From: Lampris incognitus
Taxonomy: Eukaryota; Chordata; Actinopteri; Lampriformes; Lampridae
Reading direction: 5' to 3'
NCBI RefSeq assembly: GCF_029633865.1
Contig: NC_079224.1
Location: forward strand, 16,272,890 to 16,336,889
DNA: 64,000 nt
Shown here: in pieces, positions 1-64,000 of the stretch
Layout: every line of letters starts with the position of its first letter
Numbering within the stretch: position 1 is the first letter of the stretch
Translations under genes and position numbers: made by a program
Notes under the pieces: model-generated
Seen by the model: the letters and a program-made list of their open reading frames with translations, nothing else
What the model was told of the DNA's origin: nothing
Database searches by the model: none

Positions 1-527
1 AGGCTTCTCGCGCCGGGCCTCCTCTCCCTCTCTCTCCCTCCGTCTCTCCCTCTCTCTCCCTCCCTCTGCAGAAGGCAAATGAGCCGCTTGTCAGAAGAGA
101 CTTGAAGTGCCGTTTTCCTGTCACAGCACGCGGGAACGGAGCATAACTGCGACAATTTCCCTTCACACTTCCAGCTGCGATTGGAACTTCAAGTGTCACA
201 CTTACTTCTTATGTTTGCATTAAAAAAAAGCGCAGGAGAAAGTATCACCGGGGGGGTGGGGGTGGGGAGCTGGGTGGGGGGTGCTGAATATCGAAGGTTT
301 CATGTCTCAGGTGATTCCCCCCCCCCCTCAAACACCTGTTTATTAATCTGGAATCGATGTGATAATTGCAACTTGCAAAATCTCGGGGTAATGCACCATA
401 TTGGATATGGAGGAGGTGCAAATGCGTTTGCTAACCCGGTATTGCTGGTGCAGCGGTTTCCTGACAGGCTGGCGAGCAGCCGTCGAGGATGGGTCCCTCG
501 CAGCATCCGGGGCATCCTCAAGGATTA

Positions 528-651
<124 letters not shown>

Positions 652-1282
652 ACATATAAAGAGGAATAAAATAACAGTATTCCCAGAGCAAGTGAGAAAT
701 ATCCTCCACAAGCTTCTGTGGGGGGGGGGGTGTTGTCTTTGTTCGCCTTCCCGAGCAGATCCAGGACACACACCTAGCAGGTCAGCTCCTCTGCAGCCAT
801 CTGTACATCGCCCCCTTTAGTTACCTTCGCTTTAATGAAATTCCCAATTAAGTATACCTCCGCAAATTCACAAAACAACCCCCGTGTAACGTTTCTTAAT
901 GAATTCCTTTGTCTTGAGCTGGCACAGATGAGGCGCGAGAGTGGCACATGTACGGCGGGTGCATTAGTTAGGCAAACCCATGTGATGGTGCCCGTTCACG
1001 GCTGACAGAGCGTCAGTATCCTCGGGCATGGCTGCCAAGCTGCCAGTCTGTGCCGTCACACCTTGCTGCTTTTAAAGATTGCCCTGTAGAGACGGGGTGG
1101 GTTGGGGGTGGGGGGGTTAGTAACGGAGGGCCTCCCGTTTTTAACAGCATGCATTCTGCAAACCCAAGAGAGTTTATGACTCAGGATCACTGCCAACAAC
1201 TGCCCAACAGAATGGGGGGGTGGGGGTGGATGGGGGTGGATGGGACATGGAGATCGCAAGGAGAGGTGGGGGTAGCATGCAT

Positions 1283-1283
<1 letters not shown>

Positions 1284-1359
<76 letters not shown>
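1284..1359. repeat. (CA)n microsatellite
   Basis: Pure CA tract of about 38 units. Confidence 0.97.
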
Positions 1360-1363
<4 letters not shown>

Positions 1364-1442
1364 ATTGGATTTGTAAACATGCACATATAGAGTAAGGCCC
1401 CTACCGGTCACATTCATAGGAGGAGGAGGTATTTACCTGCCT

Positions 1443-1446
<4 letters not shown>

Positions 1447-1516
<70 letters not shown>
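1447..1516. repeat. (GT)n microsatellite
   Basis: Pure GT tract of about 35 units. It is complementary to the CA tracts on both sides, so the strand can fold back here. Confidence 0.97.
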
Positions 1517-1518
<2 letters not shown>

Positions 1519-1658
1519 CTGGAAGGAGAATGTTTAGCAGCTGGGGCCAATCTTGGGGTGTATACCCAACATACCTGCATGTCAAATCAATTCATCAAGG
1601 CTGCTCTATAACATGTTATGGGATAGGAGAAAATGTGCATGCATATGTACCCCTGCAC

Positions 1659-1660
<2 letters not shown>

Positions 1661-1744
<84 letters not shown>
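1661..1744. repeat. (CA)n microsatellite
   Basis: Pure AC tract of about 42 units, 145 bp from the opposite-sense GT tract. Confidence 0.97.
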
Positions 1745-1750
<6 letters not shown>

Positions 1751-2352
1751 CCACATTGCCTTTTCTCAGTAATCCACAGAAACGGCGGTGGATGGCAGAA
1801 TGTAAATGAGCTAGTTATTACACAGCAACGTTCATCAAGCTGAGCTGGAAAGACTTCAATGGCCCTGATGAATATGCATGCAAATTTGTTAATTAAGTTA
1901 ATTACTCTGCTGAAAATTCATTTGTCTTCCCAAGGACATTTCTGCAATGATTTTAACATGTTTCTGCCATTAGTCATGCACTCTGCTATTGAAAATCACT
2001 CCGGTCCAATTTTTGGGGGAAAGTTGTCGCCAAAAAGGGGGTGTAGATGACCTAAAAAGGAAGAGACTGAGGGGTGGGACAGGTAGAGGACGGCATCGTG
2101 TCAGTTACCTTGGATGATGTGGGCAGAGGAAGGTGGCAGATGGTGCAGAAGGGGAGTAGTTAGGGAGGAATAAACCAAAGTGGCAGTCCGACATGACTCT
2201 CCATCGGTGGTTGGATGGCGACTTGTCATCGTCAGATTTGCCGTTACTTGTCTCACTGTGGCCAGCTACGGTAAATATGGATGCATTTGAGTCTGCAACG
2301 AGGCGGTGTTGACAAAAGCATCTGCCAAATATCCTACTTTATCATAGATTAG

Positions 2353-2365
2353 CTTTATGCATGAG
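2353..2365. repeat. Left target-site duplication of the composite element
   Basis: CTTTATGCATGAG, an exact match to 4988-5000. Confidence 0.8.
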
Positions 2366-2552
2366 TCAAAGAGAGGTGAATCAGTTCATCCGGACATCGG
2401 GAGGAGTATTGAGAGAAACGCTTCATCGCTCACCTAAGTGACCCCTTCGGTGTCAGCTGACTGCAGGTATCCCCACCCTTATAAACAATACAGTGGCATA
2501 ATGACCGAAAACAATTATTGATTTCATATGTAAATTGCCGTGACCATTAACT

Positions 2553-4562
2553 AGACATACAATGGCCGTGTGTACTATTCACAGAGGATTGGGGAATGTT
2601 TGCAATCACAGCATTGCAAGATGGCGACAGATGTGCTCTTAGCCCCCCCCCCCCCCCCGGTTCAGGGATGGTTGTTCCCTCTTCACTTAGATGGCCTCTT
2701 TGACTCCCCCATTCAAACCAGCATTCCTCCCTATCAAGGAGGTGCACATCCTCATCCTTGAAAGAGCGGCCCCTGGTCTGTAGATGGGTGTAGACTGTGG
2801 AGCCCTGGCCTTGAAAGAAAGAGAGGCCCCTGGTCTGTAGATGGGTGTAGACTGTGGAGCCCTGGCCTTGAAAGAAAAAGCGGCCCCTGGTCTGTAGATG
2901 GATGTAGACTGTGGAGCCCTGGCCTTGAAAAAAAGTATGGCTCCTGGCCTGTAGATGGGTGTAGACTGTGGAGCCTTGGCCTTGAAAGAAAGAGCGGCCC
3001 CTGGTCTGTAGATGGGTGTAGACTGTGGAGCCCTGGCCTTGAAAGAAAGAGAGGCCTCTGGTCTGTAGATGGGTGTAGACTGTGGAGCCCTGGCCTTGAA
3101 AGAAAGAGCGGCCCCTGGCCTGTAGATGGGTGTAGACTGTGGAGCCCTGGCCTTGAAAGAAAGAGCGGCCCCTGGCCTGTAGATGGGTGTAGACTGTGGA
3201 GCCCTGGCCTTGAAAGAAAGAGAGGCCTCTGGTCTGTAGATGGGTGTAGACTGTGGAGCCCTGGCCTTGAAAGAAAGAGTGGCCCCTGGCCTGTAGATGG
3301 GTGTAGACTGTGGAGCCTTGGCCTTGAAAGAAAGAGCGGCCCCTGGTCTGTAGATGGGTGTAGACTGTGGAGCCCTGGCCTTGAAAGAAAGAGAGGCCCC
3401 TGGTCTGTAGATGGGTGTAGACTGTGGAGCCTTGGCCTTGAAAGAAAGAGCGGCCCCTGGTCTGTAGATGGGTGTAGACTGTGGAGCCCTGGCCTTGAAA
3501 GAAAGAGAGGCCCCTGGTCTGTAGCTGGGTGTAGACTGTGGAGCCCTGGCCTTGAAAGAAAGAGCGGCCCCTGGCCTGTAGATGGGTGTAGACTGTGGAG
3601 CCTTGGCCTTGAAAGAAAGAGCGGCCCCTGGTCTGTAGATGGGTGTAGACTGTGGAGCCCTGGCCTTGAAAGAAAGAGAGGCCTCTGGTCTGTAGATGGG
3701 TGTAGACTGTGGAGCCCTGGCCTTGAAAGAAAGAGCGGCCCCTGGCCTGTAGATGGTGTAGACTGTGGAGCCCTGGCCTTGAAAGAAAGAGCGGCCCCTG
3801 GCCTGTAGATGGTGTAGACTGTGGAGCCCTGGCCTTGAAAGAAAGAGTGGCCCCTGGCCTGTAGATGGGTGTAGACTGTGGAGCCCTGGCCTTGAAAGAA
3901 AGAGAGGCCCCTGGCCTGTAGATGGTGTAGACTGTGGAGCCCTGGCCTTGAAAGAAAGAGTGGCCCCTGGCCTGTAGATGGGTGTAGACAGTGGAGCCTT
4001 GGCCTTGAAAGAAAGAGCGGCCCCTGGCCTGTAGATGGGTGTAGACTGTGGAGCCCTGGCCTTGAAAGAAAGAGTGGCCCCTGGCCTGTAGATGGTGTAG
4101 ACTGTGGAGCCCTGGCCTTGAAAGAAAGAGTGGCCCCTGGCCTGTAGATGGGTGTAGACTGTGGAGCCCTGGCCTTGAAAGAAAGAGTGGCCCCTGGCCT
4201 GTAGATCGGTGTAGACTGTGGAGCCTTGGCCTTGAAAGAAAGAGCGGCCCCTGGCCTGTAGATGGGTGTAGACTGTGGAGCCTTGGCCTTGAAAGAAAGA
4301 GCGGCCCCTGGCCTGTAGATGGTGTAGACTGTGGAGTCCTGGCCTTGAAAGAAAGAGTGGCCCCTGGCCTGTAGATGGGTGTAGACTGTGGAGCCTTGGC
4401 CTTGAAAGAAAGAGCGGCCCCTGGCCTGTAGATGGTGTAGACTGTGGAGTCCTGGCCTGGCGTGTTAGCTCTCCTGTGTTGTGCCGTCGTCTTGACCAGC
4501 ATCTGTTTAGTTTCCCCATGCACAAGTCACGGCAATCCTCCCGGCACTTGGCGGGAGTGTTG
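2553..4562 (-). pseudogene. GIY-YIG endonuclease domain of a Penelope-like element, disrupted by a tandem array
   Basis: Read on the minus strand, the first part near 4560-4460 gives KCREDCRDL followed by QHRRANT. The last part, near 2770-2560, gives SFKDEDVHLLDREE followed by a frameshifted GGGLRAHLSPSCNAVI. These are the recognisable pieces of the GIY-YIG nuclease domain that follows reverse transcriptase in fish Penelope-like elements. Between them, where one 19-residue segment (GQDSTVYTHLQARGRSF) is expected, about 30 copies occur. The signature Tyr-Ile-Gly is altered (LCMG, with a frameshift), so the nuclease is dead. Open frames of more than 650 codons run through the array in more than one phase, because the unit is 57 bp and has no stop on this strand; I do not regard them as expressed proteins. 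Confidence 0.65.
2762..4457. repeat. 57-bp minisatellite, about 30 units
   Basis: The unit, read on plus, contains CTGTAGATGGGTGTAGACTG and CCCTGGCCTTGAAAGAAAG. I count about 30 head-to-tail units. Most are 57 bp, and at least six are 56 bp with GATGGTG instead of GATGGGTG. Sequence variants (CGGCCCC, AGGCCCC, AGGCCTC, TGGCCCC; CTGGTC or CTGGCC) are interspersed. The 57-bp ones keep a 19-codon frame on the minus strand. Unit identity is high, so the expansion looks recent. Confidence 0.95.
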
Positions 4563-4564
4563 GA

Positions 4565-4776
4565 ACGGTTGAGATGTGTATTTTCCAAACATCGCGTCTC
4601 AGTTGCTTTCAAACCACAAAAGACGCTGCGCCAGAAGTTGGTCCGCCCCAAGGATCAGGTCCCCCCGGCACAAACAGAGCAATATAGTGTACGCTGTTAA
4701 GTGCCGGGAGGATTGCCATGACTTGTACATTGCAACGATTCCCCAGCCCTACGTGAATAGTACACATGGCCAGTGA
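4565..4776 (+). pseudogene. Second, deleted fragment of the same retroelement ORF on the opposite strand
   Basis: The plus strand gives RCVFSKHRVSVAFKPQKTL and RQKLVRPKDQVP, then after a frameshift NIVYAVKCREDCHDLYI. These are the residues linking reverse transcriptase to the GIY-YIG domain. It then jumps directly to ATIPQPYVNSTHGQ, the extreme C-terminal segment, also present in the minus-strand copy as IPQSSVNSTHG. The body of the nuclease is therefore deleted here. The fragment lies head-to-head with the minus-strand copy, with the junction near 4560. Confidence 0.6.
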
Positions 4777-4987
4777 AGCGCTAGTTAATGGTCATGGCGG
4801 TTTGGACGTGAAACTGGTGGTTGTTTTCGGTCATCGTGCGACTGTATCGTTTATAAGGGTGGGGATACCTGCAGTCGGTTTACACTGAAGAGGTCACGTA
4901 GGTGAGTGATGCAACGTTTCTCTGTCCAGATGAACTGATTCAACTGGCTTTGATTTCCTTACCTGGATTATTGAGCATGCATCAAGA

Positions 4988-5000
4988 CTTTATGCATGAG
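4988..5000. repeat. Right target-site duplication of the composite element
   Basis: CTTTATGCATGAG, an exact match to 2353-2365. Confidence 0.8.
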
Positions 5001-5249
5001 ACATTGTTGGGTACCACATAGTACAACGCAGGTCACTGGACGACACATTCGTTCAAACAATTTGCTTCCGGAAAAAAAATTAGAGATTAATGATAGACAA
5101 TATCAAGCTGAACACAAAAAAAACCCTCCAGATTTGCTGTATCACGTAGGAATCTGGAGAGACATTAAAACAACTTTTATTGGATTTGACACGTTTAATC
5201 GCGTAATGATGCTGACACATTGTGTTAGTTCGACTGAGCTTAAAATGTT

Positions 5250-7300
5250 TTGCAGCTGATTTTCCTTTGTGCTCAGCATCTGGCGGCTCTCCTGTCAGTG
5301 TCCCAACCACAGTCGGCCAGCATTGATGGAGTCCAGTTGCCCTGATACCTCTTTCCCACGGTCCCAATGTCCTGGTGAAACCTTCCCCCATGTTCCTCAC
5401 TGACCGCACCAAGATCAGCAGGGAAGAAGTCCAAGTATGAATGCAGGAAATTGATTTTCAATGACATGTTTGCACTTCATGGTTTTGTGTGCTTTAAGCA
5501 TGTTGTCAAGCAGCTCAGTGTAGTTTTGCTGCTCTGTAGTTGCCAAGAAAATTCTCAGCAACATCCTTAAATGCCTCCCATGCTATTTTCTCTGGCCCCA
5601 CCAGCAGATCTTCTAACTTCCTGTCGTTGATGACCTGTCTGATTTGTGGACCAACAAAAATGCCTTCCTTTATCTTAGCATCAGTTATTCTTGGGAACAT
5701 CTATCTCAAATAGTGAAATCTATCACCTTCTTTCTTCGTTGCTCTCACAAAAATGTTCATCAATCTGAGTTTTGTGTGACGAGGTGGCAGAAATATCTTT
5801 GTTGGGTTGATCAGTGGTTTATAAGCCACGTTTCTCTGCCCTGGAACTAAATGCTTACGGAGCAGCCAGTTCTTTTTAATGTAGTGTGACTCTTTAGCAC
5901 GGCTATCCCCTTCACAAAGGGAACGACCCTACTTTGTATATCCGAGCTGCATTCCCAGTAGCAGTGCCACTACTTTTAAATCACCACAGATGTTGCAGTC
6001 GTAACTGTTTTACTGTATGTGTTTCAACAACAGTTCCAAGTTATTGTAGGTTTTTGTGTACTGCATAGCTCTGGGTAGTGAAGGGTGGACTTTGCCACTG
6101 TGTAACAGCACCGCTTTCAGGCTTAACTTTGACGAATCTATAAAAAGACGCCATTGTTGTGGGTCAGGGGGCACGGTGGTGCAGTAGTTAGCACGGTCGC
6201 CTCACAGCAAGAAGGTCCTGGGTTCGAGCCCTGGGGTAGTCCATCCTTTGGGGTCGTCCCGGGTCATCCTCTGTGTGGAGTTTGCATGTTCTCCCCGTGT
6301 CTGTGTGGGTTTCCACCGGTTGCTCCAGTTTCCTTCCACAGTCCAAAGAAATGTAGGTCAGATGAATCAGCTATACTAAATTGTCCCTAGGTGTGAATGT
6401 GTGATTGTGTGTCGGCCCTGTGATGGCCTGGCAGCCTGTTCAGGGTGTCTCCGCGCCTGCCGCCCAATGACTGCTGGGATAAGCTCCAGCATCCCTGTGA
6501 CCGTGAGATCAGGTTAAGCAGTTTGGATAATGGATGGATTTTGTGTGTCATGCACACAACCCAAAGCCATGAACAATCCATCAATGTCAGTGCAGAAACA
6601 GAGATTGTCAATCAGCATAAAGAAGTTTGTCAAATGTTCTTGATGGTTCAGAAAGATAGAAAATTTTGTTCCCTGGTGACCGCAAACCCCATCCTTGCAA
6701 TCTTGAAGCAAGTAGTTCTGCTTAAGCGTTTGACAAATCTAAGTCCCTGGCCAGGTCATTTAATTCTGGCTGTGTTATCAGATGAGGATAACCAGGCATA
6801 AAGTTCTCAACATCTGGATCAGTGTCGTCTTCCACATCTGGTTCATGCGTTGTGGCATCTTCATCTGCCTCATCTAGGCTCCATGTCTCTGGTGGCTTCG
6901 GTACTGGCAAACTGTCATGATGTGGCACCAGTCTCATGGCTGAAGGCAGATTGGGGATATTCAATAGATTTCTTATTTTTAGTAGAGAAGCCAGGTACAT
7001 TGGCAAGACAGAAGTAACAGCCCGTCGCGTGATCCTCCTGTTCTCTCCATATCATTGGGACTGCAAATGGTACTGACTTCCAAGTACCTCTGAGCCAAGC
7101 TCTCGGGTTGACCGCACATGTTACACAACAAATGTGAGGAGCCCAGAGTTTCTCTTGGTCACCAATTTTACATCAGAAGTAGAGCTCATATGCTTTCTGA
7201 ATACGTGCAGTCACGGTGCGTCTTTGAGCCTTAAGCGTTTACTCGCCGCAGATGTAACAGAATGTATGGCAGCTGTTGCAATATTCAACACATTTCTGCT
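5250..7300 (-). pseudogene. Decayed gene of a widespread animal mobile-element family, split by a SINE
   Basis: The minus strand from about 7290 to 5250 gives an ordered series of conserved blocks with stops and frameshifts between them. They are: a Cys-rich N-terminus (FCYICGE, then APHICCVTCAVNPRAWL, PMIWRE and CYFCL); an acidic linker with PHLITQPELNDLARDL; CTDIDGLFMALG; WRLFIDSSKLSLKAVLLH; FPRITDAKIKEGIFVGPQI; NFLGNYRA; and finally LHSYLDFFPADLGAVSEEHG, RFHQDI and KRYQGNW. I recognise this block order from a repetitive protein family common in fish, cnidarian and arthropod genomes. I do not know its transposon superfamily with certainty. SINE copy A (6167-6540) lies between CTDIDG and WRLFIDSS. 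Confidence 0.6.
6167..6540 (+). mobile_element. SINE family 1, copy A (full length)
   Basis: The tRNA-like head has an A-box-like motif (here TGGTGCAGTAG) and a B box GGTTCGAGCCC. The body includes GTGTGGAGTTTGCATGTTCT and AAATTGTCCCTAGGTGTG, and the tail CTGCTGGGATAAGCTCCAGC ends in GATAATGGATGGAT. It is flanked by TTGTGGGTCA (6157-6166) and TTGTGTGTCA (6541-6550), a 9/10 target-site duplication. It interrupts the decayed mobile-element gene. Confidence 0.85.
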
Positions 7301-10300
7301 GTATTAAATCTTCCTGAACACAACAAATCCCATTGTTACGTATACTCACTATGCTATTGCCTGAAGAACATGTGCATCAACATGCGTCCAAACAGCGTCT
7401 GTAAATGTGAGCAGCTTTTGTAGCCTGTCTGCCAGCATCTAACCTGACTAAGCATGCCCAGCCACGCCATAGCGCCTACTGAGTGTATGCCCAGGAAGCC
7501 TTGGACTGATCTAAACAGCTTGCTTTGTGGGCAGTGTACTAGTAGACTTAAAATATGATGGGATAGCCCCAAAAAATAGGTTATATCTACAAAACGGTAT
7601 GTGATAGGACAATTTCAAGGCGATTTTCACGATCAGCAGCCCAAAATCCACAGAATACACCCAAAAGTGTTCAGGAAGTGAACTCTTCGTTGTCCAGCGA
7701 GTGGAACAACCAAACAAAACTTCAGAAACCTGTACACGAACAACCTTAAAAGTCAGTTAGAAAGGGAGAAAAGCTCAAAAGTGATGAGAAGAGGACAGAT
7801 GGGAGAAAATATACCAAGGAAACATGCTGTTTGACACATCAACAAGCTAGCCTCACAGGTGGTCACCAATACTTTATGGTAGCCCTGACTGAACGGCCAG
7901 ATGTTTGATTTTTAATTTTTTTTAAATATAACTACTGAATGTGTTTTTCTACCTGCTGAAAGCAGGTAGGTGAAATCTGGCAAACCTTTTGTTGCAGAGA
8001 TCTGATGATATGCCTAGTTTATACAGAGGAAAGCTGCATATGCTCTGCATGGGAAAATTGAAGGTACAAGGAAAACGCTCTTTAGTCAAAATATGGGGGG
8101 GGGGCTACTCAACAGGGACGCTTGCAAAACGTTGTTTAACATTTTAAATCCCTTTTACACGAACCGAGTGCCATCTTTATTGTTGGTCTGTCCATGTGTG
8201 CGCCTCTGTCTCAATTTGGAAGGCCACACGTGGCCTGTCTGGTTCATCCAGTAAACTGCAATGGGACGAACAACATCACCCCGACGCACCCGTTCCCCCT
8301 AGTGGAGGAACGCAGCATTGCAGGGTCAGAATGCAGGTCGGCCTGCTTGGCATAAATTTCATGACCATTAGATGGGAGGCTTTGCAGGATATAATGCAAA
8401 ATGTGTTGTCCCCCCCCCCAGATTCGTGATCGAGGCTGTGCACGCTCACATCTGTTAGGGAGAGTGTGAGCACATGCCTGTCAAAAAAGTGGATCTAATT
8501 GTGTATTTGTGTTACCATTGCATTCCCGTGACAAATCTAATAAGGATAGGATGCAGAAAGGAAATGTCACACATGCTAATGTATGTCATATGTGGATAAA
8601 GCCATGTATGTTTTTAAACTAAAACATATGTACCGTTTGTAATGACGAGGATGACACCCTTAATTGATTTGCACGCCATTCGCTGACAGGCTAGATTAAC
8701 AAGCAATAAGACTTTATTAGCAAGATGCACAAAGTACACGCGTTTACACATTTGCAAGGCATTAATTAGATTCACATATGGTCAGAGTAATTATCATTAC
8801 AGATAGCTGGAATTAAAGACAGACATGGTTGCAGAAACAGAGGGAAAGTTGCCCTGGAGAAGAGACGAGCGGAGAGGAGGATGTGGGGCAGGAAGGGCTA
8901 GCAACAGAGGCGACACAAGAAAACAACAACAGCTGTTTCGCTTGTGGCTAAAAACAGGATCGAACAACAACAACAACAACAACATTATTTGATCAAATGT
9001 TTTTTTTCTTCCCTGACTTGAAGATAAGTAATGGCAAACCCTCAGACTTATAGATGTGGAGTTAGTAGACATTTGGAGGTTCAGCAGAGGGGAATTTTTC
9101 CACTTCTCTGTCTTTCTGCTTTCTTTACTCACTCACTCACTCACTCCTCTATAGGGTCACGGGAGGCTGGAGCCTGCCCCAGTGTACTTTGGAGACACCG
9201 AGACTACCAGTGCATCGCAGGGCCGACACCCAGATGCACCATGTCACTGCCATTCATAACTATAGTCCAGCTTACCTGTCACGAGCGGGCATGCATGAGT
9301 TTAGATTATGGGATGGGGGGGGGGGGGACACCACAGCACTCACACTGGACAAGTGCTGACAAAACCAAAATGGAGCCGTACGCTGGTTTGTGATTTGGCT
9401 GCTCATCAGCGTGCAACACACACACACTGCCTCGCAGGTTTGAATCTTCTCATTCAACCATCCAACAACACCCCCTCCCCCCCGCCCCCCTCAGATGTCA
9501 ATAGTGTTTTTATATCTGTCAACTGAGTAGAAATCCCACAGCTTCCTGTTTGTAGCTTTTAATCATTTTTCATCACCGTCACAGACATATAAATGACATG
9601 CAAGCATACGATCGCCCACGTACACACGTGCTCACGCATTCGCACATGCATGCACAAATGTGCCAATGCACGTACAGCACATCCACACACACACACACAC
9701 ACCTACACACACACACACCTACACACACCCACCCACACACATGCGTGCATACACACACGCTAACTGCAAGCATGCTGTCCCACTGCCTGCCAGAGAATGT
9801 GTGAGCACACCATGACTGCTCTGCCCTTGACATGTATCCAATCATCCAAGCGTGCTGGATGGTTTAGTTAATTAAGCTTAATCTACCCCCAGAGAGAGAT
9901 AGGAGTGCTGTTACACTGGCCCACCGAGCTGTCCCCATCCACTCTCTTCTGGACCCCCGTGGAGCCATCGGGGCTGCACTACTCAACCATGTTTGAGTGC
10001 ACTGACAGAACTGGGAGCAGTGGATTATGCAGTGATCTAGTATATTTTTTCGAGGAGTTGAGGGAAAAAAAACAACTAAACGCATATTAAGAAGAATAAT
10101 AGTCAAAAAATATGCCTGTGTTATGTTAATTACAGGAAAAAAATTACACAGTTCAGCTACGTATTTGGGTACAAAACACCTATCGATACTAGTCTGATTC
10201 TAGTTTGACTACTGATTGAACGGTCATTTGAATGTGAGACTGCAGACTCATTAAACCATTAATCAATTTAAAGCTACTATCCTGACGATTTACTTTGCCA

Positions 10301-10363
10301 GCAAATGTCCATCTGGATACTTTCTATCCCTGGCGTGTCCAAGGCAACATCTAATCCACAAAT
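7301..10363. other. Unassigned intergenic stretch
   Basis: No protein similarity or convincing splice-bounded exon was seen. It holds poly-G at 8095-8103 and 9316-9327, (CAA)n near 8970, a diverged repeat scrap near 9140-9230 with a GGGTCACGGGAGGCTGGAGC motif, and the CA-rich tract at 9684-9750. Confidence 0.5.
9684..9750. repeat. Interrupted (CA)n tract
   Basis: CA repeats broken by CT and CCCA interruptions, which suggests an older, degrading microsatellite. Confidence 0.9.
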
Positions 10364-10373
10364 ATTGGGATCA

Positions 10374-10547
10374 CGATCAAAGGCGGTTGAGTCAGTTCAT
10401 CTGGATACAATGTTTACTGACAGATACGTTTCATCACTGTGTTTCTTCAGAGTGATGAAACGTATCTGTCAATAAACATTGTATCCAGATGAACTGACTC
10501 AACCTTCTTTGATTTTCTTTCCTGGATTGTTGAGCATGCGCCAAGAC
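10374..10547. mobile_element. Short hairpin insertion derived from the Penelope-like element end
   Basis: Left and right halves are near-perfect inverted copies folding about 10443: GAGTCAGTTCATCTGGATAC at 10391 and its complement at 10484-10503. The stem runs about 55 bp each side. The 3' extension GATTTTCTTTCCTGGATTG then GAGCATGCGCC matches the right arm of the element at 2366-4987. ATTGGGATCA occurs on both sides (10364-10373 and 10548-10557), a 10-bp TSD. Confidence 0.7.
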
Positions 10548-10581
10548 ATTGGGATCATGAACGATGTTGCAGTTCACTTTT

Positions 10582-10968
10582 TTTTTAATTTATTTATTAT
10601 TTTTCTCCATCTCTTTTTCTCCCCAATTGTATCCGGCCAATTACCCCCTCTGTCTCTGCTCCTCCCCCTCTGCCGATCCGGGGAGGCCTGCAGACTACCA
10701 CATGTCTCATTTGAATACATGTGGAGTCGCCAGCCGCCTCTTTTCACCTGACAGTGAGGAGTTTCACCAGGGGCACGTAGCGCGTGGGGGGGGGATCACG
10801 TTATTCTCCCCCCAGTTCCCCACCCTCCCCCGAACAGGCGCTACTGCAGCGACCAGGACACACACACCCACATCCGGCTTCCCACCCGCAGACACGGGGA
10901 TTCGAACCGACGAACCCCGTGTTGGTAGGCCGCTACGCTAAACAGGACGACCGCAGTTGTTCACTTTT
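10582..10968 (-). mobile_element. SINE family 2, copy 1
   Basis: Minus orientation. The tRNA-like head is at the right end and carries the B-box complement (GGATTCGAACC, near 10899). The body shows the complement of the conserved AGGTGAAAAGAGGC/TGGCGAC region. The A/T-rich tail is at the left. GTTCACTTTT at 10572-10581 and 10969-10978 is the TSD. Confidence 0.8.
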
Positions 10969-10978
10969 GGGGTTACTG

Positions 10979-12200
10979 TCAGGTTGCAGGACTTTCAGGG
11001 CTACGCATTTTTACATCGTCGCCATAGCGGCCGAATGCGGAGGAATAGAGCAGGGGCAGTGACGGGGCTGGAAGGAGACGTGAAGTTGATGTGAGTACCA
11101 GGTATGCAGAGGGGACCTTCACTAACAAATACAACAATATCAATCACTAAAACTCTGCGTCCTTTTGTACGGCGTCGGTGTTTCGTTTTGAGGGGATCTC
11201 TGGCGTTTCATTGGCCAAACGCCAGTGCAGTTGTCGTCATCATCACGTGTCGTGCAATTAAACAAAAACGACGGTCTGCGGGATTCGGGATCACGCCACG
11301 CTGCATAAATTCAAGTAAAAGTAATCCATAGTCGGAGAGGACTGATTAGTCAACCAGGTTTATTTCTCATACTACATGGGCAATGCATAATACACAGCCA
11401 TTAAGTGTTTCACTTAACATTCACTACGTGGCCAACACGCGGAACATTCCTGCATGATTAACACCGAACAAGAGATGCTTCCAGTTTACAGCAAGCAACT
11501 GGCACTACATACACAACACAACACAACACAATACTGCACGTAATTTAATCGTCATTTTCCCTTTTGTCCTTCGTTGGCCTCCCATCAGCAGCTCACAGTG
11601 GCCGTTACTTCTGCACATTCTTTGTTGCCATCTTGTGGGTTGATTTGTGCAATACAGTGACAGGAACCTCGTGATGGTGTCGCCAATCGGCTTTGGTAGA
11701 CTTACACATTGAAAAAAACCCCCCCAAAACAAAACAGAGCTTCAAAGATAAAAATGAGTGCCTTTGTTACGCCTATGCTAAAAATGCTCTGCTCTTTATT
11801 TGGGGGAGTGACAGCCGTCTTGCATTCAGCCGCTGTGTTCCTCAACAGTGTTGCAAGCAGCTCGGGTGTGTGTCTGCAGGCCGCTGCTGTACTTTCTGTT
11901 GTTCCCACGTGCCCTTTGTTCCGCAAACAATATAGCACCCGGGCTCGTTTCGAGAAAGGTGACTAAACAATGTGGAGTGGGGTTAGGGCGGAGTGTTGCA
12001 TAACATTATGACCTATACGCCCCAACGGACTTTACGTTGGGTGGGGATGCTGAAAGCTGAAAATACTGCCTCGGGAGTTATCTTGACACACGTGCAACCC
12101 CCCTCTCCTTCCCCCCAGACAAATACACATTACTGGGTTATCAAAAGTGATTGCAGATGTGCAGAATTGTGGGTAAGTGCATTTTATTGAAGTACGAACG
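10979..12200. other. Unassigned, relatively GC-balanced stretch
   Basis: No recognisable protein or repeat. The segment 11000-11330 is richer in CpG than its surroundings and has a donor-like GTGAGT at 11092, so it might hold a noncoding first exon. I have no confirming evidence. Confidence 0.35.
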
Positions 12201-12209
12201 ACATATCAT

Positions 12210-12329
12210 CCACCCATCCATCCATCCATCCATTATCCAAACCTCTTATCCTGCTCAGGGTCGCGGGGATGCTGGAGCCTATCCCAGCAGACATTGGGCG
12301 GCAGGCAACACCTCATAAAACATACCATA
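12210..12329 (-). mobile_element. SINE family 1 tail fragment
   Basis: Only the 3' end of family 1 is present, in minus orientation (CATCCATCCATTATCCAAAC, then GGGTCGCGGGGATGCTGGAG). ACATATCAT at 12201-12209 and 12330-12338 gives a probable 9-bp TSD. The copy is 5'-truncated. Confidence 0.7.
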
Positions 12330-12490
12330 ACATATCATTGCACATCATAAAACATATCATAACAACATACCATCAAACTCAAAAACGGTAGAAAAGCAAA
12401 CAACACGTGTTATTACGTGTTGGTCACCCAGAAGTCCGGTGTAAACTACTAATAAGACACGTTAGCCCCTAAGTAGCGGGTCTGACCCTT

Positions 12491-12565
12491 TAGTCGAGCG
12501 GTTAGTGATGTCGCCTTATGGCGCAGTACACGCCGTGTCGAATCCCGCACCGGGCAAGAAAATAA
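12491..12565 (+). repeat. tRNA-like repeat fragment
   Basis: TAGTCGAGCGGTTAGTGATG resembles a tRNA D-arm/A-box, and GTCGAATCCCGCACC resembles a T-arm/B-box about 30 bases later. The anticodon region (CTTATGGCG) does not make a clean stem-loop and there is no acceptor pairing, so this is more likely a tRNA-derived SINE head than a functional tRNA. Confidence 0.45.
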
Positions 12566-12691
12566 CCGGTTACATTGCTATAGGATCTTTTTTTCCCCAA
12601 ACTTAGAAATATTGTCAGAAGTCCCTGGGATCTCAACCATCAATTCTGCACAGCGGCTGGCTTCAAAAGCCCGCGTTTACGCAGCTACGGC

Positions 12692-13735
12692 CTAGGCAGC
12701 GGTTAACATCCGGGAAGGGACGTTATCCCTTTCCGACCTGGTCTGCCGGGTGTTTTCGCAGCGAAACATACTCAGCAGATGCTTCCGGAAGTTTTTCGAG
12801 AGCATGTAGAGCATAGGGTTCATACAGCAGTGGGAATAGGCCAAAAGCTTGCAAACATCCAAGACCAGGTTAAAAATATGTACTGCATCACAGTCTTGGG
12901 GTACATATATTATCTGGACGACGACCATGATGTTGTAAGGTGCCCAGCAGATAAAGAAAGTCACGACAACGCACAACGCCACCAAAACGGTCCTCTGCTT
13001 CTTTCTAGAAACAGCTAGACAAATGGTCCTAAGGATGGCGGAGTAGCAAAAACTGACGATGACGAACGGGAGGAAGAAGAGAAATGAGATCTTTAGGTAA
13101 TACCGCACGCGAACGTCAGTGCTTCCGGGGTCAACGGCGAAAGCCTCGCAAGTGTAGATAGGCTCCCCGTCTACTTCCACGACCAGCGTCCTGGAGTGGA
13201 CCGCTTCCCTCACGGAGACGGCGACGCTGATGAGCCAAGCGGCTGCGCAGGCCGCCACTGCGCACCACCGTCTTTTCCTGGGCTCGGAGAGCCATTTCCG
13301 CAGAACCACTTTGGTGAAACGATCCAGCGTCATGGCCGTCAGCAGGATGACGCTGCTGTACAAACCGGCCGCGTAAGCCGCGGTCACAAGCTTGCAGGCG
13401 AAGTCCCCAAAGACCCAGTGAGAAAGGTAGTAGGTAGCCCAGAACGGCAGAGTGAGAGTGAAGACCAGATCAGAGAGGGCCAAGTTGAGGACAAACAGGT
13501 TGGTGACTACTTTAAGGTCCTCGTAGCGAACAAGGACACCCAGGAGGATGCCGTTGCCCGTCATGCCGAGGATGAAGATGACAAGGAAGAACGCGGCGCT
13601 GATGGACTCGGTGTTAGGTTTGGCACAAGTGTACTCCAACTCTTCATCGTAGTCGTAGGTGTCGTTCACTGTGTAATTGCAAAAGACTTCACTGACACAA
13701 CTCTCTGCGGAAGGACTCAGCTCCATTTTTAGCAT
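12692..13735 (-). CDS. Chemokine receptor-like class A GPCR
   Basis: Seven-transmembrane receptor of about 347 aa in one coding exon. The N-terminus is acidic and tyrosine-rich (NDTYDYDEELEYTC) with an N-glycosylation site (NYT), as in receptors whose sulfotyrosines bind chemokines. TM1 has GNGILLGVLV, TM2 has NLALSDLVFTLTLPFWA and TM6 has FICWAPYN; TM7 has SHCCMNPMLY, the NPxxY variant of chemokine receptors. The four extracellular cysteines are present: EYTC, DFACK, YTCEA and DCDAV. The intracellular DRY box is DRF and the usual LAIV after it is TKVV, which may alter G-protein coupling. The start is uncertain: ATGs lie at 13735 and 13726 (the latter has the better Kozak context), just downstream of an acceptor-like TTTCCCAG, so a 5'UTR intron is likely. 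Family membership is firm; the exact receptor (CCR- or XCR-type) is not. Confidence 0.88.
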   Translation of the reverse strand: MLKMELSPSAESCVSEVFCNYTVNDTYDYDEELEYTCAKPNTESISAAFFLVIFILGMTGNGILLGVLVRYEDLKVVTNLFVLNLALSDLVFTLTLPFWATYYLSHWVFGDFACKLVTAAYAAGLYSSVILLTAMTLDRFTKVVLRKWLSEPRKRRWCAVAACAAAWLISVAVSVREAVHSRTLVVEVDGEPIYTCEAFAVDPGSTDVRVRYYLKISFLFFLPFVIVSFCYSAILRTICLAVSRKKQRTVLVALCVVVTFFICWAPYNIMVVVQIIYVPQDCDAVHIFNLVLDVCKLLAYSHCCMNPMLYMLSKNFRKHLLSMFRCENTRQTRSERDNVPSRMLTAA

Positions 13736-13752
13736 TTCTGGGAAACATAAGC
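13736..13752 (-). promoter_or_regulatory. Probable splice acceptor in front of the receptor start codon
   Basis: On the minus strand TGCTTATGTTTCCCAG ends two bases before the ATG at 13735. Reading through it would need a non-ATG start, so the coding exon most likely begins here and an upstream 5'UTR exon lies somewhere beyond 13760. Confidence 0.5.
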
Positions 13753-14134
13753 ACAAAATTCAAGTAAAAATTAATAAATAAAAAAAAGAAGTAAGAAGTA
13801 GTTACAAAATATGATAAAGATAAATTCAGACCCCTGTAATGTTGCCACTGTTTATGATTCCTTAGCCAATATATATCGGCTGAGCACATAATGTAATAAT
13901 AATATAATATCCCTTAGCCTCCTACTAACTGAATTAGAGTTAAGCCGTTAAAGTTGTTGGTATGAAAAAACGGTTACATTGTAAGAAGGCTTGGCCACAA
14001 ACTTACCCCAGACAACGCGCTTGCTTACTGTGGCGCTCACAAGATGATGACAGGAGAAAAACTAAAAAGTGCTTCCTCTTTCAGTTTGATTGTGAATGAA
14101 AGTAAAACAAGACCAACCAAAAGTCAGACGAATG

Positions 14135-14396
<262 letters not shown>

Positions 14397-14654
14397 TACT
14401 GCTCAAAAAAATAAAGGGAACACCTAAAAACACAATATAGACCTCGATGAATGAAATATTTCAGCAGAAAATCTTTATTTATTAGACAGAGGAATGTGTT
14501 TAGAGCAAAATAACCTAAGAATGATCAATGGAAATCAAAATCATTAGCCCATTAAGGTCTGGATTCAGAATCATACTCAAAATCAAAGTGGAAAATGAGA
14601 ACATAGGCTGATCCAACTTCTGTGGAAATTCTTCAAGACGATTCAAAATGAGGC

Positions 14655-15680
14655 TCAGTAGTGTGTGTGGCCTCCACGTGCCTGTATGCACTCCCTACAA
14701 CGTCTGGGCATGCTCCTGATGAGACGACGGATGGTCTCCTGAGGGATCTCCTCCCAGACCTGGATCAGGGCATCGGTCAACTCCTGGACAGTCTGTGGTG
14801 CGACATCGCGTTGGCGGATGGTACGAGACATGATGTCCCAGAGGTGCTCGATTGGATTCAGGTCTGGGGAACGTGCAGGCCAGTCCATAGCATCAATGCC
14901 CTCAACATACAGGAACTGCTGACACACTCTGGCCACATGAGGACGAGCATTGTCATGCATGAGCAGGAACCCAGGGCCCACTGCACCAGCATATGGTCTG
15001 ACAATGGGTCTGAGGATCTCATCCCGGTACCTAATGGCAGTCATGGTACCTCTGGCTAGCACGTAGAGGTCTGTGCCGCCCTCCAAGGATATGCCTCCCC
15101 AGACCATCACTGACCCACCGCCAAACCGGTCATGCTGGAGGATGTTGCAGGCAGCAGAACGTTCTCCACAGCGTCTCCAGACTCTCTCACATTTGTCACA
15201 TGTGTTCAGTGTGAACATGCTCTCATCTGTGAAGAGCACAGGGCGCCAATGGCGAATCTGCCAACCAAGATGTTCTCTGGCAAAGGTCAATCGGGCTGCA
15301 CGGTGTTGGGCTGTGAGCACAGGCCCCAATTGTGGACGTCGGGCCCTCATACCATCCTCATGCATTCTGTTTCTCACTGTTTGAGCAGAAACCTGCACAT
15401 TAGTGGCCTGTTGAAGGTCGTTTTGTAGGGCTCCGGCAGTGCTCCTCCTGTTCCTCCTTGCACAAAGGACCAGATAGCGGTCCTGCTGCGGGGTTGTTGT
15501 CCTCCTGCGGCCCCCTCCACGTCTCCTGGTGTACTGGCCTGTCTCCTGGTACCTCCTCCATGCTCTGGACACTGTGCTGGGAGACACATCAAATCTTCTT
15601 GCCACAGCACGCATTGATGTGCCATCCTGGATGAGCTGCACTACCTGAGCAACTTCTGTAGGTTGCAGATACCGCCTCAT
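14655..15680 (-). CDS. Tc1-like transposase, apparently intact
   Basis: 341 aa from an ATG at 15680 to TGA at 14655, no interruptions. The N-terminus holds the paired-like helix-turn-helix DNA-binding region ([28 protein letters not shown]), followed by an Arg-rich GRRRTT hook-like linker and a second HTH-like stretch ([15 protein letters not shown]). The DDE catalytic domain shows the first Asp in LFTDESMF, a glycine-rich [12 protein letters not shown] box, the second Asp in LMHDNARPH and the Glu in [12 protein letters not shown]; the spacing fits the DD34E type. It is the usual Tc1 transposase length. It catalyses cut-and-paste excision and insertion at TA. Start and frame are unambiguous. 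Expression would depend on a host promoter or the element's own 5' region. Confidence 0.95.
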
Positions 15681-15809
15681 GCCACCTCTAGTGGTGAGGG
15701 CACTAGCAAAATGAAAAACTAACCAAAGATCGGCCAGAAAAGATGAGGACAGGCAAATGGTCTGTGGCCACCACCTGCAAATCCATTCCTGTTATAGGGG
15801 TTGTCTTGC

Positions 15810-15848
15810 AAATTGTCTAATTTCCACCAGGTGGAAATTAGACAATTT
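15810..15848. repeat. 39-bp perfect palindrome inside the transposon
   Basis: 19-bp arms around a single central A (centre CCACCAGGTGG at about 15829). It lies between the transposase start and the right terminal repeat, where internal transposase-binding or hairpin signals may sit. Confidence 0.9.
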
Positions 15849-15978
15849 ACCAACAGGTGAAATTGATTCACAAATCAGTGTTGCTTCCTAACTGGACAGG
15901 TTGATATCTCAAAAGTGTGATTGACTTGGAGCTACATTGCATTGCTTATGTGTTCCCTTTATTTTTTTGAGCAGTGTA

Positions 15979-16260
15979 CATTCGCACTAGCGCCTTCTCT
16001 GGTAGGTCGAGACGCCTGTTCAGGGGGGGATGTAGCGTGATCCTCCCACACGCTACGTCCCCCTGGCGAAACTTCTCACTGGCAGGTCAAAAGAAGTGGC
16101 TGGCGACTCCACATGTATCGGAGGAAGCATGTGGTAGTCTGCAGCCCTCCCTGGATCGGTAGAGGTGGAGCAGCGACCGGGACGGCACGGAAGAGTGGGG
16201 TAATTGGTCAAGTACAACTGGGGAGAAAAATGGGAGAAAATCCTTAAAAAAATCTAATTT
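15979..16260 (+). mobile_element. SINE family 2, copy 2 (5'-truncated)
   Basis: Begins at CGCACTAGCGCCTTCTCTGG and continues through GTGATCCTCCCACACGCTAC, the AAAGAAGTGGCTGGCGACTC region and the tail GGGGAGAAAAATGGGAG. The tRNA-like head is missing. It abuts the right end of the Tc1 element. Confidence 0.75.
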
Positions 16261-16612
16261 TTTTTAATTACTTTATTAATCCCCCTTGAGGAAATTATAA
16301 CCCATCCTAGCTGTGTAGCTAGGAGCAGTGGGCAACTGCAGTGCAGCACCCGGGGACCAACTCCAGTTCGTCTTGCCATGCCTCGGTCAGGGGCACAGAC
16401 AGGAGTATAAACCCTAACTTACATGTCTTTTTGATGGTGGGGGAAACCGGAGCACCCGGAGAAAACTCACTACAGACACGGGGAGAACATGCAAACGCCA
16501 CACAGAGGACGACCTTGGATGACCCCTAAGGTTGGACAACCCCGGCGTTCGAAACCATGACCTTCTTGTTGTGAAGCGACAGCGCTAATCACTGGGCGAC
16601 TGTGCCGCCCAG
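16261..16612 (-). mobile_element. SINE family 1 subtype II, copy B
   Basis: Minus orientation. The head at the right includes a diverged B-box complement (GTTCGAAACC, near 16547) and ACAGTGC near 16600. From the AAGACATG position onward it carries the alternative tail (complement of CTGTCTGTGCCCC and GGAGTTGGTCCCCGGG), ending in TTACTTTATTAATCCCC at the left. That tail differs completely from subtype I. Confidence 0.75.
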
Positions 16613-16779
16613 AGACCCACACATGGCATAACTGGCCCCTTTTCAAGTTCTGGCTGTAAATCAGCTCCTGAATCCGACAGAACAAAAGATGGTGGCCATA
16701 TTGCCTTCACATTGGGCAGGATGGGGCGATAAACCAGGACAGAAGCAAGTTTTCTTTGATGGCCAGAAAGACCTTTGTG

Positions 16780-17600
16780 ATGTGAGTCCCCCCTGTGTGC
16801 ATGTGTAGTCTGTCCTCTCAGGTCTACACGGTGATGGTGATCACGTGGTTCAGGTCCTGGGCTGTTCTGGTGGCGTCTGGACACTGCTTGGCGTCCTCCT
16901 CATCATATTCTTCATAGAGCTTATAATTCCATTATAATTCTGTTATCCCCTTTCAATGTTGTATTCTGTAAACTGTGTAAACACAACATCCATTGCACGT
17001 TGTCCGTCTTGGGAGAGAGAGATCCCTCCTCTGTTGGTCTCCCTGAGGTTTCTTCCTACTTTTTTTTCTCCCTGTTTAAGGTTTTGTTTAGGGAGTTGTT
17101 CCTTGGGTGGCACGGTGGCCCAGTGGTTAGCACTGTCACCTCGCAGCAAGAAGGTCCTGGGTTCGAACCCCGAGGTTGTCCAACCTTGGGAGTCATCCAA
17201 GGCCGTCCTCTGTGTGGAGTTTGCATGTCCCCCCCTCCCATGTCTGCGGTGGGTTTTCTGCGGGTGCTCCAGTTTCCCCCACCATCAAAAAGAACCATGC
17301 ATGTTAGGGTTTATACTCCTGTCTGTGCCCCTGAGCAAGGCAATGGGAAAAGAATTGGAGTTGGTCCGCGGGCGCAGCATAAAGGTGGCAGCCCAATACT
17401 CCTAGCTACACAGGTCACAGCTATGGTGGGTTGATTTGCAGCACATGAATTTCCCCAAGCAGATTAATAAAATAAACGTAATCTTAATCTTAATCCAGTG
17501 CGAGGATCGAGGGACAGGATGTCGTATTGCTGAATTACACTGAGGCAAATTTGTAATTTGTGATATTGGGCCATACAAACAAAATTGACTTGACTTCTTT
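16780..17600 (+). repeat. LINE 3'-end repeat interrupted by a SINE
   Basis: The segment 16860-17104 (landmarks GGCGTCTGGACACTGCTTGG, TCCCTCCTCTGTTG, CCCTGAGGTTTCTTCC) and the segment 17505-17600 (GGACAGGATGTCGTATTGC, GTGATATTGGGC) are halves of one common fish retroelement 3' end ending in ...AAAATTGACTTGAC. The SINE at 17106-17500 separates them. Confidence 0.6.
17106..17500 (+). mobile_element. SINE family 1 subtype II, copy C
   Basis: Head GGTGGCACGGTGGCCCAGTG, B box GGGTTCGAACCCC, shared body to CCATCAAAAAGAACCATGC, then the alternative tail with GTTTATACTCCTGTCTGTGC, GAATTGGAGTTGGTCC and ATTAATAAAATAAACGTAATC at the 3' end. It is nested in a LINE tail. Confidence 0.8.
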
Positions 17601-18580
17601 TGTTGTGAAACCAGCTCATTAACGGCCGAGTGAGTGTATCCTAGCCCACATTCAGCATCTGCTTTTCCCACAATGCTTGACTAGCTAACCTCGCTAACCC
17701 TCAGCAGTAGTACAGTAGACGTTTCTTTGAAAGAGGTCTCCACTGCACACCCAAACAAGCATGTGGTTTTAAAGAGTAGCAAGAAGTCTTGTCAACGCTT
17801 TAGTGCGGTAAATGGCTGTTGGCTGCTAAAAAACAACAACACTTGAACTCACTGGATGACATCATCGCTGGTCTGCATGCTGATGTGAATATGATGTCAC
17901 ATGGGAGAGAAAGGTGCTGCATGCACAGAGGAAGAGAGAAAAAAAGAAACGCAAATGTTTGCAGGAAATGCACACCGCAATGAGAAACTATTCATGTCTT
18001 TAAAAAGAAACTCTTTATTCCATCAGGCATTCATGGGAGGAAGGGAAACAAAAAGTGACACCAGAATTTTAAGAGACAAAGCAATCAGTGTGATAAATCC
18101 GTTTATTTAATCCCAATATTTATACAGTAAATTGTGTCAACACAAGGTATTATTAGTAGGACATAAATGACAAGCAAAAAAAAGATGAATTAGGCTAAAT
18201 GAATTTAAATTCATTGTCACGTGATACATTATGTTGCACAATATGTGAAAATTGTAAAAAAAGCAAACCTCGTGAATATTTCAGTGTACAGTGTGCTTCA
18301 GAAAGATATGAGTTGAGTAATAGTGTAACCCACGAAATACTGTGAATCATATGAGACAAATTGCCATTGATAAAATGTCAATAAAAATCAGAGGTGAATT
18401 TTCCATTGCCTCACAGAAAAGGCAGGATCATGTGGTTATATCAGAGAGAGTCACCTTAACTAATAGTTTGAGATTAAGTGGGTGTTTGGATAAACTACTG
18501 CATACTACCCATAATGCATGTAAAGACATAAAGTGCTGTTTACACTTGTTCTCGAGAATTCTGCCGACTTGTCCATGCTG
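17601..18580. other. Downstream region and probable 3'UTR of the XCR1-like gene
   Basis: No protein-coding signal. On the minus strand the transcript from the stop at 18581 would run leftward. AATAAA-type signals on that strand (seen as TTTATT on plus) lie at 18102-18107 and 18014-18019, giving a 3'UTR of roughly 0.5 kb. Choice of site is uncertain. Confidence 0.45.
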
Positions 18581-19717
18581 TCAGTGCTCCTCTCCACCGG
18601 TTGTGGCTATATAGAGATCCCCTCCGCTAGTCAGGGATGTGACGGTGTACCGACTGCTTCTTCTGCGCAGGCTGCTGTTGGTCTGGCCCCAGCGCCGCAG
18701 CAGCAGCTTCTTCAGGTGGTTCTTAAACTTCACCCCAACAAACACGTAAAACACGGGGTTCAGGCAGCAGTGGGAAAACGCAACAAGACGACTGATGTAA
18801 AAGGCATACTCCAGGGGCTTGCTGTCTTCACATCTGCTAGACAAGGTGATTGAATCGACGACCACTGGCTGAGTCACAGACAGGGACTTCAGGAAAATAA
18901 CTATATTGTACGGTGCCCAGCCGACAAGGAAAAAGACAACCAGTGTGAAGATCAGCTTCAAAGATTTGTCTCTCCTTCTCCGGGCTGTAGGGCGCAGTAG
19001 CTTGTACACTATCTGACTATAGCAAAACCCAAAGACAAAAAAAGTCACCAGAAAGAGAATATTTTGCTGGTAGATTCCCCATGACTTCCAGTACGGGTCT
19101 TTGTAATCGCAATACGTTTGGTCCAGGACTTTTGTGAAGATGAGTGCAGGAGTGGCTGTTACAGAACTACCAGCCCAAATGACCACAGATGCCAGGACAC
19201 TGTAGATGCCTTTAGTGGACATAAAGCTTGTAAGAGGACTCATGACCGCCACATAACGATAAATGGTCATCACGATGAGGAGGACACTGCTGCTGTTGAA
19301 GCCCAAATAGAAGACAAAGGACACGATTTTACAAGCAGCCTCCCCCAGTGTCCATCCATACACATGGTAGTAAGCCCAGAAGGGCAAACCTGCGCTGAAG
19401 ATGAGATCTGATACAGCGAGGTTCAGGATGAAAATGTTGGGCAAGGACTTGAGATTCTCATACTTGGTCAGAATCACCATGACCAGAATGTTGCCAAACA
19501 GACAGAAGAAGACTACAAGTGAGAAGAACACCGAGGTCAAGACTGCTCCAAGTTTGACTATGCTGGCCTTGTCACACAGTTCATTGCCATAGTCATCCTC
19601 TTCCATATAATCATAAATAGGAAAACTAACACTAGATTCATATCCATAACCATAAGTGGTGTAATCTGCTATTGTATTATTGGTTGTTTTCTTGAGGACA
19701 TTTGCAGTCGTCAGCAT
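18581..19717 (-). CDS. xcr1: XCR1-like chemokine receptor
   Basis: 378 aa from the ATG at 19717 to TGA at 18581. The N-terminus has several tyrosines in acidic context (YDYMEEDDYGNELCDK) and an N-glycosylation site (NNT). TM2 has NLAVSDLIFSAGLPFWAYY; the TM3 end has VMTIYRYVAVM; ECL2 has a Cys (TYCDYKD); TM6 has LVGWAPYN; TM7 has SHCCLNPVFYVFVGVKFKNH. The C-terminal NPVFYVFVGVKF block and the non-canonical DRY position (YRY here, HRY in human XCR1) point to XCR1, the lymphotactin receptor, over CCR types. The adjacency to fyco1 supports this. An upstream in-frame GTG has no ATG before it, so 19717 is the first plausible start. Fish have several xcr1-like paralogues and I cannot say which this is. 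Confidence 0.85.
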   Translation of the reverse strand: MLTTANVLKKTTNNTIADYTTYGYGYESSVSFPIYDYMEEDDYGNELCDKASIVKLGAVLTSVFFSLVVFFCLFGNILVMVILTKYENLKSLPNIFILNLAVSDLIFSAGLPFWAYYHVYGWTLGEAACKIVSFVFYLGFNSSSVLLIVMTIYRYVAVMSPLTSFMSTKGIYSVLASVVIWAGSSVTATPALIFTKVLDQTYCDYKDPYWKSWGIYQQNILFLVTFFVFGFCYSQIVYKLLRPTARRRRDKSLKLIFTLVVFFLVGWAPYNIVIFLKSLSVTQPVVVDSITLSSRCEDSKPLEYAFYISRLVAFSHCCLNPVFYVFVGVKFKNHLKKLLLRRWGQTNSSLRRRSSRYTVTSLTSGGDLYIATTGGEEH

Positions 19718-19949
19718 GTTTAGTTCACCTGCTGCAGCCGTTTCCACCGGGGAGGAAACCAGGAGTACTGTTAAAAATATCGCTGTGTGAGGGATGAGAA
19801 AACAGGTCAGGGTACAGTGGTTTTAAAATGCTGTGCATAGAGTAAAACTCGCATTGCTGACACATTTCATCGTTAACATTTGTTTTGAAGTATCTCTCTC
19901 TCTTCAAGTGAGAGGTCAAATCATAAAGGATTTAAGATAAGCGACATAC

Positions 19950-19997
19950 CTGTGCACGGCTTGCGAAGGCAACGGTAGACATTTAACACTAAAATCA
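19950..19997 (-). other. xcr1: Probable 5'UTR exon end of the XCR1-like gene
   Basis: The minus strand reads GCACAG/GTATGT, a strong donor with the exon ending at 19950. An acceptor TTTTAACAG precedes 19767. The resulting 182-bp intron leaves about 50 bases of 5'UTR before the ATG. An ATG in this exon (19983) would open a short upstream frame that stops before the main start, a possible uORF. Confidence 0.45.
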
Positions 19998-20249
19998 GAG
20001 AAGGGTCTGCTAGGATGTATTCCTTAATAAGTGACCACAAAGGTGAAGAGAGACCAACCTCAATCTCACAATCGCACTCTCATGCGTCACAGATGTTTTT
20101 CCTTCCTTTTTCATTTCCCATTATATGGCTGTGGTTCTACAAGTTATCTGAAAAGACTGGTTTAATTTCAGCTGAAATTCGTGATTGTTTTTGAATATTT
20201 ATAAAAACAATGCATTATCCGTATTGCTGTATACAACAAGGTCACATAA

Positions 20250-20273
20250 ACACACACACACACACACACATAA

Positions 20274-20320
<47 letters not shown>
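20250..20320. repeat. (CA)n microsatellite
   Basis: CA tract with one TAAT interruption near 20271. Confidence 0.95.
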
Positions 20321-20325
<5 letters not shown>

Positions 20326-21196
20326 CTTAGTAATCCACGTCACATATTTTGGCATAGCAGCTCATTGGCTGATACACTTGGGTGACGGGAGACGACTTTT
20401 ATTCCTGTTTCTTTGCGAAACAAAAATAACGTCATCATCATCAGCACCAACATAATCAACAACAACAACAACAGCCATAATCATAAAAGATAATAACAGT
20501 AATGTGTTTTGAAATGACAAATCGTTTCGTAAATTTCGAAACAGCCATGTTAAAGTTTAGTGAATCAAATCTGTGTTGAAGTGACGAGTACAAAAGGACG
20601 AGTGGACGTCCACGGCCATTACCTCAGTGGCCCTTTATTTATATAGCAGTTATTCACCTAGTGTGCCTCAACCAAACTAGGATTTGGGGTCGTTGGAAGC
20701 ATGTCGTGATTTCACCGTTCAGACTGTCAATCATTAATCTGTCCCGCCCACAAGATAGCAGGTTTTTTCTGCAGTATTACTAACTGGGCAGTCGGAAAAC
20801 ATTTTGCACATCAAGTACGTCAATATTTTATTCGTTTATTTTAATCCAGAGGCGTATCTCATTGAAATGTTAACCAAGATGTAATACTTTGTGTCGGTGA
20901 GGGACTAAGATTATAAACGAAGTTCGGCAGTGTTAACGGTAGTTTATGACTGCGAACAGGTGCATGCTGTAACTAGCATTGCGATCGTAAGCTCTCCCGA
21001 GTCGCCAACGCAGAAATCGGTGTTTATTTGTCGCGTTGTGTCGTGAAATACATACTGGTTGACGTCTAAATAAAAACAAGTCTACTTCCCTGCTTTAACG
21101 GTGACAGATGCCAATAAATTGCTTCCGACGTCAGCGGGAATTCCCAGGGCAAGGCTATGAGCAGTTGAGTGGATCCGATATACTTTGTGTCAAAAC

Positions 21197-21198
<2 letters not shown>

Positions 21199-21264
<66 letters not shown>
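21199..21264. repeat. (GT)n microsatellite
   Basis: Pure GT tract of about 33 units, followed by a G-rich run at 21279-21289. Confidence 0.95.
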
Positions 21265-21267
<3 letters not shown>

Positions 21268-22023
21268 GGGAATGGGATGGGGGGGGGGGTTAGATTTCCT
21301 TTTCTCCCATATTTTTCTGACGTGCCAAAGCATCCTTTACGAAAATGTGAGTTGTAGTAGCACAATATGTAACGTTTCTCATGCTTGTTCTTCACTCGTT
21401 ATTCTATTGTTATTCACAGCCGAACCGTGATTATTAATATCTTGAGAATGATTCAGGAAATGCCATAATCCCGAATTAACACTAAACATAATTAATTATT
21501 GCGAGATTTGTTAGATTTTCCAAAATCAGTTTAGAATCTTAGAGCGGTCGAAAGTTGATTGGCGACATAAGAAAATAGTGCTTGTCCCCAGCCAAAAGAC
21601 ACTTGTTATTTCAGCCTGAATGGCAATAAACAGTTATAGAATCAGATTTCAAGTTTATTTTGAGACTACTCAAATTGTTGTATGTTTTACTATTTAATTT
21701 TGAGTGATTGTACCCGTTGTTATCTTGTTGGACAAAACAGTGAGCATAACTGTAGGTTCTTTGTTTGAGGAGAAATGTATCATCTCAGGTACAACAAGGT
21801 ATTTGTGCCTTTGACCATGTGTGTGAGTAAGATATTGTGACTTTGACTGAAGGCGATATAACAAATGACTTATAAAAGAAAATTCCCTCTCGCAGTCAAA
21901 AAATAGAATGTTTGGTTGTTTGATCATGGCCATATTTCTAAGGCTGTTCAGAAGATCTCTTTTCTGTATTGTGTTGATCCTGCAGGGTTTGAGGTCCCTG
22001 ACCCAGCTACCCCTTTCCCCACA

Positions 22024-44816
<22,793 letters not shown>

Positions 44817-46080
44817 GGTGAGGACAGATGAAGACAGAGCATGTGAGGTCTTAACTCCGCCCTCACCCGTCTCCCACAGCATCAGTGTGTGAAAACTGTG
44901 CCTCTCGGATACTGCGGTTAACATTGCAACACATGTGGACTCTAGCCGGTTAATGAATATCATCTCGGAGATCTGTTATTGTCGCAAAAGAGCGAGGTGT
45001 GTAATTGACTGAGGCAGTCAGCCGTGAAAGTCCTTCGCTGTACTCGAGGTTGGCTGATGTCAAAAGAACTTTGGTTTGGAGTCTATAGGTGTACAGCAAG
45101 TTACATTAAAGATGCTGAAACATCTCTTTCAGCCGCTCGCTTGTGAAAGGCGTCGTCTCATACCGGCTGTATAAGTAGAACGAAGCTGTATGAACGCCGG
45201 GTAGAGGGAAATGCAAAGTATAACTGTTACGCTAATGAATGTGAGCATGCACTACTGTGAAAGCTTAACCTTAGAAGTTTGGTTGTAGCACAAAGGTGTC
45301 AGATATGAGTTTTGATTTTTAATGTAGAAGATTGTTGAATATTTGAATGTGAAGGATTTTTTTTTTTAACTCTGGTAGATGCTGTCCTTTTATAGATGCC
45401 ACCGTCGTTGAAGCCTCACTACACATTTCATGTTTGCCAAGCGAAAGATGCACTTTTTCTCCTTCATCAACAGGATTTTTTTTGGGGGAAAAAAGATGCT
45501 CCCTATTCAGCAATCAGAAATGTTTGGGAATACTGTATTCCGATAATCAGCTATTTGATGTATGAGTGTTTTCGCATTTATACTAACTTGGTCCAAAGAG
45601 TGCAACATGCAAGAGAAACCTTTGGAGTAATAACAACTCATGTTGGATGAGGGATAAATGCATCGTCAGGAAATAGTTGTTAGGTTTTGATTTGTCTTTT
45701 TATAAAATAGGCTTTAATTTGATGGCAGGACGTCTGATTATTGCAGATGAGGGAACGAGGCCCGACTCAACAGAACACGGCCCTACTTCTCCGATTTCTA
45801 TGCATGAGAGCACAAAGAATGTTTACATATTCCCGAGATATTCCACAAGAGGGTAAAACGAGAGTGCTTATAAGTTTCTATGCTTTAAAGATTTATAGGA
45901 CCGAGAAGCAAAGACACAGTTTCTAACGTTCACTTTAATACCAGTTATCGCTGAAGTTTTGGCAAATGGTGGAAATAGATGAAGGATCTTCACATGACTC
46001 ATGGTGGTGAGCCACAAAGTTCATTTTGAAAAGTTTTCAACACCCGGCCCATTTCTTCCCCCGACCCATTTCAGTTTGTG
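44817..46080 (+). other. Probable fyco1 3'UTR and downstream DNA
   Basis: No coding similarity after the stop at 44816. An ATTAAA at 45105-45110 is one possible poly(A) signal. A canonical AATAAA lies much farther away at 47181-47186. The true end is undetermined. Confidence 0.4.
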
Positions 46081-46412
46081 AGTACAGTACACAGTACAGT
46101 ACAGTCAAGGCTCAGCATTTTTGGTTTTTATTTTTCAAAGCCATCCAGCATACCGAATTTCACCACAAGAGGACACTGTCACATAACCTCACACGAACAG
46201 GAACAACTTTTGAATCCGTGGAAACATAAAATCCAGGTGAAAATCAGTTTAAACCGATCTGCTCCTTTTAAAAAATCTGTATTTTTCGGTGAAAATCGGT
46301 AAAAACCGAAAACGCTGAGCCTTGAGTACAGTATAGTACAGCACAGTACAGTACAGTGCAGTGCAGTGCAGTGCAGTACAGTACAGTGCAGTACAGTACA
46401 ATACAGTACAGG
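46081..46412. repeat. Inverted-repeat element with CAGTA/CAGTG pentamer flanks
   Basis: Arms CAAGGCTCAGCATTTTTGG (46106) and the imperfect complement CCGAAAACGCTGAGCCTTG (46306-46324) face each other across about 180 bp. Outside them lie tandem GTACA/GTGCA pentamers, short on the left (46081-46105) and about 17 units on the right (46325-46410). Confidence 0.65.
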
Positions 46413-47676
46413 GCATGAGCTTCAGACTGATCAAGTGAGAGTGTATGCAACTCAGGGTACAGCCAGAAAAACTTCGAAACCTTAGGAATGACACTCGCTG
46501 AAGGGTTTTGAACGTTGAGATAGTGTTTTTTTTTTCTGAAGAAACTTCCAAGTGTCTTAGAGCTGTTATTTTGACTACAGAGGTTGTAACACAGTTTGTG
46601 TGTGCCGTTGGGGGCACTGCTTCGCTGCTCAACAGAGAATTTACAAACCCCAAAATGTCCTCCACCGATCCCAGAAAGGTTAATTTATCAAGACGTCTTC
46701 CGCTGATTTTTTTTTTTTTTGTAAACCGTTTGTAACAGATATTTTGGATATGAAACTAACATTAGGGAGAAAACCATGAACATTTCAAATGTTACTTTTT
46801 TTTCTTTTACACAGATAAACAAGAAAAGAGTTAATATATTGCCAAAAATAATATAAAAGACAGATATTGTCTATTTTCTGTTATTAAATTATGAGATTCC
46901 ATTTAAGGGCATTGCTACATGACTGATGTATACAGTGCAAGTTTGAAAGGGTTCTTTATAATCCATATCCCATGAGCCTTTGTGCCAGTTGATAAATGGT
47001 TTTCTTTTTCTTTATACCATTATGCTAGTAAGTGAATTGTAGAAGGTTATTTATAACTGGGTTTGGTAAAGGGCAACTTCCCCCCTTTGGTTTCCATGTA
47101 AATGCCTCTCTACTTTGTTCCGTAGGAGAATGACTTCCATACTAAAGGTTTGTGTTAGGCTGGATTAAAGATGACGAAACAATAAATAAGAATGGTGTGA
47201 TGAATCCTGGTGATGGTTGGTCAATTCACACAAGTGTCATGATGCTGTGATAGTTTGTTGTGTGTGTATGTGTGTGTGCGTGAACCCTGGCATGTACAAA
47301 TTTACAAGTCGCTTTGGAAAACCCACGAGTCACTGCTAGCACATATTTATTGAGGGTATAAATCTACTGATGTGAATCTCCACCTGTGAGGGTTGCGTAG
47401 ATTGTGAGCGTATGTGTTTAAGCTAACCTTCATATGGTTCTGTCCACGTAGGAGCGTCTGGCTTCAGCGTGCACGTGGTTGACCTGTCTGCACGCTTGCA
47501 TGCGTGCACCCCCCCCCCCCCGGGGTGTGCACGTTGCGTCGCGTCTGCCGGTGTGCACGCACACACAGTGTTGTTGCAGAGGGGTCCGTCTGAGAGACAG
47601 TGTTTATGGTGCAGAGGCAGAGCCTTCTCTCAAGGTTAATGATCGTATTGTAAATCATGTCACATACCCCTCTCCA

Positions 47677-47682
<6 letters not shown>
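46413..47682. other. Intergenic, nothing recognised
   Basis: Contains poly-T runs, the AATAAA at 47181 and poly-C at 47510-47521. No gene or repeat family is recognised. Confidence 0.5.

Positions 47683-47755
<73 letters not shown>
47683..47755. repeat. (CT)n microsatellite
   Basis: Pure CT tract of about 36 units, followed by CT-rich sequence and a G run at 47860-47871. Confidence 0.97.
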
Positions 47756-47757
<2 letters not shown>

Positions 47758-47759
47758 TT

Positions 47760-48590
47760 GGTCTCTCGCTCTCTCTTCTCTCCACACCTCCTGTTCTCTC
47801 GCCTGCTTCTCTCTCCATGGCTGCCTTCCTTCACTGAGCTGTGATTTGCCTTCATGCTGGGGGGGGGGGGGGCGCTGAAGAGGATACGTGCGTGTGTAAC
47901 GAATCGTAATGCGTTTGCAGAGAGGGGTGTTTTTTGCACGTGTGCACACACACATCACAGACCACTGACATCTACACATCGGCACATACCTAAGGATGCG
48001 TTATGGGTAACGTACTGTCAGATGAGCACATGTGCTGTCCAGGCTGCGCAGATCTTTTGCCAGCATGCACATACAGACACACGGTTTATTTTGTTGTTGT
48101 CTGAAATGTAACCGGGTTTGAGATGTTCTCATAGCTGAGGTTCATCTGGATATGTGTGTTAGTGTTGTGATGGCAGGAGCCCGAGACTACAGCACCTTCT
48201 ACCTCGAGCGTCGTTTAACCTCGTTTATTCAAGTGACGCTCTGCAGGTCTTGAGTGATTTGTATGCAAACTTGCATGCCCACACACATTTAGAGATGTTG
48301 TAATGAAGAGCAGCTCTCACCCACCCCCACTCCATATCCACTAATATGTGAGTGTGTGAAAGCTATAGTAGGGAGGAAATGATGCCTTGAAACAATGGAC
48401 GACACACAACCCCATGTAGCCACGTGACAAAAGGGGAGAAAACGGTTTTGTTTCATCTATGTCAAGCTGTCTGTCAACCCCCCCCCCTCTCCCCCATACA
48501 CACACACACACACACACACACCTCGCATCATTCAAAACTAAGGATGTTTGACACTACAAGGTGCCTGCAGAACAGAATGGGAACTAACAG
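47760..48590. other. Intergenic, nothing recognised
   Basis: Low-complexity patches (poly-G near 47860, poly-C near 48480, a short CA tract near 48500-48521) and no recognisable gene. Confidence 0.5.
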
Positions 48591-48594
48591 GTTA

Positions 48595-48931
48595 AGGAGG
48601 AGGTTCCAGACGAAGCGCGATCCAACAAAGACCCCAATGGTGGAACTGGTGGCAGATGTCTCCAGGTCACAACGGCAGTGAAGGCGGATGAAGGCTGCAA
48701 CAGAGGGTGGTCCCCAATCGTCTTGGTTCTCCATGCTATTGGACTCTGGCCACCCCCTGCCAAGGACCATGTGGTGGCTGCAGGTACATCAGCCACTCCA
48801 TGTAAAACGCTGTCACGCACAGGCATCCTCCCATTATGCAGCTCCAGGATCGGCCTCGACACCCACCTGAGGACCCAGAGGGACAAAGAGGGGGGATGGT
48901 CATACTCAACCCCGAGTGACTGCCGATGATG
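48595..48931 (+). repeat. LINE-related dispersed repeat (family 3), copy a
   Basis: Shares GGAGGTTCCAGACGAAGC, AAGGCGGATGAAGGCTGCAA, CAGAGGGTGGTCCCCAATCG and the end CCCCGAGTGACTGCCGATGA with the copy at 55432-55870. The end in GATGA repeats resembles a LINE 3' terminus. Confidence 0.65.
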
Positions 48932-49284
48932 AAGAAAGGAACTTCTGATTTACCCCCCATATGAAAATCAGTGAGCTAAACATTAAGAAGCAAAAAAAAA
49001 ATTTTTGTGATTTTTTTTTTTTGTTGATGAAAATATATCAGCCTTTAAAGTAAGAAATGAGTTCACTCCTGAACAAATTGGATTTAAACGTGTCCATGTT
49101 ATCTGCCACTACACTACAGTTACAGCAGAGTTTTATTGGAGTGTGGTAGTTGTTTCCTTTTGAAGTATCTACCAGTTGGGAGAATATGACTCTAGTCTTA
49201 TACTGCAAAATTATTTGTGAAATGCAACTACAGCAATTATGTTTTGATGTTAAACCTATATTTACATTTTTACATTTTCTTTTT

Positions 49285-49525
49285 TTATCCATCCATCCAT
49301 CCATCCATCTATCCATCCATCCATTTTCCAAACCACCTATCCTGCTTTCAGGGTCTCGGGGATCCTGGAGCCTATCCCAGCAGTCATTGGGTGGCAGGCA
49401 GGGGAGACACCCTGGACAGGCCGCCATTCCATCGCTGGGCCGACACATTCACACTTAGGGACAGTTTGGTACGGCCGATTCACCTGACCTACATGTCTTT
49501 GGACTGTCTGTGGGAGGAAAATACT
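49285..49525 (-). mobile_element. SINE family 1, copy I (5'-truncated)
   Basis: Minus orientation: (ATCC)n, then TTTCCAAACCACCTATCCTG, CCTATCCCAGCAGTCATTGG, to ACATGTCTTTGGACTGTCTG. Head absent. Flanking T-rich CTTTTTTTATCC motifs suggest a TSD. Confidence 0.75.
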
Positions 49526-49668
49526 TTTTTTTTTTTATCCCAATCAAATTAGACGACGCAATTAGGAGATGCATTTGTGTGCAAGCCTACAGGCATCTTA
49601 GAGCTGTGGATAATACTCATCTGATAGATGGCTAACGCTGCATGTCATGTCAAGTGCATAACTGGTAG

Positions 49669-49989
49669 GCCTCCGGGTGGCGTGGCGGTCTATTCTGTTG
49701 CCTACCAAGGCAAAGATCGAAAGTTCGAATCCCTGTGTTACCTCCAGCTTGGTCGGGCATCCTAACAGACACAATTGGCCGTGTCTGTGGGTGGGAGGCC
49801 GGATGTGGGTATGTGTCCTGGTCGCTGCACTAGCCCCTCCTCTGGGGTCGGTCGAGGCACCTGTTCAGGAGGGAGGGGGAACTGAGGGGAATAGCGTGAT
49901 CCTCCCAATTACCCCACTCGGAAGAGTGGGGTAATTGACCAAGTACAATTGGGGACAAAAAAAGGCGGGGGGGGGGAATACAGGAAAAA
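49669..49989 (+). mobile_element. SINE family 2, copy 6 (internal deletion, 17-bp TSD)
   Basis: Head CCTCCGGGTGGCGTGGCGGT, T-arm GTTCGAATCCCTG, then a jump from GTGATCCTCCCA to the tail, skipping the AGGTGAAAAGAAGCG block. AAGTGCATAACTGGTAG is duplicated exactly (49652-49668, 49990-50006). Confidence 0.9.
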
Positions 49990-50391
49990 AAGTGCATAAC
50001 TGGTAGACCACCAACAGTGACCTGAATAATGGATTCCAAAATAACAGAACAATACCACATATCAGCATCACAGCCATGCTTAGAAACCGTCTATGTCTTA
50101 AGTTAGGCCTGGGACAGGAATATGTTTAGACTTTTCTTGACTTGAATAAATGACTCTGCGGGCCTGATTGGAGACAGGAGTTTTGGGACCGCCATGTTGG
50201 GGCCAGGGTGAGCTGAGTGTCGACCTAGAGCTCAGCTTTTTTGGTGTTGGCATGAATGGTATCCTTGCTAAGGCAGAACAAAGAGGAGTGTACGTTCAAA
50301 AAAGAAATAAAAAAACACACCACTTGTTTCAGTTAAGCTTTTAGCAGCCAAATCGCTGTTAGTTTTTGAAAATGTCAGCTGTGAAGTCGGT

Positions 50392-50726
50392 GGCACGGTG
50401 GCTGCATGGTTAGCACCGTCACCTCGCAGCAAGAAAGCCCAGAGTTTCATTCCAGCCTGTCTATGTGGAGTTTGCAGGTTCTGCCCATGTTCATGTTCAT
50501 GTGGGTTTCCTCCCCACTTCGCTTTGCTCACACAGTCCAAACACATGCAGGGTAGGTGAAGTTGAGTCTCTAAGCTGACTAAAGGTGTGAATGGTGTGAG
50601 TGATCATGTGTGTGGTCTGTGATGGACTGGTGACCTGTCCAGGGTGTCGCCCTACCTTCTACCCCAATGCATGCTCGAATAGGCTTCACTCCCCCGTGAC
50701 CCTGAATTGGATTTAGCAGGTATATA
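50392..50726 (+). mobile_element. SINE family 1, copy J (old, diverged)
   Basis: GTCGGTGGCACGGTGGCTGC head; body with many substitutions (GAAAGCCCAGAGTTTCATTC). No TSD found. Copy K is inserted at its 3' tail. Confidence 0.75.
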
Positions 50727-50736
50727 GATGATGTAG

Positions 50737-51124
50737 CGGGCGGCATGGTGGTGCAGTGGTTGGCATGGTCGCCTCACAACAAGAAGGTCCTGGGTTCGAG
50801 CCAGGGGGGGTCATCCAGGTCGTTCTCTGTGTGGAGTTTGCATGTTCTCCCCGTGTCTGCGTGGGTTTCCTCCGGGTGCCCCGGTTTCCTCCCACAGTCC
50901 AAAGACATGTAAGCCAGGTGAATCGGCCGTACTAAATTGTCCCTAGGTATGACTGTGTGTGTGTGGGTGTGTGTGTGTGTATGTCGGCCTTGTGTGATGG
51001 CCCGGCGGCATGTCCAGGGTGTCTCCCTGCCTGCCGCCCAATGACTGCTGGGATGGGCTCCAGCATCCCCGACCCTGAGAGCAGGATAAGCAGTTCAGAT
51101 AATGGATGGATGGATGGATGGATG
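50737..51124 (+). mobile_element. SINE family 1, copy K
   Basis: Near-consensus head GGCGGCATGGTGGTGCAGTG. GATGATGTAG at 50727-50736 and 51125-51134 is the probable TSD. Confidence 0.82.
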
Positions 51125-51134
51125 GATGATGTAG

Positions 51135-52205
51135 TAGTAGTAGTCATAGTAGTTGTAGTTGATGGATGAATGGAAATTGACCAGTCACCTTGAAGAAAGA
51201 AAGGGTTTTGTCTTTATGAATATATAGCATTTTGGGAGGAAACTCACTTCCCCTCCTTATTCAGAACAATGGCTTTGTAATGTTTATGCCGTCTTTTGGC
51301 CTTCGTGTCTGGACTTCCTTCATAACCACTATCTTCTTAACGAGGTTTGTATAGCAAAAACTAAATGCAGCATCTTCACCGACACCCTCAACTTAAGAGC
51401 ACTCGTCCAAGCGTTCCCCCCAGAGCACCTTAACATAATATACATGCATGGAGGTACATTACCATATGTGAATAACGATAGGTCATCATAAGTTGGCAGG
51501 CTGTCTGTGTGCAGAGGACACACACACACACACACACACACACCACAGACAACAGATTGTCCCTAAAGAGCAAGTTTGCATGTGTGTGTGTGTTCCCTCT
51601 CTCCGCAGCCTCTCATTCCCCAAACTTAGCATCCCCCCTGCAGTGGTAATGGCAGGTCACACCGGCCCCCTCCTGGACTGTTTGCTCCTGTCAGATGTAG
51701 TTTCACCCTGACAGCTTTACCGTGTGCTCCACCGGGAGCCTCCATCACCAACTGCAGGCCTGTCAAAGGCAGGCACAACACTACAAGCACTTCTCGTTTC
51801 CTCCCTATTACACCTCCTCCCCATGCTCAGATGGGAGTTTATTTTTGTTTTGTTTTTTCGCCCCGTCACTCTTCACTCTCCTTTATCTGTGTTCAGTCTT
51901 CTACTGGCTCTCTGATGTCTGACGCACGTGAATGTGCATGTGAACCTGTGAGAACGTGTGTGTTCATGCAAGCTCTCTCCCCCTATTCCAACTATATGTG
52001 TCTGTCTCCCTCAGTCTCTCTTCTCTTTCTCTCTCAGTTGCACGCGGTCGTCTTTCATCTCGCTCCTTTTTCATCTCTCTCATCCACTCCCTCTAAGCTG
52101 GCATGAATAATGGTGATGTGGTGATGGTGGTAATGGTGATGTGGTAAACACCACGGTGGGGAAAAAAAAAGCAGTGGAATTATGCTACCCCAACAGCCCG
52201 TGCTT
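51135..52205. other. Intergenic, nothing recognised
   Basis: A short CA tract at 51518-51542 and pyrimidine-rich sequence near 51590-52090. No gene-like signal. Confidence 0.5.
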
Positions 52206-52439
52206 TCACCCTTGATAAACACCCCAACGCCCAGTCGAACCCCCCCCATGAGCCGAATCACCCTGCGGCTCACAGCTAAGTGAGTTATTGTCCCCCAAAC
52301 ACCCATGTATACCGCAGCAGTCACCCACGGAGGCATCAGTATGGCCAGGATCTTCCAAACATTTCCCCCCTGCAGGTTTAAGCACTACGTTGGCAGTATC
52401 AGCAATCGGTGGGCCTACTACCGCTAATGCATCTGTAGT

Positions 52440-53145
52440 GATCATCTCATCTTCAGCCAATTTTCTGGGGTCGGGTCGCGGTGGCAGCAAGCTAAGTAGG
52501 GCCCTCCAGACATCCCTCTCCCCAGCAATGCCCTCCAGCTCCTCCTGGGGGATCCCAAGGCATTCCCAGGCCAGATTGGACATGTAGTCCCTCCAGCGTG
52601 TTCTGGGTCTACCCCAGGGTGTCCTCCCAGTTGGCCATGCCCAGTAAACCTCCAAAGGAAGGCGCTCAGGAGGCATCCTAATCAGATACCCGAACCATCT
52701 CAATTGGCCCCTTCGAATGCGAAGGAGCAGCAGCTCTACTCCAAGCTCCCTCCGGATGTCCGAGCTCCTCACCTTATCTCTAAGGCTGAGCCCAGACACC
52801 CTACGGAGGATAGGGTCCACCAGCGGGTTCTTGGGTTGGGGCTCGACAGGCGCCGATGACCTTTTGACCACAGCTCCTGCCTGCCACATCTATACAATAG
52901 AGGCTTTGAACATGTTCCACTCGGATTCCATGTCCCCAGCCTCCCTCGGGATACATGAGAACTTCTTCCGGAGGTGGGAGTTGAAGACCTCATGGACAGG
53001 GGCCTCCGCCAGACGCTCCCAGTTTACCCTCACTACACGTTTGGGTTTGCCAGGTCTGTCCGGCAGCCTTTCCCGCCATTTGATCCAACTCACCACCAGG
53101 TGGTGATCAGTTGACAGCTCTGTTCCTTTCTTCACCCGAGTGACC
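52440..53145 (-). mobile_element. Internally deleted non-LTR retrotransposon (endonuclease end joined to ORF2 C-terminus)
   Basis: Minus strand from 53140: TRVKKGTELSTDHHLVVSW, with the S-x-DHH motif of an AP-type endonuclease C-terminus, then VNWERLAEAPVHEVFN and EWNMFKASIV. Directly after it comes PKNPLVDPILRRVSGLSLRD then VRSSDIRRELGVELLLLRIR, GQLRWFGYLIRMPPERLPLE and RPRTRWRDYMSNLAWECLGI, the extreme C-terminal part of ORF2. The reverse transcriptase between them is missing. Confidence 0.75.
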
Positions 53146-53192
53146 AAAACACACACACACACACACACATATATATAGTATATATATATAGA

Positions 53193-53428
53193 TAGGCGGC
53201 ATGGTGGCGCAGTGGTTAGCGCGGTCGGCTCACAGCAAGAAGGTCCTGGGTTCGAGCCCTGGGGTAGTCCAACCTTGGTGGGTCATCCCGGGTTGTCCTC
53301 TTGTGTGGAGTTTGCATGTTCTCCCCGTGTCTGCGTGGGTTTCATCCGGGGGCTCCAGTTTCCTCCCACAGTCCAAAGACATATAGGTCAGGTGAATTGG
53401 CATTACTAAATTATCCCTAGGAATGAAT

Positions 53429-53511
<83 letters not shown>

Positions 53512-53637
53512 GGCCCTGTGATGGCCTGGCGGCCTGTCCAGGGTGTCTCCCCGCCTGCCGCCCAATGACTGCTGGGATAGGCTCCAGCAGCCCCACGACC
53601 CTGAGAGCAGGATAAGCGGTTCAGATAATGGATGGAT
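53193..53637 (+). mobile_element. SINE family 1, copy L with expanded (GT)n
   Basis: Head GGCGGCATGGTGGCGCAGTG, B box GGGTTCGAGCCC, full body and tail. The internal GTGTG of the family is expanded here to about 38 units (53431-53507). It sits between TA-rich tracts (53168-53190, 53636-53665). Confidence 0.88.
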
Positions 53638-53665
53638 ATATATATATATATATATATAGTATATA

Positions 53666-53795
53666 CACAGTAAAAACCTGAGTGTTAATTTGACTCTGAG
53701 AGTGGAAAAATTGATCCTTTTGGGTCCACTTCTACACTCTCAGAGTTAAATTAACACTCAGGAAGTTAAATTAACACTCAGGATTTTACTGCGTG
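53666..53795. mobile_element. Palindromic MITE in a TA tract
   Basis: CACAGTAAAAACCTGAGTGT, TTAATTTGACTCTGAGAGTG at the left; the complement (CACTCTCAGAGTTAAATTAA, CACTCAGGATTTTACTGCGTG) at the right. An internal partial duplication of the AGTTAAATTAACACTCAGGA segment is present. The loop is about 30 bp. No coding capacity. Confidence 0.75.
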
Positions 53796-54789
53796 TATAT
53801 ATAAAAATATGTATTAAAATATAATATAATGATATATATATATAATATATAATATAATTATATATAACATATATAATAAATAATAGAATAAAAAAAGTTA
53901 AAAATGATAATTTCTAAAAAAATATTTATAAAAATAAATATATAAACATAGAACTAAATTTCACCATAAAAGGTAAATGAAACATTTGCTACCCTTTGTG
54001 TCCTTTTCAGCCGCAGGTCTGTGCTGTGAGAAAGCGGGTGTATGGGTGATGTCTGGGGTGCACAGAGGCCGTCTGTGATCCATCACGTCCGGGGTGCTGT
54101 CTCGGGCAGTCTTGCCGGTGCGGAGCTGCTATATGTGTTGTGATGATGAATGTGCAGGAAGTGCACCTGGCCTAGGTGTATAGATTCAGCAGGAAGGTCA
54201 TTAACTCCCATCCTCTCAAGAGGAGGATGAACAGAAACAACACAAGATGCAACCCAAGGCTTTGCATGAGGCAGAGTGTTTCCTGACTGGTTAGAAACAG
54301 ACGCTATGTAGAAATGGATTATTGATATTTTTCTGTGTTGCACAGGAGGTGAGGAGCAACATTGCACGTGCACACACACACAAACATGAACACACACGTA
54401 CAGGATTTAAAACACCGTGTGTAGCTATGCTATTGTGGATAAGGTGGAGAACAGACACTTTGGCATCAGTGCCTTCGTGTTGGTCTGTGACTGGTTTTCT
54501 GCACAGCAGGAGAAGCTGCAAAGCTCTGCTGTTCTCCATCTACACCAAGTCCTTCTGAAAGACAGGCCATGATGAGAATAACAGAGAGAGAGAGAGAGAC
54601 AGAAATGTTACATTTCTCTATATAAATGGTGTTGTTGTTGCGGGTTTGTTTCTGTTTAGCAGCCATGTTGTGTAGTTTAACCAGTAAATACACCAGTGGA
54701 CTAAACCGACGGGGAGACGGAGGGGATCTGTCGTGCGTTGTGGGTTTTGTCACTCATAATCATCAGTCGTGTGAAAGTGACTGAATCTG
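53796..54789. other. AT-rich and unassigned intergenic DNA
   Basis: 53800-53950 is almost pure A/T. The rest shows nothing recognisable except a short (GA)n at 54584-54600. Confidence 0.5.
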
Positions 54790-55205
54790 AGGGGCGTCCT
54801 GGTAGCGTAGCGCTCTACTCCGTTGCCTACCAACATAGGGATCGCCGGTTCGAATCCCCGTGTGCCACCGGTTTGGTCGGGTGTCCCTACAGACTCAATT
54901 GGTCGTGTCTGTGGGTGGGAAGCCGGATATGGGTATGTGTCCTGTCGCTGCACTAGCGCCTCCTCTGGTCGGTCGAGGCGCCTGTTCGGGGGGGGGGGTA
55001 GTCTGATCCTCCCATGCGCTATTCCCCCCTGGTGAAACTCATCACTGTTAGGTGAAAAGACACGGTTGGTGACTCCAAATGTGTGGGAGGAGGCATGTGG
55101 TAGTCTGCAGCCCTCCCCAGATCCGCAGAGGGGGTGGAGCAGCGACCGGGGCAGCTCGGAAGAGTGGGGTAATTGGCCGGATACAATTGGGGAGAAAAAT
55201 GGGGG
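54790..55205 (+). mobile_element. SINE family 2, copy 7 (full length, 14-bp TSD)
   Basis: GGGGCGTCCTGGTAGCGTAG head, perfect B box CGGTTCGAATCCCCG, full body. AGTGACTGAATCTG is exactly duplicated (54776-54789, 55206-55219). Confidence 0.92.
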
Positions 55206-55237
55206 AGTGACTGAATCTGGTCACAAGTCAATGTGTC

Positions 55238-55240
<3 letters not shown>

Positions 55241-55312
<72 letters not shown>
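55241..55312. repeat. (CT)n microsatellite
   Basis: Pure tract of about 36 units, 20 bp after the TSD of SINE copy 7. Confidence 0.97.
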
Positions 55313-55314
<2 letters not shown>

Positions 55315-55431
55315 CTGACTTTTGCTTGAAAGAGCTGCATAGGCACGATTCAGCAAAGGTTATTGCTTTGCTTGAGAAACTAATTAGGCAAGCTGAAAAA
55401 AAAAGTGACTGTCAATTGAAATTATCCTAGC

Positions 55432-55870
55432 TGTTCTTCTCCTGGATCGCCACCTTGCCGTGGTGGAGAAGGTTGATCCCAAGAGCTATGCTGTCCGGAG
55501 CTTGGCTCCTGGTAGGTTCACCCAAGGCAGATTGGTCAAGGGGGAGGTTCCAGACGAAGCATGATCCAACAAAGACCTCAGCAGCGGAACTGGCGGAAGA
55601 TGTCTGCTGGTCACAACGGCAGTGAAGGCGGATGAAGGCTGCAACAGAGGGTGGTCCCCAATCATCTTGGTTCTCCATGCCATTGGACTCTGGCCACCCC
55701 CTGCCATGGACCGCGTGGTGGCTGCAGGCGCATCAGCCCACGCGCATGCATCCTCCCATTATGCTGCTCCAGGATCGGCCCCTACGCCCGCCTGAGGACC
55801 CAGAAGGAGGACGGTCATACTCGACCCCGAGTGACCGCCGATGATGATGATGATGATTGTGATGATGATG
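55432..55870 (+). repeat. LINE-related dispersed repeat (family 3), copy b
   Basis: Begins CTTCTCCTGGATCGCCACCT and TGCCGTGGTGGAGAAG, a sequence found at LINE 5' regions in fish, then shares about 300 bp with the copy at 48595-48931 and ends in (GATGAT)n. The longer 5' part is absent from copy a. Confidence 0.65.
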
Positions 55871-56745
55871 GTGATGATCCAAGCGGTTATTATGCCGGTT
55901 GATACTGCCTGGTGTGGATCCTGGAGACAACACTCTAATCTCTGATTGTAATATGACCATGCAAATATGAATTTGAGCCTCCAAGTGACAGATTTCACGA
56001 GAAATTAAGACTCCGAGCTCACATGGTGCTGGTGAACAGAGTATTTGTGGTTTACACCAAGGGCTGAAGGCATATTTCTCCCCAGTCCTCACTGGTTGAT
56101 GCAGGGCTTCCCAGAACGGCCTGTCATCACAACATCGTGAGGGCTGTGAGGTGAGTGGGATTTTCAGAACCAGCAAAGTGTCCATGCTCGCAGTCAAGAA
56201 CATCCTCAAGGGTCTAATGGCTTTTCTGCAACAGTTAAAGGTGCATTTATTCCGTTTGAAGATATTTTTTCCCCCCAAAGCAGAATACATACACCTGGAC
56301 AGAAATAACCAGGAGGAAAAATGGAGCGATAACGTCACTTGGCTTTGCTGTTTCCTCAAGAGCTTACCAAGTGTCCCGCTGTGAGATAGCTGGAGAGCAT
56401 CTTTGACCAGCCAGATTGCTGAGCAGTATGTCACTGTTATACAGGATGCTATCATGAGCCTGATGATGGGCTCGCCGCCAGCTCTCCATCTAGTTTACTG
56501 AGTGTAACTTGGTTGATGCAGGGCTGATGCAACCAGCCTCATGGTATAAAATACCCCCAACCTTAAAACACCCCCCTCACATGGATCCTTCTAAAGTGGT
56601 GCATACGGACCATGATCCTGATCCAGATTATTATCGTGACCAAGCGGCTGCCAGCGACCAGTGCTCATCGGCTACATGACCCAGTAAGTGTCAACAGTTG
56701 TCAGTCACTTCCTGCTTGTGTCAGGGGAGTGTGAACTTCATCAAG
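55871..56745. other. Intergenic, nothing recognised
   Basis: No repeat family or coding signal seen. Confidence 0.5.
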
Positions 56746-56756
56746 ATCTCATCTAT

Positions 56757-57178
56757 ATTTGGGGGCGTCCGGGCAGCATAGCGGTCTATTCTGTTGCCTA
56801 CCAACAAGGGGATGGCCGGTTCGAATCCTCGTGTTACCTCCGGCTTGGTCGTGGCCGTGTCTGCTGGTGGGAAGCCGGATGTGGGGGTGTGTCCTGGTCG
56901 CTGCACTAGCGCATCCTTTGGTCGGTGGGGGGAATAGCATGATCCTCCCACGCGCTACGTCCCCTCTGGCGAAACTCCTCACTGTCAGGTGAAAAGAAGC
57001 GGCTGGCAACGCCACATGTATCGGAGGAGGCATGTGGTTGTCCACAGCCCTCCCCGGCTCGGCAGAGGGGGTGGAGCAGCGACCGGGACGGCTCAGAGAG
57101 TGGGGTGATTGGCCAGATAAAATTGGGCAGAAAAAGAGGAAACCCCCCCTCCCGGGAACCCTCCCCCCCCCAAAAAAA
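56757..57178 (+). mobile_element. SINE family 2, copy 8
   Basis: GGGGGCGTCCGGGCAGCATA head, CGGTTCGAATCCTCG, shortened body, then a C/A-rich tail. ATCTCATCTAT at 56746-56756 and 57179-57189 is the TSD. Confidence 0.87.
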
Positions 57179-57189
57179 ATCTCATCTAT

Positions 57190-58079
57190 TTATTTCTATC
57201 GTATGCATACTTAAGCACCCACACACACCGTTTTCAGACATGCGTGATTGGACATGAAACATCCACTCATCATCTGTGTGACTGGCCGTTCCACGCGGCC
57301 TGGTCCACTCCGTTTCAGGATAAATGAAAACGGTGAACGGAGGATTCTGCCGCAGACGGAGGGGGGGGGGAGCAGGGGGGGGCAGAGACAGTAAAGCGGG
57401 CCTTGTTCTTTCCTGCTATCTGCCTCCATCGGTGCCCAGATGAGGAGAACAGACCTCGCTGCGGCAGGTCGCTCTCTTCTCCTCCCTTCCTGCGGAGGCG
57501 TCCCCTGCTGTTGCTCCCGTCTCGCTTTCAGCGACGCCTCAGAAGAGCGCGCGCTGCTATTCCACTGTAGCGCCGCAGGCTCTTCAGTGGACCCGCTCGC
57601 CAGGATGCGTTTCCATGGAGACGCAATTTGTTCCCGGGGCCCCTGCAGCTCGTGTCATTGACTTCAATTAGTGCAGAGGGCCGTCTCGGCGAAGCGGATG
57701 CTTGCACAGAGAGACCGTCTCAAAGGGTTGCGGGAATGGCGGCCAAGGAGCAGAGGAGGGCGGGACAGCCGGGCTCCAGTCTGGCTTTATGGTATTTGAT
57801 AACATTCACTGGTGAAGGGAGGATGGAATTGCCAATAGGAATCGGAGGGAGGGGAGGGGGGGTGTATTAAAGAGCATCACTCAGATGTGAGATGAAAGAC
57901 ACTTATGGTTGTGTAGTTGGACTCTTTGCCGGTACAGACCATTTTCCTCTGTCGAAAAACAATTTCTCTCAGGTTGCATTTGAAAGAGGATTGCAGATCA
58001 CCAGTGTTGACTCCGCAGCCTTTCGTAGATGTCACGACTCAAAAACACCGTCCTGGCCCTTTAAAAGTGCATCTTCATG
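57190..58079. other. GC-rich intergenic patch
   Basis: 57240-57780 is GC- and CpG-richer than the rest of the right half, with G runs near 57360-57380. It could be a regulatory CpG island, but I see no exon or protein similarity. Confidence 0.35.
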
Positions 58080-58237
<158 letters not shown>

Positions 58238-58266
58238 CAGCTGACCCTATATGTATATAAATGTAA

Positions 58267-58348
58267 GACTTGATTGATTGATCTATTGTTTGGTTGATTG
58301 ATATATTGATTGATTGACAGATTGATTCATTGATTCATTGATTGATTG
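58267..58348. repeat. Imperfect (TTGA)n array
   Basis: Degenerate TTGATTGAT repeats interrupted by TTCA and CTAT units. Confidence 0.85.
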
Positions 58349-58349
58349 G

Positions 58350-59190
58350 AATTTTTCAAAGCCAAATTTCTGTTCTTTGGGCTGTCCCAAAACCAGTTGT
58401 CATGCTCTCGCTCTCATGAAAGGCCTCTTCACATTTACCTTCACAGTCTGTATATGAGTGCTTTGGGAAAGTGAAGACTCTGCCTCAGCCACGTTTACTC
58501 GTACATTTTACTCATTATATCTATTTTCACACCTGTACTTGTACGTACGTCTACCTGTACCTGTACTGGAGAAGGCAACTGCACGTTGTATATATGTATT
58601 TATTGGGCTATAACTTCTGTATACTCCCTGAATAATTTTCCAACTTTTTTTTTTAAATTGCTTGGAATTTTTGTTGTATTTTTAGTTTATTCTCATTTCC
58701 TTATTATTGCTATTAACTTCTTTTGTTGCACAATTTTGGAGTTGCCAAAAAAAACAAACAAACAACCTTTCACTGTTTATTGTAGTTGTACATGAAGTAT
58801 GTGACAAATAAACCTTTCTCTTCTGCGCAAACTCTTCTTCCAGCTTTCCTCTACTGTGCAACTGTGAGCCACGTGGTGGCTTGCAGAACCACAATACGTT
58901 TGCATCATTATGAGATTGAATAGCTCCGGGTTAGTCGACGGTCTATTCAAACACTCCCAATCAGCTCTCTAGGCAAAAGGGGAAAAAAATGAGAAATAAT
59001 TATTTCAAAAAAAGTACTTTATCCATGGGAAGAGAATGTCCCTGATTCCATGTCGGTTATCTGTTGATGAGAATCTATTTCTGAACGTGATCATGTCTCG
59101 TCAGCAAATGCAGAAATCGTTGTATTGGGTGACTGTCCACTTGAAGGTGCTCTGTGTAATAATTTAGCTTTCCTGCATGTTCTCAGCATT
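58350..59190. other. Intergenic, nothing recognised
   Basis: AT-rich; no coding or repeat-family signal. Confidence 0.5.
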
Positions 59191-59194
59191 CAAC

Positions 59195-59458
59195 CCATCC
59201 TACTGTATAGGAGCAGTGAGCAGCTGCAGCACCCGGGGACCAGCTCCAGTTCTTCTTTCCATTGCCTTGCTCAGGGGCACAGGCAGGAGTGTTAACCCTA
59301 ACATGGATGTCTTTTTGATGGTGGGAGGAAACCCAAGCAGACACAGGGAGAACATGCAAACTCCACACAGAAAGGACCCGGGACGGCCTGGGGTTCGAAC
59401 CCAGGACCTTCTTGCTGGGAGGTAACAGTGCTAACCACTGGGCCACCGTGCCACCCAT
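59195..59458 (-). mobile_element. SINE family 1 subtype II, copy M
   Basis: Minus orientation: alternative tail complement (GGAGCAGTGAGCAGCTGCAG, CACCCGGGGACCAGCTCCAG) at the left; head complement (GGTTCGAACCCAGG, CCACCGTGCCACCC) at the right. Confidence 0.8.
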
Positions 59459-59727
59459 ATAGAGAACGATGCAGGGGTCTGGTGTGTGATATCTACCCCA
59501 TAGCCTTTGAAAAGATGTTAGCCAGCATGCTGTGTATCCGTTACCTTTCTAATGGAATTTGTTTGTCTTGCTTCCTTTAATTTGTTGTAGTTATTCACAC
59601 TGCTGGATGATCAGGATTCAAGTAGGAATCATACCTATCCAAAACACTTGTGTAGTCATGTCTGTTATTGAACAATCATCATTATGGCACTGACCAGTGT
59701 ATTTGTCCTTGCATCATGTGGATAACT

Positions 59728-60025
59728 CTATGCGGCAGGCACGGGCGCAAGTCCATGAATGCTGGGAGGGCATCCAGCGCTTTACCTGTGCCCCCATCCA
59801 TAAGGTAAGTGGTTGTATCAGGAAGGGCATCCAACCTAAGATTTTCGAAATCAGTATGCGGATTGACAAGACCATACCGGATCGGTCAAGGCCAGGGTTA
59901 ACAACGGTCGCCATCGGTGCTGTGCCCTCACAGGGTAGCGATGGAAACTATACAATCTGCTGTGGCGACCCCTGAGAAACAGGGAGCAAGCTGAAAGAAA
60001 AAGAAGAAGAAGAAGAAGAAGATGA
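59728..60025 (+). mobile_element. RTE-type LINE 3' end
   Basis: GTGGTTGTATCAGGAAGGGC, ATACCGGATCGGTCAAGGCC, GGTTAACAACGGTCGCCATC, then CTGTGGCGACCCCTGAG and (AAGAAG)n, a standard RTE 3' end. The TGGCGACCCCT-plus-trinucleotide ending matches the fragment at 34072-34398. Confidence 0.7.
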
Positions 60026-60074
60026 TGATGTGGATAACTCAGAATTTCATCATACACTAAGACAGTGACATAGC

Positions 60075-60128
60075 TGTGTGTGTGTGTGTGTGTGTGTGTG
60101 TGCATGTGTGTGTGTGTGTGTGTGTGTT
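60075..60128. repeat. (GT)n microsatellite
   Basis: GT tract with one GCAT interruption. Confidence 0.95.
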
Positions 60129-60321
60129 TGAATTTTCATTTAACAAATAACTGCTCTCAAGTGAAAGTACAGCACTAATGACCTGCTATGGATGAATGAT
60201 CTGTTGGTTGAGCTTTGAACACATTTCTGACTAGACTGGATGGGCAGTCTTCTCCTTCCTCTCTGACTCCCTGTGGCCCTCAGATTCATGCACTCTCTCC
60301 ATGTCTCGCACTTCCCCTCAA

Positions 60322-60355
<34 letters not shown>

Positions 60356-60397
60356 TTCCAAGATTGTTTTTGGTGTCTTTTGAATTTCAGATGAAAT

Positions 60398-60526
60398 CCA
60401 TCCATCCATCCATTATCCAAACCACTTATCCTTACTCAGGGTCGCGGGGATGCTGGAGCCTATCCCAGCAGTCATTGGGCGGCAGGCAGGGAGACACCCT
60501 GGACAGGCTGCAAGGCCATCACAGGG

Positions 60527-60568
<42 letters not shown>

Positions 60569-60775
60569 TCACACATAGAGACAATTCAGTACGGCCGATT
60601 CACCTGACCTGCATGTCTTTGGATTGTGGGAGGAAACCGGAGCACCCGGAGGGAACCCATGCAGACACGGGGAGAACATGCAAACTCCACACAGAGGACG
60701 ACCCGGGACGACCCCCAAGGTTGGACTACCATGGGGCTCGAACCCAGGACCTTCTTGTTGTGAGGCGACCGCACT
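60398..60775 (-). mobile_element. SINE family 1, copy N (full length, 15-bp TSD)
   Basis: Minus orientation with tail at left (CCATCCATCCATTATCC) and head at right (GGGGCTCGAACCCAGGACCT). The internal GT of the family is expanded as (CA)n at 60530-60565. AATTTCAGATGAAAT is duplicated exactly (60383-60397, 60776-60790). Confidence 0.92.
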
Positions 60776-60790
60776 AATTTCAGATGAAAT

Positions 60791-61649
60791 TTCAAATGGA
60801 ATTCATACCTGTTTGCTATCAAAAAATATTGGATACCAGCACAACCCCCCCCCCCCATCAGATAAGCTTAGGCTGGGATCAAGACTGGCTCAAGTCTTTT
60901 TGTTGCCCAGAGTAGAAACTGGTTCCCCCAGTTCCTCCACTCGTGTCCAAGCGCCACCACGCTGCGGGGCCCTGAGGGCCCACACAGCTGGCTTATGCCC
61001 CTGGCCAGCCCTGGCCGGGATAAATGAATAATAACCCAAACCTTCTTACAGAACCTAATGATTAAGTTATCTCCTAGCCTGGTCTCTTGGCGCTTAAGAA
61101 CAAATGCCGAGCCTCCTCTAAGAACACATTCCCAACTGCCTTTTTCAGCATTTCTAAGCTGCTGGTTTTCCGCAAACACCAACTGGCGAAATGGAGGGGT
61201 GCATTTTTAAAGTGATTCAACCTTGACTATCCCAACTCATTACAAACACGCGCTCCCTGGCTGCATTCCTAATTACCATGAACAGGTGCATCACTCAGCC
61301 GCGTCAGTGCGGAGTTAAAGATTTAATTTAGAGATGCTGGCTGGGATATTAACCCGGCTAATTACCAAGCCGACCGTAGGGAAGAAACACCAACGGACCT
61401 TCGGGGCGAGAAAAGCACACAATTACTTTCTCCTTTATTCTGGGGAGAGTGCAGGTGGAGAGGGTGTAGGTGGGGGGAGTGCAGGTGGGGAGGGTGGAGT
61501 GTTTGCACAGAGGGGCCTCTCGCGGTGGGCTCCTGCATGCGAGGCGTGTGATCGCTGAGGTGGATTGGTCTCTGTGTGAGATTTTACACGAGAGCATCTG
61601 AATATTGCATTGTGGTGAGACTCCTAATTCAGGGCATACTACCAGCTAA

Positions 61650-61654
<5 letters not shown>
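60791..61654. other. Intergenic with a non-repetitive, possibly regulatory patch
   Basis: No gene. 61215-61380 is repeat-free and contains several TAATTA/ATTAAC-type motifs in a short span, as in homeodomain-bound enhancers. This is only suggestive. Confidence 0.3.

Positions 61655-61725
<71 letters not shown>
61655..61725. repeat. (CA)n microsatellite
   Basis: Pure tract of about 35 units. Confidence 0.97.
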
Positions 61726-61727
<2 letters not shown>

Positions 61728-61819
61728 ATGCAAATGCATGAAATGAAATGAAATTCACTCACCGCCCCCCACTGCAATGCTGAGACATACAGAGATGGAA
61801 ATATACTGCTTGCTCCCCC

Positions 61820-61822
<3 letters not shown>

Positions 61823-61882
<60 letters not shown>
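61823..61882. repeat. (CT)n microsatellite
   Basis: Pure tract of about 30 units. Confidence 0.97.
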
Positions 61883-61891
<9 letters not shown>

Positions 61892-62596
61892 CTGAGAGAC
61901 AGATGAGCTGATCCTGGGGAGTGTCCTGAGATGATTTAGATTCTGTGAATCTGATACTACTGTCCATGTTACATTACAGTCATTTAGCCGACGCTTTTAT
62001 CCAAAGCGACTTAGTGCATTTAACGTAGGAAATCAGGAGAACTACTAGTCATCAGAGGTCACAAGTGCATCTAAACAAGCATTTAAGAGAAAAACCAGTG
62101 CTAAAGTAAAAGTGCAAGGAAGATACATATATGAAATTTTTTTTTTAATGAGTGAATACAATAAGTGCAAAGAACAAGTAACAGGGTAGTAGTTCTTAAA
62201 GAGGGGAGTTTTCAACCTGTGCTGAAAGATGGGCAGCGACTCCGCTGGCCTGACATCAGTGGGGAGTTCATTCCACCACTGTGGGGCCGGGACAGAAAAG
62301 AGCCGTGACCGGGTCGATTGGCAGCAAGGGCCTCTGAGCGACGGGGCAACCAGGCGTCCCGAGGCAGCAGAGCGAAGTGGTCAGGCGGGGGTGTAGGGCT
62401 TGACCATGGCCTGGAGATAGGAAGGAGCTGTTCCTTTCACTGCCCTGTGGGCTAGCACCAGAGTCTTAAACTGGATGCGAGTAGCTACTGGGAGCCAGTG
62501 TAGGGACATGAGAAGGGGAGTTGTGTGGGAGAACTTAGGGCGGTTGAACACCAGACGAGCTGCAGCTTTCTGAACAAGCTCCAGAGGTCTGATGGC

Positions 62597-62905
62597 CTAC
62601 GCCGGGGTGCCAGCAAGGAGGGGGTTGCCGTAGTCCAGCCGGGAGATGACCAGAGCCTGGATGAGCACCTGTGCCGTCTCATCGGTGAGCAATGGGAGAA
62701 TCCTCCTGATGTTATAGAGGAGATATCTGCAGCAGCGAGCAACCGATGCAACGTTTGCAGTAAACGACAGTTGGTCATCCAGGATCACACCCAGATTCCT
62801 CACAGTCCGAGTTGGCGTCACCACGGTGTTGTCAATGGTGATGGCCAGGTCTCGGTGCAGGCAACCTTTCCCCGGGAGGAACATCAGCTCTGTCTGTCCA
62901 GATTG
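62597..62905 (-). pseudogene. L2-type LINE ORF2, C-terminal continuation in shifted frame
   Basis: ELMFLPGKGCLHRDLAITID, VRNLGVILDDQLSFTANVAS, YLLYNIRRILPLLTDETAQV, LIQALVISRLDYGNPLLAGT: the thumb/C-terminal part that follows the YADD domain. It then shifts again toward the 3'UTR. Confidence 0.8.
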
Positions 62906-64000
62906 AGCTTCAGGTAGTGCAGGTAGTGTGTCGCCATCCACTCCGAGATGTCAGTCAAGCACGCAGCAATGCGTGTCTCTACTTGTCTGTCAGAGGGAGG
63001 AAAGGACACGATCAGCTGGGTGTCATCAGCATAACAACGGTAAGAGAAGTCATGCAAGCAACTAACAGAACCCAGGGATGTCGTGTACAGGGAGAAAAGG
63101 AGAGGACCCAGAACCAAACCTTGTGGAATGCCTGTAGTCAGTCTGCGAGGCTCCGACACAGATCCCCTCCATGCCACCTGGTAGGAGCGACCTGTCAGGT
63201 AGGTTGCAAACATTGAGAGTGCAGAGCCTGTGACACCCAGCCCCTTGAGGGTAGAGAGGAGGATCTGGTGGTTCACTGTGTCGAACGCAGCTGACAGGTC
63301 CGGGAGTATCAGGACCGAGGAGAGAGAGTTTGCTCTCGCAGAGTGCAGCGATTCTGTCACTAGAAGGAGGGCCGTCTCTGTCGAGTGACCCATCCTGAAC
63401 TCAGACTGGTTTGGGTCCAGGAGGTTGTTCTGGTGGAGGTACACAGAAAGTTGGTTAAAGACAGCACATTTGAAAGTTTTGGATAGAAAGGGTAGAAGGG
63501 AAACTGGTCTGTAGTTTTTGATGTCAGAGGGGTTAAGTGATGGTTTCTTGAGAAGGGGGGTGACTCTAGCAGTCTTGAAGGCAGATGGAAAGCATCCTGC
63601 CTGGAGGGAGGTGTTAATGAGGTGGGTTAGATAGGGAAGGAGTTCAGGTGCTATAGACTGAAAAAGAGGGGAGGGGACCGGGTCAAGGGAGCATGTGGTG
63701 GGGCAACTGGATGTGATGAGGTTTAGAACTTCGTCGGGGGAGAGGGGAGTGAGGTGGGATAAGGTGGGACGTGGAGAGGTGAGGGAGGGTGCAGAGGGTG
63801 GCATAGTGCAAGCAGCACTAACCGGGTGGTGAGAAAAGGAGGATCTGATGTCGTTTACCTTCTTGTCAAAGAAGTCCGCGAAGTCATCAGGGAGAAGGGA
63901 GGAAGTAGGAGGAGGAGGTGGGGGTTGAAGAAGTGTAGAGAAGGTTTCAAAGAGTTTCTTAGGGCTTTGTGTTGTAATTTTCTTGTGATTTCTTTTAGTT
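62890..64000 (-). pseudogene. L2-type LINE ORF2, reverse transcriptase (partial, 5' end outside window)
   Basis: From the right edge the minus-strand frame is open without a stop: SPKKLFETFSTLLQPPPPPP, DDFADFFDKKVNDIRSSFSH, ARVTPLLKKPSLNPSDIKNY, RPVSLLPFLSKTFKCAVFNQ, LPDLSAAFDTVNHQILLSTL, TTGIPQGLVLGPLLFSLYTT, and the catalytic box CYADDTQLIVSF. The two catalytic aspartates and the upstream AFDTVNH Asp are intact. A frameshift near 62890 (after LKLNLDRQS) moves the rest into another frame. In the first box SAAF follows LPDL where LLDL is usual. Confidence 0.85.

Follow-up and report, generated by a model that had tools for sequence, protein, structure and literature searches.

The question of how tandem repeats begin is a difficult one, since each usually goes back to one old event. 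The stretch of 64,000 nucleotides of the Lampris incognitus genome analysed here (the window) raises that question for a 57-bp repeat on its minus strand, at 2760..4458, whose units carry a short coding segment of a mobile element: did this minisatellite arise where it now lies, and is it alone of its kind? In our judgement, the array was probably born locally from a short GIY-YIG-type endonuclease segment of a dead, truncated retroelement copy, and it is one case among hundreds in the genome.

TRF delimits a single array (2760-4458; period 57, 29.9 copies, 95% matches, score 3013), much as the original prediction had placed it (2762..4457, about 30 copies), and its head-to-tail units (57 bp x 29.9) lie within the range of about 10-100 bp of a minisatellite. 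Split on the minus strand, the array yields 28 full units, 23 of them 57 bp and five 56 bp long, the shorter ones having lost one C (ACACCCATC changed to ACACCATC); by type, 22 units are in-frame (CCC), seven carry the one-base deletion (CC) and one is unclear. The first unit is fused to the upstream flank, and the last, continuous with the downstream flank, measures 53 bp. Pairwise identity between units averages 0.952, and units at lags 3, 4 and 5 resemble one another more closely than they do after shuffling (p = 0.012, 0.019 and 0.038, uncorrected for the 12 lags), a weak similarity that later block turnover of a few units might underlie.

The junction between units reveals how the register is built. 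Each 57-bp unit consists of 53 nt of the endonuclease segment followed by a 4-nt duplication of TTTC that the last unit lacks: the array reads CTCTTTCTTTCAAGG, and the downstream flank reads CTCTTTCAAGG. At the array-internal junctions, CCAGG (or CCAAG) comes after CTCTTTCTTTCAAGG; at the downstream flank the reading is CTCTTTCAAGGATGAGG, and the overlap amounts to three letters (AGG). The unit had been described as exactly 19 codons of the domain; with 53 nt of domain and 4 nt of duplication, that figure is partly accidental. Instead of a flanking direct repeat of 5-10 bp, as envisaged for minisatellite origins by Haber and Louis, the 57-bp register shows the 3-nt AGG overlap and TTTC. Since these two features alone make up the junction, slippage on a long repeat seems to fit the start of this array less well than template switching or an end-joining event that left a small insertion.

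The endonuclease domain continues on both sides of the array. On the minus strand, the upstream piece, LVHGETKQMLVKTTAQHRRANTPGQ (4459..4560), is a single copy with a stop directly before it, recognised from the unit split, its translation and its relative at locus L032; the downstream piece, SFKDEDVHLLDREECWFEW... (2547..2759), is likewise single, undergoes a frame change and runs up to the frame end, and the same piece follows the segment at other loci. QHRRANT and SFKDEDVHLLDREE occur once each, one per edge, as anticipated for domain pieces flanking the array a single time. The element's 3' part (2366..2606, minus strand), identified by inverted arms and by the 36-bp arrays of other copies, holds one unit of the motif found in those arrays; counting the window, 36 of 40 loci have a 3' part downstream. 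Head to head with this copy stands a second one on the plus strand (4561..4953), known from its translation and from the inverted arms (2412-2606/4729-4923 and 2366-2396/4923-4953). Its linker, KTLRQKLVRPKDQ...DCHDLYI, is joined to the frame end ATIPQPYVNSTHGQ, and the repeat-forming segment is absent. An inverted 3' part was also seen upstream in 15 of 40 loci, and head-to-head copies occur in the window, L012, L015, L022 and others.

The host copy is already broken on either side of the array, by the stop before LVHGETKQ upstream and by the frame change after DREECWFEWG downstream. The host is a dead, truncated retroelement copy, and its order of linker, GIY-YIG piece, frame end and 3' part resembles that of Penelope-like elements, so that Penelope-like is its probable name. 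Penelope-like elements have a telomerase-like reverse transcriptase upstream; here the part covered upstream of the endonuclease is a linker-like piece. The upstream piece of L032 matches the Pfam GIY-YIG family PF01541 with E = 3.3e-4 and 21.3 bits, slightly below the curated cut-off of 22.6; the 37-residue second-half piece of L022 had no Pfam match. Many Penelope-like elements have a hammerhead ribozyme in the pseudo-LTR; an Rfam search of window positions 1-12000, at gathering scores, gave no match, the copy here being without its 5' part; no solved structure matched L032:1758-2036; and a pattern search for relatives in viral contigs matched four stretches, none of which was confirmed. Elsewhere in the window, nearly pure long (GA)n and (CA)n/(TG)n microsatellites cluster at 533-645, 1284-1363, 1446-1516 and 1661-1755, and a further broken mobile-element-like gene lies on the minus strand at about 5280-7050, with frame pieces such as YLDFFPADLGAVSEEHGGRFHQDI. 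An insert in that gene, at about 6170-6540, resembles a tRNA-derived SINE.

We searched the genome, as represented by one assembly (1.48 Gb, 537 contigs), for the 57-bp register. The junction CTCTTTCTTTCAAGGCCAGGGCTCC, with up to two mismatches, has 28 matches, and all 28 fall inside the window array. Without TTTC and with at most one mismatch, it is found at 21 places, 20 of them in the window array and one elsewhere that, judged by eye, lies outside the element. Confinement of the junction to this array makes it most likely that the 57-bp unit arose at the window site. Arrays of this sort are difficult to assemble, and either the array or its copy number could be an assembly artefact; we consider this highly unlikely, given that the units vary along the array and that the flanks and the inverted second copy are continuous in sequence.

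Did the array grow as a repeat domain of the endonuclease, kept in frame by selection on the protein? The unit is open in all three minus-strand frames, with 659, 655 and 570 codons across the array, in keeping with the long frames in several phases and the phase-shifting 56-bp units noted originally, and the total length of the array preserves the original phase. Three of the first four 31-bp arrays sampled in the family also restored the frame, which had suggested in-frame selection. This candidate was rejected on the flank-to-flank distances of 52 copies, single and tandem, which fall into phases 0, 1 and 2 in a ratio of 18/18/16 with no preference (14/12/15 for the 41 tandem copies among them). 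In addition, a series of 31-bp units shifts through each frame in turn, the host copy is interrupted on either side of the array, and the 13 substitution-variable columns of the 57-bp unit are spread over first, second and third codon positions as 3, 4 and 6. Selection for the repeats as protein is therefore scarcely credible, and the growth in frame that had been singled out as meaningful gains no support, given the 53 + 4 composition, the phase-breaking 56-bp units and the evenness of the phases. Pfam matches of the open frame across the array, including DUF6167 and GBV-C_env above curated cut-offs, were taken as chance products of repetitive sequence. The proposed local birth would not require any function of the encoded peptide.

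The window array belongs to a large family. The upstream flank ACAACACAGGAGAGCTAACACRYCAG has 5136 copies in the genome at up to three mismatches (control 0), and at 1250 places the two flanks stand at the distance of a single segment (control 0), so that the single-copy endonuclease segment that the original prediction proposed to look for exists in abundance. From the first 100 places listed of the 5136, all exact and 95 of them on contig C1, we fetched 80 copies, all on C1; 50 are single, 24 tandem and six interrupted by other sequence. The tandem copies comprise nine with a period of about 31 bp, nine of about 18 bp (one at 16) and six of mixed type. Genome-wide, the flank is followed by a second unit at a spacing of 31/32 in at least 299 copies (control 0), and the 18-bp-type pattern is found in 90 (control 0), a few of which have other spacings. 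A separate set of 39 other array loci, out of 40 scored from 2449 candidates, was picked by likeness to the window array and hence consists of long arrays. Units of 31 bp predominate here; L009, L014 and L029 are mainly of 32-type, L015, L021 and L047 are mixed, L043 has a 29-bp period and L040 an 80-bp higher-order unit. L009 (2431-8379) is a 6-kb array behind which the dispersed repeat GGGCCGGTGTGGGTGCAGGTTTTTGTTCC... appears twice, each time at an identical point, as though it had been captured and then amplified along with the array; in L079 and L124 the segment is broken up by a repeat of similar kind.

The existence of related arrays at hundreds of sites could also mean that an older satellite was captured by the element and then dispersed, and four of the 39 other array loci are without a recognisable upstream flank and one without a downstream flank. 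This history has a near-negligible probability. At the 1250 single-spacing places the segment lies inside the endonuclease frame, with the domain continuing on both sides, and 50 of the 80 copies picked by the upstream flank alone are single, which renders an older satellite unnecessary. Neither the same array at many sites without endonuclease flanks nor an older 57-bp satellite family was seen: of the 39 related array loci, 35 keep a recognisable flank upstream and 38 keep one downstream, and the 57-bp junction was seen in the window alone. With a local junction, abundant single segments and flanks that are the two halves of the domain, the idea that a minisatellite was born from the coding segment of a mobile element is upheld.

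A more serious question is whether the arrays of the family were born many times or inherited from one source. One source element may have gained a tandem segment of the 31-bp type and spread array-bearing copies, with array length drifting afterwards by unequal exchange and the 31-type single copies representing collapsed arrays. A test on the sampled copies of clear type, leaving aside six interrupted copies and three of uncertain type, found 23 tandem and 23 single among those with the one-base deletion (CC); all 25 in-frame (CCC) copies were single (Fisher p = 3.4e-6). Every clear-type array in the sample is thus CC, and one array-prone lineage could have spread instead of many independent births. 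The commonest unit is moreover identical at many loci, and CC units occur also within 32-type and mixed arrays. Outside the sample, in-frame units do form arrays, at L009, L014 and L029 and in the window. The mean pairwise flank distance is larger for 31-type singles (0.209) and 31-type arrays (0.191) than for in-frame singles (0.143), although the median distance from the column majority is close across the three classes (0.089, 0.072 and 0.077).

Four lines of evidence speak against inheritance from one array. First, registers of 57, 31/32, 29 and 18 bp and mixed ones are hard to derive from a single array. Second, at 36 of 39 loci, counting the window, units resemble those of their own locus more than those of other loci (the exceptions are L018, L021 and L037), and L013 and L029 have private unit variants. 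Third, when the 24 in-frame single copies were compared with arrays and 31-type singles combined, over about 170 bp of downstream flank, no column reached a difference above 30%, and nearest neighbours by this flank mix the classes. Other substitutions marking an array-bearing subfamily were looked for, and the candidate was rejected for want of a diagnostic column in these 170 bp. Fourth, inheritance leaves the window array unexplained, its junction being found nowhere else. Descent of the arrays from one source is accordingly possible but doubtful, and we read the family as the product of many local births, with inheritance possibly contributing among the 31-bp arrays.

Why this segment? A search for direct repeats inside the single segment, at spacings of 8 to 69, gave as the longest exact one the 8-bp CAGGCCAG, whose occurrences stand 32 bp apart when the segment is in frame and 31 bp apart once one C has been lost; 31/32 is also the period of the commonest arrays. 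When fuzzy repeats over 14 bp are considered in the 31-type segment, a spacing of 9 (11/14) beats one of 31 (9/14), and this spacing-9 repeat may bear on the 18-bp arrays. The first duplication would start from such short repeats within the segment, and units would then be added locally through slippage, unequal exchange or break repair. The 8-bp repeat does not account for the window array, because the 57-bp register makes no use of it. As the best reading of the family as a whole, a retroelement segment with built-in direct repeats repeatedly seeds minisatellites, mostly near chromosome ends.

The relation to chromosome ends was assessed on 18 chromosome-sized contigs other than the three largest seen (C1, C2 and C3, of 155, 152 and 118 Mb). 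Exact in-frame single copies lie at a median of 16.1 Mb from the nearest contig end (n = 51, three within 10 Mb), exact 31-type single copies at 11.6 Mb (n = 51, 22 within 10 Mb), 18-bp-type copies at 5.7 Mb (n = 55, 51 within 10 Mb) and long arrays, a class picked by similarity to the window array, at 1.8 Mb (n = 27, 26 within 10 Mb). Each step from one class to the next is significant at p < 3e-5, and 36% would be expected within 10 Mb under even placement. These figures leave out the copies on C1-C3 and small contigs (17 of 68 exact in-frame singles, 15 of 66 exact 31-type singles, 35 of 90 18-bp-type copies and 12 of 39 long arrays), and the exact-match classes under-count copies where sequence evolves fast; with one mismatch allowed, there are 299 in-frame and 248 31-type singles. 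On C1, the first 9.5 Mb hold 12 of 32 31-type singles versus one of 62 in-frame singles (among the first 100 of the 1250 places; p = 4.8e-6).

C1-C3 also have interior array zones, for example at 44-51 and 72-93 Mb of C2 (among the matches listed, 100 of 299). On C1, interstitial TTAGGG runs lie in or near array zones, at 7.4-8.3, 47.9, 52.7, 78.7 and 145.9 Mb, and telomeric repeats are present at the right end. From the interior zones and the interstitial telomere repeats we suspect that these contigs are fused ancestral chromosomes. The window array is an interior exception to the trend: its contig measures 51.8 Mb, and 16.3 Mb separate the array from the contig end. Its closest relative by downstream flank, among the copies compared, is L085, a single in-frame copy at a distance of 0.06. 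Array orientation relative to the telomeres, inspected by eye in the 31/32 matches (100 of 299 listed) and the 18-bp matches, ran in opposite directions in the two, and we make no claim of a bias; at C21:38.4-45.9 Mb, all seven 18-bp-type matches are on the minus strand.

Tentatively, and with slightly less than even confidence, we propose that position, not sequence, decides birth: the endonuclease segment of roughly 40-60 bp would stay single in chromosome interiors and become minisatellites of varied periods nearer the ends, in-frame singles giving way to 31-type singles, then to 18-bp arrays and last to long, mostly 31-bp arrays.

The element gives rise to a second minisatellite, of about 36 bp (TGACTGCAGGTACCCCCACCCTTATAAACAATACAG), in its 3' part. 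Arrays of it have grown at L012, L014, L017, L024, L026 and L033, and the motif is single in the window, at 2458-2493. With one mismatch or none, its junction has 26,901 matches in the genome (9195 + 17,706), against 0 in the control. The first 100 exact matches listed are all on C1, between 0.3 and 6.5 Mb or between 51.5 and 53.9 Mb. Of the 36-bp clusters listed from the leftmost stretch of C1 (0.3-6.5 Mb), all but one are on the plus strand.

The family thus offers thousands of near-constant single and tandem copies in one genome, so that the origin of minisatellites can be examined in one chromosomal setting against another, and it is an example of mobile-element coding sequence that, dispersed over the genome, has seeded hundreds of repeat loci. 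If position is indeed what decides, the family would amount to a genome-wide natural assay for local instability.

That minisatellites are born in mobile elements is already known, and the following comparisons draw on parts of the cited reports. Direct repeats of 5-10 bp have been proposed as the start of minisatellites (Haber and Louis 1998; via PMC6947457, PMC3389668); the commonest 31/32-bp arrays agree with this origin in matching the spacing of the 8-bp CAGGCCAG, whereas the window array departs from it with its 3-nt overlap and 4-nt duplication, as does the presence of many starts in one dispersed sequence. In human, 7,276 of 31,472 minisatellites were traced to transposable elements; the portion of that report consulted describes no single segment with several registers and a chromosome-end gradient (PMC3389668). 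Penelope-like elements have a C-terminal GIY-YIG endonuclease and occur as tandem and partial copies (PMC11167929); the present family resembles them in its tandem and partial copies and probably in the endonuclease at the C-terminal end of the frame, and differs in that no hammerhead ribozyme was found in the truncated copy here. Among the matches listed from the open-licence literature, at the level of titles and the beginnings of abstracts, no minisatellite in a GIY-YIG endonuclease segment was found.

In mouse, transposon-like LTRs have produced minisatellites (Kelly 1994), and SINE B1 has yielded a VNTR family (Bois et al.; PMC6947457). As here, minisatellites arose within dispersed elements more than once; in contrast, the present case involves a coding endonuclease segment, hundreds of loci and several registers. 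The soybean element Gmr9/GmOgre, with arrays between the coding region and the LTR (PMC3305785), likewise shows one retrotransposon family with minisatellites at many loci, but in Lampris the arrays come from a coding segment, which is single in the majority of sampled copies. From what is described for them, the Ogre-derived satellites of Lathyrus sativus are the closest known case in logic: short arrays pre-exist in the 3' UTR of a dispersed element and have expanded mainly in one chromosomal compartment, the primary constrictions (Vondrak et al., PMC7004042), whereas in Lampris the compartment is the chromosome ends and the starting material a single-copy coding segment. What the present family adds is the origin in a coding endonuclease segment, the several registers and periods, the thousands of single and tandem copies side by side, and the chromosome-end compartment.
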